Positions 1-64,000 of a stretch of 64,000 bases of DNA are shown here, in pieces. The notes beneath the pieces are model-generated. The model worked only from the letters and a program-made list of their open reading frames with translations. It was not told the origin of the DNA and made no database searches. A program made the position numbers and the translations under genes. The first letter of the stretch is position 1; each line of letters opens with the position of its first letter. This DNA is from Woeseiaceae bacterium (GTDB taxonomy: Bacteria > Pseudomonadota > Gammaproteobacteria > Steroidobacterales > Woeseiaceae), in assembly GCA_028280615.1 (NCBI GenBank), contig JANQLK010000002.1, positions 62,001-126,000 on the forward strand, written 5' to 3'.

Positions 1-4
1 GCGC

Positions 5-820
5 GTGGACTCGGCACCGATCGGGGACCGCGGCCTCCAGTACGGCGACGGCCTGTTCGAAACCGTCGCAATCCGCGACGGCCGGCCGCGCCTGTGGCGG
101 CTGCACGTCGAGCGCCTGCAGTCGTCCTGTGAGCGCCTGGGCCTGCCGGCACCCGCGGCATCGGAGCTCGAATCGGCGCTGTCGTCCGCGCTGGCGGCGA
201 GCCGACTCGATTCCAAGACGCTGACGGCAAAGCTGCTGCTGACGGCCGGCGCCGGGACGCGCGGCTATCGGCGGACCCCGGCTTTGCAGGTCACGCTCAA
301 CGTCGGCCTGTTCGTTCCGGGCCGGTTCGACGCGCGCGCCTATGCTTCGGGCGTGCAGGTTCGGCTTTGCGACACCCGGCTCGCGATCCAGCCGAAGCTG
401 GCCGGCATCAAATCGCTGAACAGACTCGAGCAGGTGCTTGCGAGGCGGGAGTGGGCTGCGACGGAACCCTGGGAAGGGCTGATGCTCGACACCGAGGAAA
501 AACTGATCTGCGGTACCATGAGCAACGTGTTTCTCGTCCGCGAAAAGCAGTACCTGACGCCGCGGCTCGATCGCGCGGGCGTCGCCGGAATCATGCGTCG
601 GCACGTGCTGGAACTGCTCGCGGCAGACGGCGTCGAGTGCCGGGAGACACGCGTGTCTGCCGACGACCTCGGCACCGCCGACGAGGTATTCCTGACCAAC
701 AGCCAGCTTGGAGCCGTGCCGGTAGCGCGGGTCGATGACCGTGACCTGGCCGTCGGGCAGGCGACGCGCCGGGTACAGCGCTTGCTGGCGATAAACGGCG
801 TACCCGAGTGCATGCCATGA
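5..820 (+). CDS. pabC: Aminodeoxychorismate lyase (4-amino-4-deoxychorismate lyase), 5' end probably truncated by window edge
   Basis: Class IV aminotransferase motifs (DRGLQYGDGLFETVAI, KSLNRLEQVLAR, GTMSNVFLV); followed by mltG-tmk-holB as in many Proteobacteria. Confidence 0.9.
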   Translation: MDSAPIGDRGLQYGDGLFETVAIRDGRPRLWRLHVERLQSSCERLGLPAPAASELESALSSALAASRLDSKTLTAKLLLTAGAGTRGYRRTPALQVTLNVGLFVPGRFDARAYASGVQVRLCDTRLAIQPKLAGIKSLNRLEQVLARREWAATEPWEGLMLDTEEKLICGTMSNVFLVREKQYLTPRLDRAGVAGIMRRHVLELLAADGVECRETRVSADDLGTADEVFLTNSQLGAVPVARVDDRDLAVGQATRRVQRLLAINGVPECMP

Positions 821-1842
821 CGGCGACGGTCAAAATCGCCATCGGCGGGATTGTCGCGATCGTGCTCGCGATTCTGACCGGCGTGTTACTCATGCAGCGC
901 GCACTCGATGCGCCCGTCGACGTGCCCGAGGGCGGCCTCGCGTTCACGATCGAGCCGGGCGCGGCGTTCGGACCGATCGCGAACCGGCTCGAAGCCGAGG
1001 GCGTCATCTCGAGCGCGCTGGCATTGAAGCTCCTCGCGCGTGTGACCGGCGTGGCCGGCAGCGTTCATGCCGGCGAGTACCAGATCGAACCCGGCGCGAC
1101 GCCGCGCGCGCTGCTCGACCAGTTCACGAGCGGCGATGTCCGGCTGTATTCGTTCACGATCATCGAGGGCTGGGCACACTGGGAACTGCTGGCCGCACTG
1201 CATGCCGACGACAACGTCGTGGCTACGATGAGCAGCGAAGACTGGCCACGGCTACTCGATGAAGTCGGTGCCGAGACCGACTGGCCGGAAGGCCTGTTTC
1301 TGCCCGAGACCTATCGTTTTCCGGCGAATACCACGGATCGCAGCGTGCTGAAGCAGGCCTACGCCCTGATGCAGTCGACCCTCGCCGAGGAATGGCCGGA
1401 ACGTGCGCCCGACACGCCCGTCGATACGCCCTATGAAGCGCTCGTGCTCGCGTCGATCATCGAAAAGGAAACGGCGAGGGCGGACGAGCGCGAGCGCATT
1501 GCCGGCGTCTTTGCACGGCGGCTGGCCCGGCGCATGCGCCTGCAGACCGACCCGACGGTCATCTACGGCATCGGTCCGGACTTCAACGGCAATCTGACCC
1601 GCCGCGACCTGCGAACCGATACGCCGTACAACACCTACAGGCGCCATGGCTTGCCGCCGACGCCGATTGCGATGCCGGGCCGCGCGGCTATCCGCGCCGC
1701 GTTGAATCCCGCCGACGGTACCGAGCTTTATTTCGTCGCGACGGGCCTGGGCGACGGCAGTCACAAGTTCTCGACCACGAAAGATGAGCATGACGCCGCG
1801 GTGCGCGAATACCTCGAGCGATTGCGGAATAACGGGCGGTGA
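817..1842 (+). CDS. mltG: Endolytic murein transglycosylase MltG (YceG-like)
   Basis: N-terminal TM segment; LASIIEKET, TDPTVIYG, YNTYRRHGLPPTPIAMPGRAAIRAALNP motifs; ATGA overlap with pabC stop. Confidence 0.93.
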   Translation: MTATVKIAIGGIVAIVLAILTGVLLMQRALDAPVDVPEGGLAFTIEPGAAFGPIANRLEAEGVISSALALKLLARVTGVAGSVHAGEYQIEPGATPRALLDQFTSGDVRLYSFTIIEGWAHWELLAALHADDNVVATMSSEDWPRLLDEVGAETDWPEGLFLPETYRFPANTTDRSVLKQAYALMQSTLAEEWPERAPDTPVDTPYEALVLASIIEKETARADERERIAGVFARRLARRMRLQTDPTVIYGIGPDFNGNLTRRDLRTDTPYNTYRRHGLPPTPIAMPGRAAIRAALNPADGTELYFVATGLGDGSHKFSTTKDEHDAAVREYLERLRNNGR

Positions 1843-1850
1843 CACGAAGC

Positions 1851-2483
1851 ATGACAACGGGCAAGTTCATCACGGTGGAAGGCATCGAGGGCGTCGGCAA
1901 GTCGACCAACATGCGGCGCCTGATCGACCGCCTGGAGAGCGGCGGCAAAACGGTCGTCGAAACCCGTGAACCGGGCGGGACGCCGACGGCCGAGCGCATC
2001 CGCGAGGTCGTCCTGGGTCACGCCGAAGAGCCGATACCGGCAACGGCCGAGCTCCTGCTCATGTTCGCGGCACGCTCCGTGCTGGTCGAAAACGTGATTC
2101 GGCCCGCGCTCAAGGCCGGGAAGTGGGTGGTCAGCGATCGCTTCGTCGACGCCAGCCGCGCCTACCAGGGAGGAGGGCGCGGTATCCCCGCTGACCGTAT
2201 CGAGGCCCTCGCGGCGTGGGTGCTCGATGAACTGGAGCCCGACGCGACGCTGCTGCTCGACGCGCCTGTACAGACGGGCATGGCGCGCACGAGTTCGCGC
2301 GGCGAGCCGGACCGGCTGGACGGCGAGCAGGCCGCATTCTATTCGCGGGTACGCGAGACCTACCTGGCGCTCGCCGATGCCAGTCCGGACCGCTTTCACA
2401 TCGTTGATGCGTCGGGAACGATCGAAGAGGTCGGCACGAGGATCGATGAGATCGCCGCGCGATTGTTGTCGATCGGACATTAA
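1851..2483 (+). CDS. tmk: Thymidylate kinase
   Basis: P-loop GIEGVGKST, DRFVDASRAYQGGGRG, TREPGGT. Confidence 0.95.
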   Translation: MTTGKFITVEGIEGVGKSTNMRRLIDRLESGGKTVVETREPGGTPTAERIREVVLGHAEEPIPATAELLLMFAARSVLVENVIRPALKAGKWVVSDRFVDASRAYQGGGRGIPADRIEALAAWVLDELEPDATLLLDAPVQTGMARTSSRGEPDRLDGEQAAFYSRVRETYLALADASPDRFHIVDASGTIEEVGTRIDEIAARLLSIGH

Positions 2484-2507
2484 CTAATGCCTGTAAGATA
2501 TTGAAAT

Positions 2508-3470
2508 ATGGTACTTAACTGGCTATCCGATCTGGCGTCCCAATGGCACGGGCAAGCGCGGGCCGGCCGCTTGCCGCACGCCGTTCTGCTGGCCGGGCCG
2601 CCCGGCGTGGGCAAGCGGGCCGCGGCCGTATGGATGGTCCGCCTCAAGCTGAGTCTTGCGCCCGGCGACACGCCAACCTGGCCGTTCGATCGCCCGGAGC
2701 ATGCCGACCTCCACTGGCTCACGCCCCCGGAGGACAAGCACTCGATCGGTATCGACCAGGTCCGGGGCCTGGTCGACGAACTCAACCTGACCAGCTACTC
2801 GGGACTTGGCAAGGCGGCGATCATCGAACCCGCACAGCTCATGACCCACAGTGCGGCCAACAGCCTTTTGAAGACGCTTGAAGAACCACCCGGTGACGCG
2901 CTCCTCGTGCTCGTCGCCGACCGGACCGGCCGGACACCGGCGACGATCCTTAGCCGCTGCCAGCGCATCACAGTCCGCGCGCCGGCATTCGACCTCGGCT
3001 TGAGCTGGCTCGACCGCTTCAGGCCCGGCGACGACTGGTCGGAAGCGCTGCGCGCGGCAGGCGGCGCGCCGCTGGCGGCCGTGCGGGCCGCCGAGCAGCT
3101 CGATACCGCCCATGCCATGGCCGCGGACCTTTCGAAAGTGGGGCTTGCGGAGTCGTCGCCGGTTGCCGTCGCCGCGAGCTGGGCCAAACAGGACCCGGCA
3201 TTCGTCCTCGAATGGCTCGCCCGGCAGGTCCAGGCGCTCGCCAGGGCCAAGGCGGGGAACCGCGATGCGCTTCGCGGCGCGGCGATCGACGAATCTGTGC
3301 TCGAGCGCATGGACAGTCGAATGCTGTTTTGCTATCTAGATGACATAAATCGCCTTCGGGGCCAGACGCGCGGCTCGTTCAATGTGCAGCTGGCGCTGGA
3401 ATCCCTGCTGATCGACTGGGCAACCGGTCTGCGCGACGTCGAGACACGGGCCGGGTTCTGGGCATCCTGA
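2508..3470 (+). CDS. holB: DNA polymerase III subunit delta'
   Basis: GPPGVGKRAAA, HSIGIDQVRGL, SLLKTLEEPPGDALLVL; position after tmk. Confidence 0.93.
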   Translation: MVLNWLSDLASQWHGQARAGRLPHAVLLAGPPGVGKRAAAVWMVRLKLSLAPGDTPTWPFDRPEHADLHWLTPPEDKHSIGIDQVRGLVDELNLTSYSGLGKAAIIEPAQLMTHSAANSLLKTLEEPPGDALLVLVADRTGRTPATILSRCQRITVRAPAFDLGLSWLDRFRPGDDWSEALRAAGGAPLAAVRAAEQLDTAHAMAADLSKVGLAESSPVAVAASWAKQDPAFVLEWLARQVQALARAKAGNRDALRGAAIDESVLERMDSRMLFCYLDDINRLRGQTRGSFNVQLALESLLIDWATGLRDVETRAGFWAS

Positions 3471-3501
3471 GCCGGCGCCTCACTGCACCAGGGTAGCGAA
3501 A

Positions 3502-3840
3502 ATGAGCAAACCGGGACTTCTGACACTGACGATCAAGGACAAGAGCGCGTTGTACCTCGCGTACATGCCGTATGTGGTCAACGGCGGTTTGTTCATTCCG
3601 ACCGACAGCTCCTACGGCCTCGGCGACGAGGTGTTCATGCTGCTGAATCTCATGGGCGAGGCGGAAAAGATCCCCGTGGCCGGCAAGGTCATCTGGATGA
3701 CACCGAAGGGCGCGCAGGGCAAGCGCCAGGCGGGCATCGGCGTCCAGTTCAGTGACCAGGACCAGGGCAATACGCAGAAAAAGATCGAAAACTACCTGGC
3801 AGGCGCGCTGGGCGGGGACAAGCCGACGCACACGATGTGA
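3502..3840 (+). CDS. PilZ domain protein
   Basis: 112 aa, GGLFIPT...VAGKVIWMTP...GIGVQF typical of type IV pilus PilZ; follows holB as in many gammaproteobacteria. Confidence 0.85.
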   Translation: MSKPGLLTLTIKDKSALYLAYMPYVVNGGLFIPTDSSYGLGDEVFMLLNLMGEAEKIPVAGKVIWMTPKGAQGKRQAGIGVQFSDQDQGNTQKKIENYLAGALGGDKPTHTM

Positions 3841-3867
3841 GGAGCAGTCCCACGAGTCGTGGGCAGA

Positions 3868-4917
3868 TCAGGATGCGTCGCTTTCTATGCCGCCGCGCAA
3901 CACGTAGGCGCTGAATCCGCGCTCGCTTAGTATGTAGGCCCCGGCGGAGCTGCGCCGCCCCGTATCGCAGCAAACGACGTACTGTGTATGCTCGTCGAGC
4001 GTACTCAACTTGAGCCGGATGAAATACAGTGGAATGTTGGCGGCGCCGTCGAGATGGTGGTTCTCGAACTCGCTGGGCAGGCGCACGTCCAGCCACTGGC
4101 CGCCCTGAGCGATGATGCTCTCCGCCTGGCTGCGGTCCACCCATTCGAGCATCGGCTCGTTCAAGAGCTTCGTGAAGTCGTCTTTGCCGAGCCGCATGAC
4201 CGAGCCGTCGTTCTCCATCGTCACCGTTGCGTTGCGCTTCGCGTCCGAAATCAGCGCTTCCTCGCCGAACGTGTCGCCAACGTGCAGTTCGGCAAGCTTG
4301 ATGCCGTTCTTGCTGAGCGGCGTTTCGCGCGTGACCAGCGCCGAGCCCCGGGTCAGGACGTAAAAATAGTCGCCTTCCGCGCCCTGCTTGATGATGACGT
4401 CGCCGGCCTTGTAATTGATCTGCTGCATGCGCATGAAGATCGCCTGGATGTTGGCCGGCGGAATCTTGTGGAACGCCTTGGTCTGCAACAGCATCGTCAT
4501 CCAGTCTTCGTTGCCGCCTTCTTCTTCGGCGCCGTGGAGCTCCGATACCTCGTATTGCCCGGTCTGGTCCCAGGTCAGCATGACGTCGAGGAGATCTGAG
4601 TCGATCGACATGAACTTGACGCGGTCGCGGGCCTTCGCGGTCACGCGACGCGGATAGACCGGGGCGACCGGATTCCTGGCATGGTCCGTGCCGCCCTCGA
4701 CGGTGCCAACGGCGTTACCCTGGTCGAGAAGCTCGAGAACGCCCGAAACGACGTAGAAGGTCCGTTTCTCCGTATCGCCTTCGTTGAACAGCACCTGTCC
4801 GGGCGAGAGCTCGCGCACCTGCACCTTGCGGGCCAGTGCGGCGAGATTGTCCGGTTTCAGTCCATCCAAAGGCGAAAACCGCCCGAGCAGGTCAACACTT
4901 GTCTGCTCTTCGGTCAT
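3868..4917 (-). CDS. Cyclic-nucleotide-binding domain(s) fused to C-terminal rhodanese domain
   Basis: GDVIIKQGAEGDYFYVLTRG...GDTFGEEALI (cNMP-binding fold); WLDVRLPSEFENHHLDGAANIPL...VVCCDTGRRSSAGA (rhodanese, active Cys). Confidence 0.85.
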   Translation of the reverse strand: MTEEQTSVDLLGRFSPLDGLKPDNLAALARKVQVRELSPGQVLFNEGDTEKRTFYVVSGVLELLDQGNAVGTVEGGTDHARNPVAPVYPRRVTAKARDRVKFMSIDSDLLDVMLTWDQTGQYEVSELHGAEEEGGNEDWMTMLLQTKAFHKIPPANIQAIFMRMQQINYKAGDVIIKQGAEGDYFYVLTRGSALVTRETPLSKNGIKLAELHVGDTFGEEALISDAKRNATVTMENDGSVMRLGKDDFTKLLNEPMLEWVDRSQAESIIAQGGQWLDVRLPSEFENHHLDGAANIPLYFIRLKLSTLDEHTQYVVCCDTGRRSSAGAYILSERGFSAYVLRGGIESDAS

Positions 4918-5062
4918 ATCTTTCCTGCGTCGCTCATCGAGTTCTTTATTAGTGGCCGCATTTTAACTTCAAAACAACGACTTCCGATATACCCAGCCGC
5001 AAGCAGCGTGACTCGACGCACACTTTGTAGGGAAGGACTCCGTGCGGCAGCGCATTCGGTTT

Positions 5063-7102
5063 CTACCGCGCGGACTCCTGGTTCGGCTCTATTCGAGACC
5101 AGCCCGGATACGGCTTGAAGCGATCGTCGTAGGCATCGGCCAGCGCCTCGAGCCGCGCGATCGTCTCGTCGATACCGCGGTCCCTGGCGTACTTGATCGG
5201 GCCGCCGCGAAACGGGGCGAAACCTGTGCCGAAGATGACACCGGCATCCAGCAGGTCGATATCGTCCACGACGCCGTCCGCGTACACGGCGACGGCCTCG
5301 TTGACCATCGGCAGGATCAGGCGGTCCTCGATGTCCGACGGCACGGCACCCTCGGCCGCGGGCTTCTGGGCCTTGCCGTCCTCCCAGCGGTAGAAGCCCT
5401 CGCCGGCCTTGCGGCCCAGCTTGCCGGCATCGACCATCTCCACGAGGCGCTTCGGGATCGGCCGGTTCATCGCAGCGCCGAGGATTTTCGAGACGTGCAG
5501 CGCCACGTCGATGCCTACGCTGTCGATGAGTTCGACCGGGCCGACCGGCATGCCGAATGTCTCGGCGGCCTTGTCGATGGCCGCGAGCGAAACGCCTTCG
5601 TCCACGAGCGCCATGGCCTCGGCCATGTAAGGCGCGAGCACCCGGTTGACGACGAACCCCGGCGCGCTGCCGCATTCGAGCGGCAGCTTGCCGATGGCCT
5701 TGACGAAGCCCACGCCGATATCCAGCGCCTCGCGCTCGGTGTCGGCACAGCGTATGACTTCGACCAGCGGCAGCTGGGCGACGGGATTGAAAAAATGCAG
5801 GCCGATGAAGCGCTCGGGCTCACGGACAACCGAGCGAAGTTCCTCGAGCGGTATGCTGGACGTGTTGGTCGCGAGTATCGCGCCGGGCTTCATTCGTTCG
5901 AGCAGGCGCCTGTAGAGTGTCTGCTTGGCTTCCAGGTCTTCGAATATGGCTTCGATGACGAGATCGGCCTCGGCAGCGCCATCGCCGGCGACGTCGGCGC
6001 GCAGCCGCGCTGTCGTCTCGGCTCGCTTGCCGTCGTCGCGGACGCGTTTGGCATACAGCTTGCCGGCACGCTCGAGGGCCGGCTCGATGTACTTGAGCTC
6101 GCGGTCTTCGAGCGTCACCTGCATGCCGCGCAGGGCACACCAGGCTGCGATGTCACCGCCCATGACGCCGGCACCGACCACGTGCACGTGCCGGACCTCG
6201 GGCACGTCCGAGCTGCCCTGCGCCTTGAGCCGGTTCTGCAGAAAAAACACGCGCACGAGGTTGCGTGAGGTCGGCGTGCACATCAGTTCCGCGATGGACC
6301 GCGCCTCGGCGCGGTAGGCCGTATCGCCCCTGCCACCGTGCTTCGCCCACAGATCGATGATTGCGTACGGGGCGGGGTAGTGCTCCCGGCGTGCCTTGCC
6401 ACGAACCTGCTTCTCGAGTACCGAGCGTATGAACGGACGCGCGAGCGCACTGCCCAGGAGCCGCTCCACGAACGGCGCTTCCGCTTCCTTCGGCTTGCGC
6501 TCGAGCATGTCGACGGCCTTCTGTCGCCAGTCGTCTGCGTTGCAGGTGCCGTCGATGAGACCGATTCGCCGCGCCTTGCCCGGGTCGACGGGCGCTCCGG
6601 TCAGCATGAGCTGCATGGCCGGTCGAACGCCGGCACGCCGGATCGCCCGAACGGTTCCGCCGAAACCCGGATGAATGCCGAGCTGCACTTCGGGGAGTCC
6701 GATGATCCGCCGATCGGTGTCGAAGGCAATCCGGTAGTTGCAGGCGAGCGCGAGTTCAAGCCCTCCGCCCAGAGCGAAACCGTTCAGGACCGCCACGGTC
6801 GGGCCGGGCAGCGCCTCGAGACGATCCAGCACCTTCTGCCCCGAGCGGATCAGCTCGTAGCCCTGTTCGGGGCTCTCGATACCGGAAAACTCGTTGATGT
6901 CGGCGCCCATGATGAAGCCGCTTGGCTTCGTCGAATACACGACGACGCCGCGCGGGGCCTGGGCCTCGAGCGTCTCGAGGTGATCGTTGAGCTCGGTGAG
7001 GACCGCGGCAGAGAGCACGTTTGCGCCGCTGTCGGCCTTGTCGATGGCCAGCCAGGCGACACCGCCGTCGTCCGTTTCCAGGGACCAGTGTGATTCACTC
7101 AT
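5063..7102 (-). CDS. Fatty-acid oxidation multifunctional protein: enoyl-CoA hydratase / 3-hydroxyacyl-CoA dehydrogenase (FadB/FadJ-like)
   Basis: GADINEF, LGGGLELALACNYRIA, VVGAGVMGGDIA, HFFNPVAQLPLVEVI, GFVVNRVLAPY. Confidence 0.92.
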   Translation of the reverse strand: MSESHWSLETDDGGVAWLAIDKADSGANVLSAAVLTELNDHLETLEAQAPRGVVVYSTKPSGFIMGADINEFSGIESPEQGYELIRSGQKVLDRLEALPGPTVAVLNGFALGGGLELALACNYRIAFDTDRRIIGLPEVQLGIHPGFGGTVRAIRRAGVRPAMQLMLTGAPVDPGKARRIGLIDGTCNADDWRQKAVDMLERKPKEAEAPFVERLLGSALARPFIRSVLEKQVRGKARREHYPAPYAIIDLWAKHGGRGDTAYRAEARSIAELMCTPTSRNLVRVFFLQNRLKAQGSSDVPEVRHVHVVGAGVMGGDIAAWCALRGMQVTLEDRELKYIEPALERAGKLYAKRVRDDGKRAETTARLRADVAGDGAAEADLVIEAIFEDLEAKQTLYRRLLERMKPGAILATNTSSIPLEELRSVVREPERFIGLHFFNPVAQLPLVEVIRCADTEREALDIGVGFVKAIGKLPLECGSAPGFVVNRVLAPYMAEAMALVDEGVSLAAIDKAAETFGMPVGPVELIDSVGIDVALHVSKILGAAMNRPIPKRLVEMVDAGKLGRKAGEGFYRWEDGKAQKPAAEGAVPSDIEDRLILPMVNEAVAVYADGVVDDIDLLDAGVIFGTGFAPFRGGPIKYARDRGIDETIARLEALADAYDDRFKPYPGWSRIEPNQESAR

Positions 7103-7119
7103 GGAAGCTTGTCTCGTCG

Positions 7120-7854
7120 TCAGTACACTTCAAAATCGCAGATCAGCGGCAGGTGATCCGAGTGCCGAACGTCCGGGATCTGAAAGCCCGTGACGTTGAT
7201 TCCGTTCTGGTAGAGGACCCAGTCGAGTTCCTTGCGCGGGGCCCGGCTGGGGTAGGTCGGCAGCCCCTCGGCGTTCGCCGACTGGAGTCCGGCCGCCTTC
7301 ATGAACAGGTAAATCTCGTTTTCGCCCCAGAACGTGTTGAAGTCACCCGCCACGATGACCGGTTTCTCGGTCGCCTCGATCAGGTCGTAGAGACGCCGCA
7401 GCTGCAAATGCCGGTGCCGGTACTTCAGCGACAGGTGCACGAGGAAAACCGAGTATTCCTGCATCTCGAACTCGATGATCAGGCGCTTGATACCCGTATC
7501 GAAATAGTGGAACTTTTCGCCGTGGACCCGCGGCGCCGCCATGAACGCGTTACCCTGTTTGCGAACGATCGGCAATAACTGGTTGATCGACGAGGAGCCG
7601 TATTTCGTTTCGTAGGAGGTGTTCATCCCGAGGTCGGCGGCGATCGCCTCGGCCTGGTTGACCATCCGGCTGCGTATCGATCCCGTGTCGACCTCGATCA
7701 GTCCGACGATGTCCGGATCGACCGACTTGATGAACCGGGTCAGCTCGGGGAGCACGTTCGCGTTTCCGAGGACGTAGCCGGCGCCCGGCAGCGGCATGTG
7801 CATGCTGGCTCCGCCGCCGACGGCGTACCTTATGTTGTAAAGCAGCAGGCGCAT
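7120..7854 (-). CDS. Endonuclease/exonuclease/phosphatase family protein
   Basis: LLLYNIRYA, DIVGLIEVD, VIVAGDFNTF, VRHSDHLPLICDF. Confidence 0.88.
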   Translation of the reverse strand: MRLLLYNIRYAVGGGASMHMPLPGAGYVLGNANVLPELTRFIKSVDPDIVGLIEVDTGSIRSRMVNQAEAIAADLGMNTSYETKYGSSSINQLLPIVRKQGNAFMAAPRVHGEKFHYFDTGIKRLIIEFEMQEYSVFLVHLSLKYRHRHLQLRRLYDLIEATEKPVIVAGDFNTFWGENEIYLFMKAAGLQSANAEGLPTYPSRAPRKELDWVLYQNGINVTGFQIPDVRHSDHLPLICDFEVY

Positions 7855-7869
7855 TGGCGGTATTGTGTT

Positions 7870-8379
7870 ATGAAATTGATAGAATCGCTACGGGGAGTCA
7901 GCAATAAGGGGGCGGCAACCGTGTCTGAAGACAATCCGATAAGGGTCTTCGTAACGCACGCATTCAGCGAGTCGGACGATTACCTCCGAATTTTCGAGTT
8001 TCTCGAGTGCGTCGATCGCTTCTATTACCAGAACGTCAGCAAGCCCGAGGAGCGCCCGTCAGGCGGCATGGAGGAAATCAAGGACGTGCTCATCCAGCAG
8101 ATCAAGGAAGCCGAAGCCGTCTTTGTCGTGCCGGCGTTGTACGAGGCGCAAACCGACCTCGTCGAATTCATGATGCAGGTCGCGGACGCCAACCAGAAGC
8201 CGATGATTGTGATCCGCCCCTACGGACGCGTGGCCGAGACTCCCCAGGTGCTGGTCGAGCGCTGCAAGGAGCACATCGAGTGGAACGCCCGCGAGATGGT
8301 TGACGCGCTGAAGCGCCAGGCCCGGCATGAGGACACGGCTCGCTGGGAGGTCGTCGATTTTCCGGGATTTGAGCAGTAG
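7870..8379 (+). CDS. TIR-like domain protein (MTH538/DUF1863, ThsB-like fold)
   Basis: IRVFVTHAFSESDDYLRIFEFL...YYQNVSKPEERP...LIQQIKEAEAVFVVPALYEAQTDLVEFMMQVA...KPMIVIRPYG...EWNAREMVDALK resembles the TIR-like DUF1863 pattern. Start chosen at MKLIESLRG (7870). Confidence 0.7.
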   Translation: MKLIESLRGVSNKGAATVSEDNPIRVFVTHAFSESDDYLRIFEFLECVDRFYYQNVSKPEERPSGGMEEIKDVLIQQIKEAEAVFVVPALYEAQTDLVEFMMQVADANQKPMIVIRPYGRVAETPQVLVERCKEHIEWNAREMVDALKRQARHEDTARWEVVDFPGFEQ

Positions 8380-8418
8380 TTATTTACATTTTTCATGTAT
8401 TTGTAAAATATTCCTAAA

Positions 8419-9390
8419 GTGAATAATCGAAAACGTCCGATCGTCATCGCTCACCGCGGGGCATCGGGCTACCTGCCTGAGCATACGCTTCCGGCAAAGG
8501 CGCTCGCGTACGCGATGGGCGCCGACTATCTCGAACAGGACGTGGTCGCGACCGGCGATGACGAACTCGTCGTGTTGCACGATGTGCACGTCGATCGTGT
8601 CAGCGACGTGGCCGACCGTTTTCCTCGCCGTTCGCGTTCCGACGGCCGCTACTACGTCCGCGATTTCGCACTCGCCGAGCTCAAGGCCTTGCGCGTCTAC
8701 GAGCGCATGGAGGCCGACGGAAGCACGGTCTACCCGCGCCGTTTTCCGGGCAGGACCGGCAGCTTCCGGATTCATACGCTGGACGAAGAGATCGAACTCG
8801 TGCAGGGACTCAACGCGAGCGCCGGGCGAGTTGCCGGTATCTACCCCGAGATCAAGCGTCCCGCCTGGCACAGGGACGAGGGGGTAGACATTGCGCCGAT
8901 CATGCTCGAGGTGCTCGAGCGCTACGGTTACCGTGACAAAGACGATCCCGTGTTCCTGCAGTGCTTCGATGCCGACGAGATCGTGCGGCTCAGAAGGGAT
9001 CTCGGTACCCGCCTCAAGTTGATCCAGCTCGTGGGTGACAACAGCTGGGGCGAGTCCGCCACCGACTACGACAGGCTGCAAAGCGATGACGGCCTGGCCG
9101 CGGTAGCCGCGGTCGCGGATGGCCTCGGCCCGTGGTTCGAGCAGCTCTACACTCTGCAAGCCGGCAAACCGGCGAGCTCCGGCCTGACCGAGCGCGCCCA
9201 GGCGCTGGGGCTCGACGTGCATCCGTACACTTTCCGCCTGGACAGCCTGCCGCCGGGATTCGAGAGCTTCGATGCGCTGCTCGCCTTCGTCATCGACAAT
9301 CTCGGCGTCGACGGTCTGTTCACGGACTTCCCGGACGTCGCCCGTCGGGCCATCGAGGACCGGCAGGCGGCGCGGAAGGCTTCGCAGTAA
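8419..9390 (+). CDS. glpQ: Glycerophosphodiester phosphodiesterase (GlpQ-like), GTG start
   Basis: VIAHRGASGYLPEHTLPAKALAYAMGADYLEQDVVATGDDELVVLHD, YPEIKRPAWHR. Confidence 0.92.
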   Translation: MNNRKRPIVIAHRGASGYLPEHTLPAKALAYAMGADYLEQDVVATGDDELVVLHDVHVDRVSDVADRFPRRSRSDGRYYVRDFALAELKALRVYERMEADGSTVYPRRFPGRTGSFRIHTLDEEIELVQGLNASAGRVAGIYPEIKRPAWHRDEGVDIAPIMLEVLERYGYRDKDDPVFLQCFDADEIVRLRRDLGTRLKLIQLVGDNSWGESATDYDRLQSDDGLAAVAAVADGLGPWFEQLYTLQAGKPASSGLTERAQALGLDVHPYTFRLDSLPPGFESFDALLAFVIDNLGVDGLFTDFPDVARRAIEDRQAARKASQ

Positions 9391-9528
9391 GTTATTGTTC
9401 TATATAATAATTAGTCAGGCCAGTCCGACGCCGCGACGAGCTGGCCCGGCGTTCCGCCGGCGCCGTTCGATTGCGGGATTGAGAACTCGGTCCTTTTACG
9501 CCTGCCCGGCACGTCAGAAACTAGCCGA

Positions 9529-10020
9529 ATGGACATCGAGTTGACAAAAGACCTCGTCCTGACCGGCGTAGGCTCCTTCCTGCTCGGAGTACTACTGGCC
9601 TCGGTCGCTTCGCGTTTCGGCTCGCCGCAAGGCAACGGTGAGCGCGACCCGCGCGATCAGCGCATCCTGTCGCTCGAAGCTGAGCTCAGGGTCGCGCAGA
9701 CCGAAGTCGAGTCGATGCGCGAGAAGCTGGATGCCGCCGAGTCGTCGGTGAAAGAGTTCAACGAGAGCATCGCCAAGCGCGATGCCACGATCGCTCACCA
9801 GCAGGACAGCGTCGACAAAATGAAAAAGGACCTCAAGGAGTCCGTGCAAAAGACACGCGAACTGCGCGCGGAACTTTCCGACCGGGCGACGCAAAGCGTG
9901 CGATCCGAGGCCAAGCTGCGCGAAGTCGAGACCGAGCTGTCGGTCGCCAAGGCTTCGACCGACCTGATTGCGACGGGAGTGCTCGATTATTCAGTCGCCC
10001 CGGACCCCGACGACCCCTAG
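9529..10020 (+). CDS. Membrane-anchored coiled-coil protein
   Basis: N-terminal TM helix followed by long charged heptad-like coiled coil (RILSLEAELRVAQTEVESMREKLDAAESSVKEF...). Confidence 0.6.
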   Translation: MDIELTKDLVLTGVGSFLLGVLLASVASRFGSPQGNGERDPRDQRILSLEAELRVAQTEVESMREKLDAAESSVKEFNESIAKRDATIAHQQDSVDKMKKDLKESVQKTRELRAELSDRATQSVRSEAKLREVETELSVAKASTDLIATGVLDYSVAPDPDDP

Positions 10021-10160
10021 CAGTGCGCTGAGGCCTGTTCAGGCGGCACATAGCCGCGTCAGGAACAGGCTCGAGATCCTCATTTACAGACGTAAACTGC
10101 GGTCTCTCGCCTGTCCCTTCCTTGCTCTGCACGCGCCTGAACAACCCTCAGCGCACTGCT
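10019..10160. repeat. Long imperfect inverted repeat / hairpin element abutting CDS stop
   Basis: Arms AGCAGTGCGCTGAGG-cct-GTTCAGGCG (10019-10045) and CGCCTGAAC-aac-CCTCAGCGCACTGCT (10134-10160) are reverse complementary (24/27); inner stem AGGaACAGGC / GCCTGTCCCT and tip TTTAC-AGAC-GTAAA. Confidence 0.85.
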
Positions 10161-10226
10161 ACGCCGCGCAATCGTCGAGTTTGCCCAGTCCCCCACATCT
10201 GTGTCAGGAACGGCCGCGAATCCGTA

Positions 10227-11552
10227 TCACCCCGCTCCGGCGCCCGGATTCGGTAGCGCGATGCGCACCTCGAGGCCCTCGTCGGGATAGTTGACGAGCG
10301 ACAGGCGGCCGCCGTGCGCCTCGACGATCTCGCGGCACAGCGGCAGGCCGAGGCCCGTGCCGGTTGCCTTGGTCGAGTAGAACGGCAACAGCGCGTTGCG
10401 CATGACCTCTTCGCTGATCCCGCCGCCCCGGTCCGAGACCGTGAACAGTGTCCTGCCGTCCCGGATCTCCGCCGCTACGACGATTGCTTCGGGCGGCGAA
10501 CCGGATTCGTGCGCGTTCTTGAGCAGGTTAATGAGCACCTGTTCGAACTGGGTCGCGTCGACCCGGCAGTCGAGAGCGGGAAGCGGCTCCGCGAGGCGGA
10601 ACTCGACCGCGTTTCGCAGGCTGTCGATGAACGCCGGCCAGTCGATCTTCTCGGGCCGCGGCGCCGGCAGTCGCGCGAAGCGTGCGTAGCTTTCGATGAA
10701 GTTCTTGAGGTGACTCGAGCGATCTTCGATCGTCGAGAAGATCGTCGCCAGGCGCTCATCGTCACCGCGTTTGCTGACCAGCGTCTGGCCCGAGTGCGCG
10801 AGCGAGGAAATCGGCGCAAGCGAGTTGTTGAGTTCGTGACTGATGACCCGGATGACGTTCTTCCAGGTCGCCACCTCCTGGCGGCCGAGCTCCTGGGTCA
10901 GCTGCTTGAACAGCAGGAGGCGATGCGGCTGCGCGTTGAGCGTGAATGCGTTTTGCGACAGGTGGTAGGTCTGCGGCTCGTCGCCCTCTATCGTGAACAG
11001 TCCGTCGCGGTCGGTGGCGACCGCCTCGCGGATGGCCGATGGAGCGCTCTCGAGCAGGGACTCGAAGCGATGGCCGTTGACGGGGCGGCCCCGATTGAAG
11101 AGCTGCCGGGCCGCGGCATTCGAATACACGACCTGGCCGTTGGCATTGATCAGGACCAGCGCCATGTCGGTCGTCTGGATGACGGTATCGAGCAGCAGCT
11201 CGCGCTGGAACAGGGACTGTCGCTCGTCGCGGAGCGCGCCGCCGAGCTTGTTGTGCGCCGTAACGAGTTCTCCGAGCTCGTCGCTCCGGTCATGCGCCAC
11301 GCTGATGCTGAAGTCGTTGTCGCGCAGGCTGTCCGCGCCGTCCGTGAGCGCTCGAATCACACCGACCGCCGGGGTCAGGATGCGCTGTACGCCAATCCAG
11401 CAGAGGGGCAGGGCAACGAGCAGGGCAATGACCCAGCCGAGCCACCAGGGCGAAAGCGCCTGCGATGCCCACGCGCCGGCAGCCGTCGCCAGCGCGAGCA
11501 GCAGCGTCACGAACAGCGCAATGCGGCCGGCGATGGAGAAGCGAAGATTCAT
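10227..11552 (-). CDS. Sensor histidine kinase (NtrY-like)
   Basis: TM segments, HAMP/PAS-like regions, HisKA 'VIRVISHELNNSLAPISSL', 'LINLLKNAHES', 'DRGGGISEEVM', 'TGLGLPLCREIVEAHGG'. Confidence 0.93.
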   Translation of the reverse strand: MNLRFSIAGRIALFVTLLLALATAAGAWASQALSPWWLGWVIALLVALPLCWIGVQRILTPAVGVIRALTDGADSLRDNDFSISVAHDRSDELGELVTAHNKLGGALRDERQSLFQRELLLDTVIQTTDMALVLINANGQVVYSNAAARQLFNRGRPVNGHRFESLLESAPSAIREAVATDRDGLFTIEGDEPQTYHLSQNAFTLNAQPHRLLLFKQLTQELGRQEVATWKNVIRVISHELNNSLAPISSLAHSGQTLVSKRGDDERLATIFSTIEDRSSHLKNFIESYARFARLPAPRPEKIDWPAFIDSLRNAVEFRLAEPLPALDCRVDATQFEQVLINLLKNAHESGSPPEAIVVAAEIRDGRTLFTVSDRGGGISEEVMRNALLPFYSTKATGTGLGLPLCREIVEAHGGRLSLVNYPDEGLEVRIALPNPGAGAG

Positions 11553-11623
11553 TCGCGATGAGTGCAGAGCTCGGGCGGAGGGCCCAGTTTACCGCCACGC
11601 AGCATGACCGGGTACACGGGCAA

Positions 11624-12964
11624 CTACTTCTCGATACCGAACTTCTCCATTCGCCGATACAGCGCCTGGCGACTCATGCCGAGATCGCGTGCCGCTCGGG
11701 CTATGACGCCGTGCGCGCGGCCCAGGGCGGCGCGTATCGCATCGGCATCGGGCTCCTCTATGCCGTTGTGGCGGCCCGTCGGCGTTCCATCCGGCAGGTC
11801 CAGGTCGGCGACCGTAATCGTCTTGTCGCGCGCGAGCAGCGAGGCGCGGCGGATGCGGTTCTCGAGCTCGCGGACGTTGCCGGGCCAGGAGTAGTTGACC
11901 AGTGCGGTCTCGGCGTCACCCTCGAGCGTCACGCCGTCGTCGATGAAGTGATACGCGAGCGGCAGGATGTCGTCGGGCCGGTCGTTGAGCGGCGGCACGG
12001 CGAGCTCGATCACGTTGAGACGGTAATACAGGTCCTCGCGGAACCGGCCGGCCCTCACCTCGGCGCGAAGATCCGCATTGGTCGCGCTGACAATGCGCAC
12101 GTTCGCGCGCCGCGTCTTGCTGCTACCGAGGCGCTGGTACTCGCCCGTCTGGATGACGCGAAGCAGCTTGGCCTGGCCCTCCATGCTGAGATTGCCGATC
12201 TCGTCGAGAAACAGCGTACCGCCGTCGGCCGCCTCGAAGCGGCCCTCGCGCGCTTTTGCCGCCCCCGTGTAGGCACCGGCCTCGGCGCCGAACAGCTCGG
12301 CTTCCATGAGCTCTGCCGGCAAGGCGCCGACGTTGATCTTGACGAACGGGCCGTCCGACACGCTCGAGTTCGCGTGCACGATGTCGGCAAACCTCTCCTT
12401 GCCGGCGCCGTTCGGGCCTGTAATCAGCACCGGGATGTCGGACGGAGCAATTCGCGCCGCGATCGCGATCAGCTCCTGCATCGCGGTGCTGTCGAACACG
12501 GTGCCACAGAGTTCGTAGTCGGCTTCGAGACGCGCACGGTCCGCGCGCCGGGACAGCAGCGCGCGGCGGCCGTGCTGCGTGGCATCGCTCAGCTCGAGCA
12601 GATTGCGGGCCGTCGCGATGAGCTTGTCGTCATCCCACGGCTTGGCGAGGTAGTCGGCCGCGCCGGCACGCACGAGTTCCACGGCGGTCTCGAGATGCGT
12701 CCAGGCAGTTAGCAGGATGACGGGCAGGTCGGGATAGCGTTCGCGAATCGTGTGAAACAGGGCAACGCCTTCCTTGCCCGAGGTCGTGTCGTCGCTGAAG
12801 TTCATGTCCTGCACGACGAGCCCGACCGGATGCGCATCCAGAGCGGCCAGCCCCTCGTCCACGGTGGCCGCCGTCTCGCAGGGCAGGTCGTGGACCGAGA
12901 ACAGCATCGACAGCGCCGTGCGGACGCCGTCGTTGTCGTCGATCACGAGAATCACGGGGTTCAT
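11624..12964 (-). CDS. Sigma-54-dependent response regulator (NtrC family: REC-AAA-Fis HTH)
   Basis: VILVIDDNDGVRT; GPNGAGKERFAD; ELFGAEAGAYTGA (GAFTGA-like loop); GTLFLDEIGNL; C-term LGMSRQALYRRMEKFGI. Start at MNPVILVIDD. Confidence 0.94.
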   Translation of the reverse strand: MNPVILVIDDNDGVRTALSMLFSVHDLPCETAATVDEGLAALDAHPVGLVVQDMNFSDDTTSGKEGVALFHTIRERYPDLPVILLTAWTHLETAVELVRAGAADYLAKPWDDDKLIATARNLLELSDATQHGRRALLSRRADRARLEADYELCGTVFDSTAMQELIAIAARIAPSDIPVLITGPNGAGKERFADIVHANSSVSDGPFVKINVGALPAELMEAELFGAEAGAYTGAAKAREGRFEAADGGTLFLDEIGNLSMEGQAKLLRVIQTGEYQRLGSSKTRRANVRIVSATNADLRAEVRAGRFREDLYYRLNVIELAVPPLNDRPDDILPLAYHFIDDGVTLEGDAETALVNYSWPGNVRELENRIRRASLLARDKTITVADLDLPDGTPTGRHNGIEEPDADAIRAALGRAHGVIARAARDLGMSRQALYRRMEKFGIEK

Positions 12965-13010
12965 GCAGAAGCTGTCCCGCGCATGTTGACGTTGAACGCT
13001 GCCCTCGAAT

Positions 13011-14222
13011 TCATACCGTCCGCGTCGCGATGGCCGGCGATACCTTCGACGCCCGCCGCGCCGGATCGGCAACCGCGATGAAGCCCAGCACCCACAGTGT
13101 CGCGATGCCGATGACGAGATAGACATAGTTCAGGCGTTCGATCTCGAACGCCGATGCCAGCGCATAGTTGAGTCCGATCGTGAGCGCCGTGCCGAGAATG
13201 ATGCCAATGGTCGTCATGAGCCAGTTTTCGAGCAGGAAGTAGCGAATGATATCGCGCTTTCGCGCGCCGACGGCCCGGCGCGTGCCGATCTGCTTGGTCC
13301 GCTGCCGCACCGTGAAGCTCGCGAGGCCGACTATCCCTAAGCCGGTAATGAGCAGCAACAGGCTGATCGCCGTGATCAACACGACCGCCATCGTGCGGTC
13401 GCCCTGGTAGCTAAGCGCAACATAGTCTTCGAGCGGCTTGACGTTGCGCACGAGTCGCGTGGTCCGGTCCGCCTCGGTCAGTGCCTCCTCGACGATCGGC
13501 ACGAGTTCGTCGCGCATACCGGGTTCGGTCCGTATGATGTAGCGCGTCCACGGCCCCTGGTTGCGTCTCGGCATCCACATCACGTTTTCGAGGTCGTCCC
13601 AGCTGACCCAGGCGCCGAGCATGTGTTCGACGATGCCGACGATCTCGGCCGAGTCGCCGAGCCCGTCGTAGATCAGCTTGCCGAGCGCGGGTTCGTCGGG
13701 AAACACCCGCTCGGCATAGGCGCGCGTAACGATGACGACAGGCGGCATGCTTCTGTACTCGGGGTCGCTGGCCGGGAGTATTTCAGTTTCACGAAAGGCG
13801 CGACCTTCAATGATGTTGACGCCGAGCGCCTTCTCCGCGTCTTCGCCGAAGCGATAGTAGTTCGCGGTCTCCCGCGGCGCGTCTTCGTCGAGACTTGCGC
13901 GATAGCCCGTGGCGCTGCCGGAGTTTGACAGGGGCAGGGCGCTCGCGCTGGCAACGGCGACCACGCCCGGCAGCGCCCTCAGGACCTCGAGGTCGCGCGT
14001 AATCGTTCTGTCCGGGTCGAAGTCATTGCCGAATCCCATGCTTTGCGCCGTCACGATGTTGTCGATATCCATCCCGGACGGACGGTTGATGTGCGCGAGC
14101 CGGTTTTGCGCCATGAACATGCTGTTTACGACGATCGCGAGCGTCAGCGCGATCTGCAGCGCGATCAGAACGGAGCCGGTCTTGTTGCGCCACATGGCGG
14201 AGAGGATTGGGCGGAATTCCAT
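13011..14222 (-). CDS. ABC transporter permease, FtsX/MacB-like
   Basis: Starts MEFRPILSAMWRNKTGSVLIALQIALTLAIVVNSMFM; large periplasmic domain; C-terminal FtsX core TKQIGTRRAVGARKRDIIRYFLLENWL. Confidence 0.9.
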   Translation of the reverse strand: MEFRPILSAMWRNKTGSVLIALQIALTLAIVVNSMFMAQNRLAHINRPSGMDIDNIVTAQSMGFGNDFDPDRTITRDLEVLRALPGVVAVASASALPLSNSGSATGYRASLDEDAPRETANYYRFGEDAEKALGVNIIEGRAFRETEILPASDPEYRSMPPVVIVTRAYAERVFPDEPALGKLIYDGLGDSAEIVGIVEHMLGAWVSWDDLENVMWMPRRNQGPWTRYIIRTEPGMRDELVPIVEEALTEADRTTRLVRNVKPLEDYVALSYQGDRTMAVVLITAISLLLLITGLGIVGLASFTVRQRTKQIGTRRAVGARKRDIIRYFLLENWLMTTIGIILGTALTIGLNYALASAFEIERLNYVYLVIGIATLWVLGFIAVADPARRASKVSPAIATRTV

Positions 14223-14232
14223 GATGTCGTTC

Positions 14233-15549
14233 CTATTGAGTTTTGAGGTAGCCGGCCGGTGCCAGCTGGCAGACACGCCACGTCGGGTACAGGCCCGCGA
14301 GGATCGCGGACACGACGGCGAGCACGATCGCGATCGCGACGAGTTCCAGGTTGAGCCGCGCCGTCCGCTCGGCTTCGTCCAGCAACGAACGAACGCCGGC
14401 AAGGCCCAGGACCGAGAGGCCCAGCCCGAGTATGCCGCCCGCGACGCCGACCAGGCCGACCTCGACCAGGTGCTGGCGGAAGATGGCGGCCTTGCTTGCG
14501 CCGAGCGCTCTTCGAAGGCCAATGACCGGGGCCTTCGCAATGAAGCGCGCGAGGATCAGGCCGATCGTGTTGAACATGCAGGCGGCGAGAAACAGTACGC
14601 CGATGCTCATGACCGTCCAGATTTCGTTGGACGCGACCTCCTGGATCTTGAGCCATTCCGTGACCGTGCTGAGCCGGTTGTTGGTCGGTCGCTCGAAGCG
14701 GCCCAGCGCCTTCTGCTCGTCGGTGTAGCTGTCCAGCCAGGCCTGGTATTCCGCCCGCTGCGCATCGTCTTCGAGCTCGGCCCAGAACTGCACGTAAATA
14801 CACTCGCTCTGCAGCAGGTCGAAGTAACTGTTGATCGGCTCGTCTTTCCAGCAGTTGGTGTTGCCGGAGCCGTCCACCTCGCGCCGGTCCGTGATCGAGA
14901 ACGGCATGAACACGTCCTCGACGTCGTTGGTCGGGCCGTTGTTGACGTCGTAGAACAGCACGATCGGCTGCCAGCTATCGATGACACCCGTCACGACGAA
15001 GTTCTCGGTCCCGAAGCGGACCTCGCGCCCGACGCTGTTCTCGCCGCCGAACAGTGTGTCGTTGGTCTCTTTCGACAGAACGACGACGTTTTCAGCATTG
15101 TCATCGGCGCGCTGGTCCCAGCCCGAGCCGTACAGGAACGGCACGTTGAACATGTCGAAAAAATCCACGCCGGTCATACGCGAGATAGTCAGGAACGGGG
15201 CGACGTCCTCATTCTCGGGCACCACGGTAAAGACCGCCTTGCGCATGGCGGCGTGGCGAGTTGGCACAGGGGATTCGAGCAGTGCCATTGCATCGGGATG
15301 AGTCAGCTGCCAGGGCGCTTCCTCGGGTTTGTGATCGTCGTACGGCTCGTCGGGGCTCCAGCTATCGAGGCGTACCGCGAACAGCTGGTCGCTTTTCTCG
15401 GGGATAGGGTCGCTCGTGAGCGCGTAGACGAACGTCAGTATGGTCATGCACGCGCCGACACCGACGCCGATCGCGGCGACCATGAGCGCGGTGAGCAGCG
15501 GCTGTTTCATGAGGCTCAGCCGCGCGAGCCTCAGGTTGTAGATGAACAT
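14233..15549 (-). CDS. ABC transporter permease, FtsX/MacB-like
   Basis: KQPLLTALMVAAIGVGVGACMTILTF; C-term IGLRRALGASKAAIFRQHLVEVGLVGVAGGILG. Confidence 0.9.
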   Translation of the reverse strand: MFIYNLRLARLSLMKQPLLTALMVAAIGVGVGACMTILTFVYALTSDPIPEKSDQLFAVRLDSWSPDEPYDDHKPEEAPWQLTHPDAMALLESPVPTRHAAMRKAVFTVVPENEDVAPFLTISRMTGVDFFDMFNVPFLYGSGWDQRADDNAENVVVLSKETNDTLFGGENSVGREVRFGTENFVVTGVIDSWQPIVLFYDVNNGPTNDVEDVFMPFSITDRREVDGSGNTNCWKDEPINSYFDLLQSECIYVQFWAELEDDAQRAEYQAWLDSYTDEQKALGRFERPTNNRLSTVTEWLKIQEVASNEIWTVMSIGVLFLAACMFNTIGLILARFIAKAPVIGLRRALGASKAAIFRQHLVEVGLVGVAGGILGLGLSVLGLAGVRSLLDEAERTARLNLELVAIAIVLAVVSAILAGLYPTWRVCQLAPAGYLKTQ

Positions 15550-15559
15550 CGTCTGTCCC

Positions 15560-16279
15560 TCAGGCTACGGGCTGCATGGCCGGTTCCTCGACGTCCGCGG
15601 GCGCCGAGAACGGGTTCGACGTCGCGATGTGGCCGTCGAGCAGCTGCACGTTGCGATGTGCGCGGCGGGCGAGCTCCGGATCGTGAGTCACCATGACGAT
15701 AGTCGTGCCGTTCTTGTTGATCTCTTCGAGAAGATCCATCACCTGGCGCGCCATGAGCGAGTCGAGATTGCCCGTGGGCTCGTCGGCAAGCAGGAAGGCC
15801 GGCGTCCCGGCCAGCGCGCGTGCTATGGCGGCGCGCTGCTGCTGGCCGCCGGACAGCTGCGAGGGCAGGTGCTTCATGCGCGCGGCGAGCCCGACCTGTT
15901 GCAGTGCTGCTTCAATGCGCTCACGGCGTTCGGCGGCGTCGAAGCCGCGGTAACGCAGCGGCACGTCGACATTGTCGAAGATGTTCAGGTCGGGAATCAG
16001 GTTGAAGCTCTGGAAGATGAATCCGATCTTCTCGTTGCGTATCGTCGAGCGAGTATTGTCGCTGAGCTTGCTGACGTCCTGGCCGTCCAGGCGGTAGGTT
16101 CCGCTGGTCGCGGTCTCCAACAGGCCGGCGATGTTCAGGAACGTGGTCTTGCCCGAGCCGGAGGGGCCGGTGACCGCGACGAATTCCCCCGCATCGACGC
16201 TGAGACTCAAGCCGCGAAGTGCGTGCGTTTCCACGAGATCGGTGCGATAGACTCGACTGATGTCATTCATTTCCAACAT
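15560..16279 (-). CDS. ABC transporter ATP-binding protein (MacB/LolD-type)
   Basis: GPSGSGKTT, LSGGQQQRAAIARALAGTPAFLLADEPTGNLD. Confidence 0.96.
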   Translation of the reverse strand: MLEMNDISRVYRTDLVETHALRGLSLSVDAGEFVAVTGPSGSGKTTFLNIAGLLETATSGTYRLDGQDVSKLSDNTRSTIRNEKIGFIFQSFNLIPDLNIFDNVDVPLRYRGFDAAERRERIEAALQQVGLAARMKHLPSQLSGGQQQRAAIARALAGTPAFLLADEPTGNLDSLMARQVMDLLEEINKNGTTIVMVTHDPELARRAHRNVQLLDGHIATSNPFSAPADVEEPAMQPVA

Positions 16280-16314
16280 GTTTATGCCCTGCCTGTCATG
16301 GTGTTTGTCTTGTA

Positions 16315-17634
16315 TTAGTCGCGCAGCAGGACGCGTTCCGCGCCCCTGAAGCGATCGATTTCCGAGATGATGACCTCGTCTCCGGCCTCGAGGCCCTGCA
16401 GAATCTCGACCTGCGAGACGCTGCGCGATCCCGTGACGATAGACACGCGTTCGGCCACGTCACCGTCGACCCGGTAGATCAGCCGACCGGCGCCGGAGTC
16501 ATAGAACGGTCCCGAGTCCACGACCAGCGTGTCCGGCTTGGCCTCGAGAATGATTCGCGCCGACACGCGCTGATTCTGGCGCAGGCCGGCCGGCTGTTCG
16601 CCGTTGAAACGCACCCGCCCGCTGACGGTCGAGTTCTCGACCTCGGGAGACACGGACACGAGGGTTCCGGCGTGCTCGGTGCCGCCGAACTTGATGCTGA
16701 CGTCGGCGCCGACGACCAGGTCGTCGGCATAGCTGTCCGATATCGACAGCTCGATTTCGAGGGCGCTCAGGTCCACGACCGTCGCGATCGGCGCGTTGGC
16801 GGCGACGACCTGCCGGCGTTCGACGGCGAGCGTGCCGACGATCCCGTCCACCGGCGCAAGCAGATTCAGCTCCTCGAATCGCCGCTCGAGATTGCTGACC
16901 GCGAGGCGCTGGCGATCGCGTTCCAGCCTGAGCCGCTGAAGCTCGAAATTGAGCATTTCTTCGTTCAGCGCGGTTTCCTGCTCGGCATGCGTCAATTCGA
17001 TCCGGCTGCGCTCGACGTCGTCGCGGGCCTTCTCGTAGTCCTGCAGGCTAATGACCTGGTGTTCCCAGGACTGCTCGGCGCGACGCAATTCGCGCTCCGC
17101 GGCCGTCAACTCGACGCGCGCGAGGTCGACGTTCTGCCGGCCTTCGAGCAGCCGCATTTTGTTATCGATCGTCTGCCGCTGGAGGTTGCTCTCGAGGCTG
17201 TCGAGCGTCGCGCGCTCGCGATCCAGTTCGTTGGCGAGTTCGGGGCTGTCGATGGTTGCGATCCGGTCGCCGGCCTTTACCGAGTCGCCCGCATTGACGT
17301 GCAGCGTCACGGTGCCCGCCGTCGCGGCGTAAACCGTTGGACTTATCGCCGCGACGACCACACCCTGGGCGGCGACGTCGCGTACGAAGGTCTGGTGTGC
17401 GACCGTCGCGAATCGAAGCTGGGCCCGTATCGCACTGCGATCGGTGCCCATCCACCGGGTCATGGCCGGGACCGTCGCAATCGCGATTGCAATGACGGCC
17501 GCGGCGCCGATCAGGTAAGGCCGAAGCTTTTTGCCCCGGCTCGTCTCGATGACCGTGTCCTGGGCGGCCGTATCACGGATGCCGTCCGGCTCGCGCGCGA
17601 CGTCGAGCCTGTCGACCGTCGCTCGCTCAGGCAT
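16315..17634 (-). CDS. HlyD/MacA-family periplasmic adaptor subunit
   Basis: N-terminal TM, biotinyl-lipoyl-like halves (VTLHVNAGDSVKAGDRIATID ... NLLAPVDGIVGTLAVERRQVV), coiled coil; ATG overlaps end of upstream 77-aa ORF. Confidence 0.9.
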   Translation of the reverse strand: MPERATVDRLDVAREPDGIRDTAAQDTVIETSRGKKLRPYLIGAAAVIAIAIATVPAMTRWMGTDRSAIRAQLRFATVAHQTFVRDVAAQGVVVAAISPTVYAATAGTVTLHVNAGDSVKAGDRIATIDSPELANELDRERATLDSLESNLQRQTIDNKMRLLEGRQNVDLARVELTAAERELRRAEQSWEHQVISLQDYEKARDDVERSRIELTHAEQETALNEEMLNFELQRLRLERDRQRLAVSNLERRFEELNLLAPVDGIVGTLAVERRQVVAANAPIATVVDLSALEIELSISDSYADDLVVGADVSIKFGGTEHAGTLVSVSPEVENSTVSGRVRFNGEQPAGLRQNQRVSARIILEAKPDTLVVDSGPFYDSGAGRLIYRVDGDVAERVSIVTGSRSVSQVEILQGLEAGDEVIISEIDRFRGAERVLLRD

Positions 17635-17860
17635 TGACCTCTCCCAGGCTCGCATACAGCTGGCAGCCGCTGGAGGGCCGGTCGAACCAGTCGCCGAGCA
17701 AGCTGCCGATCACCTCGGCGTGGTAGGCAATCTCGGGTCCGAGCGCCCGCCAGTCGCTGCCGAAGGCCAGCGTCCCCAGGTAATCGATGGCCGAGACGGT
17801 CGACTGTATCCAGTCGAGGAGTGCGCCGGCGCCGCAGATCGAATCGGTAACACAGTTCAT
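17627..17860 (-). CDS. Orphan 77-aa small protein, first gene of sigma-54-type export locus
   Basis: MNCVTDSICGAGALLDWIQSTVSAIDYLGTLAFGSDWRALGPEIAYHAEVIGSLLGDWFDRPSSGCQLYASLGEVNA; 8-nt overlap with adaptor ATG; sigma-54-like promoter immediately upstream. Confidence 0.65.
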   Translation of the reverse strand: MNCVTDSICGAGALLDWIQSTVSAIDYLGTLAFGSDWRALGPEIAYHAEVIGSLLGDWFDRPSSGCQLYASLGEVNA

Positions 17861-17894
17861 GGATGTCCTGCTCGTATGGGCTTCGTACTGTCTG

Positions 17895-17911
17895 TAGCAG
17901 GAAGCGTGCCA
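17895..17911 (-). promoter_or_regulatory. Putative sigma-54 (RpoN) -24/-12 promoter
   Basis: Minus strand TGGCACGCTTCCTGCTA versus consensus TGGCACG-N4-TTGCW: GG-N10-GC spacing exact, one mismatch; about 35 nt upstream of the 77-aa ORF ATG. Confidence 0.8.
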
Positions 17912-17977
17912 ACTCTGTCCGTACGTTTAAGTCATTGTTTTTTATGAGATCAGGGCACGAATGAAAGTGTCCGATGT

Positions 17978-18010
17978 GTCCGCTGCGGACGCTTGCGGAC
18001 AGCTGTCCGC
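17978..18010. promoter_or_regulatory. Putative upstream activator (enhancer) palindromes for the NtrC-family regulator
   Basis: GTCCGC-T-GCGGAC (17978-17990) and perfect 16-bp palindrome GCGGACAGCTGTCCGC (17995-18010), roughly 100 and 117 bp upstream of the predicted start site. Confidence 0.65.
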
Positions 18011-18194
18011 GTCGGCACGTCGGGCGGCGCGACAGCAGACGGAGAATGTAGCGGCCGAATAAAACCGGCTCTTGTTCAGTAGCTTGCGTGACAAAGACGC
18101 GAAAGCACTTCACATAATCGCGCCCGCGACCTACACTCAGGAGGGGACAAGAGCCTGCCACGGATGTGCAACGGGCCACGAGAGGCAATAGTCG

Positions 18195-19391
18195 ATGAGT
18201 AACCAGGCTGAACGCGTATGCGCCAGTACCGGCGCGTTCGAGGCCGCGTTTCCCGCGGTCGCACAGCGTCATGACGTGGCGCTGGTTGCCCTCGGTAAAG
18301 CGCTAGACGAGTGCCGGCCGCTCGTGGCCCTGGCCGGCCACGGGCACCTCGAACTCAGCCACGTGCTGAGGCGATTCGTCTCGTCGCTCGACGACGACGT
18401 CGCATCGGCAACGATCAGCAGGATTCGGCCGAACGTCAAGAAAGGGCTGAGAGCGCTGGCCAGGGGGCTGGGCTTCGAGCCGGCCGGTCTCAGCGTGGCG
18501 GATCTTTACGGGCTCCTGAAACTGTTTTTCGAAAACCAGCGCGCGCACGGCCGACGGACCGTCATCGTCGTCGAACACGCGGCTCGGCAGCCGGACTGGC
18601 TGCTCGAACTCATCGCGCGATTGATCGAACGCGCAGCCGCGGAGAAGTGCGGCCTCATGATTGTCCTGAGCGACAGCCCCGAGCTACTCGAAGAGCGCCT
18701 GAGTGCCAACAGTTCGTCGTTCCTCTATCACCGCGCCCGACGGGGACTCGTCGAATTGCCGAGGTTCTCGGCTGACGAAACCGCGGCGTTCGTCCGGGAT
18801 CGGAATCGGGCGGCGGGCGAGAGCGACACGGATGACCGTTTCGATGTCGGCGCAATCGCTCGCGTACACGAGATTACGCGGGGTGTGCCGGACGACGTCG
18901 CGGCCCTGTGCTGCCGCTGCATCGTGCGCGCCGACCTCGACCGGTCGCGACGGATCGGCCACCGCGATGTCGACACAGCTGCCGAAGAGCTGAATCTCGC
19001 TGCGGAGAGCGCGTCGGCCCGGCTCGCCATGGACGCGACGCTCAGCGAAGAGCTCATGGGCCTCAACGTTGTACGCCATCGGCTCGTCGTTCGGTTCGAC
19101 GGCAACTGGGTCAGCGACCGTATGATCGAGAACGGCTCGATCCTGATCGGCCGCGCCGCGCACAGCGACGTGCGCCTGAGGAGTGCCGTTGTGAGCCGCA
19201 GCCACGCCCTCGTGAGCCTGACTGAGCTCGGCCACGAAGTTCGTGACCTGGGCAGCCGTAACGGCACCTACGTCGGCGAGCAGAGGATAGACCGGCACCT
19301 GCTCGCGCCCGACGACGTCATCCGAATTGGCAATTTCCTGATCGAGTATCAGTCCATCGCCGGACATATCGACATGCCGGTCGCGAGCTGA
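18195..19391 (+). CDS. FHA-domain protein with N-terminal ExeA/AAA-like ATPase-type domain (degenerate Walker motifs)
   Basis: C-term ILIGRAAHSDVRLRSAVVSRSHALVS...VRDLGSRNGTYVG is a canonical FHA signature; N-term LVALAGHGHLELSHVLRRFV and TVIVVEHAARQPDWLLELI resemble GspA/ExeA Walker A/B positions. Confidence 0.75.
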   Translation: MSNQAERVCASTGAFEAAFPAVAQRHDVALVALGKALDECRPLVALAGHGHLELSHVLRRFVSSLDDDVASATISRIRPNVKKGLRALARGLGFEPAGLSVADLYGLLKLFFENQRAHGRRTVIVVEHAARQPDWLLELIARLIERAAAEKCGLMIVLSDSPELLEERLSANSSSFLYHRARRGLVELPRFSADETAAFVRDRNRAAGESDTDDRFDVGAIARVHEITRGVPDDVAALCCRCIVRADLDRSRRIGHRDVDTAAEELNLAAESASARLAMDATLSEELMGLNVVRHRLVVRFDGNWVSDRMIENGSILIGRAAHSDVRLRSAVVSRSHALVSLTELGHEVRDLGSRNGTYVGEQRIDRHLLAPDDVIRIGNFLIEYQSIAGHIDMPVAS

Positions 19392-19562
19392 CCCGGCCGC
19401 GAAGGGAGCCTGGTCGCCGAAACCGCCCGCTTCCAGATCATCGGCGATCCAACCGATAAACCGACCTGTCTGGCGGGAATTTTCCGGGCAAACTGCTTGA
19501 CGATGTCTACTGCCGGTGACATCTTCGGTGTAAGTATCGGACGACACTCAAGGGACAGGGGA

Positions 19563-19898
19563 ATGAAAGACTTACGCAACTATCGGAAAGTGCTCATCGC
19601 CTCCGCAGCGGCCGCGGGGCTGGGCATTGCCGGCCTGGCGGCCGCCGACCGCCAAGCGATGGCTGACGAGCACGCGAATGACCACGAGCATCATCACGGC
19701 GCGGACGGGCACGCGAGCGAACATGAACATCATCACGGTGAAGACGGCCACGCCAACGAACACGCGCATCACCATGGCGATGACGGACATGCCGACGAAC
19801 ACGAGCACCATCATGCCGATGCGGATCACTCGAACGAGCACGATCATCACCACGCCGGCGAGGATGGCGATGACCACGAGCACCATCACGCGGGCTGA
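19563..19898 (+). CDS. Histidine-rich secreted repeat protein (probable metal binding)
   Basis: Signal-like N-term LIASAAAAGLGIAGLAAADRQAMA then tandem (E/D)DGHAxEHEHHHGxDGHAxEH(E/A)HHH repeats. Confidence 0.8.
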   Translation: MKDLRNYRKVLIASAAAAGLGIAGLAAADRQAMADEHANDHEHHHGADGHASEHEHHHGEDGHANEHAHHHGDDGHADEHEHHHADADHSNEHDHHHAGEDGDDHEHHHAG

Positions 19899-19938
19899 AA
19901 CCCGCGGTTGATTTCGATTGGCGCGACGTGGATGCGGG

Positions 19939-20238
19939 CTAGAGCTCGATAATCGCGATGGGCGCCTGACGGCCGTAGAAGTCGCGGCGCGACAGGCGGC
20001 CGTCCGAGACCCGCTTACTTTCATCGGGCACGGCGACGCGCTCGCTGCGCCCGTTCTTGTATTCCGCCTCGCGAACGAGCTGCCAGTGTTCTCCCTCGAG
20101 CAGCGTGGAATAGGACTTGTCGGACGCGCAGTCGGCGTAGGATGAATTGGCCACCACGGCGGCGGGCAGCAGCAGTGCGGCGGTGGCGATCTTTCTCAAT
20201 GTCGGGCTCAGCAACATCGGTATGCTCCAGCAGGCCAT
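19939..20238 (-). CDS. Small secreted hypothetical protein
   Basis: Signal peptide (IATAALLLPAAVVANSSYA) and short mature region. Confidence 0.5.
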   Translation of the reverse strand: MACWSIPMLLSPTLRKIATAALLLPAAVVANSSYADCASDKSYSTLLEGEHWQLVREAEYKNGRSERVAVPDESKRVSDGRLSRRDFYGRQAPIAIIEL

Positions 20239-20351
20239 CTTCCCGTTGGATGCATGCTAGCGCAATTTGGTTGCAATCCCGATAGCCGACACGACGAACC
20301 GCACCCTCCGGGCGACGAAGCGGGCGGCTGCGAATCGGTGACGGATGCGGG

Positions 20352-22172
<1,821 letters not shown>

Positions 22173-22218
22173 AGTCTATATTAATCAAATAATTATAAAT
22201 ATTACTTAGAGTAAATTA

Positions 22219-23241
22219 TCACTGGTCTGCCGGCGCCGCCGTGCGCCGCAGTCTGGCGAGCAACTCGCCCAGACCGACGAGCAATCCGCCGGCCGCGAGA
22301 CCGAATAGTCCGTTCAGCAGCATCGTGAGCAGTCCGCCCAGGAGACCGCCGATCCCGTTGTCGCTGAACAGCAGCCGGATCAGCATGTGGATCACGGCTT
22401 CAACCGAGGGAATTCCGTGTACGAGAATGCCGCCGCCGACCAGGAACATGGCTGCCGTGCCGACGACGGCGAGCGACTTCATGAGCTTGGGGGCCAGCTT
22501 GAGGATCATGCGTCCGGTCCAGCGCTTGAAATTGCCCCAGGCCGTTTCCGCTTTTTCGCGCAGCAGATGCAGGCCTGCATCGTCGAGTCGGACAATGCCC
22601 GCGACGAGTCCGTAGACACCGATCGTCATGAGCGCGGCAATCGCCGTGACGACGCCGATCCGTACGCCGAGCGTCGCATCCTGTACCGTGCCGAGTGCGA
22701 TGACGATGATCTCGGCCGACAGCACGGCGTCGGTGCGAATCGCACCCTTGATCCGGCGCTTTTCGAACGCCACCATGTCGACGTTTTCGTCCGCCACGGC
22801 ACGAATTCGTGCGGCGTGTTCGGCGTCATCCTCGGATTTCGGGTGCAGCAGCCGGTGAGCGACCTTTTCGAAGCCCTCGTAGCAGAGGAACGCACCGCCG
22901 ATCATCAGTAGCGGCGTGATCAGCCAGGGCAGGATCGCGCTAATGGCCAGCGCCGAGGGCACGAGGATCAGCTTGTTCACGACCGAGCCCTTGAACACGG
23001 CCCAGACGACCGGCAGTTCGCGCTCGGCCCGGACGCCCGTGACCTGCTCGGCATTCAGCGCGAGGTCGTCGCCGAGGACGCCCGCGGTCTTCTTGGCCGC
23101 GACCTTGGTGAGGACGGACACGTCGTCGAGCAGCGACGCGATGTCGTCGAGCAGGGTGAGCAGGCTTGCTCCGGCCAAGCGGGGGCTCCTGGGGTGTACA
23201 CGCCAGCCCTTGATGCCGGCAAAGCGGCAGTATAGGGGCAC
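22219..23241 (-). CDS. DUF808/YedI-family membrane protein (start may be internal)
   Basis: [44 protein letters not shown] and multiple TMs characteristic of the family. Confidence 0.88.
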
Positions 23242-23294
23242 ACGGTGAATCCGTCAGCCCGCGTTCGAGGTCCGAGCGGCCAGATTCACGAGAC

Positions 23295-23330
23295 AAATGA
23301 AAACGGCGCCGGTCTTTCGAAGCGGCGCCG
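23295..23330 (-). terminator. Probable rho-independent terminator of the downstream-of-OMP region
   Basis: Minus strand CGGCGCCG-cttcgaaagac-CGGCGCCG followed by TTTTCATTT, 30 nt after the OMP stop (23360). Confidence 0.65.
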
Positions 23331-23359
23331 CATTCGAGCGAGTCGGAAGAGGGCGTGCC

Positions 23360-23908
23360 TCAGCGGAAGAAGTACCGCGCTCCGATCGTGAAGACATCGA
23401 CATCGCCCGCGAACTCGAGCGTCAGGCCGGCCGCGAACTGCCGCGTGAAGTAATAGTCACCGCCCAACTCGAGGAACGTGTCGTTGTCGCCGGCCGTGAT
23501 GTGATTGACGGACCCGCGAATTTCGAACTGGGGCGCGAGGAAACCGCGCAGCCCGCCTTCGAGGATGACGCCCGACTCGTCGAGATCGCCGCCGATATCG
23601 ACGTAGCGAGCGGTCGCGACGAGGTCCCAGTCCTTCTGCCAGGGCCAGACGTAGCCGCCACCGATCTCGATCGTCCGCGAGTCGATGTCGTTGTCGAAAC
23701 TGACCGAGCTGAACGAACCGACGATCAGCCAGTTGTTCTGCACCAGGTAGGAGCCGCCGAGTTTGATCCCGTCACCGCCGGCGACGTCGACATCGACGAA
23801 TCGAAGCTCCGCGAAGTTGTAAGGTAGCGACGGCGTCGTTGCCGTTTGAGCCTGGGCTGTACCCATGACCAGGACCGTCAAAACCATGAGTAAAGACGAA
23901 AATTTCAT
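23360..23908 (-). CDS. Outer-membrane beta-barrel protein (porin-like)
   Basis: Signal peptide MKFSSLLMVLTVLVMGTAQAQ; alternating aromatic strands; C-terminal FTIGARYFFR. Confidence 0.75.
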   Translation of the reverse strand: MKFSSLLMVLTVLVMGTAQAQTATTPSLPYNFAELRFVDVDVAGGDGIKLGGSYLVQNNWLIVGSFSSVSFDNDIDSRTIEIGGGYVWPWQKDWDLVATARYVDIGGDLDESGVILEGGLRGFLAPQFEIRGSVNHITAGDNDTFLELGGDYYFTRQFAAGLTLEFAGDVDVFTIGARYFFR

Positions 23909-24137
23909 GTGACACCTCGGGTAGTGTTGTGTCCGGAACGGACGCTGAAGCAACAATTGACGGCGCAATCGCCGACAGCTTCTCGTGAAGCGCAGAATGC
24001 TACGCAGTCGCGAGCACCGCTGTCCATAGTCGCAATTTGGCGACATTCAGGGCAGCGCGGGCCGGGCCGTCCACGTGCGGCCTGAGCTTCCGAGGAGTAT
24101 TCGCCGAAACACGGAGACGTCGATCTACCTGCCGCCG

Positions 24138-24758
24138 CTACGCGCCATTCAGGATCTGTTCAAGCTTCGAGATTTTGCTCGTTCTGGCTTCCGCCCGAAA
24201 CACCGTTGTGATCGAGTACGTATCGTTCGATTCCGGTGGCTCGAACTCGACGTCGACGGTGACGAGTTGTCCATCGACGAACGGCAGCCGCTCGTCCAGC
24301 GGCAACTCGAGGTTGGCTGACACGGCATGCTCCAGCCAGGGTACGAATTCGAGTTGAAGCGGCGCGCTGTCGCGCCCGTGCAAAACGACCGGCGCCTCGT
24401 CGTTGACCCGCATCGTGACGCTGTGAATCCTGGCAGTATCTTCGGTGGTGCCGTAGAAGGCGGTGCTGACGTGCAGCGTATACGGCGCGCGCAGGAACGC
24501 CACGGAATCGAAGAACACCGAGTCTCGACTCTCGGACGTTTCGTGCCGAGTGCCCCGCAGGAGCAGTTGAATGTGGAAACGGTCAATCTCTCTCGCGAAG
24601 GACGAGGCCGGATTGCCGATATCTCGCACGTATCGTTCCATGTGCTGGGTGCTGTCACCGCAGCCCGACGTCCCGAACAGGGCCAAAAGCGTCAGAGCAG
24701 CCAGACAGGTTTTGTCTTGCGACACAATAGCGCTCTTCGAATCGATTCGGCGTTTCAT
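24138..24758 (-). CDS. Putative lipoprotein of unknown function
   Basis: MKRRIDSKSAIVSQDKTCLAALTLLALFGTSGCGDS lipobox-like signal; no recognised domain. Confidence 0.5.
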   Translation of the reverse strand: MKRRIDSKSAIVSQDKTCLAALTLLALFGTSGCGDSTQHMERYVRDIGNPASSFAREIDRFHIQLLLRGTRHETSESRDSVFFDSVAFLRAPYTLHVSTAFYGTTEDTARIHSVTMRVNDEAPVVLHGRDSAPLQLEFVPWLEHAVSANLELPLDERLPFVDGQLVTVDVEFEPPESNDTYSITTVFRAEARTSKISKLEQILNGA

Positions 24759-24945
24759 GATACCCGACAATCCGCGGCGGAGGCGGCACGCGAAAGCAGT
24801 TGAGCTCACGCGTACAGCTAAGGTCGCGGCCTGCAAGCTGTACGTGACCAGGACGCCGCTCACGGCTGCGGATTTCGTCAACTTTGTTTTGCTGACAGCG
24901 ACGAGACCTTCTTTTCTTTCGCCGCAGATGACTCTCGCTTAGCTG

Positions 24946-26289
24946 TTACGGAGATAAGGAATCGACTTCCTCTAGCGCGTCGGCAAAGGCATCCACAGCT
25001 TCGAGCGAAGTGAACAACGCTGCGCTCGTAATGCGCAGCGCTCGGCGATCGCCTTCGGGAATGTTGAGCACGCCTGCGTAAGGTTCTGTTCGACCAACGA
25101 GCATCCTTTGTCTGCGAAACACGGTCGTGACCTTCTCGCGATCAATCCCGTTGAATTCCCAAGCGACGAGGCCTGCCGAGTGCGCCGGATCATTGGCGAC
25201 TGCCGCCTGGAAGCGAGGAAGCCGATTCGCCCTGTCCAGCCAACGCTTCGTGAGGTAGCGCAGCCGCGCCTGCACGCGATCGATGCCTATTTCGGAGAGA
25301 AAATCGATTGCGCTGCCGAGCACCGTGAAATGCGCATCGGGATGTGCGCCAAAGGACTCGAATTTCGTCATTTGATCCGAGGCCCACAGCGGAGTCAACG
25401 TGCGTCCGTCATCGCCCACCGCTCCAAACAGCGGTGCGAGTCGTTCAGCGTGGCCGGGTTTCACGTAGAACACGGCCGTAGCTCTCGGTCCGCACCCCCA
25501 TTTGTGAAACCCAGCCGCGTAGAAGTCGCAGTCCATGTCGACAACGTTCTGAGGAATGTGACCGAGGCCCAGTACGCCGTCGACCAGCAGCAGTGCACCG
25601 CGGCGATGGACGACGTCCGCGATGTCGCGCACCGGCATGATCTGGCCGGTCAGGACGACGCTTCCAATCATGACCAGTTTCGTGCGCGGTGTTATCGCCC
25701 TATCTAGCGCAGCGACGATCTCTGCCGTGTCTGTGGTCGGTGCTGGCAAATGAAACTGGCGCGGAACCACACCGTCGCGGGCCGCGCGCGCGGCAAGAAG
25801 GTCATAGAACGGCCCGTGCTCGGTCGAGGTAGTCAGGATCTCATCGCCGGCGGAAAGCGGCCAATTGGCGAGAACGGTGGCCACGCCTTCCGTAGTGTTT
25901 CGAACCAGCGCGACCGATTCCCGCGGCGCGCCGACAAAAGCGGCGACCCGAGCGCGAACATCGTCCCTGGTTGGATGAGAGTCGGGCGCGCGACGGAATG
26001 CATTCAAGTACTCCGACTCGGTGGCAACGGCCAGACGTATGCGCTTCGGAGTGACGCCGCGCACAACGTTGACGAAGTTCATACGCTCAGCGTCGACTTC
26101 GAACGCATTGCGCACGCTCGACCAGTAAGCCTCATCGTCGACCTTCGCTGTGGCCGAGCCCTGCTGAGCCTGCTCGGCACTCGCCTTGTGCGGCATCAAA
26201 GCTGTGAACGCTCCAGCGCCGAGGAATGCCATGACGGCTCGCCGGGTCGTTCCCACTGATCCGACGCGCTGAGGCCGTGGCGCGCTCAC
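24946..26289 (-). CDS. Tat-signal class V aminotransferase (isopenicillin-N epimerase-like), GTG start likely
   Basis: TTRRAVMAFLGAGAF twin-arginine-like; TTEGVATVLANWPLSAGDEILTT; LLVDGVLGLGHIP; AAGFHKWGCGP (PLP lysine). Confidence 0.85.
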   Translation of the reverse strand: MSAPRPQRVGSVGTTRRAVMAFLGAGAFTALMPHKASAEQAQQGSATAKVDDEAYWSSVRNAFEVDAERMNFVNVVRGVTPKRIRLAVATESEYLNAFRRAPDSHPTRDDVRARVAAFVGAPRESVALVRNTTEGVATVLANWPLSAGDEILTTSTEHGPFYDLLAARAARDGVVPRQFHLPAPTTDTAEIVAALDRAITPRTKLVMIGSVVLTGQIMPVRDIADVVHRRGALLLVDGVLGLGHIPQNVVDMDCDFYAAGFHKWGCGPRATAVFYVKPGHAERLAPLFGAVGDDGRTLTPLWASDQMTKFESFGAHPDAHFTVLGSAIDFLSEIGIDRVQARLRYLTKRWLDRANRLPRFQAAVANDPAHSAGLVAWEFNGIDREKVTTVFRRQRMLVGRTEPYAGVLNIPEGDRRALRITSAALFTSLEAVDAFADALEEVDSLSP

Positions 26290-26604
26290 CAGCCTGTGCT
26301 CCTTGTGCCCGCGGCCATTGTTATCATCATGCTGGACGCCACCATTGATGTTGCTATCGCCAAAACACTCGGCGAAGCACAGGCGCCTGCAACGTGTCTG
26401 TCGTGCTGGATCGGCGACCAGCACTAAACAGTCGATTTCGTTGCCGGCTGAATGGATGATGATACCTCTAGCTGAATACCGCTGCTGGGAAACATGACCT
26501 TGGAGAGTGGTTCGCAATGAACGATATCGCAGCCGGAATTGTCACGAGACGGTTGTTGCATAACGTGTCGGCATGGAGCCGACCATGATAACGGAGACGA
26601 GTGG

Positions 26605-27930
26605 ATGAGCCAGGGCGCGAACGACGAGGGCGGAGCAAAACCCGATCGCCTGGTCGTTGCCGGTGCGGCCCCGTGCGGGGCGGGGACGCACGTCGCGGAC
26701 CTGCCCTGCGCGGACGGTCAGCACCCGGCGTGTGTGGAGCTCGCGAAGTCTCCCGTTTTCCTGTTGACCCTGGTCATAGTGACGTCGCTGGGCCCGCTGG
26801 CGATGTCGTCCTTCGTACCGGCCATCCCGGCGATTCAAAGCGATTTCGGAGTGAGCGGCACCATCGCGCAGCTGACCCTGTCGGTGTCGATCATTACCAT
26901 GGCGGTCGCCTCGCTCGCGTACGGATCGTTGGCGGATCGATTCGGCCGACGACCGGTGCTCTTGACCGGCATCGGCCTGGGGTTCGCGGGCAGTGTGCTG
27001 TGCGCGCTGGGGCCTACAATCGAGCTCGTGATCGCCGGGCGCGCGATCCAGGCCGCCGGCGCCAGCACGGGCTTCGTGCTGGCCCGAGTCATCGTCCGCG
27101 ACGTCTACGGCGATGCGCGGTCGGCGAAGGTACTGGCCTACGTTACGGCCGCCATGACGGTCGCACCGATGATCGGCCCCATTCTGGGCGGCTACCTGAT
27201 CGACGGCGTGGGGTGGCGCGCGGTGTTTGTGGTGGTGGCGGCGGTAGCAGCCGCGCTCTTTGCCGTAGTCGCGGTTCGACTGCCGGAAACGCGGCCCGCG
27301 GACGTCGGGCGAAGCGACGGTTCCGTCGGGCAAAGCTATCTCGCATTGCTCGGCAATGTCGGTTATCTGAAGTTCATGGCCTACGGGACGATGGCGCAGG
27401 CTGCATTCTTCGGCTTCGTTGCGGGTGCGCCGTACGTCATGTCGGAAATCCTGGGCTATCCGGCGACGGTGTACGGGCTGTACTTTGCCATGGTGCCGTT
27501 CGGGTACTTCGCGGGGTCCCTCTTGGCCGCGAAGTTCGACGAGCGATTCACGCACGAACGGTTGACCGTCGCCAGCGCCGTGGCCGGTCTGGCCGCCTGC
27601 GCGCTGGGTCTCGTCTGGACCGCCGGCGTGTCGGTGGCGCCGATCGCGCTGTTCTTGCCGGCGGCGCTGTTGGCTGTTGCGTCGGGAACCGCGTTGCCAG
27701 GCGCGCAGGCGGGGATGCTCGCCGCGGCCGGCCGCCTGTCCGGATCAGCTTCCGGATTGTTCTCATTCATTCAATTGATCATCAGCGCGATCACGGCTCA
27801 GATCGTGGGTGCGCTGCAGACGGCGGGGGCGACCGGCGTGTTTTCGGTCATGGTCGGCGCATCCGTCCTGGCCCTGTTGGGCTACGCTGGCGCCGCGAGT
27901 CGCCGATTCGCAGCGGTCCTCGACCGATAG
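26605..27930 (+). CDS. MFS drug-resistance transporter (Bcr/CflA family)
   Basis: 12-TM pattern; SLAYGSLADRFGRRPVLLTG; PALPAIQSDFGVS-like N-term; GSASGLFSFIQ. Confidence 0.9.
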   Translation: MSQGANDEGGAKPDRLVVAGAAPCGAGTHVADLPCADGQHPACVELAKSPVFLLTLVIVTSLGPLAMSSFVPAIPAIQSDFGVSGTIAQLTLSVSIITMAVASLAYGSLADRFGRRPVLLTGIGLGFAGSVLCALGPTIELVIAGRAIQAAGASTGFVLARVIVRDVYGDARSAKVLAYVTAAMTVAPMIGPILGGYLIDGVGWRAVFVVVAAVAAALFAVVAVRLPETRPADVGRSDGSVGQSYLALLGNVGYLKFMAYGTMAQAAFFGFVAGAPYVMSEILGYPATVYGLYFAMVPFGYFAGSLLAAKFDERFTHERLTVASAVAGLAACALGLVWTAGVSVAPIALFLPAALLAVASGTALPGAQAGMLAAAGRLSGSASGLFSFIQLIISAITAQIVGALQTAGATGVFSVMVGASVLALLGYAGAASRRFAAVLDR

Positions 27931-28038
27931 GGCGGCTGTCCACCAACAACGACATCACGTGGCTCTTGGAGCACGAAACGTTGAGTGGGATATTAGCCCC
28001 AATCCCCGCTAACACGACCTGGCACACGCTGGAGGACA

Positions 28039-30579
28039 ATGACATTGAACGACCACGTCACGAGCGCCGTACGAGGACGTTGGATAGTCGCGAGCGCTAG
28101 CTACACTCGATTCATCTCTATCAGGGTATTCGTCCTTCTGATCTTGCTTGTGATCACCACAAGCTCCTTTGGTGCAGGGGCAACAGATCCTCGTGCGTCG
28201 AACGGCGAGGCATGGGACGTACAGCGTGGCGAGAACGGCGATCGAGACAGCGGTGCCATCGCCTCCGGGGGTGCCTCGTATCCATTCGACGGCTTCGGCT
28301 ACCTCAAGCTCAGGATTCCGGACACGTCCGATGCGATGCTTGCGCACGGGCGTTATCTCGAAGGGTTTGGCCTCGTTCCCGACGGCGACCGCCGTTTCGA
28401 TTCGCTAACCCCGCTGTATCTTGGTGGCGTTGTCGCCTCGCGCGCACTCTACGCGCCAGATGACGAAGACTATCTGCGGTATGTCGACAGTTTCACCAAC
28501 ACGTTGGGCAGCGCGATAACACTCGAGGTTGTCTATGGAGGAGCCATCGGCGCCTACGCCGATGGTGGGTATCCTGCAATTGCGGCGACGTCTGACGGTG
28601 ACCGGAAACTCGAAATAGGCGACAACTACGTCGTCTTCATGCAAAACCTTCTCGACACGCCCGACCCGGCCGAGGGCCCGTCCGGGTACGGCCCGTCGGC
28701 ACACGTTTTTTCCAATGGGAATGGTGGCTCGCTGGTCGGTTTCAGTGCCATCGACACGAAGCCCTTCGATGCCAGATTCCCGGATCCGGCTGCCCCGCAG
28801 TCGATTGGCTTCCTCCACCGTCTGAATCTGAGGCCGGGAGAGACGAAAACCCTCCTGCACTTCGTCGTAAAAGGCAAAACAGAGTCATTTGAACCCGGCA
28901 GCGGGTTTCCGGTTTTCCTCGACAATGCTGGGCAGACGGCTTACTTCGAGGACGTGCCGCTGAGTGAAGGCTTCCCCGACGCCGGGCGCCAAATCCACAA
29001 GGTTAGGGTCACGGCGCAACGCCTGGCTGCAGCACCCGACCTTCGGGGGCTGACGCCGCGGGAGGTCGCGGGTATTGCCAACTGGCGCGTCGACACGACC
29101 GCGCCGGTGCGATCTTGCCGAATTGTCGAACAGCGTATTCGCGGTTTACACGAATGCTTGATAGACGGCGGACGCGCGGAGGATGTCGTACGCGACTATT
29201 TGCTGCGTATTGCGGCGTACGATAGCAACGGGCCTGGCTACAACGCCTATGTGGCGTTGAATCCGGATGTGTTTCGAATCGCTAGAGCGCTCGACAAGAA
29301 AGCCGAGGGAAATGAGCCGCTCGGCGTCTTGCACGGCGTGCCCATTGCGTTGAAAGACAACATCAATACGACAGACATGCCGACCAGCAGCGGTTCGCGC
29401 GCCCTGGCTAACTGGACCCCGGCTACGGACGCGTTCGTCGCGGCCCGTCTTCGGGCGGCAGGCGCCATAATTCTCGGCAAGACCAATCTGGACGAAATGG
29501 CGCTTTCGGATTACTCGATCAGCACCTTAGGCGGCCGGACGCTCAACGCCTACGATCCGTCGAAATCGGCAGCCGGGTCGAGCGGCGGCAGCGCTGTTGC
29601 AGTCGCCGCCAATCTCGCGATGGCCGCCCTCGGGACGGATACGCTGAACTCCCTCACTAACCCCGCGTCCTGGGCGGGGCTGACTACGCTGCGCCCCTCA
29701 TACGGGCTTGTCGGGCGAAGTGGCATCGCGCCGTTGAGCGAGATTACCGATGTCGTCGCACCGATGACGCGGTCCGTCGAAGACCTCGCGCTTCTGCTCG
29801 ACGTGCTCGCGGGACCGGACCCGGAGGACGCAGCCACCGAAGTCGTCGGCGAGCGCCGTCCTCATCAGCCGTATACTGCCGCGCTAGGGTCGAGCAGCTT
29901 CGAGACGGTTCGCATCGGTGTATTCCGCCAGCGTTTCCTGCCCTTGAGCCTTAACCCGGAGGTCGGAGCGACTATCGACAAGGCCCTCGCCGACATGGCC
30001 GCGCTCGGTGCGACGTTGATCGACGTCGAAATCGACGGCTACGACGACCTGGTCGGCGCGGCGCTGGACAATGCCCCAGCCGATCACGATAAGGTTCTCG
30101 ATAGTTACTTTGCCGAGTCCTCCTCCGACCATGTCCTGGCACCGACCGTTCAGAAACTCGTAGAAAGCGGCTCCCTGCCGGAGAGAGTGCTCAGGCATTT
30201 CGAGAAGGCTCTTTCAAGAGATAGTCCGTCTCTCGCAGAATCAGAGGCGACGATGCAAGCCCGTCGCGAACTACGCGAGAAGTTCCTTGAGCTGTTAGAA
30301 GCGCACGACCTTGATGCCATCGTTTACCCGGCAGCGACGCAGCGGCCCGAGCCGCTGGACGCCGGGCGCAGCCGATACGGATTCGTGTCCGGAACGACCG
30401 AGGAGAGCGCTCTGACTGGTCTTCCCCATCTGACCGTGCAGGCAGGATGGGCAGGCGGCGTTTATCCAGTCGGCATGAACATGCTGGGTAGAATGTACGA
30501 CGAGCGCACGCTGCTGAGTCTGGCATACGCGTTTGAAGAGGCGACGCAGCATCGGAGAGCGCCGGCTGTAGCCCCTTAG
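28039..30579 (+). CDS. Secreted amidase with about 300-aa N-terminal domain of unknown function
   Basis: Amidase signature: GVPIALKDNINTTDMPTSSGS, SAAGSSGGSAVAVAANLAMAALGTDT; N-term signal/TM then beta-rich region without a recognised family. Confidence 0.85.
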   Translation: MTLNDHVTSAVRGRWIVASASYTRFISIRVFVLLILLVITTSSFGAGATDPRASNGEAWDVQRGENGDRDSGAIASGGASYPFDGFGYLKLRIPDTSDAMLAHGRYLEGFGLVPDGDRRFDSLTPLYLGGVVASRALYAPDDEDYLRYVDSFTNTLGSAITLEVVYGGAIGAYADGGYPAIAATSDGDRKLEIGDNYVVFMQNLLDTPDPAEGPSGYGPSAHVFSNGNGGSLVGFSAIDTKPFDARFPDPAAPQSIGFLHRLNLRPGETKTLLHFVVKGKTESFEPGSGFPVFLDNAGQTAYFEDVPLSEGFPDAGRQIHKVRVTAQRLAAAPDLRGLTPREVAGIANWRVDTTAPVRSCRIVEQRIRGLHECLIDGGRAEDVVRDYLLRIAAYDSNGPGYNAYVALNPDVFRIARALDKKAEGNEPLGVLHGVPIALKDNINTTDMPTSSGSRALANWTPATDAFVAARLRAAGAIILGKTNLDEMALSDYSISTLGGRTLNAYDPSKSAAGSSGGSAVAVAANLAMAALGTDTLNSLTNPASWAGLTTLRPSYGLVGRSGIAPLSEITDVVAPMTRSVEDLALLLDVLAGPDPEDAATEVVGERRPHQPYTAALGSSSFETVRIGVFRQRFLPLSLNPEVGATIDKALADMAALGATLIDVEIDGYDDLVGAALDNAPADHDKVLDSYFAESSSDHVLAPTVQKLVESGSLPERVLRHFEKALSRDSPSLAESEATMQARRELREKFLELLEAHDLDAIVYPAATQRPEPLDAGRSRYGFVSGTTEESALTGLPHLTVQAGWAGGVYPVGMNMLGRMYDERTLLSLAYAFEEATQHRRAPAVAP

Positions 30580-30805
30580 GCGATCGGACTGGCCGGCACA
30601 GTGGTTTGGGGTGCGTACAGCTTGGCGTTGCCAAGCGTGTCACGCGGTTCTCGAGGATCGCGTAAGCTGCTGACAGCGAGACGGCGTATCTACGCTGGCA
30701 TCCTGTCGCTGAGGCTTCCATTGGCCTCCTGCACTACGATACGGTTGACGCCGTAACGGGCCGAAAGGCCTGGCACGGACTCGTGCGGTACATGGAGGAA
30801 TTCTA

Positions 30806-32089
30806 ATGCCGATTTCACGTCGCGATTTCAGCATAGGCGCATTTGTCGGATTGGCGGCAGCAGGTAGCATCGCAGGCGCTACCGACACAACCATAAGCAG
30901 AGCAGGGCGTAGCGTTGACGAGCTGGTTGGCGATGAGGACTTCTGGCGCCCGGTCCAGGATGCGTTTCCCGTTGATCGAAGCTACGCGAATTTCAATAAC
31001 GGCTCAACGCACCCTTGTTCAGCGGCCGTTATCGAGAAAATCTGCGCCATGTACAAAGACATAAACGGCGGCAAGAAGGGGCCTCCGCTTCAGCTTGTGG
31101 AACATCGCAAAGCGCTCGAGAGTGTTCGCACGCAAGTCGCTGAGTGGCTCGGATGCGAGCAGGAGGGTCTGGCGCTGACCCCGAATACGACAACCGGGCT
31201 CATGGCCGCTCAATTCGGCGTACGCCTGAGCCCCGGAGACGAAATATTGACGACGAATCAAGATTACCTCGAGATGATCGCCGCGTTTCAACAGCGAAGC
31301 CAGCGCGAAGGCGTTGCCTTCAGGATGTTCGACTTCCCAACCCCCGGACCGGACGCGCAGACCTTCATCGATCTTTGCGAGCAACAAATAACTGCAAAGA
31401 CGAAGGTTCTCTTGCTCTGCCATGTCTACGCTGATACGGGATACGTGCCGCCCGTCAAGGAAGTCTGCGCCATGGCGCGTTCCAAAGGCGTGATCACGAT
31501 GGTAGACGGCGCGCATGCCCCGGGTAATCTGGACTTCACTGTTTCTGACCTGGGCTGCGATATCTACGCATCAAGTTTTCACAAGTGGACGGGCGGGCCA
31601 CTGGGTTCGGGATTTCTTTACGTGAAGCCGGACCTTATCGAGCAGATTTATCCGCTGTTCCCCGTACATCCCATGTTCGGCGATCCGGGTGGGGCACGGA
31701 AGTTCGAAAAAATGGGCACGCGCCCGCTGTCTCACATCGCATTGCCGCCCGCGCTGGAGCTGCACCGGGCCCTGGGCAAAGATCTGGTAGCGGCGCGCCT
31801 TCGGTATTTGCGCGATATGTGGGCACGGCCGCTCTCGGCCAGTCGTCTCGTAGAGTTCACGACCAATTTCGACAAAGAACGCTCGTCGGCGCTGGGCTCT
31901 TTTGTTGTCCGGGGGCGCGATTTGACGGACATCAAGTTGGAGTTACAGGACCGCTTCAACGTCATCGTCGGCTATCCCATTGGATGGGATTGGCCTTACG
32001 GCATACGCGTGACCGCGGGAATCCACACCACGCCGGAGGAGGTCGCGGCGCTGAACGATGGCCTGCGTTCGATTCTGTCGGCCGCTTAG
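30806..32089 (+). CDS. Tat-signal class V aminotransferase (isopenicillin-N epimerase-like)
   Basis: MPISRRDFSIGAFVGLAAAG Tat motif; TPNTTTGLMAAQFGVRLSPGDEILTT; VDGAHAPGNLDF; ASSFHKWTGGPLG. Confidence 0.9.
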   Translation: MPISRRDFSIGAFVGLAAAGSIAGATDTTISRAGRSVDELVGDEDFWRPVQDAFPVDRSYANFNNGSTHPCSAAVIEKICAMYKDINGGKKGPPLQLVEHRKALESVRTQVAEWLGCEQEGLALTPNTTTGLMAAQFGVRLSPGDEILTTNQDYLEMIAAFQQRSQREGVAFRMFDFPTPGPDAQTFIDLCEQQITAKTKVLLLCHVYADTGYVPPVKEVCAMARSKGVITMVDGAHAPGNLDFTVSDLGCDIYASSFHKWTGGPLGSGFLYVKPDLIEQIYPLFPVHPMFGDPGGARKFEKMGTRPLSHIALPPALELHRALGKDLVAARLRYLRDMWARPLSASRLVEFTTNFDKERSSALGSFVVRGRDLTDIKLELQDRFNVIVGYPIGWDWPYGIRVTAGIHTTPEEVAALNDGLRSILSAA

Positions 32090-32184
32090 CGCGGAGTTTG
32101 ACCGGCTAAACATCGGACGATACGTCAGAGACCGGAGCCGCGCACGCGCGCCTTTATTACGGTGTACGCGGTCCCGGTCTATGA

Positions 32185-34272
32185 TCAAAACCGCGTCGAG
32201 AGGCTCACGCGCGCCAGCGTCGGGGCACCGGCGAACACACCGCCCTGACGCGCAAACGTAAAGAAGCGCTCATCCGTAACGTTCTCGACCGACACCCGCA
32301 GCACCAGCTCGTCCCAGGAGTAAGCCGCTCCGAGATCGATGGTGAAGTAATCCGGGAGCACGAAGGTATTCTCGAGATCGCCAGCTCGTTCACCGACATA
32401 GCGTCCTTGCGCATTAAGAGACAGTCCGGCAAGGGGCCCGGAGGGAACGGTGTACTCGGAGAACAACGAGGCCGAGTGGTCGGCAATATTGGGCAACGCA
32501 TTACCGAGCAGTTCCGGCGCGTCCTCGGTCACTTCCGCGTCGATATAGGCGTATCCGAGCACGAGCCGCCACTCGGGTGTCGGTCGCCACCCGAGCTCGA
32601 ATTCCAGGCCGCTGCTCTCCTGCTCGCCCACGGCGATACGCGCGCCGTCTGGATCGTTGAAATCGGTCACGACGCCGTTTTCCCGCACGATGTCGAATAC
32701 GCTCGCGGTGGCGGTGAGCGCAGACCCAAGCGCAATCTTGATGCCACCTTCGAACTGGCGGCTCGTCAGGGGATCGAATGCTTCTCCGTCAGCGTTAGCG
32801 TCGATGAACTGGGGCTCGAAGCCTTCGGTGTAGCCGGCAAAGAGCGTAAGCCAGTCGGTCGCTTCGTAGGTTACGCCTGCCCGGGGGCTGAACGCGTTCA
32901 GCTGTGTGTCGGCGAGTAGGCCGAAATCGAACTCGCTGAACTCGGTTACATCGTCGTAGCGACCGCCGAGCAGAAGCTTGAGACGCTCACTCAATCCGAT
33001 CTGATCCTGTATGTAGATTCCGACAATATCAAATTCTTGAAAGAAGCCGGTAAAACTCGGGTTCAAGGGGCCAGGTACGGCGCCGTAGCTGGGTTCGAAT
33101 ATGTTGATCGGCGCAAGATCGCCGATGGCGTCATCGAAAAACCCAAGGGAGCGGCTGTATTCGAACCCGGCGCGAAGCGCGTGGGTGAGCGGCCCGGTGG
33201 AGAATAGGCCATCTATTGTAAACAAGGCCGAAAACTCTTCATCGTCCTCGTCGAATTGTCTTACTCTCCGTTGCGCGAACGTCGGATCGACAGGATCGAG
33301 ACCGCGAAACTGTGCGCTGGTTCCAGAGGTATCGAATGTCGTAAAGCGGAGCTGCGCCGCCGAGGTCCAGTTCTCGGCGAGATCGTATTCCGCGCGGCCA
33401 GTAAGGATAAGCGATTGCGTCTCGGCATCCGGCAGTGCTGGCTCGCCAAGAAAGGTCTCAACCTCGATGGTTCCATCGGCAATCGCATTGATTGGAAGCG
33501 GAAGCTCGTTCTGCTGATCACGGTCGAAAAACTCGCCGGTAAAGCGTGCTCGAAACCGTCCGCCCGGTGCGTAGGAGAGCGAGGCATGCACGCTTTGCCG
33601 AGCGACCTCGAAGGTATCGATGAACGTATCGAGCCGTTCGAAGTCGCCCACCAGACGAAAGTTGAGCCCGTCCGCAAGTCCGGTGGGACCGGTTACATCG
33701 ATGGAGCCACCGTAGCTTTGTTCGGCGCCAAACGCCCCTGTCAACGTAGCGTTCGCGGCGAACTCGGGCTCGGGTGCCTTGGTCACGAGGTTGACGATAC
33801 CGCCGAGTGAGCCTGCGCTTGCACCGGGACCGAGGTTGGCCGCCGACCCGCCCTTCAAGACCTGGACCTGATCGATGTTGGCCAGCGCGCCGATCCCGGC
33901 ATCGACGGCAAAGCGCTGACGCTGACCGTCACGAAAGACTTCCGCTGCAAAGCCACGCAACCGGTACTGGAAGGATGGGAATATCGCGAAGGCACCGCTT
34001 CCGGTCGTTGCCGAAGGCGTATTGACAAGCACTTCGTCGAGGCTGCGTGCCTGCTGGGCGGCAATCAGTTCATCGTCAATTACCTGCACCGATTGCGGAA
34101 ATTCACGGATCGGGATGCCCGAAGTGACACCATCATCAGCAACAATGCGGCTACCGAATACAACGACCTCTTCTACATCTTGCTCCGTGTCCTGCGCAAA
34201 CGACGCGGTGTATAAAAGCGGCACGATCGCGACGGACGTTGCCAGGATAGACAGCAGACGATTACATGGCAT
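32185..34272 (-). CDS. TonB-dependent (siderophore-type) receptor
   Basis: EEVVVFGSRI TonB-box region; plug FPQSVQVIDDELIAAQQARSLDEVL, IDQVQVLKGGSAANLGPGASAGSLGGIVNLVTK; C-term LARVSLSTRF. Confidence 0.93.
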   Translation of the reverse strand: MPCNRLLSILATSVAIVPLLYTASFAQDTEQDVEEVVVFGSRIVADDGVTSGIPIREFPQSVQVIDDELIAAQQARSLDEVLVNTPSATTGSGAFAIFPSFQYRLRGFAAEVFRDGQRQRFAVDAGIGALANIDQVQVLKGGSAANLGPGASAGSLGGIVNLVTKAPEPEFAANATLTGAFGAEQSYGGSIDVTGPTGLADGLNFRLVGDFERLDTFIDTFEVARQSVHASLSYAPGGRFRARFTGEFFDRDQQNELPLPINAIADGTIEVETFLGEPALPDAETQSLILTGRAEYDLAENWTSAAQLRFTTFDTSGTSAQFRGLDPVDPTFAQRRVRQFDEDDEEFSALFTIDGLFSTGPLTHALRAGFEYSRSLGFFDDAIGDLAPINIFEPSYGAVPGPLNPSFTGFFQEFDIVGIYIQDQIGLSERLKLLLGGRYDDVTEFSEFDFGLLADTQLNAFSPRAGVTYEATDWLTLFAGYTEGFEPQFIDANADGEAFDPLTSRQFEGGIKIALGSALTATASVFDIVRENGVVTDFNDPDGARIAVGEQESSGLEFELGWRPTPEWRLVLGYAYIDAEVTEDAPELLGNALPNIADHSASLFSEYTVPSGPLAGLSLNAQGRYVGERAGDLENTFVLPDYFTIDLGAAYSWDELVLRVSVENVTDERFFTFARQGGVFAGAPTLARVSLSTRF

Positions 34273-34459
34273 GGCAATCATCTCCTGGTTGAGAGTCGGT
34301 TGAACCAATCAGCGATAGGACAAATGCGGTAGCCAAGCCGGAATGGCTCAGCCTCTGAGTGAACTGCAACATCGAATAGCTCCCCAAAATAGTTTTCCCT
34401 GAGCGCGCCACGCTCAGCGGAGCGGCGCGCATGCGACCAGACTTCGGCTGCGCAGGGAA

Positions 34460-34798
34460 CTAGGGAGAGGCGCGCGGATTGAAACTCGCGGAGGTCTCGG
34501 ACGGAGCAGACGCGAAACGGACCGCATCGGGTGACGGGGAGGGCGCGGGTGCGATGCTGAGACGGAGAGAATCAGGAGCGAGGACATCGCGCTCCAACGA
34601 GCAACAGACCGAGCAACGCTCGTGACGATCAGCTTCGCAACTCAGCCAATGCTCGGCTAGCGCCAGTTGCGACCAAAGCAAAGACAGCAGAATCAACCAT
34701 TTGAAGGTGATTTTCCGCCGTCCAATGTGCGAGTCGGTGCTCCACACAGCTTTGCTCTTCGATTCTCCCGCGACCAGATGAACGTTATATTGTAACAA
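34460..34798 (-). CDS. Small hypothetical secreted Cys-containing protein upstream of TonB receptor
   Basis: FKWLILLSLLWSQLALAEHWLSCEADRHERCSVCCSLE: signal-like segment; no firm family. Confidence 0.4.
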   Translation of the reverse strand: MLQYNVHLVAGESKSKAVWSTDSHIGRRKITFKWLILLSLLWSQLALAEHWLSCEADRHERCSVCCSLERDVLAPDSLRLSIAPAPSPSPDAVRFASAPSETSASFNPRASP

Positions 34799-34869
34799 GG
34801 CGAGCTTGGCAACTCATTCTCGATCGCGTACCTGACAGATTCCTTTCTCAGGTACTGGAGTAGAGTGCC

Positions 34870-35067
34870 TCAACGGCTCGCAAGTAGATCGTCTGTTCGT
34901 ACTGACCAGCCGGCCCCCAGGGCTTGATACACGGCGATGTAGGCTTGTGTAACCGCTACGCGGCTTCGTTCCAGCCCGGCGGCTTCGCGCGCTTTGTTGG
35001 CCGCCACGTCCAGCGCCTCGAAACGGACCTTCTCACGACGGTAGCGCGCCTGGGCCGTTTGGGTTTC
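34870..35067 (-). pseudogene. C-terminal remnant of a NodT/OprM-type outer-membrane efflux protein
   Basis: Minus-strand translation HETQTAQARYRREKVRFEALDVAANKAREAAGLERSRVAVTQAYIAVYQALGAGWSVRTDDLLASR*; no upstream body of the gene. Confidence 0.7.
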
Positions 35068-35097
35068 ATGGACGGGTACTACGCCGGCGGTTACGTG

Positions 35098-35225
35098 CGT
35101 CGCGGTGAGGCAGAGCCTGGTGTTGTGTTATCCGTCGCGCGAGCAGTTACCGCTGAGGGTTCGCGCGTTCATGGATTTTATCCTGGGCCGTATCAGGCGG
35201 GATGGTCTTTCCATGGATAATTAGT
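35098..35225 (+). pseudogene. C-terminal remnant of a LysR-family regulator
   Basis: Plus-strand translation AVTCVAVRQSLVLCYPSREQLPLRVRAFMDFILGRIRRDGLSMDN* matches the LysR C-terminal pattern (LYYPSR..P..VRAFIDF); no HTH upstream. Confidence 0.65.
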
Positions 35226-35406
35226 TAAATAAATCAGACTACTAACGAGTTTTTCTCCAAGGCACCTAAACAGATTGCCGGCCTCGGTGGCGTAGGGAAA
35301 AGCACTCATACTCGCAAGGACAAGGATCCTCTTGGTTGGGCGGTGTTAGTTGAGAGCCGAGTACAATATTTAACATAATATACATTATGCGCATTTAGTA
35401 CTGCTG

Positions 35407-35425
35407 GGTCCTCGCAAGGAGGACC
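35407..35425 (+). promoter_or_regulatory. Hairpin occluding a Shine-Dalgarno sequence
   Basis: GGTCCTC-GCAAG-GAGGACC perfect 7-bp stem; AAGGAGG (35416-35422) is partly in the 3' arm, GTG start at 35430. Confidence 0.5.
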
Positions 35426-35429
35426 GCCT

Positions 35430-35549
35430 GTGCTACCGCCAGACCCCAACGATCGACACTGCCCGGACTGCGGCATCCTGCTGGTCGATCAAGGCGAAAT
35501 CGAGTTGGGAAGGCCGTCGGTATGGATATTCCACGAACGAAGTTGCTGA
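35430..35549 (+). CDS. 39-aa CxxC micro-ORF
   Basis: GTG start, VLPPDPNDRHCPDCGILLVDQGEIELGRPSVWIFHERSC*, strong SD AAGGAGG 7 nt upstream. Confidence 0.35.
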   Translation: MLPPDPNDRHCPDCGILLVDQGEIELGRPSVWIFHERSC

Positions 35550-35562
35550 CTGAGTTGCATTC

Positions 35563-35946
35563 GTGGGGTGTAGAAAACTTCCAACATCACCGGCGAGCCC
35601 ATTCTATGGATATCCTGCGGAGTTAATCGCCGAGTGGTGTGGTGTTTCTGTTGGAACAGCGCGTCACTACAAAGCTGGCCGCCGCAAGCCCCCTACTCCC
35701 GTGCTCCGCCTGTTTCGCCTTGATAGAGATGGCAAAGTTCTTGACGATGCTTGGGTCGACTTTCGATTTTCAAAAGAAATCATGTACGGTCTGGATGGAA
35801 GACCCGTAAGGCCGAATGATATCGTACTCATTGGACTTGTCTGGCAAGCATTGGCGAACTCAGATTCGAAAGCTTATCAAAGACTACTCGAACATCATCC
35901 CGCTGCGGGCCGAGCATCGCGCAGCCACTCGTTGATATACGTATAA
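35563..35946 (+). CDS. Phage-type DUF3653-like HTH protein
   Basis: YPAELIAEWCGVSVGTARHYKAGRRKPPTPVLRLFRLDRDGKVLDDAWVDFRF resembles DUF3653 phage proteins. Confidence 0.6.
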   Translation: MGCRKLPTSPASPFYGYPAELIAEWCGVSVGTARHYKAGRRKPPTPVLRLFRLDRDGKVLDDAWVDFRFSKEIMYGLDGRPVRPNDIVLIGLVWQALANSDSKAYQRLLEHHPAAGRASRSHSLIYV

Positions 35947-36956
35947 AGCGTGAGGTGATCAACCCCGCAAAGCTCGAGGAATTTGACGGAGGCTTCCGGG
36001 TTCGGATCGATTACATAGACCCTTTTTGAATCATTTGCACGCATATTTTCGCTGATCAATATCCTCGCCTCTAGATCGAGCGGTGGGCATGAGTATCCTG
36101 CCACTACGACACGATCCGCATCTCGTAGTAGTGCCGCAGCTTTTGCCCAAAGCGACAGGACATCGCGTTGCATCATTCCTCTTTTTCCACTGACGGGCGG
36201 CACGATAATTGGCTTCATGTGAACCATTTTTTGATTCCGCCTCCAGGACAAATTGTCGGGTATCAGCGTTGAGTCGAGTACGTGAAGGACGCGTTTCTCA
36301 TTTAGTAGGGCACTCGGACTCGGCCGGGCAGAAGTGTGAACTGATTGCCAGTTCATCGACCCATGAAGCTTCAAAACACCAACGCCTTCATGCTTGTAAT
36401 CCTCTGAGACGAATTGGGGCATTCCCTCAACAGGAGGAATCCTTGTAATTCCTTTGAGGCGATAGCATCCAGGAAATCGAAATACATCCTCTCGACCATG
36501 CTCTGCAATTTGTTCTAGGGCTCTTTCGAGGACCAGATCATAATTGAACGTGATGATATTGAGATCCTCGGGATTCTCTACCTTTCTTAGTTCGCTTAGT
36601 ATGAACCGGTAGACCAAAGACCGAGGACCAATTGATACTGGGTTTGTGGTCTTGGCGAGGACGCTGTTGAGAAGATACAGAAGGTTCAAGAATCCCTTGT
36701 GGTAAGTGCTACCGTTTGGAGAGTCGATAGCCTTCATGTACAAGTATGTTGTCGCTGTTTCTAATGAAGAACACAGGCTATCAGCGTAGTCACCCACAAG
36801 TGACTTTAGGCAACGAACCACCGCAGCAGTCTTCTGCGGATGAATAGCGGCCGCTATTTCGAAAAAATCGCGATCTAGAGGAGCGCGCCGGGAGATAGAT
36901 GCTCGTGGGCGATTTGCCCTAGTTACACCTGCGCCCAAAAGCATGACTGTTTTCAT
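35895..36956 (-). CDS. SIR2-like domain protein (candidate NADase/defence effector)
   Basis: VMLLGAGVTRA, LNIITFNYDLVLERAL, VLKLHGSMNW, MKPIIVPPVSGK, ADRVVVAGYSCPPLDLEARILI; start at MKTVMLLGAG. Confidence 0.75.
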   Translation of the reverse strand: MKTVMLLGAGVTRANRPRASISRRAPLDRDFFEIAAAIHPQKTAAVVRCLKSLVGDYADSLCSSLETATTYLYMKAIDSPNGSTYHKGFLNLLYLLNSVLAKTTNPVSIGPRSLVYRFILSELRKVENPEDLNIITFNYDLVLERALEQIAEHGREDVFRFPGCYRLKGITRIPPVEGMPQFVSEDYKHEGVGVLKLHGSMNWQSVHTSARPSPSALLNEKRVLHVLDSTLIPDNLSWRRNQKMVHMKPIIVPPVSGKRGMMQRDVLSLWAKAAALLRDADRVVVAGYSCPPLDLEARILISENMRANDSKRVYVIDPNPEASVKFLELCGVDHLTLYTYINEWLRDARPAAG

Positions 36957-37206
36957 ACACCACTCTCGCGGAAATACAATGGCCTCGGTCAGCCGCAATC
37001 CTACAGTGTGTATGGAGTACAAGGCACTGATTGAGCGGGATTTTTACTGAAGGGTGCGCGGAAAAGGGCATTTTTCTCGGACAAGAGCACAAATCGCTCG
37101 AGTACAGGCGCCCGCAAAACCGTGTAAACAAAGTGAAAACCGCGATTTTCATATGTAAGAACTTGAATACATCATGCGCATATTCGGCACGCAACCGGCA
37201 TCGGGT

Positions 37207-37803
37207 CTATTGGCCCCGGGCCTCCGGATGCGCCGCTTTGACGCCCTTGGCAGCCAGTCGTGCGGTCTCGCTCACTCGCTTTGCGCGCGTTGCCTCTCGT
37301 TTCGCGTTCTTGATCCACAGCAGTATGACCTTCTTCGCAGAATCGCTGAACGCGTCGAAGTTTTGCTTCGCTGCTTTGTTGCGCTCCAGCGCACCGCCAA
37401 GATCGTCCGGAATCACCAGCTTGTCGATGTCGTCGAGGTAGCTCCAGGATCCATCACGTTTGGCTTCATCGACTTTCACCTGGCCTGCGGGCGTCATCAG
37501 TCGGTGTTGCGCAAGCCTCGACACGCGTTCCTTGTTCGAAGCGGACCAGGTGCTGCCGTACTTTCGCGGGCCGACCAGCAGCATCGTGCGATCGTCATCG
37601 AGGCGCCGGGTCCGGCTGTCGATCCAGCCGAAGCAAAGCAGCTCTTCTACGATCTCGCCGTACGGCACGTAGCGGTCCGCAATGTGCTTCTTGAAGCTGA
37701 CGAGCCAGAACGACGTCCCCGTGGCGTGGTTTTCCGCCAGCCAGTCGCGAAGCTCACTGCGGGAGCTGAATTCTCGTTTGGGTATGCCGTTTAGGTGGCC
37801 CAT
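37207..37803 (-). CDS. YdeI/OmpD-associated family protein
   Basis: SRSELRDWLAENHATGTSFWLVSFKK..VPYGEIVEELLCFGWIDSRTRRLDDDRTMLLVGPRKYGSTWSASNKERV..RLAQHRLMTPAG. Confidence 0.88.
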   Translation of the reverse strand: MGHLNGIPKREFSSRSELRDWLAENHATGTSFWLVSFKKHIADRYVPYGEIVEELLCFGWIDSRTRRLDDDRTMLLVGPRKYGSTWSASNKERVSRLAQHRLMTPAGQVKVDEAKRDGSWSYLDDIDKLVIPDDLGGALERNKAAKQNFDAFSDSAKKVILLWIKNAKREATRAKRVSETARLAAKGVKAAHPEARGQ

Positions 37804-37931
37804 CGGATGACTATAGGCTTGCTGTTAGGCTCCGGAGATGCCTGATCCCTGTCCAACAATTACACGAAAGTTGAGTCAAGCGATGGAACTCTGGTCGTTT
37901 AGCTAGATATCTGCTCCAAATGTGGAAACCA

Positions 37932-38825
37932 TTACGCTGTGGGCGGATTTGGCTCGAACAGCCATTTTCTGAATACTGCTTGGTCGAAGTGACCACCGTC
38001 GGACTCGCCAGCTACTCCTACGCCGTTATCCGCAAGATAGGTCGCAAGTTGAGAACCTGAAAATACAATCAATCCAGCCTTTCTGGCCAGCTCCTTGGCA
38101 CCCGAAGTAAATTCTCCTGTGGAGAAGAATACTGCAAGTAGCGGACCGAAGGGTGACACTGAGACGCCGTCGAATAAGTCCACTTTTTCATTCGAAAAAG
38201 TGCGTGTACGAGAAAGCGACATAGCTCCGATCAACTCCCTAACAAGGTTCGGCCCGATCTTGTTTTTGGGGTAGTGTTTCGCCTGGCCGACAATCGTAAA
38301 GCGAACATTGTGGCTTAGGTGAAAGAAGCCCTCCGGCAGTCCACCGAACTGAGCAACTGAGATCTCACCATAGAAGTCTATTCCTTGGTCATTCGAACTT
38401 GCGGTCACCTTGGCATTATCGGCTCCAAGCTGTTGAAGAACCCTCCGCCCAAATAATTCGAACTCACTAAAGCTAAGATCGCGCATTTGTTCTTGTATAT
38501 CCGCCGCAAAGATTCTAGTCGCCTTTGCTGACGCAACCATCGGCTCATCAGTGTTTAGCACAAAGCATGAACCAGAGACCAAATCACTGGAGGCTCCCTG
38601 AAGCCTGAGTATTGGGATTCCCCCAGATGAAGTTAGCTCTTGATCCCGCTCGTCGATCAACTGCCTAGTCGCCGCAAACAGTTTCTCTGCACGCTCGGCT
38701 GCAACTAGCGGAGATTCGCTACTTTCGACCAATACCTGCTCGATCGCCGATTTCAAATGTATAGATCTGCCGTCAATCCCCAGTTCAGTCTCAAGGTGCC
38801 TAACAATGTCGGAGGACGATAGCAC
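37932..38825 (-). CDS. Mrr-like restriction endonuclease-fold protein, GTG start
   Basis: LSFSEFELFGRRVLQQLGADNAKVTASSNDQGIDFYGEI...FTIVGQAKHYPKNKIGPNLVRELIGAM: D-QxK pattern of Mrr_cat; overlaps the ParB-like stop (TAGTG). Confidence 0.75.
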   Translation of the reverse strand: MLSSSDIVRHLETELGIDGRSIHLKSAIEQVLVESSESPLVAAERAEKLFAATRQLIDERDQELTSSGGIPILRLQGASSDLVSGSCFVLNTDEPMVASAKATRIFAADIQEQMRDLSFSEFELFGRRVLQQLGADNAKVTASSNDQGIDFYGEISVAQFGGLPEGFFHLSHNVRFTIVGQAKHYPKNKIGPNLVRELIGAMSLSRTRTFSNEKVDLFDGVSVSPFGPLLAVFFSTGEFTSGAKELARKAGLIVFSGSQLATYLADNGVGVAGESDGGHFDQAVFRKWLFEPNPPTA

Positions 38826-39928
38826 TACTTCATGAACTTGCGTACATTAGCGATGAGGGACGATATTTCGTCGAAGACTCTCTTTGCTTTGTCACTTGGC
38901 GAAAACCATGCGTCCACACTCGGCCGTCGCAGAGAGTTCAACGACGAAACGAGCGACTGCTCAAGCAATCCTGTTTCATCTATTTCCGCCTCATTCTCCG
39001 CAGCCTCTACCGCCTCCTCGAAAGGCCTCTCGGGATCGGCCAGTAGCTTCAACGGCGTGTCTTTATCAACGATGTCCTTTAACTGACGCACTTGCCGGTT
39101 TGCATTCTGCAATTTGGGAGGCAAGGTCGCTCCGTCGATGACTCGTGGGCTTAGTAATTCGTAGAATATTCGACGATTCGCGTCGTCGTTGGCTTCGTAG
39201 TGATCATCGCGAAAGTCCAACCACTCTCGCACCTTTGGTTGTGACATCGCTTCGTGAAAGAAAGAGTAGAGACGAGGCGTCGCGTATTCGGAGAACTCGT
39301 CATCTTCTTCCATCTGCTGAAGTGCTTTTGAGGCTCGATATCGGCGACCCACTTCTGTAGCAGATATGCCTATTCTCTGGGCTACTGCGCCGAATGCTTC
39401 TTCCTCTTCATCGTAAAGCTCGACTACAAGCTTAGCTTGCTGGTACGGTCCCCATTCCCTAATGCCTGCCACGTGACGAATTGCCATTAGAGTGCTCTTA
39501 TATCTCTTTCGCTCCCCGTCAGATCCAATAACCTCGATTACCGAGAGCTCGGTAAGAGTTTTCATGATCTCTTGATCAATATCCTCCGCCCCGGATTTTT
39601 GATCCGCGAGGAGAATCTTCACAGCCGCAGCTCTTCTATTGCCTTCAATGACCAAGAATAGGGGCTTGCTGTCGTCGGGAGTCGAGAACTCCTCAACCAC
39701 TATCTGTTCAACTGGAATGAAGCCATTCGATCGAATTGACTCTTTTAGGGCGCCTAGCTCAAATGCACTCGTACCTTCCAGCAGAGTCAATGCTCGGTCC
39801 TGAACTCCGCTTTCCGAGTATCTGCTGCGTTGTGCGACTCTCTTGTATCCGGGAATGTCGTGGAATCGGTAGTTATTGGGATCCAGTAGCAATTGATCTG
39901 GATGGACGGTCCTTTTTTCTGTTTCCAT
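38825..39928 (-). CDS. ParB/Srx-like domain protein
   Basis: VHPDQLLLDPNNYRF...LGALKESIRSNGFIPVEQIVV...PLFLVIEGNRRAAAVKIL...RIGISATEVGRRYRASKALQQM. Confidence 0.75.
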   Translation of the reverse strand: METEKRTVHPDQLLLDPNNYRFHDIPGYKRVAQRSRYSESGVQDRALTLLEGTSAFELGALKESIRSNGFIPVEQIVVEEFSTPDDSKPLFLVIEGNRRAAAVKILLADQKSGAEDIDQEIMKTLTELSVIEVIGSDGERKRYKSTLMAIRHVAGIREWGPYQQAKLVVELYDEEEEAFGAVAQRIGISATEVGRRYRASKALQQMEEDDEFSEYATPRLYSFFHEAMSQPKVREWLDFRDDHYEANDDANRRIFYELLSPRVIDGATLPPKLQNANRQVRQLKDIVDKDTPLKLLADPERPFEEAVEAAENEAEIDETGLLEQSLVSSLNSLRRPSVDAWFSPSDKAKRVFDEISSLIANVRKFMK

Positions 39929-39958
39929 TTTGTGATCTCAAGTCTATCTAACTGCTAG

Positions 39959-40150
39959 ATGGATGGCCTTCGAAGCGTGTCGTCGGATAATATCAAAACT
40001 GCACCCGATATTATTTGCGCTGCCTACGATCATTTCGGAGACCATATCTATATCGGAGGTTCCCCTCTTGCATTCGGACGCGGAGTTGTTGGTATTTTGC
40101 AGAAATGCGTTCTGCTAGTCAGCCGGAACGCAAAGGTTGTTACGAGTTGA
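39959..40150 (+). CDS. 63-aa ORF preceding protease (TGA overlaps possible TTG start)
   Basis: MDGLRSVSSDNIKTAPDIICAAYDHFGDHIYIGGSPLAFGRGVVGILQKCVLLVSRNAKVVTS; TTGA overlap at 40147-40150. Confidence 0.35.
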   Translation: MDGLRSVSSDNIKTAPDIICAAYDHFGDHIYIGGSPLAFGRGVVGILQKCVLLVSRNAKVVTS

Positions 40151-41148
40151 CGGACACAAAGAGACATCGATATTCGGTGCTCGCACCGATTCCAATAGAA
40201 ACCAAACTTGAGCTCGCTTCTCTGGCAGTCGAGTTCTTCTCGCCCGTTTCTTATCGACAAATGTGCAAGGTCATTGGTATCGACGATGGAGAAGCAATTA
40301 GACCGCTATCGGGTCGTGATTTTCTCAAGTATCTAAAGGCTATGAAGGCCCTGAATGATCCTGACCAATATCTTTGGCAGATTCGCACTCTGCTTCGGGA
40401 TATGTGTTCGGCGGACATCTTGACAGACATGGGAATTGGAAGCGACGTCCTCATCGGGCGACACTATTACTATCAAAGAGAGCTCACAAATCTCGAGAGA
40501 ATGGGGAAGCTCTGGCTGGCCCCAGCGCTTGGCCCTGAGTATATTTACAGAGTGTATTCGGCAGCCACCTGCCAGATTATCGGAACCCTAAAAGGAGAAG
40601 GCCGAGCTGGCACAGCTCTAATTGTCGCACCGAACTGGCTCTTGACTTGCGCTCATGTTATCAGGGACATGGCCGTATCCGAGCAGCAATACTTGCGCGA
40701 TCAGCATTTCACGGTGACAGACACGCTTGCGCACGAGTCAATTGACATTGGCCTGGTAAAGACATTGGAGGAATTGCCAGTCACTCCGGGTTTGTCCTTT
40801 CGAGACCCGAGGGTGGGCGAACCCGTGTTCACGATCGGCTATCCACGAATTCCCCTTTCAAAGGAGTCAAGCTTGATCCTGCATCGTGGCGAGATTACAA
40901 ATCCAGAGATGACGATGATGTCTGGCGACAAGATATTCACCTACTCTGCGATTGCAAGACCAGGGAATAGCGGCGGACCCATAGTTGGAGAACACGGATC
41001 AGTGATTGGCGTCGTTACTCATGAACTCGCACAAGATTGTGAGCGCCCCGGGAGTCCATTCTTCGCGGGAATCGGAACGGCTGAGATAGCGACATCTGTG
41101 CGCGCCCTTGCCCCTGATCTCGTGCTGCCAGTCGAAACATACGAATAG
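40015..41148 (+). CDS. Trypsin-like serine protease with about 150-aa N-terminal domain of unknown function (true start possibly TTG 40147)
   Basis: Catalytic triad context: GTALIVAPNWLLTCAHVI (His), ESIDIGLVK (Asp), IARPGNSGGPIVG (Ser). Confidence 0.8.
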   Translation: MRCLRSFRRPYLYRRFPSCIRTRSCWYFAEMRSASQPERKGCYELTDTKRHRYSVLAPIPIETKLELASLAVEFFSPVSYRQMCKVIGIDDGEAIRPLSGRDFLKYLKAMKALNDPDQYLWQIRTLLRDMCSADILTDMGIGSDVLIGRHYYYQRELTNLERMGKLWLAPALGPEYIYRVYSAATCQIIGTLKGEGRAGTALIVAPNWLLTCAHVIRDMAVSEQQYLRDQHFTVTDTLAHESIDIGLVKTLEELPVTPGLSFRDPRVGEPVFTIGYPRIPLSKESSLILHRGEITNPEMTMMSGDKIFTYSAIARPGNSGGPIVGEHGSVIGVVTHELAQDCERPGSPFFAGIGTAEIATSVRALAPDLVLPVETYE

Positions 41149-41427
41149 ACTGAGAAAGTACCTAGACTTCACGCCAGCGTTGATAACAACCCGAGATTCG
41201 CAGTGGATTCGGAGTCCGTCGTGCCTGCCACCCAGCACATTTCGTGAAGTCACGTCAGGAACAACCACACAGCGAGGAGTACTTGCGCTCTACTGGCATT
41301 CAGTTCCGAGGCTCAATGAGTGCGTACGCCTGCCAGTGGGAAGCCACTGCGTAGGGCAATCATGATATTTCCTGCTCACCTCTCAACTCATAGGTCCTCG
41401 CCCCGGTCAAGGATGTGCGAAAGTCGG

Positions 41428-42126
41428 TTACAGGACCCCCCAACTCTTCAACATCTGCTCCCAAGCTGCCATAGCATCAGACGCAATTGTCAGCCCATCA
41501 AGAGAGCGACCCATGTGCAGTATCTCCACCGCGAGAATCCATTCATCGCCTGCCCCCTCCTTTACTCCTTTGACCTGACCCAGGGACGGCCTGTCACGGC
41601 TCCGTGGCGCTCGGCTTAGCTCGCGGTGCTTATCCAAGTTTGCGAGATCGGCGAGCAGCGCAAGTCGCGAATCCGTAGAAATAGCATTCTCAACCGTCTC
41701 CCTATCAATCCCATTCGGGGAATCGGCGATCAGAGAATCCTTGAGGTGATACGCCTGAATGAAAAACGACTGCAGTCGTTGGTTTGCCGTGTTGATAGCA
41801 GTTCCGCTCATCGGCGGCGAAATGGGACCAGATATTGAGTGCATCTCTTGCTCGAGTGACCTCCAACGCTGCAGCCAGCTGCGCTCCGCTTGCGCTGGGA
41901 CCATCGCTACACGCAATGAGCTTGCGAAACTGATTTCGGACGCAATCGCCATACTTATGGCGACACCACGCTCCCCACACTCGGGGCACGGGGGCCTAGG
42001 CGTCAATCTTGCCCAAGTCGGATCAAGCGTATGTCCACAGCTATTACATGAGACTCTCGTGACATCAGCCACTCGTGGACCTCTTACATGCAAATACTTC
42101 GATATGTAGGAAACATATACGACCAT
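41428..42126 (-). CDS. Zinc-ribbon-containing hypothetical protein (longer ORF extends to 42534)
   Basis: VSCNSCGHTLDPTWARLTPRPPCPECGERG double CxxC; helical C-term LQSFFIQAYHLKDSLIAD...LADLANLDKHRELSR; start chosen at MVVYVSYISKYL. Confidence 0.55.
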   Translation of the reverse strand: MVVYVSYISKYLHVRGPRVADVTRVSCNSCGHTLDPTWARLTPRPPCPECGERGVAISMAIASEISFASSLRVAMVPAQAERSWLQRWRSLEQEMHSISGPISPPMSGTAINTANQRLQSFFIQAYHLKDSLIADSPNGIDRETVENAISTDSRLALLADLANLDKHRELSRAPRSRDRPSLGQVKGVKEGAGDEWILAVEILHMGRSLDGLTIASDAMAAWEQMLKSWGVL

Positions 42127-42584
42127 GAACGCGCCGCCAAGCACAGAGTTCGCGACTGCGGGATGTGGGCAGGCCGGCGCGCAAGAGCGAGAATGGGTCA
42201 ACTCCGCTTGACAAATAGGTCGGGCCCGACTACTTGTTCGGTTAAGACTCAGAAGTCGATCGAACGCCGCGAGTCGAACTTCCATAACGTTGTCTCCAGA
42301 AGATGTTGCGAAGTCCCTACTGGGTCCTAATCTCGTCCCGCCCTCCGTTGCTTCGTTGGCGGGGCTTACCTCCTGCCGAGGCGTTGGCCGTTGACTTCTC
42401 GGTACTTGTTGGCGCTTAACTCTTGCATACTTCTTGGTGTCCTGCTCCGCCGAAGAGGCAAGATAGGATAAGGACTTGCCATTGTTATTCGATAGCGTCG
42501 AAAGTAACGTGTAGCCAACATGCGACATTGACACTAGCGCTGTATCGAACCCGTGGTGACGATTCTCTGGTTTAATCTACGGCC

Positions 42585-43727
42585 ATGGCAGTCTTGTACA
42601 TTGTCGGCGCAGCGCAGGCCTTCTTTCTCCCTTTCTTGATTCTGAACAAGAAAGGCAAGTCATTTGCCGACTACGTGCTGACGGCCTGGTTTGTGCTGAT
42701 CGGCCTGGCGCTCTTGGCCTACTACCTGGAAGTCAATGGCGTGGCGGCTAAGTACCCTGTTTTTCTTGGTTTCTCGACCTGTTTTGCGTTATTGCTGGGC
42801 CCCATTTCCTATGTCTACGTGCTCGGGATAACCAGCACGCAGCGGGCATTCAGGCCCGCCATGGCGCTGCATGCCCTGCCCTATCTGTTTTTTACCACCG
42901 TTGTTTTCATCCAGTTGTTTGTTTTTTCCGGGTCTTCGGTCGAGGCTGACCGGCTGATGATCGAAGACCCGGAGGCCCCCATCTACAGGGTGATGGGGCT
43001 GTTGCGCGTTTTTCTGGGGCCGATTTACCTGCTTGCTTGCCTGGTTATTCTCCGAAGACATACCCGGAGGATAAGGAGTGAATTTTCGTACATTGGTGAT
43101 ATAGACCTCCGTTGGTTGAGAAAAGTGATGTTGTCACTGATTGTGATCTGGCTGACAGTGGTAGTGGTCAACATTGCGGGAAATTTCAACGACTGGCTGC
43201 CCATCGAGTGGGGCGACCACCTGATTTATCTGATGGTCACAGCCGCGGTCTTCTTCGTTGGTTTTTACGGCATCAGGCAACAGGTCATTTTTTCGCCTGT
43301 TGAACCTGATCGGGGCCGTGACACTGGGGGGCCAGATAGCAAGGCGCCAGCGCACTATCGTAAGTCCAGCCTCACAGCGGAAAAATCGCGCACCCTGCTG
43401 AACCAACTCCTGCACCACATGGAAGACGAGAAGCCCTATCTGGACGGCAGGATCTCGCTCAACGACCTGGCCGGTCAGCTGGGGATTTCTACAAACCACC
43501 TGTCACAGGTCATCAACGAAAACCTGGGCAAGAGCTTCTATGACTTCATCAACGAGCACCGGGTAGCCATGGTGAAGCAGAAGCTGGCTGAACCCGAATG
43601 CCAGAGAGCAAACCTTCTGACCATTGCCTGTGACTGTGGATTCAACTCCAAGTCCTCGTTCAACGAGGTTTTCAAGAAACACACAGGCCTCACGCCCTCG
43701 CAGTACCGAAAACAGCTGAAACCCTGA
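42585..43727 (+). CDS. AraC-family regulator with N-terminal multi-TM domain
   Basis: 7-TM-like N-term; SLNDLAGQLGISTNHLSQVINENLGKSFYDFINEHRV...IACDCGFNSKSSFNEVFKKHTGLTPSQYRK. Confidence 0.93.
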   Translation: MAVLYIVGAAQAFFLPFLILNKKGKSFADYVLTAWFVLIGLALLAYYLEVNGVAAKYPVFLGFSTCFALLLGPISYVYVLGITSTQRAFRPAMALHALPYLFFTTVVFIQLFVFSGSSVEADRLMIEDPEAPIYRVMGLLRVFLGPIYLLACLVILRRHTRRIRSEFSYIGDIDLRWLRKVMLSLIVIWLTVVVVNIAGNFNDWLPIEWGDHLIYLMVTAAVFFVGFYGIRQQVIFSPVEPDRGRDTGGPDSKAPAHYRKSSLTAEKSRTLLNQLLHHMEDEKPYLDGRISLNDLAGQLGISTNHLSQVINENLGKSFYDFINEHRVAMVKQKLAEPECQRANLLTIACDCGFNSKSSFNEVFKKHTGLTPSQYRKQLKP

Positions 43728-43776
43728 TCGGCCGGGCCCTTCCGCCCGCACGGATAATTGGTCCAGTCCCTCAGGA

Positions 43777-45000
43777 TTGGACGATTCGCTTAGTCAGACG
43801 AAGCAGACTCGTCTCCGTTTTCGTGCGATGAGCCGTGGCAGAATGTCCACAGAACCGAAACATGCCAGGCTGTACTACCTCGACTGGCTGCGAGTGTCCG
43901 CCTTTGGACTGTTGTTCGTCTTTCACTCCTGGCGACCGTTCGACCACTTTCCGTGGCTCTTGAAGAGTGACGATCAGAGCATCGTATTCGATTTGCTCAC
44001 CATGTTTACCCATGGATGGCGAATGTTCCTGATCTTCCTGGTTTCGGGCGCAGGTACCTGGCTTGCCATGCGCGCGCGGGAAGGACGGTTCGTGCTTGAT
44101 CGTGTGTTACGGTTGATGGTCCCGTTCGCCGCTGGAGTTGTGGTGGTCATTCCTCCGCAGCGATACTACGAATGGCTCACTGCCGGTGAGTTCGCAGGCG
44201 GTTTTCTGGAATTCCTTCGCGTCTATCCGTCCGAACAGCTGGGTGCGGACATGGGTGTCAGTGGCCTGCTCTGGTTCGGACATCTCGGCACGCACCTGTG
44301 GTATCTGCCATTCCTGTTCGTCATGACGCTGTTTTGCCTACCAGCATTCAGTGTCATCAGGGCCGGCAGAATCGATTTCTCGAAGATCAAGCGGTTGATG
44401 GCGACCCGTGTGGGCGCATTCGCACCTGTCATCCCCATGATCGTCTGCAGGCTGGTGCTCAAACCCGTGTTTCCAGCTTACACCGACTGGGCGGATTTCT
44501 TCGTCTATCTCTGGCCGTTCTTGTATGGCTTCATGTTCATGGCGGACCGTGAGTTTCTGGGCATCATCAGGGAACGAATGGGGGCATTCCTGAGTGTTGG
44601 CGTAATTTGTTCAGCAACATTTGTCTGGATGGGCGCGATCAGCAACGAGGCCGTCGAGGCCTACCTCAACCCTGGCTTCACCGCCTTGCACTGCTTCATA
44701 TCAGTGATTACGATGCTCGTCGCCTACAGCTGGATCATGTTTTTCCTGGCGCTTTTCGCGAGAAAGATGAACTTTAACCATACGCTGCTGATTCCGGCCA
44801 ACATCGGTATCCTTCCGGTTTACGTGCTGCATCAGACCCTGATCATCGTATTCGGTTACTACATCGTTCAATCGGACCTTCCTCTATTGCTGCAGTTCCT
44901 GGGAATCACGCTGACCGCCATTCCTGCGGCGATCCTTTTGTATAGGGTGATCCAGGCGAACAATCTTCTCAGGTTTCTCTTCGGACTGAAACTCAAATGA
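43777..45000 (+). CDS. Acyltransferase 3-family membrane protein
   Basis: ARLYYLDWLRVSAFGLLFVFHSWRPF; 10+ TM; GILPVYVLHQTLIIVFGYYIV. Confidence 0.88.
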   Translation: MDDSLSQTKQTRLRFRAMSRGRMSTEPKHARLYYLDWLRVSAFGLLFVFHSWRPFDHFPWLLKSDDQSIVFDLLTMFTHGWRMFLIFLVSGAGTWLAMRAREGRFVLDRVLRLMVPFAAGVVVVIPPQRYYEWLTAGEFAGGFLEFLRVYPSEQLGADMGVSGLLWFGHLGTHLWYLPFLFVMTLFCLPAFSVIRAGRIDFSKIKRLMATRVGAFAPVIPMIVCRLVLKPVFPAYTDWADFFVYLWPFLYGFMFMADREFLGIIRERMGAFLSVGVICSATFVWMGAISNEAVEAYLNPGFTALHCFISVITMLVAYSWIMFFLALFARKMNFNHTLLIPANIGILPVYVLHQTLIIVFGYYIVQSDLPLLLQFLGITLTAIPAAILLYRVIQANNLLRFLFGLKLK

Positions 45001-45419
45001 CCAGTACTTCGGCAAGAAGTAAACGAGTGACAACGCCCGCTCGAGCCCTGTCAGGTATTTGCGGCCTGCTGTTGTTGGGAACCGCATACCTGCACTACGC
45101 TGGACTCGAAGATCTGAATGCCACGCTCGTATCGGCGGGAATATCCGGTTTCTTCGCTGAGGCACTGCCCGTTCTGTGGCTTTTTTTGTCGTGGCATTTG
45201 GTAGCACTGTCGGTGCCACTCATTTGGGCTGCAGTCAGCAACCCGACGTGGTTTCTGCCGGCCGTGGTTTTTTGCACTGCGGTAACGGTCGGAGACTTTC
45301 TCTGGGTATACAGTGTGGCCGGATGGTTTCCAGGAACAATCATCTTGTCGGCGGTGGCCATCACTCTCTTTTGTGTTTCGGTTGCGCTGCACCGGGCCGG
45401 ACGCGGAAGTGAAATATAG
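44997..45419 (+). CDS. Small multi-TM membrane protein
   Basis: Four hydrophobic helices; ATGA overlap with the acyltransferase stop. Confidence 0.6.
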   Translation: MTSTSARSKRVTTPARALSGICGLLLLGTAYLHYAGLEDLNATLVSAGISGFFAEALPVLWLFLSWHLVALSVPLIWAAVSNPTWFLPAVVFCTAVTVGDFLWVYSVAGWFPGTIILSAVAITLFCVSVALHRAGRGSEI

Positions 45420-45451
45420 TTGAAACGATGATCCGGAATTACGCGCCTTCA

Positions 45452-46312
45452 TTACTGAAATACCCAATCGGCGACCACGTTGCCGCTCGTCGCGAGAGTT
45501 CGTGACATCGAATAGTGGTTCGCCCGTGGCAAAACAATCAGTTCGTGCGCTACACCGTCATGCTCGAGTTTTTCTGCGTAGCTTCGCGACTGCCGCAGGA
45601 ATTCCGCGGTTTCTGTCTCACCGACGGCGATCAATATCTCCGGCGTTTGTAGAAGCGAGCATTTGATGGGACTTAGCGCCGACACATCCGTATCCGTGAG
45701 CTGCAAATCCTCATTCAAGTACGACGCCTTCATCGGCCCGAGGTCATAGAGCCCGCTCAGAAGGGCCGCTCGCGTGATCGCCTTACCGTCCTCTGCCGGC
45801 CAGTCGTGCTCCAGGATCTTCGCGACAAGGAACGCGCCAACGGAATGTCCGCACAGAATGAGGTCATCCGGGTCCCCGTTGAATTGATTGATGTTTCCTC
45901 GTACCCAGGCGAATGCTCTCAGCGTTTGCTCGACAATCTCGCTGACACGAACTCGCGGCGCAAGATCGTAGTTGACAAGGACGCAGGTGTACCCGGCTCG
46001 TTTGGTGAGTCGACTGATGTAACGGTAGTGTCGTTTATCGAGGGCTCGAAAGTATCCGCCGTGAATGAACACAAAGACCGGTGATGCACTTTCTGAAGCG
46101 GGGAAAATGTCGACGCGTTGGCCATATGTATAGCCATAGCTGACATCGAGCTCGCACTTGAGAAATGAACGGGCAAGCAAGCTCTGAAAGGCGTTGACCA
46201 GCAAGTAGTGTCTCGCCAACGGATGCCGGCGTCGAAGATTGAACTGATCATCCATTGATGCTGTAGTAATCGGACTACAATCGGCCTGCGGCCCCAGACT
46301 CGAAAACCTCAC
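45452..46312 (-). CDS. Alpha/beta hydrolase (kynurenine formamidase/carboxylesterase-like)
   Basis: FVFIHGGYFRALDKRHY (oxyanion HGG), LILCGHSVGAFLVAKI (nucleophile elbow). Confidence 0.85.
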   Translation of the reverse strand: MRFSSLGPQADCSPITTASMDDQFNLRRRHPLARHYLLVNAFQSLLARSFLKCELDVSYGYTYGQRVDIFPASESASPVFVFIHGGYFRALDKRHYRYISRLTKRAGYTCVLVNYDLAPRVRVSEIVEQTLRAFAWVRGNINQFNGDPDDLILCGHSVGAFLVAKILEHDWPAEDGKAITRAALLSGLYDLGPMKASYLNEDLQLTDTDVSALSPIKCSLLQTPEILIAVGETETAEFLRQSRSYAEKLEHDGVAHELIVLPRANHYSMSRTLATSGNVVADWVFQ

Positions 46313-46422
46313 TGGTCAAATTGATGCAGGCGGTTGTTAATCGCCTGACGCGAAAGCCCAGGACCTCGCCGGGAAACCGAACGCCGCGCTGGCCGCTGAT
46401 CTTAGCTCATTGAGGATGTTCA

Positions 46423-48093
46423 CTACAGTCTCTTCCCTTTCCAGAGAGACCATGCCGTGATGAAGAGGAGTAGCCCTCCAGCAACCAGGAGGAGCGAGGG
46501 CAAGTTGATACCGAAGGGAAGCAGGATCCCGGTAGCGTTGCGCGTAATCCAGGCAAAGATCAGCGAGGTGATACCCGTCGCACCCGTGAGCATGTTGAGG
46601 CCGAGTTTGTTGAGGCGCGCATAGGTTTCATTGTCGATCTGGATGCGTGTTCGGGTGGCGAAATGACCTTCATCGACTCGGCGCATGATTCGCCGCAACA
46701 GAACCGGCATTTCCACGATGGCGTCGGCATCCTGAAGGATGCGCATTCCGAGTTGTTTGACCATCGTCTCAATATCAAGGACTCTCATCCCCACCTCGGT
46801 ACCAAAGTCTTCGGCGACGGCCCGCAAGTCAATGTTTGGATCGAGGACCCGGATGGTGCCGTCGAGAGTGCCAAAGGTCTTGTCGAGTAAGAAAAGATCG
46901 GCGGGGATATGGAGCTTGTGCTCAACCACAAAGCTTTGCAGGACTTCGCTGGCCTGTGCCACTGGCATGGAGGCGACATCCCGCAAGAGCGCCCGGAGGT
47001 CTTCGCGCAGCTTTCGCATATCGACATCGTGTCCTACGATGTCGTAGTCGAGGAGGTGCGCGGCCATGCTGACGTGGTCTCGGCGGATGACGTCAAACGC
47101 GATGGCGCGAAGCATGGCCAGGGTTTGGCGATCGAAGCGCCCGATCATTCCGAAGTCGAGGATACCGAGTACACCTTCTGGCAAGAGCATCAGATTGCCG
47201 GGGTGAGGGTCGGCGTGAAAGAGTCCGTCGCGAAAGATCTGTTTCAAGGTGACCATCACCACCCTTTTTGCTAACTCGCGGGTGTCAACTTCTTGCTTGT
47301 GATGCGCGTCGAGCTGGCTGATGTTGACGCCGTCGAGGAACTCCATGGTGAGCAGGCGTTGGGCAGAATACTCCCAATAGATGCGAGCTATATGTACCTT
47401 CGAGTCATCTTCAAAATTGCGAGCAAATTCCTCTGTGAGGTGACCTTCCGAGACGAAATCCAGCTCGCGCAGAATGACCCGCTCGAATTCCTGGACGACC
47501 TTCACCTTGTCAATGGTCTCGGCAAATCTGCTGCGGTTGGCGAGACGAGCCATTCCGTAGAGGATTGAGAGATCCATGCGGATTTGCTCTTCGATCCCGG
47601 GGCGCAAAACCTTGGCAACGGCCTGCGTTCCATCGGGCAACGTGCAGCGATGCACTTGGGCAATCGAAGCCGCGGCAAGCGGCTTCTGCTCAAATGTGGG
47701 AAAGATCTCATTGATTTCTTTTCCCATCTCCTCCTCGACCACCCTCTTCACTTCTTCAAAGGGGATCTTGGAGGCGTGGTCCTGGAGCTTTCGTAACTCC
47801 GTGATGTAGGGCTTTGGCAACAGATCCGGGCGAGTACTCAAGATCTGCCCCATCTTGACGAAAGTGGGTCCCAGTTCTTCGCAGACCATGCGCAGACGCT
47901 CGGGACCGCTCAAGGGTCTGCTCGGCTGAGAAATCCCGTCACCCACTTTGCCCTCCTCATCAGGAGGCAGAGCGTCCTCAGCTGCAAAGAGTTTGCCGAA
48001 ACCCATCCTGTCGGAGAGATAGCCAAAGTCATGTCGAGCAAGCGCCGCAGTGATCTGCGCATAGCGCTTGTATCGGGTTACAAATTCCACCAT
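46423..48093 (-). CDS. ABC1/UbiB/AarF-family atypical kinase
   Basis: LGPTFVKMGQILSTRPDLLP, PLAAASIAQVHRCTLPDGTQAVAKVLRPG, GLFHADPHPGNLMLLPEGVLGILDFGMIGR. Confidence 0.95.
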   Translation of the reverse strand: MVEFVTRYKRYAQITAALARHDFGYLSDRMGFGKLFAAEDALPPDEEGKVGDGISQPSRPLSGPERLRMVCEELGPTFVKMGQILSTRPDLLPKPYITELRKLQDHASKIPFEEVKRVVEEEMGKEINEIFPTFEQKPLAAASIAQVHRCTLPDGTQAVAKVLRPGIEEQIRMDLSILYGMARLANRSRFAETIDKVKVVQEFERVILRELDFVSEGHLTEEFARNFEDDSKVHIARIYWEYSAQRLLTMEFLDGVNISQLDAHHKQEVDTRELAKRVVMVTLKQIFRDGLFHADPHPGNLMLLPEGVLGILDFGMIGRFDRQTLAMLRAIAFDVIRRDHVSMAAHLLDYDIVGHDVDMRKLREDLRALLRDVASMPVAQASEVLQSFVVEHKLHIPADLFLLDKTFGTLDGTIRVLDPNIDLRAVAEDFGTEVGMRVLDIETMVKQLGMRILQDADAIVEMPVLLRRIMRRVDEGHFATRTRIQIDNETYARLNKLGLNMLTGATGITSLIFAWITRNATGILLPFGINLPSLLLVAGGLLLFITAWSLWKGKRL

Positions 48094-48168
48094 GTGTCTG
48101 GCCTCCCCGCCTGGTCGCGTGTCGCAATCCCGCTGACAAGTGCCGAAATCACCTTTCGGTTTGGAGCG

Positions 48169-49221
48169 CTAACTCGAGGAGACGAGACCGGCGTCAATCG
48201 CTATTCGGCGAACTTCCTGCTTAAACCGGGCAGGCTCCTCCCAGTGCGGCATATGCGCCGACTGCTCAAACCAGACTAGCTCCTTATGCGGCGCATGGAT
48301 TGTGTCAACGTATGCTTCGGCAAGGCGCGTAGATTGGATCTGATCATGAACGCCCTCCATGAGATAGATTGGGACTTTCAGTACCGGACGAGTGCTGAAT
48401 GCGTCGTAATTGAACAGGGTCTCGTTCAGGGCTTTCATGGAAACCTTGCCGCCTCGCGCGAGATTGATGAATCCAGGCCATGCGAATTCCGGAATGCTGA
48501 GGTAGCGTAGGAAGTAATACAGGCCGGAGTGCGGGTTGTGCCGCCACACGCCTCCGAGACTGGTCAGCACCCGGCGCTGCGCCCACATGTCCTTAAGCGA
48601 GCTGTACGGAGGCGGCCCGATTTTCTCCAGCTTCGAGATCAGGTCGGAGCGCTTCTGATCGCGGGCCTGACTGGTCGCCCATTGGTAGCTCAGCTTCTCG
48701 CTCTCTGATCCGTCGGTGACCTGGCTGATCCCTACGTATACAGCGACTTTCTCGGGGTGCCGGGATACGTATTCCAGGCCTACGACGGAGCCCCACGAAT
48801 GGCCGACGAGAAGAACACCGTCCTGACCGAACTCGGTACGAAGGGAGTCGATTAGATCATCCAAATCATCGACGATCTGATCGAGAGTCAGCGTCGCACG
48901 ATCCCGAGCGGCTGAAAAACTGTACCCAGTGCCGCGCTGATCCCAATTCACAAACACGAAGTCGTTTTCCAGGTCGGAATTCAATAGCCGGTTGAACGGC
49001 ATGGCCGAGTAGCCCGGCCCCCCATGAACGAAAACGAGCAACGGTGATCTGCGGTCGCGACCTCGGATCAGGACGTAGTGCCTGGCACCACCAAGAAGCA
49101 TTCGTCGTGCCTCGGCAACCGACGATCTGACGATCTGGCCGTCGTTGATGCGAAAGCGTGGCGTATGGGTACGCGCAGTAATGAGCAGCACAATAGCAAC
49201 GATCAGGATGACGAAATACAT
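48169..49221 (-). CDS. Alpha/beta hydrolase (proline iminopeptidase-like)
   Basis: LLVFVHGGPGYSAMPF, FVNWDQRGTGYSF, VLLVGHSWGSVVGLEY. Confidence 0.88.
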   Translation of the reverse strand: MYFVILIVAIVLLITARTHTPRFRINDGQIVRSSVAEARRMLLGGARHYVLIRGRDRRSPLLVFVHGGPGYSAMPFNRLLNSDLENDFVFVNWDQRGTGYSFSAARDRATLTLDQIVDDLDDLIDSLRTEFGQDGVLLVGHSWGSVVGLEYVSRHPEKVAVYVGISQVTDGSESEKLSYQWATSQARDQKRSDLISKLEKIGPPPYSSLKDMWAQRRVLTSLGGVWRHNPHSGLYYFLRYLSIPEFAWPGFINLARGGKVSMKALNETLFNYDAFSTRPVLKVPIYLMEGVHDQIQSTRLAEAYVDTIHAPHKELVWFEQSAHMPHWEEPARFKQEVRRIAIDAGLVSSS

Positions 49222-49334
49222 GCTCGCTGGACTCGTTACTGGTTAACGGGCGTCCATGACGGTCCATCTGCCTCGCATTTCGACGTCAGCATCCGAGGCA
49301 GGATAACGAGCGGCTTCCGCCGCCTTGTTGTTCG

Positions 49335-49859
49335 TTACCTACTCGCCGCTGGCGCTGGGCCCTCTTCCCGTTGTTCGTTCGCGTCGATTCGCGATAAATC
49401 GCCCAGTTCGACGGTCAGTGGCAATTTGAACTTCAGCTTCGCATTGGTGATACCCACCAGTTGCATGGCCAACAGCACTGCGCAGTCTGTTTCTTTGAGG
49501 GTTTCCTCGACGGTATACCTTGCTGATTCGCAACCCATGACAACCGCAGCCTGATAGCCGTTTGCACGCTTCAGTAATCGCTTTCGCTGTCCAGCGGTCC
49601 AGAGACACATCGCAGTACACGGCAGATAGCTGGTGAACACGCCTGTCCTTACACCACGCTGCTCGAGAGCCTCACGCATATCGCGTAGGTGGTCTTCATA
49701 CGCACCGGTCTTGATGCCGTTCTTGAAAAACTCGATCAGCGGGGAGCCTGTGTCCGTCGCCAGGCTTACAGGTGGGCAGATCGGACATGACACGATCAAG
49801 ACGGATTCATAGCCTTCCAACTCGGCAGCCATGTCAAGTGGTTTCAGATGAAGAGGCAT
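49335..49859 (-). CDS. Conserved-looking hypothetical protein
   Basis: Long ORF, codon usage consistent; CPICPP and PCTAMC cysteine motifs; no family recognised. Confidence 0.5.
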   Translation of the reverse strand: MPLHLKPLDMAAELEGYESVLIVSCPICPPVSLATDTGSPLIEFFKNGIKTGAYEDHLRDMREALEQRGVRTGVFTSYLPCTAMCLWTAGQRKRLLKRANGYQAAVVMGCESARYTVEETLKETDCAVLLAMQLVGITNAKLKFKLPLTVELGDLSRIDANEQREEGPAPAASR

Positions 49860-50096
49860 GGTCGATCTCCCGTCCGAATCCCATCCAGCTCTTTCGGCGC
49901 GACTTGAGGTATGACCACCTGGTTGGAGCTGCCGTTGCTAGCATCAGACCATTTACATCGGCGACGAGCAATCCGGACTTATCCTTACTGGCGACGTAGC
50001 GACGACAGGGTCGTTGGCAGCCGACCCTGGGCCCGGCGACGGTGATCGAGCTTCATCGATAATTCCGCTGACAGGCTCATGCAATCGTCATTACCA

Positions 50097-51101
50097 TCAC
50101 CGCTTACAAAAGCGTCGACGATAATCACTGGGGGTGACCTTTACGACGCGCTGGAACGAGCGTCTCATCGAATCCGTGCTGCCAAAGCCGCAGCCTGTCG
50201 ATATCTCATCCAGCGATTCATCCGACTCCTCGAGGCGACGACGCACCGCATCGATACGAAGCTGCTGGACGAACGCCGCGGGTGTCTGGCCGACTTCTTC
50301 TCGAAAGACGCGTGAGAAGTTGCGCAGGCTCATGTTGACCCGCTCCGCCATTGCCTGAACGGACAAGTCGCCGGAGAGGTTATCGGATGCCCACGCCACG
50401 AGCTCGTTGACCGTATTTCGTTCGGCGCTCTGCGACTCGAGCGTGGTGCTGAACTGGGACTGACCGCCAGGACGGCGCATGAATACGACGAGGTGCCGCG
50501 CGCACTCCAATGCGATGGTCTGACCGAGGTCTTCTTCCACGAGCGATAGCGCGAGGTCGATTCCCGCGGTGACGCCGGCAGACGTGTAGACATCGCCGTC
50601 CTTTACGAAGATCGAGTCGGCCTGTACGTCAATCTGAGGGAATCGATCAGCCAGGTCGCGAGCGCCGCTCCAGTGCGTCGTCGCTTTCTTGCCGTCCAAC
50701 AAGCCCGCCGCTGCCAGAAAGAATGCGCCGCCACATATCGAAACAACGCGTTGGGATCGCCGTGCCAGACGTCGGATGACCGCCGAGTACTCCCGTGGCG
50801 GGTCTGCCATCCACACAAGTTCAGTTGCCGGCACGATCAGCGTATCGATGGCCCCGCGAAGATGCTTTGCCGACCGATGACCGATCATGGATATTCCCCC
50901 GCCCGACGGAATGGTCGGAGACGTATCGGCGCTCACGAGGATCAGCTCGTACGGTGACGAATCGTCGCCAACGAGCCGATTGGCGAGCGAAAACACCTCC
51001 CATGGGCCAATCAGGTCCAGCAGCAAAACCTGCGGAAACGACAGGAAAACGACACGGCGACTGCCGCGGTGCGATTCTTCGGGTCTGAATCGACTCATCA
51101 C
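50097..51101 (-). CDS. GlxA-family regulator (DJ-1/PfpI domain + AraC HTH)
   Basis: VVFLSFPQVLLLDLIGPWEVFSLA, VVSICGGAFFLAAAGLLDGKKATTHW, TAGIDLAL; C-term AraC HTH. Confidence 0.92.
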   Translation of the reverse strand: MMSRFRPEESHRGSRRVVFLSFPQVLLLDLIGPWEVFSLANRLVGDDSSPYELILVSADTSPTIPSGGGISMIGHRSAKHLRGAIDTLIVPATELVWMADPPREYSAVIRRLARRSQRVVSICGGAFFLAAAGLLDGKKATTHWSGARDLADRFPQIDVQADSIFVKDGDVYTSAGVTAGIDLALSLVEEDLGQTIALECARHLVVFMRRPGGQSQFSTTLESQSAERNTVNELVAWASDNLSGDLSVQAMAERVNMSLRNFSRVFREEVGQTPAAFVQQLRIDAVRRRLEESDESLDEISTGCGFGSTDSMRRSFQRVVKVTPSDYRRRFCKR

Positions 51102-51228
51102 TCCCTCGATCGAATGGCCGTATTTGTCGGAACATTGTCATTTACGCCAACACGGATGTCCAGCATCATCTCCTCCAGCGGGTGCGCAACGGCGCGCATT
51201 TTTTGACGCTCGGACAGAGTGAGACGAG

Positions 51229-52080
51229 ATGAACAACGAGACTCAGACAGACATGGGCCGGAGACGATTTGTCGGCACGGCGGCCGCATTGGCCGGCGTC
51301 GCGATGGTTGGCCAGTCAGCAAGCGCAAGCACGAGCCAGGGGAAGCTCCAGGAGTCGAAGATCAAGCTGCCACCGATGCACAAGGGCAAGAAACCCGAGG
51401 TGGCGATGCTGCTGTACCCGGGCGTGACGCTCCTCGACCTGGTCGGCCCTCAGGCAGTCCTCTCCCCTTCCTGCAACGTCCACGTGGTTTGGAAGAACAC
51501 GGATCTGGTGGAGACGGACAGCGGTTTGATCACGAAGGCAAGCTCGACGTTCGAAGAGTGCCCGAGAGATCTGGACGTCCTGTTCGTGCCCGGTGGCGAA
51601 TTCAGCGTCATGATGGACGCGGAAGTTCTCGAGTTCCTGGCCGATCGCGGATCGCGAGCGAGATATGTGACAAGCGTTTGCGGCGGGTCGATTGTGTTGG
51701 GTGCTGCCGGGCTGCTGCAAGGTTACGAGGCGACCTCACACTGGATGGCCCGCGAGGCGTTGTCGGTTTTCGGCGCGACGCCCGTCGCCGCCCGAGTCGT
51801 CCGGGATCGCAATCGGATATCCGGCGGCGGCGTAACAGCCGGTATCGACTTCGGGCTCGTGCTGCTCGCGGAGCTCCTGGGTGAGGACGTTGCAAAGCTC
51901 TCACAACTCGCCCTGGAGTACGATCCCGCCCCGCCCTTTAACGCCGGCACACCGGAAAAAGCGGGCCCCGAGATCATGAGCAAGATGCAGGAGTGGCTCG
52001 GGCCGGCGGGAGACATGTTGATGCCGATGTGTGCCGAAGCTGCGAAGGATATGGGCAAGTACACGCCTCTCGTGAACTAG
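51229..52080 (+). CDS. Tat-signal DJ-1/PfpI-family protein (isonitrile-hydratase-like)
   Basis: GRRRFVGTAAALAGVAM Tat; VAMLLYPGVTLLDLVGPQAVL; TSVCGGSIVLGAAGLLQGYEATSHW; GGGVTAGIDFGL. Confidence 0.9.
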   Translation: MNNETQTDMGRRRFVGTAAALAGVAMVGQSASASTSQGKLQESKIKLPPMHKGKKPEVAMLLYPGVTLLDLVGPQAVLSPSCNVHVVWKNTDLVETDSGLITKASSTFEECPRDLDVLFVPGGEFSVMMDAEVLEFLADRGSRARYVTSVCGGSIVLGAAGLLQGYEATSHWMAREALSVFGATPVAARVVRDRNRISGGGVTAGIDFGLVLLAELLGEDVAKLSQLALEYDPAPPFNAGTPEKAGPEIMSKMQEWLGPAGDMLMPMCAEAAKDMGKYTPLVN

Positions 52081-52282
52081 TTCGAGCGGTACGAGTGTGA
52101 CGGAGAAACCGAAGTCGAAGAGGCACCTAAGAGTATGAATACCAGAGGACGCCGTCTCCTGGTCGTGATTTCAATTGTAGTTTTCTCAGCGCTCTATGTG
52201 GCGAGTTGGTACTGCTTGTACCCTGAGCGATTCGACGTCGCGAAGTTCTTTTGACAACGCAATTTGCAGTGAACACCTCGTT

Positions 52283-52576
52283 ATGACGAGTCTTCGACGC
52301 GCAGCGATAGCGGAGGCCGTGACACTGCTAGTGCTTTTCTGTGTCGCGATGCCGCTGAAGCATTTCTTTGGCGTGCCTCTGGCCGTCTCGATCGCGGGGC
52401 CGATTCACGGCCTCGCCTTCATGGTGTTTCTCTGGTTCGTGATTCGCTCCTGGGCGGAGGAGTTGATCAGTGCAAACGGCGTTTCTCGCCTGATTGTTGG
52501 AGCGTTCATCCCCATGGGCGGATTCGTCAATGAGCGTTGGCTTCGTCGACAACAGACCGAAGCCGGATTCCCGTGA
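52283..52576 (+). CDS. DUF3817-like small membrane protein
   Basis: AEAVTLLVLFCVAMPLKHFFG...AGPIHGLAFMVFLWFVIR...GAFIPMGGFVNERWL. Confidence 0.8.
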   Translation: MTSLRRAAIAEAVTLLVLFCVAMPLKHFFGVPLAVSIAGPIHGLAFMVFLWFVIRSWAEELISANGVSRLIVGAFIPMGGFVNERWLRRQQTEAGFP

Positions 52577-52965
52577 CCTACCTGCTAGCCAAAGCGGCAC
52601 ACATCGTGTCTTTGGTTGTCTGGATCGCGGGAATGACAGCGGTTGCGCTATCTCTGAGACATCCTGTCCGCACTTTCATGAAGCCGCTGAGAGCCTACGA
52701 CCGAGCCGTCACTACGCCCGCGATGATCCTGGCATGGGGTTTCGGGCTCTTTCTCGCGGTACGAGGCGGCTGGTTTCCGCAGTCATGGCTCGGACTCAAG
52801 ATACTCCTGGTGCTGGCCCTTTCGGGCGTACACGGCGCTTTGACGGGAAAGCTGCGCCGAGCGACGAACACCACCGACGATCCTGTGACGGGCGGACGAT
52901 GGTATTTGCCTATTGGACTGGTCCTCGTGAGCGGAATTGTGCTGCTCGTGACGCTGAAGCCGTGA
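52573..52965 (+). CDS. CopD/DUF2269-type membrane protein (start GTG 52573 likely)
   Basis: TYLLAKAAHIVSLVVWIAGM...WGFGLFLAVRGGWFPQSWLGLKILLVLALSGVHGAL; overlaps upstream stop. Confidence 0.75.
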   Translation: MTYLLAKAAHIVSLVVWIAGMTAVALSLRHPVRTFMKPLRAYDRAVTTPAMILAWGFGLFLAVRGGWFPQSWLGLKILLVLALSGVHGALTGKLRRATNTTDDPVTGGRWYLPIGLVLVSGIVLLVTLKP

Positions 52966-52998
52966 CTGCCCGCTTGTCGACAACCCACGCTGTCACCC

Positions 52999-53322
52999 TC
53001 AGGGCTTCTGGTAGTGAAGCGCCAGCCAGATGGCATCCTGCGAGACCGAGGCGACCCGGTGTCTGCAATGCGCTTGGATGACCAAACTGTCGCCGGGCTT
53101 GAGAGCCAGCCCGGTGCCGTCCTCGAATTCGAGCGTGGCTTCGCCTTTCAGGAGCAAAACCCACTCGGGTTGCGGCTGCTCGTACCAGAAACCGGGCTCG
53201 GAGGCATGCCCGTTGGAGACGATTCGTTCCAGCTTGGCCGGGCCGGTTTGCAGGAGTTCAAAGAAAATCTCCCGGTCGGCGGACGATCCTTCGAGCAGAT
53301 TCGTGACTTCGGGCGGATTCAT
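52999..53322 (-). CDS. Cupin domain protein
   Basis: EWVLLLKGEATLEFEDGTGLALKPGDSLVIQAHCRHRVAS. Confidence 0.88.
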   Translation of the reverse strand: MNPPEVTNLLEGSSADREIFFELLQTGPAKLERIVSNGHASEPGFWYEQPQPEWVLLLKGEATLEFEDGTGLALKPGDSLVIQAHCRHRVASVSQDAIWLALHYQKP

Positions 53323-53471
53323 AACCTGATCCAGAATAAGGCCCCGTTGCCGGCGGTTTCAACCCGCCGATCGCGGTAGCGTTGGGTCGGGATCCTCCCG
53401 GATTCCGATACCGTCACTTCGCGCTTCGCTTTCCAGTCCTCAGCGCGGCTAATCGTTGCAACGCGCAATTC

Positions 53472-54449
53472 TCATTGTTTGGGTTCTACAGTGTCGGAAT
53501 GTTCGAACGAACTAAGGAACTCCCATACGTAGTCGATGACCTGATCATTCTCGAATGTAGGGCCCAGAAGACGCGGGAACCGGTAATGCGTTTGCGGAAT
53601 CGTATGCCCGCCGTGTTCGATCGTAACCAACGAGACAACGACACGACCGTGCTGCCTCAGTTCCTCGATCCGGGCATGCACCCGATCGAGTCCCAGGACC
53701 ATCGTCGACCTGGCGCTGCTTGTGCCATGGAGAGCCCGGAAGTACTCGGCGCTGTCTGCGGAAGAGCGAACGTTGCCTAAGGTTCCGAATCCGAACAACG
53801 ACATCTCGCCACCCTCGAACGGATTCAGGGGATCCTCCGTCCCATTGACGATAACGGCTCTCACCGGAACGCCGGCGGGACTACAGTCGAGGTTATCCTC
53901 CGTCGGCATATTCGCCGCCAGCGGCGCAATGGCTGCGACCAGATCCGGTGCCTCCATGGCAAGGCGGTACGCCATGTGTCCGCCGTTGGAGTAGCCGCTC
54001 GCGTAAACCCGCGCTTTGTCGACTCTCCCGGTTTCCGCCAGTCCATCGATCAATGCTCGCACGAACGCGACATCGTCGATGTTTTCCACATTCGCGATGT
54101 GGGCCGCCGCCTTGCGGCAGCCGTTCCAGTACCCGCCGACTCCGACCGGGTAGGCAACGAGGAATCCTTCCCGCTCGGCGATTGCCTCGAATCGATACCC
54201 GGTCCGCTGCCGAATCGTCGCCGCATTGCCCATGGAACCGTGGAATGCCATCAACAGCGGCGCCCGTCGGTCGGCCGTTTGCGGCGTGTACAGCTCGTAC
54301 TGTCGATTGCGGCCGTCGACTTCGAGCGTCACGCGCTCGAGGGTATAGCCGGGCTTTGTTGCGGCCGGGGCAAAGATGAACCAGAAGTAGGTAACGAGCA
54401 TGGCCGCGAGCGGCATCGCAAGGAGCGTATTCAGCGTACGCCTTCTCAT
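53472..54449 (-). CDS. Secreted PHB-depolymerase/feruloyl-esterase-like (LpqC-type) hydrolase
   Basis: APLLMAFHGSMGNAATIRQRTGYRFEAIAEREGFLVAYPVGVGGYWNGC, VYASGYSNGGHMAYRLA; start at MRRRTLNTLL. Confidence 0.87.
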   Translation of the reverse strand: MRRRTLNTLLAMPLAAMLVTYFWFIFAPAATKPGYTLERVTLEVDGRNRQYELYTPQTADRRAPLLMAFHGSMGNAATIRQRTGYRFEAIAEREGFLVAYPVGVGGYWNGCRKAAAHIANVENIDDVAFVRALIDGLAETGRVDKARVYASGYSNGGHMAYRLAMEAPDLVAAIAPLAANMPTEDNLDCSPAGVPVRAVIVNGTEDPLNPFEGGEMSLFGFGTLGNVRSSADSAEYFRALHGTSSARSTMVLGLDRVHARIEELRQHGRVVVSLVTIEHGGHTIPQTHYRFPRLLGPTFENDQVIDYVWEFLSSFEHSDTVEPKQ

Positions 54450-55078
54450 GTCGAACTGGCCTGCGCTATACCGAGATATTGAAAGGACGCGATTCTGAGC
54501 AGCCAGGGACGAAGCACGTAGTCGCTGGCCATTTCCTGAATGCGAAAACCGCCTTGACGCAGCAGCTTCGGGATATCCCGGTCGAGGTGGCAGCCCCCGA
54601 CGACTCGTCTCCACATGGGCGTGACCCAACGTTGCACCCGGTACAAGCGCTCTGCTGGTGCTCTGCCATGTTCACAAAAGAGCAGCCGGCCGTCAGGCTT
54701 CAGCACGCGACGCATTTCCGCGAGCGCGCGGCCGGGTTCGGCGATGCTGCACAGGGTGTAAGTCAGCAACACCGTGTCGACACTAGCGTCGGGAAGCGGA
54801 ATCTCTTCGCCCCTAAGACCTACGTATTCGACGGGGAAGCGCAGCGGCGCCGCTCGTCGCGCGGCCTTTTTGAAACTCCTCGTGGAAGGATCGAGACCGA
54901 TCACCCTGTCGACGGCTCTGTGGTCGTAGATCGGCAGGTTCAATCCGGTGCCCATGCCGACCTCAAGTACCAACCCGCGTGCCTGCGGGACAATTCTCCG
55001 CCGCTGTTCGGCGATACCCTCGATGCCGCAAAGGCGATCGAGCACGATCGGCAGAACATAGTCGTCGTACGTTTTCAT
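54446..55078 (-). CDS. Class I SAM-dependent methyltransferase
   Basis: GLVLEVGMGTGLNLPIYDH, VIGLDPSTRSF, TVLLTYTLCSIAEPGRALAEMRRVLKPDGRLLFCEHG; overlaps downstream gene. Confidence 0.92.
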   Translation of the reverse strand: MKTYDDYVLPIVLDRLCGIEGIAEQRRRIVPQARGLVLEVGMGTGLNLPIYDHRAVDRVIGLDPSTRSFKKAARRAAPLRFPVEYVGLRGEEIPLPDASVDTVLLTYTLCSIAEPGRALAEMRRVLKPDGRLLFCEHGRAPAERLYRVQRWVTPMWRRVVGGCHLDRDIPKLLRQGGFRIQEMASDYVLRPWLLRIASFQYLGIAQASST

Positions 55079-55092
55079 CGTCGATCCCCGGG

Positions 55093-56076
55093 TCAGTCGA
55101 TCCCGGGATGTACCGGCACCAGGTTGCAGGCGTCAGAACCCGTCTGGCGAAGCAAGAAGTCGAGCATTTCGCCCCAGACGATCTCCGTAGCTTTCGAAGG
55201 TCGCAACAAGCCGACGTGGCCGAGGCGCGTCAGGCCGAGCTCATGAGCGTCCACGTCTCGGCGAATCGGAACCGTCGTGGAGAATCTATCGAGAAAGGCA
55301 GACACCGCACGAGGCGGAGCGATCGGATCGTCGGCGATCGCATAGGCCAGGATCGGTGCGCTGAACCCCGCCAATAGGTCTGACGACTCCGGCTCGTGCG
55401 AAACGTACCACTCTTTACTACGGCCCCAACGCGCCCACTCGGTCGCGACGCCACGCGGCAACGGCCCGGCTGGACCTGTCCATTGCGGCAGCACGCGGAA
55501 CGTTTTCGCCATGAGCGGTAGAAACGCGTGCCAATAGAGCGCGAGCCGCCAGCGAGCCGCGCCGTCCCAATAGCGCGCCTGACCGAATTGAGAGGCGACG
55601 AAAACGGCGGCACGGACACGATGCAATGCAGTCGCGAGACCGACCGCCTGACCGCCGAAGCTGTGGCCGATGAGCGCTACGGGCTCGGGACCGGTTTCCT
55701 CGGCGAGTCGTAGTGCGGCGACCGCATCCTCGCGCGCCCACGTCGAGAGCGTGGCTGTTTCGATGCCCTGGCGTGTCGTGGACTCCCCGATGCCGCGATA
55801 GTCAACGGTGACACAGCGGGCACCGCGCACCGACAGCCAGCTTGCGAGATGGCGAAATGCGCGTTGTGGCACTCCGATGCCAGGTAACATCAATATCGTT
55901 ATTCTCACCGGCCTGTTCGCGCCGTAGACCCGCGTTACCAAAGGAACGTTGTCGCTCGCTCTGGTCTCTACCTGCGTACAGGTAACAGAATCGGCCAGTG
56001 GACTGATGCGAGGCAGTCCCCGCTCCGTCGGCCACTGCTCACGGTGTTCCCTCGAACGATCCATCAAATACTCCAT
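55093..56076 (-). CDS. Alpha/beta hydrolase
   Basis: LMLPGIGVPQRAFRHLASWL, VTVDYRGIGEST, VALIGHSFGGQAVGLATAL. Confidence 0.88.
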   Translation of the reverse strand: MEYLMDRSREHREQWPTERGLPRISPLADSVTCTQVETRASDNVPLVTRVYGANRPVRITILMLPGIGVPQRAFRHLASWLSVRGARCVTVDYRGIGESTTRQGIETATLSTWAREDAVAALRLAEETGPEPVALIGHSFGGQAVGLATALHRVRAAVFVASQFGQARYWDGAARWRLALYWHAFLPLMAKTFRVLPQWTGPAGPLPRGVATEWARWGRSKEWYVSHEPESSDLLAGFSAPILAYAIADDPIAPPRAVSAFLDRFSTTVPIRRDVDAHELGLTRLGHVGLLRPSKATEIVWGEMLDFLLRQTGSDACNLVPVHPGID

Positions 56077-56195
56077 CTGCTTTCCGTACGCTACTCACGT
56101 AACGCTCTGGCAACTCGACGGTCACAGGAAAAAGTCGCACCGTCGATTCGAGCGCGATACTAGCGACGCTGGCTCTTGGCCGTTATGATAATTGT

Positions 56196-56480
56196 ATGTC
56201 TGAACCTGCCAAACACGTCGTAATCCCTCTGTTCCCCGGTGTCGAGCTACTCGACGTCACCGGATCCGCGGGCGTCCTCGGAAGGCATTCGAGAACTCGA
56301 GGAATGGTACCCGTCTGTAACCGTCGTTCAGGACAGAACGCTTCGGTGTTTCGCCAACGCGCTATCGAGAGAAAATTCGAGACTCCGCTTAGACCAATGC
56401 GCAGCGAGGTCGTTTAGCGGCCACAGAACCGGGTGGTCCTACTTTGAAGAGCTATCAAGCCGGATTCATATCGCCGATTG
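56196..56480 (+). pseudogene. Degraded DJ-1/PfpI (GlxA-like) gene remnant
   Basis: KHVVIPLFPGVELLDVTGSAGVLG then frame change; later SGHRTGWSYFEELSSRI resembles the ..ATTHW..DELARR.. segment; no complete ORF. Confidence 0.55.
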
Positions 56481-58205
56481 CAGTCTTCGTGCGACGTCTT
56501 CAGTGCTTCCGTGCGCCAGTACGTGAAGCAGCCTGTCGGTTGGTCGAGCTATTCCCCGCAGTCCGACTGCCATAATCGACGGTTCGTGCGCCAGTGTTCC
56601 ATCCTTCAACTGAATTCGCAGACGCGTGCCGGCCGCCTCGACCCATTCGATGTTGCGCCTGCCGCCCATCGCATCAAGCAACCTGACCAGATCGCCGCTT
56701 GTGAGCGAGACGCTGGCATCAGAACTCGATGCCTGCGCACTCGATCCGCTACCTGGTTCAGAAGCCACTTCCGACAGGCGACGAAGGTCCGTAGCGATTT
56801 CGTCGGCCCGCAGGCCGACGACCACTTGCAAGGCATCTCGAGTTGGTTGTATCGATTCAGCTCCGCTAATCGATCGCAGCGCATCCTTGTCGACATCCTC
56901 GGCCCGGGCGATCCTGAGCCTGAGACGCGTCATGCAGGCATCGATTGCCAGCAGGTTTTCCTTGCCCCCCAATGCAATCAGATACCGCTCCGCCTCGCTT
57001 GAGTTGGGCTCCAAAGCTGTCACCGGTCGCTCGTCCTCAGCCTCTCGCCCGGGCGTCTTGAGGTTGAATCGAACGATGCAGAAGCGAAATACCGTGTAGT
57101 AGACGACAAAATAGGCAAATCCAATCGGCAGCAGCATTAATGGGCGAGTCGACCGATTGAAATTCAATACATAGTCGAAAAGCCCTGCCGAGAACCCGAA
57201 ACCGAGCCGAACGCCCAGCAGGTCCATCGTCACCATCGCAAGGCCTGTGAGTATCGCGTGAAGCGCATAAAGTAGTGGAGCGACGAACATGAATGCGAAC
57301 TCGATGGGCTCCGTAATTCCTGTAAGGAACGACGTCAACGCCATGGACAGAAGCAGCCCGCCTACGGTCTTTCGACGTCGCGCGTCAACCGAACGATACA
57401 TGGCGAGACATGCCGCCGGCAGGCCAAACATCATTACCGGGAAGAATCCGCTCATGAATGTGCCCGCGGATGGGTCTCCCGCAAAGTAACGCCTCAAGTC
57501 CCCGGTAACACCCTCGAAATCCCCAACCAGGAACCAGGCAAGGTTGTTTAGAATATGGTGCAGTCCCGTAACGATTAGAATGCGATTCAGCAGGCCATAG
57601 GCGAACAACCCGGCCTCACCGGCTCCAACCACGGCTCCGCTCATCGTATTCATGCCGTTTTCGAGGACCGGCCAGCCGAGTCCGAAAGTAGCGGCGAACG
57701 CCAGCGCCGCGAATCCGCTGACGATCGGCACGAAACGCCGACCGGCAAAAAACGCCAGATAATCCGGCAATCGGATTTCCGCGTAGCGGTTATACAGGTT
57801 GCCCGCCAGGATGCCGCTAAGGAGACCAGCCGGAACGCTCAGTTTGGCAATTGCGGCATTCCTGTATTCGGCCGCGATCAGGTCCGCCGTCCGGTCGACC
57901 GAATCGACGAGGACCTCGGGCGGTACTTCGATCAGTACCTTCGCACCCTCCGTTGTAACAAGGTAAGCGACCACGGCGGCAAGCCCGGCCGTGCCGTTGT
58001 TGCTCTTCGCGAAACCGACCGCCACGCCGATTGCGAACAACAGCCCCAGATTCGCGAATATGGCATCGCCAGCCGCCGCCACAAAGGGCAGATCCAGAAG
58101 GTCGGGTTGACCCAAGCGCAGCAGCAATCCGGCAACCGGAAGCACGGCGATCGGAAGCATCAACGCTTTGCCGAGTTTCTGAATCGCGGGGAATAGTCTG
58201 CTCAT
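56466..58205 (-). CDS. nagE: PTS N-acetylglucosamine-type transporter EIIC-EIIB with additional degenerate EIIB-like domain
   Basis: EIIC MLPIAVLPVAGLLLRLG, GMNTMSGAVVGAGEAGLFAYGLLNRILIVTGLHHILNN; EIIB IDACMTRLRLRI (Cys); C-term VEAAGTRLRIQL lacks Cys. Confidence 0.9.
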   Translation of the reverse strand: MSRLFPAIQKLGKALMLPIAVLPVAGLLLRLGQPDLLDLPFVAAAGDAIFANLGLLFAIGVAVGFAKSNNGTAGLAAVVAYLVTTEGAKVLIEVPPEVLVDSVDRTADLIAAEYRNAAIAKLSVPAGLLSGILAGNLYNRYAEIRLPDYLAFFAGRRFVPIVSGFAALAFAATFGLGWPVLENGMNTMSGAVVGAGEAGLFAYGLLNRILIVTGLHHILNNLAWFLVGDFEGVTGDLRRYFAGDPSAGTFMSGFFPVMMFGLPAACLAMYRSVDARRRKTVGGLLLSMALTSFLTGITEPIEFAFMFVAPLLYALHAILTGLAMVTMDLLGVRLGFGFSAGLFDYVLNFNRSTRPLMLLPIGFAYFVVYYTVFRFCIVRFNLKTPGREAEDERPVTALEPNSSEAERYLIALGGKENLLAIDACMTRLRLRIARAEDVDKDALRSISGAESIQPTRDALQVVVGLRADEIATDLRRLSEVASEPGSGSSAQASSSDASVSLTSGDLVRLLDAMGGRRNIEWVEAAGTRLRIQLKDGTLAHEPSIMAVGLRGIARPTDRLLHVLAHGSTEDVARRLQSAI

Positions 58206-58206
58206 A

Positions 58207-60732
58207 TTAGTCTCCCGACCGGGCGCCTACAAACTCGCGCGCCAGCTCTCTCACATCACACGCCGAACTCAACCGCAATGACTGATTCGCCAGCTCGACG
58301 CAGTCCGCAACGGTCAACGACCGAAGCCGCGCTTTCTGTCGGGCGATCAGGCTCGGGACCATCGAAAGCTCGCGAACGCCGAGACCAATGAGAACGGGTG
58401 CTGCCAGGACGTCGCCGGCCGCGCCGCCGCACACCGCGACGGGCTTGCCCGCTTCGCAAGCCGCATCGACCGTGTTCCCGATTAGCTTCAGCACCGACGG
58501 ATGAAGCGTATCGAGACGCTCGGCCAGTAAAGGCTCTCCCCTGTCCATCGCGAGGGTGTACTGCGTCAAATCGTTGGTGCCGATCGAGAAGAAGTCGACG
58601 ATCTCAGCGAGCTTATCCGCGATGATCGCAGCCGCGGGCGTTTCGATCATGACGCCGAGCTGGAACTCGCTCTCGCGATTCGCTCTTTGACGAATGCCAT
58701 CGATAGTCTCGCGCACGGCTTCCACCTCGTACATCGAGGTCACCATTGGGATCATCAGTTTCAGAGGACTGGAATGACGCACTTGCAACAGCGCGTCAAG
58801 CTGCGTGTCGAGCACAGCCCTGTTTCGCAAGCTCAGTCGTATGCCGCGCACGCCGAGCGCGGGATTCTCCTCGACATCCTGATTGACGTAGGGGATAGGC
58901 TTGTCGCCGCCGGCGTCCAGGGTTCGCACTACCAGCGTCCGGTCGCCAAGCGAATCCGAGATTTCCTGGTAAACCTGGCGTTGTTCCTGAAGGCCCGGCG
59001 GTTCCGAGCGATCCATGAAAACGAACTCCGTGCGCAGGAGCCCGCACCCATCCGCCCCACCCTGCACGGCGAGTTGAGCGTCCCTGGCCGAGGCAATGTT
59101 CGCGTTGACGTGAATTCGGACGCCGTCTCCCGTCACGCAGGGTTCCTTCGCCGTGGCCGCTTCACGGCGCCGCCGAATCTCGTCGTTGCGCACCCGGTCA
59201 CGAAAACGGCCAGCCGCTTCGTCATCGGCCAGGATATGGAGCTCACCGCGGTCGGCGTCAACGCCGATCCGCGTGCCGTCATCGAGCGCAAGTACCGAAC
59301 TGCCGGCGGCGACCACCATCGGAATTCCCATGGATGCGGCAAGTATGGCGACGTGCGACGTCGTCCCCCCTGCCGCCGTGCAGATTCCGGCAACGTGCGT
59401 ACTATCGAGCTCGAGTAACTGGGACGGCAACAGGGTTTGGGCGACAACAATCGTGTCCTCCGATACGGCGAGCGATTCCCCCGGATCCAGTCCGGCGAGG
59501 ACGCGCTCTACGCGCTGACCGACGTCTTGAAGGTCATCGACACGCTCCCGGATTCGCCTGTCGTCAACCTGCCGAAGAGACGTCGAAAGCTGGCCAATAA
59601 TCAGCTGCCAGGCATTCGTCGCCGACTTGCCCTGTCGAATGTGGGAAGCCGTATCCTCCGTGATTGTCGGATCGTCGAGGAGCGCACGGTGAGCCAGTGC
59701 GATCTCCCGGGCAGCGCCGCTCCGCGATGCCGCAAGCTTCTCCAGATACTCCCGAACTTCCGCGATAGCCTTAGCGAAAAGAGCTTGCTCATCATCTGCC
59801 GTTCCCGATGCCTTGCTCTCTTCAGTCCGCCACGAGCGTATCAACTGAGTCGAACCCAGACCCAGACCGCTACTCGCCGATTGGCCATGAACGATCGCGC
59901 CTGGAGCCGGTGGTAGATCCTGACCGGCGTCGGGCAACTCCTCTTCGTTAACCTCACCAGGCCGGTCTTCCATTGGTTCGAGCGCTGCTACAAAGGCGGT
60001 CATTGCCAGCTCGGCATCAGGCCCGGTCGCGGATACGGTAAGCCGGTCCGAATAAGCGACACCTAACGCCATGAGTCCGACTGCACTGCGCGCGTTCGCC
60101 GATTTGTTCTTGCCGGTCAGGCATTCAAGCTCGGCGTCAAACGGTTTTATCGATTCGATGAGCCTGGCTGCCGGGCGGGCATGAATACCGTGTGCGAGGC
60201 CCACGACAACCGTAGTGGACAATCCTTGATGCAATGCCCGTCGACGGTCCGTCTCCGGTTCGAACTCCGCCACTGTCGCGATCTCGAATATCGGATCACC
60301 GGTGCGTATGGGCCCGGCGCAATCCAATGGCTTGATGACGTGCGCGGAACTACGTAACAACACCACGGGCGTACGCAGGCTCGCCGCACCCTTCAACACG
60401 CTGTCCATATCGAAGCTCAATAGCCGTTGACCCGTCTCGACGCGGTCGCCGGTCTTCACGTGCGCCGAAAACCCGTCGCCGGCCAGGTTCACCGTGTCGA
60501 TACCGATATGAATCAGAACTTCGGCGCCGTTGTCCGCGCGCAGGCTCACGGCGTGCCGGGTTTCAGGCAGGCTCAGCACCACGCCGTCGAAGGGCGCCAG
60601 AACGTCGCTGTCCGTAGGGTCGATCGATACGCCATCACCCAGGGTACGTTCGCGAAAGACGGCGTCGGGACTGTCATCCAGCGGTGCGCACCACCCGCCC
60701 ATGGGTGCGGCAACCACCAGCCCGTCTTTCAT
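58207..60732 (-). CDS. PTS EIIA-HPr-EI fusion (phosphoenolpyruvate-protein phosphotransferase)
   Basis: EIIA VLIHIGIDTVNLAGDGF; HPr HGIHARPAARLIE; EI GGTTSHVAILAASMGIPMVV, LLRTEFVFMDR, DFFSIGTNDLTQYTLAMDR. Confidence 0.95.
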   Translation of the reverse strand: MKDGLVVAAPMGGWCAPLDDSPDAVFRERTLGDGVSIDPTDSDVLAPFDGVVLSLPETRHAVSLRADNGAEVLIHIGIDTVNLAGDGFSAHVKTGDRVETGQRLLSFDMDSVLKGAASLRTPVVLLRSSAHVIKPLDCAGPIRTGDPIFEIATVAEFEPETDRRRALHQGLSTTVVVGLAHGIHARPAARLIESIKPFDAELECLTGKNKSANARSAVGLMALGVAYSDRLTVSATGPDAELAMTAFVAALEPMEDRPGEVNEEELPDAGQDLPPAPGAIVHGQSASSGLGLGSTQLIRSWRTEESKASGTADDEQALFAKAIAEVREYLEKLAASRSGAAREIALAHRALLDDPTITEDTASHIRQGKSATNAWQLIIGQLSTSLRQVDDRRIRERVDDLQDVGQRVERVLAGLDPGESLAVSEDTIVVAQTLLPSQLLELDSTHVAGICTAAGGTTSHVAILAASMGIPMVVAAGSSVLALDDGTRIGVDADRGELHILADDEAAGRFRDRVRNDEIRRRREAATAKEPCVTGDGVRIHVNANIASARDAQLAVQGGADGCGLLRTEFVFMDRSEPPGLQEQRQVYQEISDSLGDRTLVVRTLDAGGDKPIPYVNQDVEENPALGVRGIRLSLRNRAVLDTQLDALLQVRHSSPLKLMIPMVTSMYEVEAVRETIDGIRQRANRESEFQLGVMIETPAAAIIADKLAEIVDFFSIGTNDLTQYTLAMDRGEPLLAERLDTLHPSVLKLIGNTVDAACEAGKPVAVCGGAAGDVLAAPVLIGLGVRELSMVPSLIARQKARLRSLTVADCVELANQSLRLSSACDVRELAREFVGARSGD

Positions 60733-62873
60733 CGGCGATTACCCGCTGTTTCTGTATGCAGCTGAATCCAGTCAATGGCCCAGATAGGTTCTACGCCGCC
60801 TCGAGTGAAGCTGAAACAGAGATCGCCCTTGCCCGCCGTGCCATCGGGAACTACCAGCGGCGCAGCGGGCAACTCGGTTGTGGCGTAACGCTCAGCTGCC
60901 GGTTTCAGCGCCAGCGTCGCAACGACCGGACCCTCGCAGTTGCCCAGACGCACCAGCAGCTCTCCTTCTGTCGATTCGGGCGGTTCGACAACAACGTCAT
61001 CGAGCAAATCGCCGATCTCGAAGTTAAACGGCAGTTGACCGACAGATGCCGAAATCGACCGGGCGGAACCCAAGTCGGCGTCACGCAGAATCCAGCACGG
61101 GTTGATAATGTCGACCAGGAACGACTCGCGCTCACCGGCCAGCGGCGCGTCGTCTTCCAACGCCAGGACAACGGATTCACTGCAGATATCCAGTTCGCGA
61201 TCCTCAACTCGACCGTCCTTGCGGCTCTGATCCGGGCCAGGGAAAGGATCAGCCACATTGATGCCAAGCGATCGCAGCCGCTCCAGATGGGGTTCGAGTC
61301 GCACGGAGAATGACTCCCAGGTCCTGTTCCGCTCCTCCGACCAGGCGAGTTCGGCAACCGCGGCGACCCGCGGATAGGTCATATACTCCGCGCGTTCCTC
61401 CGTTCGGACGTGCTCGGTCCACAAGTTGGCCTGCAAGCCCAGCACGAACTCCCTGTCGTCTCCAAGCGAGTCGGTCAGGAAATCGAATTCATAGACATCG
61501 CGCACCGTAACCACATGGCCTCGGCCCGGCGGCGCGTCAGCAGCATCTGTCTGAAGGTGATCGAGGTAGAAGATCGGGGCCGGCGATAGCACGGTTCGAT
61601 GCCCTTTCGTCGCTGCCGAAATCGCTCCTTCGACTCCGCGCCACGACATGACGGCCGTTTGTGGCGGCAAGTCGCTCTCCAGGATTTCGTCCCAGCCGAT
61701 AACCGTGCGGCCCAACTCCGCCAGGTGGGCCTGGAGACGCTCTACGTAGTAATTCTGCACGGCGGAGACATCCGCGATGTCCAGTTCCCGCATTCGCCGC
61801 GCGATTCGGTCCGAGCCTTCCCACTGTCGCGTTACGACCTCGTCTCCGCCAACGTGAATGTACTGGCCCGGAAACAAGTCGGTCACCTCGACCAGCACGT
61901 TCTCCAGGAATTCGAAAGTACTTTCCTCGAGGTTCAGGACGTTGTCGTAGATCCCCCAACGAGCCGGAACCCGATCGATCTTATGTCCCGGAATACCGAG
62001 CTCCGGGTAGGCTGCGATGGCAGCTGATGCATGGCCGGGCACGTTGATCTCGGGAACGACGTCGACAAATCGGGACTCAGCGTGCGCAACGATCTCCCTC
62101 ACGTCCTCTTGTGAGTAGAATCCGCCGTAAAGGCGTGGCGCGCCCGTCGCGGCGTCGATGTCGTTTGCAGGAGCATCGCCTGCCGGGACCCGCCACGCTC
62201 CAACCTCTGTCAGGCGAGGGTATCTCCGAACTTCGAGCCGCCATGCCTGATCGTCGGTCAAATGCCAGTGAAACACGTTTAACTTGTGCAAGGACATCCA
62301 GTCAATGTAACGCTTGATAAATGCCGGGGACTGCATATGGCGAGCCGAGTCGAGCATGACACCGCGCCAGCCGAACTCGGGGGCGTCCAGAATTTCCAGC
62401 GCAGGCACAGCAACCCCGCCGCCCGCATCCAGTGCAATTAGCTGCCACAGTGTAGTAAAGCCGTAGAATAGCCCCGCTTCCGTGGCCGCACGAATCTGTA
62501 CACCGTCGGTGTCAGCCTTCAGGAAGTACGCGCCCTCCGTTGCCCTGATGCCCCGCGCTGCGAAGGTCTTTCGCAACTCGTCAGCATCGACCAGTGCCAG
62601 CCGTATGCCGGCGGCCCGGCTCGAGCTTGTCTGCAGAGACACACCCGAAGCGTCTTCGATAAGGCCGGCAATCCAGGCAATGCCGTCCCGGAGCTCCGTG
62701 TCCGGCGGAATTGCGACGGTCGTCCCCGGCCTCAGGGCGTACGCTCCGGGATTTACCTCGATGTAGGAAGGGGCAGGAATCAATGCCGGCGGCGCGGCCG
62801 CGGAATCGATACCGTCGTACCCGCCACAGGCCGCAACCAGAATTGTCGCCAACGCTGTTACGGTTCGAAACAC
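60729..62873 (-). CDS. GH20 beta-N-acetylhexosaminidase lipoprotein (GTG start likely)
   Basis: LATILVAACGG lipobox; GWRGVMLDSARHM, LNVFHWHLTDDQAWRLE, VVPEINVPGHASAAIAAYPELG, YIHVGGDEV. Confidence 0.94.
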   Translation of the reverse strand: MFRTVTALATILVAACGGYDGIDSAAAPPALIPAPSYIEVNPGAYALRPGTTVAIPPDTELRDGIAWIAGLIEDASGVSLQTSSSRAAGIRLALVDADELRKTFAARGIRATEGAYFLKADTDGVQIRAATEAGLFYGFTTLWQLIALDAGGGVAVPALEILDAPEFGWRGVMLDSARHMQSPAFIKRYIDWMSLHKLNVFHWHLTDDQAWRLEVRRYPRLTEVGAWRVPAGDAPANDIDAATGAPRLYGGFYSQEDVREIVAHAESRFVDVVPEINVPGHASAAIAAYPELGIPGHKIDRVPARWGIYDNVLNLEESTFEFLENVLVEVTDLFPGQYIHVGGDEVVTRQWEGSDRIARRMRELDIADVSAVQNYYVERLQAHLAELGRTVIGWDEILESDLPPQTAVMSWRGVEGAISAATKGHRTVLSPAPIFYLDHLQTDAADAPPGRGHVVTVRDVYEFDFLTDSLGDDREFVLGLQANLWTEHVRTEERAEYMTYPRVAAVAELAWSEERNRTWESFSVRLEPHLERLRSLGINVADPFPGPDQSRKDGRVEDRELDICSESVVLALEDDAPLAGERESFLVDIINPCWILRDADLGSARSISASVGQLPFNFEIGDLLDDVVVEPPESTEGELLVRLGNCEGPVVATLALKPAAERYATTELPAAPLVVPDGTAGKGDLCFSFTRGGVEPIWAIDWIQLHTETAGNRR

Positions 62874-63994
62874 CAGTCGCCCCCTGCCTCGCCGTAGGTC
62901 TGTTGAAGCTGTCGCCGATGGCTGGGGAAACCTCGGGCAATCTCTTCGCAATACGCTCGAGTCTTATCCGCCGATGCCGCCTGCGGGGTGGTCGTTTTCC
63001 GGGTACGCCGCGAGAATCGGCCCATGCCGGCCAGTATGCAGTACCAGTTCGGCCGCAAATAGACGAGCGTTTTTGCGTGGCGGGTTAACGTGGCTTCGAA
63101 ATCCTCGCCGTGGTCCCAGGCATCGAGTATCGCGGACAGATTTGCCGACCGATGTGTGTGGTTCCGGTTCTCTATCCAATAGTCGGAATCGTCGCGCTTA
63201 CTGAGCTGATAGTGAGCCACCACGTAGTCGCGCACGCCCTCAAAGGCAACATTGATCTTGTGGTTACACTCCGTGCGGTAACGATCGGTGAAGTCGCCCT
63301 CCTCCATCAGCTGAATGAAGTATTGAACCGTAAACTGAATAAGCATAAGCGCGGTGGCTTCCAATGGCTCTATGAAACCCTGCGATAATCCGACCGCCAG
63401 GCAGTTCTTGCTCCAGTGGTTGTCGACCCGGCCAACCCGCATCTTCAGGTGGCGCGCTTCGACGCCCTCCGCCGCTCCGCCCAGGTGCTCACGCAGCTCA
63501 CGTTCGGCCGCTTCAGCCGACACAAAGTCGGAGGAGTACACGTACCCGTTGCCGTAGCGGGAGGTTAGCGGGATCTTCCATACCCAGCCAAACTTGAGTG
63601 CTGTCGAGACCGTCTGCGACGGTATGGGCCCCCTCGTGTCGATCGGCGTTGCCAATGCGATCGCGCTGTCATTGAAGAGATTGTCGCGATACGAATGGAA
63701 TTTCTCGCCCAGGCACTTGTTGATAAGCAATCCCGCAAAGCCCGAACAGTCCAGGAAGAAATCCGCGACAATCTTACCTTGCTGTTCGGTTTCCAGGCTG
63801 ACGATGTCACCTTGATCGTTTTGACTGACTCCGTCCACCGTACCTATTAGGTGTTCCACGCCCAGGGCGATCGCGCGGTTTTTCAGGAACTCACCGAGCC
63901 GGCCCGCATCGAAATGATAGGCGTAGTCAGGAACAAACGGCAGCGCCTGTGCCGGTTTCGGCCCGCGGTGGGTACGCGCTAGTGCGGCAGACAC
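62858..63994 (-). CDS. Tryptophan-halogenase-family flavoprotein (truncated at window end)
   Basis: FVPDYAYHFDAGRLGEFLKNRAIALGVEHLIGTV, FFLDCSGFAGLLINKCLGE, VGLSQGFIEPLEATALMLIQFTVQYFIQLM. Confidence 0.88.
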   Translation of the reverse strand: MSAALARTHRGPKPAQALPFVPDYAYHFDAGRLGEFLKNRAIALGVEHLIGTVDGVSQNDQGDIVSLETEQQGKIVADFFLDCSGFAGLLINKCLGEKFHSYRDNLFNDSAIALATPIDTRGPIPSQTVSTALKFGWVWKIPLTSRYGNGYVYSSDFVSAEAAERELREHLGGAAEGVEARHLKMRVGRVDNHWSKNCLAVGLSQGFIEPLEATALMLIQFTVQYFIQLMEEGDFTDRYRTECNHKINVAFEGVRDYVVAHYQLSKRDDSDYWIENRNHTHRSANLSAILDAWDHGEDFEATLTRHAKTLVYLRPNWYCILAGMGRFSRRTRKTTTPQAASADKTRAYCEEIARGFPSHRRQLQQTYGEAGGDWCFEP

Positions 63995-64000
63995 GAAGAA

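Follow-up and report, generated by a model that had tools for sequence, protein, structure and literature searches.

A co-conserved ParB-Mrr gene pair of a Woeseiaceae bacterium, probably a small and so far unnamed defence system

Analysis of a stretch of 64,000 nucleotides from the genome of a Woeseiaceae bacterium (referred to here as the window) identified a ParB-like gene directly followed by a gene encoding an Mrr-family nuclease, and this genuine, co-conserved cassette is probably a small and so far unnamed defence system against foreign DNA. The explanation we favour, with somewhat more confidence than doubt, is a horizontally spread, methylase-free restriction module of two subunits, in which the ParB-like protein would provide NTP-dependent DNA recognition and the Mrr-type protein cleavage. 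The observations behind it are the co-conservation of the two genes, their tight coupling, correlated divergence and intact active-site residues, together with the predicted folds, a patchy distribution across phyla and the location of some copies beside known defence genes; from these we infer a physical complex, NTP use, a DNA target, cleavage and an anti-phage effect of the pair. In the proposed mechanism, the ParB-like protein would bind DNA via its helix-turn-helix (HTH) region, its NTP-binding ParB fold would act as a switch recognising foreign or replicating-phage DNA, and it would then recruit or activate the Mrr-type PD-(D/E)XK nuclease which, having no reader domain of its own, would cut the bound DNA; ParB could equally restrain the nuclease instead. 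The features of the pair are listed in Table 1.

Table 1. Positions of the two genes and of their domains and motifs in the window.
Feature	Position	Strand	Residues	Description or basis
ParB-like gene	38825..39928	-		ATG start, 367 aa
ParB N-domain	within ParB-like gene 38825..39928	-	about 1-160	AF2, Foldseek
HTH region of ParB-like protein			about 161-240	followed by an unclassified helical C-terminal part
EGNRR motif, ParB-like protein	39632..39646	-	95-99	alignment of relatives
RHVAGIREW motif, ParB-like protein	39452..39478	-	151-159	alignment of relatives
Helix-turn-helix, ParB-like protein	39335..39394	-	about 179-198	Pfam HTH matches in relatives and AF2 helices
TAGTG junction, ParB-like gene/nuclease gene	38823..38827	-		sequence
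Mrr-family PD-(D/E)XK nuclease gene	37932..38825	-		GTG start, 297 aa; PF04471
N-terminal region of nuclease			1-66	predicted helical
Catalytic domain of nuclease			about 107-260	
DQGID motif, nuclease	38376..38390	-	146-150	family alignment
GQAK motif, nuclease	38277..38288	-	180-183	QxK half of active site; family alignment

An earlier note made from the DNA letters had described the two genes as overlapping on the minus strand at a TAGTG junction, and had assigned their products to the ParB type and to an Mrr type with an intact D...QxK active site; all three statements were borne out. At the junction, ATG AAG TAG TG, the ParB-like TAG stop codon ends in a G that also opens the nuclease GTG start codon and is the one base that both open reading frames have in common. 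The stoichiometric co-expression that the note had read into this overlap would be consistent with such an arrangement. The junction type varies among loci, with TAGTG in the window and 4-nt overlaps (ATGA, GTGA or TTGA) or short gaps elsewhere, and it is therefore tight coupling, and not one exact junction, that is conserved. The nuclease gene is the only Mrr_cat gene detected in a genome-wide search of the window genome (4.57 Mb, 58 contigs).

Regarding the ParB-like protein, Pfam made no ParB assignment for the window protein alone, while ParB_N was matched by 12 of its 30 close relatives (best 4.3e-6) and many relatives match HTH families of Pfam. The AlphaFold2 (AF2) model (pLDDT 90.3) has helices at residues 161-175, 179-186 and 190-208, and its Foldseek matches, which span the N-domain and the HTH, are Noc, RK2 KorB and CTP/CDP-bound ParB (prob 1.00, E down to 2.6e-5); the TM-scores are modest, at about 0.2-0.35 on the query, and thus point to a ParB-like topology with a different domain placement. 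The EGNRR sequence aligns with the GERR/GFRR nucleotide-binding motif of ParB, in a sequence match that is non-significant (E 0.2-0.3), and is invariant in all 30 relatives, as are R151, H152, G155 and W159 of RHVAGIREW. The window protein has the ParB N-domain fold, the GxRR motif and the HTH, and is classed on these features with the ParB-CTPase fold; proteins with a ParB fold can bind CTP, ATP or GTP (PMC12704722).

The nuclease matches PF04471 Mrr_cat with an E value of 1.6e-13 (bit score 51.3, cut-off 21), and this domain was found in all 27 nuclease proteins scanned, that of the window included. Every family member retains E123, D146, G148 and D150, and each of the 26 complete ones also retains G180, Q181, K183 and R196; these invariant D-x-G-x-D...G-Q-x-K residues identify a PD-(D/E)XK nuclease of the D...QxK form; Mrr_cat with D150, Q181 and K183 places the window protein in the Mrr/PD-(D/E)XK superfamily. 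The structures nearest to its AF2 model (pLDDT 90.6) in Foldseek are MspJI and AspBHI, followed by FokI. Pfam detected no reader domain (Mrr_N winged helix or SRA) in the window nuclease or 26 relatives. Searches of PDB sequences with the single window proteins as queries gave no relevant match, profiles being needed for this purpose.

A lack of co-conservation, which the earlier note had named as a ground for refutation, was not borne out. A scan of the genome contigs of 85,462 species, seeded with three ParB proteins from pairs identified beforehand, returned 34 loci. Seven were set aside because a contig end lies at or near the ParB gene (L054, L065, L073, L075-L078), and the Stappia locus, also one of the three seeds, was counted once (L016 = L061). 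An Mrr-family gene lies directly downstream of ParB on the same strand in 26 of the 27 loci with readable downstream sequence, a proportion that, given the paired seeds, holds for this ParB subfamily. In 25 of these 26, a plausible nuclease start falls in the interval from 23 nt upstream to 10 nt downstream of the ParB stop codon, the remaining one (L068) having a shortened nuclease frame. The same arrangement is present on an IMG/VR contig with bacterial transporter genes (L044), where ParB is 64-65% identical. When a nuclease profile was used to search 399 genomes of the phylum, the only strong matches were the window and the Stappia genome (G558), both paired with ParB, and three weak ones (E about 1e-11) were Mrr proteins of the ordinary kind, which have an N-terminal region of their own and lack ParB. 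The window-type nuclease thus seems to be an Mrr subfamily that occurs with ParB.

Several loci depart from this arrangement. Apparently decayed copies are found at L060:7077-7649, with a truncated nuclease beside an intact ParB, at L068:7131-7604, with the shortened nuclease frame, and, in a metagenome assembly, at L051:5150-6258, where ParB is split and the nuclease intact. At L072:466-2204 a close ParB relative precedes, instead of Mrr, a protein of 233 aa that seems to end in two membrane helices, and a PbeC/DndD-like gene adjoins it. Three ParB-like genes stand in tandem in a genome of the window's order (L003:33-3218).

The two families have also diverged together. Pairwise distances of 24 ParB/Mrr pairs are correlated with r = 0.84 in a mirror-tree analysis, a value reached by none of 9,999 permutations (best 0.55), and the maximum-likelihood trees have seven clades in common, including a seven-member clade containing the window (support 100/100 and 96/99). 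The hosts belong to at least six phyla: Pseudomonadota, Acidobacteriota, Actinomycetota, Bacillota, Gemmatimonadota and Thermodesulfobacteriota. The window clade includes Methylosinus, Ancylobacter and Erythrobacter (Alphaproteobacteria), Caballeronia (Betaproteobacteria) and an Acidobacteriia MAG, and the ParB proteins of its Alphaproteobacteria, Betaproteobacteria and Acidobacteriota members are 60-63% identical to that of the window; such membership across phyla indicates that the pair was transferred horizontally as a unit. The window genome is alone among 297 genomes of its order in encoding a strong-scoring ParB-like protein, and the genes flanking the pair are not conserved within the genus. 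No homologue of the nuclease was found in plasmid and phage collections, where the relatives of ParB are distant ones. A viral scan with single proteins gave no match, and alignment-based viral scans gave one contig, IMGVR_UViG_3300014280_000007, which recurred in two more scans.

Regarding methylation, the earlier note's statement that no modification methylase adjoins the pair held for the C5, N6_Mtase and N6_N4 families, none of which occurs near it; genome-wide, the window genome has no C5 methylase and no N6_Mtase-family gene, and its single N6_N4 methylase is on another contig. A classical type II restriction-modification (R-M) system was rejected, as a cognate methylase beside the nuclease is absent among these families. 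The absence of a cognate methylase from the families searched in this genome is compatible with a narrower, type IV form of the favoured explanation, in which the ParB subunit would read base modifications, for example methylation or glucosylation of cytosine, and to which we give tentative credence, well short of an even chance. The closest structural relatives of the modelled nuclease, MspJI and AspBHI, cut modified DNA, and the ParB/Srx-fold proteins GmrSD, BrxU and SspE sense modified DNA (PMC10952713), both of which may point the same way; however, no known modified-base reader is recognisable in the ParB-like protein or the nuclease, and C5 cytosine methylases are encoded in 7 of 15 carrier genomes searched (four in one genome), which makes broad 5mC targeting unlikely because it would be self-harming. 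Narrow, context-dependent targeting of 5mC by the pair is possible.

The favoured restriction module, in its general form, could also recognise DNA in another manner. The ParB-like subunit may be an NTP-gated sliding clamp that loads onto DNA at its recognition site, senses the state or topology of the DNA and activates the reader-less Mrr protein, a proposal that we put forward as speculative and likelier wrong than right. If true, it would be a new principle of restriction, in which the invader is told from the host without base modification.

An upstream regulator-like HTH gene with an overlapping downstream nuclease, tightly coupled, is also typical of toxin-antitoxin operons, and DndB, a protein of the ParB family, is reported to act as a negative regulator (PMC10853773). 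ParB might accordingly be pictured as repressing and neutralising the Mrr nuclease until infection releases it to cleave host DNA, a toxin-antitoxin-like or abortive scheme that we consider improbable, since one locus retains an intact ParB with a truncated nuclease (L060), another, from a metagenome assembly, combines a split ParB with an intact nuclease (L051), which is unexpected for an essential antidote, and a palindrome or ParB operator common to the regions upstream of ParB was sought and not found.

The genes beside the copies are diverse, with no consistent third gene. Defence and mobile neighbours were picked by eye without matched control loci, as examples and not as a statistical enrichment in defence islands; they comprise Thoeris ThsA (3.8e-189) and ThsB with a helicase of the Schlafen group (L071), restriction genes of types IV and I (L062), a type IIG restriction gene (L067), a NotI-type nuclease, C5 methylase, Vsr and phage-type integrase (L046), a phage terminase (L048), DUF3644 and a transposase-type integrase (L055) and a SIR2-like gene (L066). 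Isolated copies lie by the housekeeping genes polA (L061) and uvrA (L051, L056, L063). Those by uvrA, all three from Erythrobacteraceae/Sphingomonadaceae, lie at the 3' end of the gene and occur in both orientations with ParB types that are only distantly alike, a pattern that has the look of a hotspot and not of a functional link, and suggests an insertion site used repeatedly by divergent versions of the pair. A role in DNA repair or replicon maintenance for a pair gained by transfer, as the homology of ParB to partition proteins and the copies adjoining uvrA or polA might suggest, is very improbable in view of this hotspot pattern, the very patchy distribution across phyla, the copies adjoining restriction and Thoeris genes and the fact that no ParA was identified beside the pair.

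In the window itself, a SIR2-like gene lies 0.9 kb downstream of the pair (35895-37022, minus strand), with weak matches to PF13289 (1.2e-5) and to the PADLOC models SIR2/Aga_SIR2 (about 1e-6). A trypsin-like protease gene (40015-41148, plus strand; PF13365 2.9e-18) is divergent from the ParB-like gene, and its protease domain resembles those of the RT-protease and HamA1 defence models.

Regarding known systems, PADLOC-DB holds no model of the ParB-Mrr pair, its subunits matching the unrelated candidates PDC-M38A and PDC-S02, and no description of such a pair was found in the literature covered, which lay outside subscription papers and most preprints. The earlier note's statement that this is not a named defence system therefore stands in that no named two-gene system was matched, and has to be qualified in that the ParB half matches the PADLOC candidate PDC-M38A. 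The latter contains the closest ParB module (E 7e-51 over window residues 4-317 and profile positions 8-305 of 715), and the PDC-M38 operon, like the window pair, has an overlapping downstream gene. In PDC-M38A, however, ParB is fused to an OLD/RecF-like ATPase (profile positions about 345-715), which the full-length members L011-L014 carry at the C-terminus, and the partner appears by eye to be TOPRIM-like and not Mrr (the copy in L011 has no Pfam match). Membership of PDC-M38 was rejected for the window protein, which ends at 367 aa, with a match that stops at profile position 305 and no ATPase, and PDC-M38 is a sister architecture to the ParB-Mrr pair. Counts of PDC-M38A from a search of 400 genomes were not taken as prevalence, most matches being RecF-like ATPases on the C-terminal half. 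No paper was found on PDC-M38, which is a candidate system only. One PDC-M38A copy lies between type I restriction genes (L012).

PDC-S02 has in common with the window nuclease the Mrr_cat core, in a match (3.3e-7) that covers about 54 residues of that core. Ordinary Mrr proteins carry an N-terminal region of their own and are not partnered by ParB, whereas the window nuclease is without Mrr_N. MspJI and AspBHI, the nearest solved structures of the catalytic domain, have the same D-x-G-x-D...QxK core and are modification-dependent single proteins with a built-in reader domain, while the window nuclease has no recognisable reader and is accompanied by the ParB-like protein.

More distant relatives of the ParB-like protein are found with other partners. 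PD-lambda-5_A and gp98 of phage Wphi have a related, weakly similar ParB-like N-terminal region (E about 1e-10); the authors who described PD-lambda-5 gave it the label of a methyltransferase (PMC9519451). In Wphi a predicted PD-(D/E)XK gene (gp96) lies downstream of gp98, as in the window pair, but gp96 is of another family (no Mrr_cat match) and a cytosine methylase adjoins. In phage Wphi (L004:228-2331) and a further locus (L005), both of P2-like phages, gp98 is followed by gp96 (GGLDIIAW...QCG) beside the cytosine methylase, possibly as an uncharacterised R-M-like module. Distant ParB-like proteins likewise precede members of a D-G-G-x-D...Q-x-x-x-G family in Vibrio, Neorhizobium and other genomes, plasmids and phage Wphi; this family has no Pfam match and only unknown-function PHROGs, and its assignment as a nuclease is thus by motif only. 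A gut phage-like scaffold (L006:3968-8645) has two convergent pairs of ParB-like and predicted nuclease genes, alongside a C5 methylase and a protein with a Z1 domain. These partnerships, including PDC-M38 and the Wphi gene pair, suggest a ParB sensor module shuffled among nuclease partners, and its exchangeable effectors would comprise Mrr, OLD/TOPRIM, other PD-(D/E)XK nucleases and a membrane protein.

The ParB, Noc and KorB CTP switches resemble the window ParB in fold and GxRR motif, while the window protein has no recognised chromosome-partition context and an unclassified C-terminal region. If the restriction reading is true, the pair would enlarge the defence catalogue by a compact restriction system without a methylase, and would serve as a two-gene model in which to ask how a nucleotide switch of the ParB type can exert control over a nuclease. 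In GmrSD, BrxU and SspE an NTP-binding ParB/Srx-type domain is thought to control a DNA nuclease (PMC10952713), and GmrSD and BrxU function without a cognate restriction methylase, as is proposed for the window pair. Membership of the GmrSD/SspE group was rejected on both subunits: DUF262 (GmrSD_N) had no match in the window ParB and reached E about 0.05 in only 3 of 30 relatives, and all 27 partners scanned are Mrr_cat proteins, not HNH/DUF1524 nucleases. GmrSD, BrxU and SspE combine another NTPase subfamily with HNH nucleases, whereas the window pair has a PD-(D/E)XK (Mrr) nuclease, of another fold and encoded by a separate gene; on the favoured reading, the ParB-Mrr pair is analogous to GmrSD and SspE, but made of different parts.
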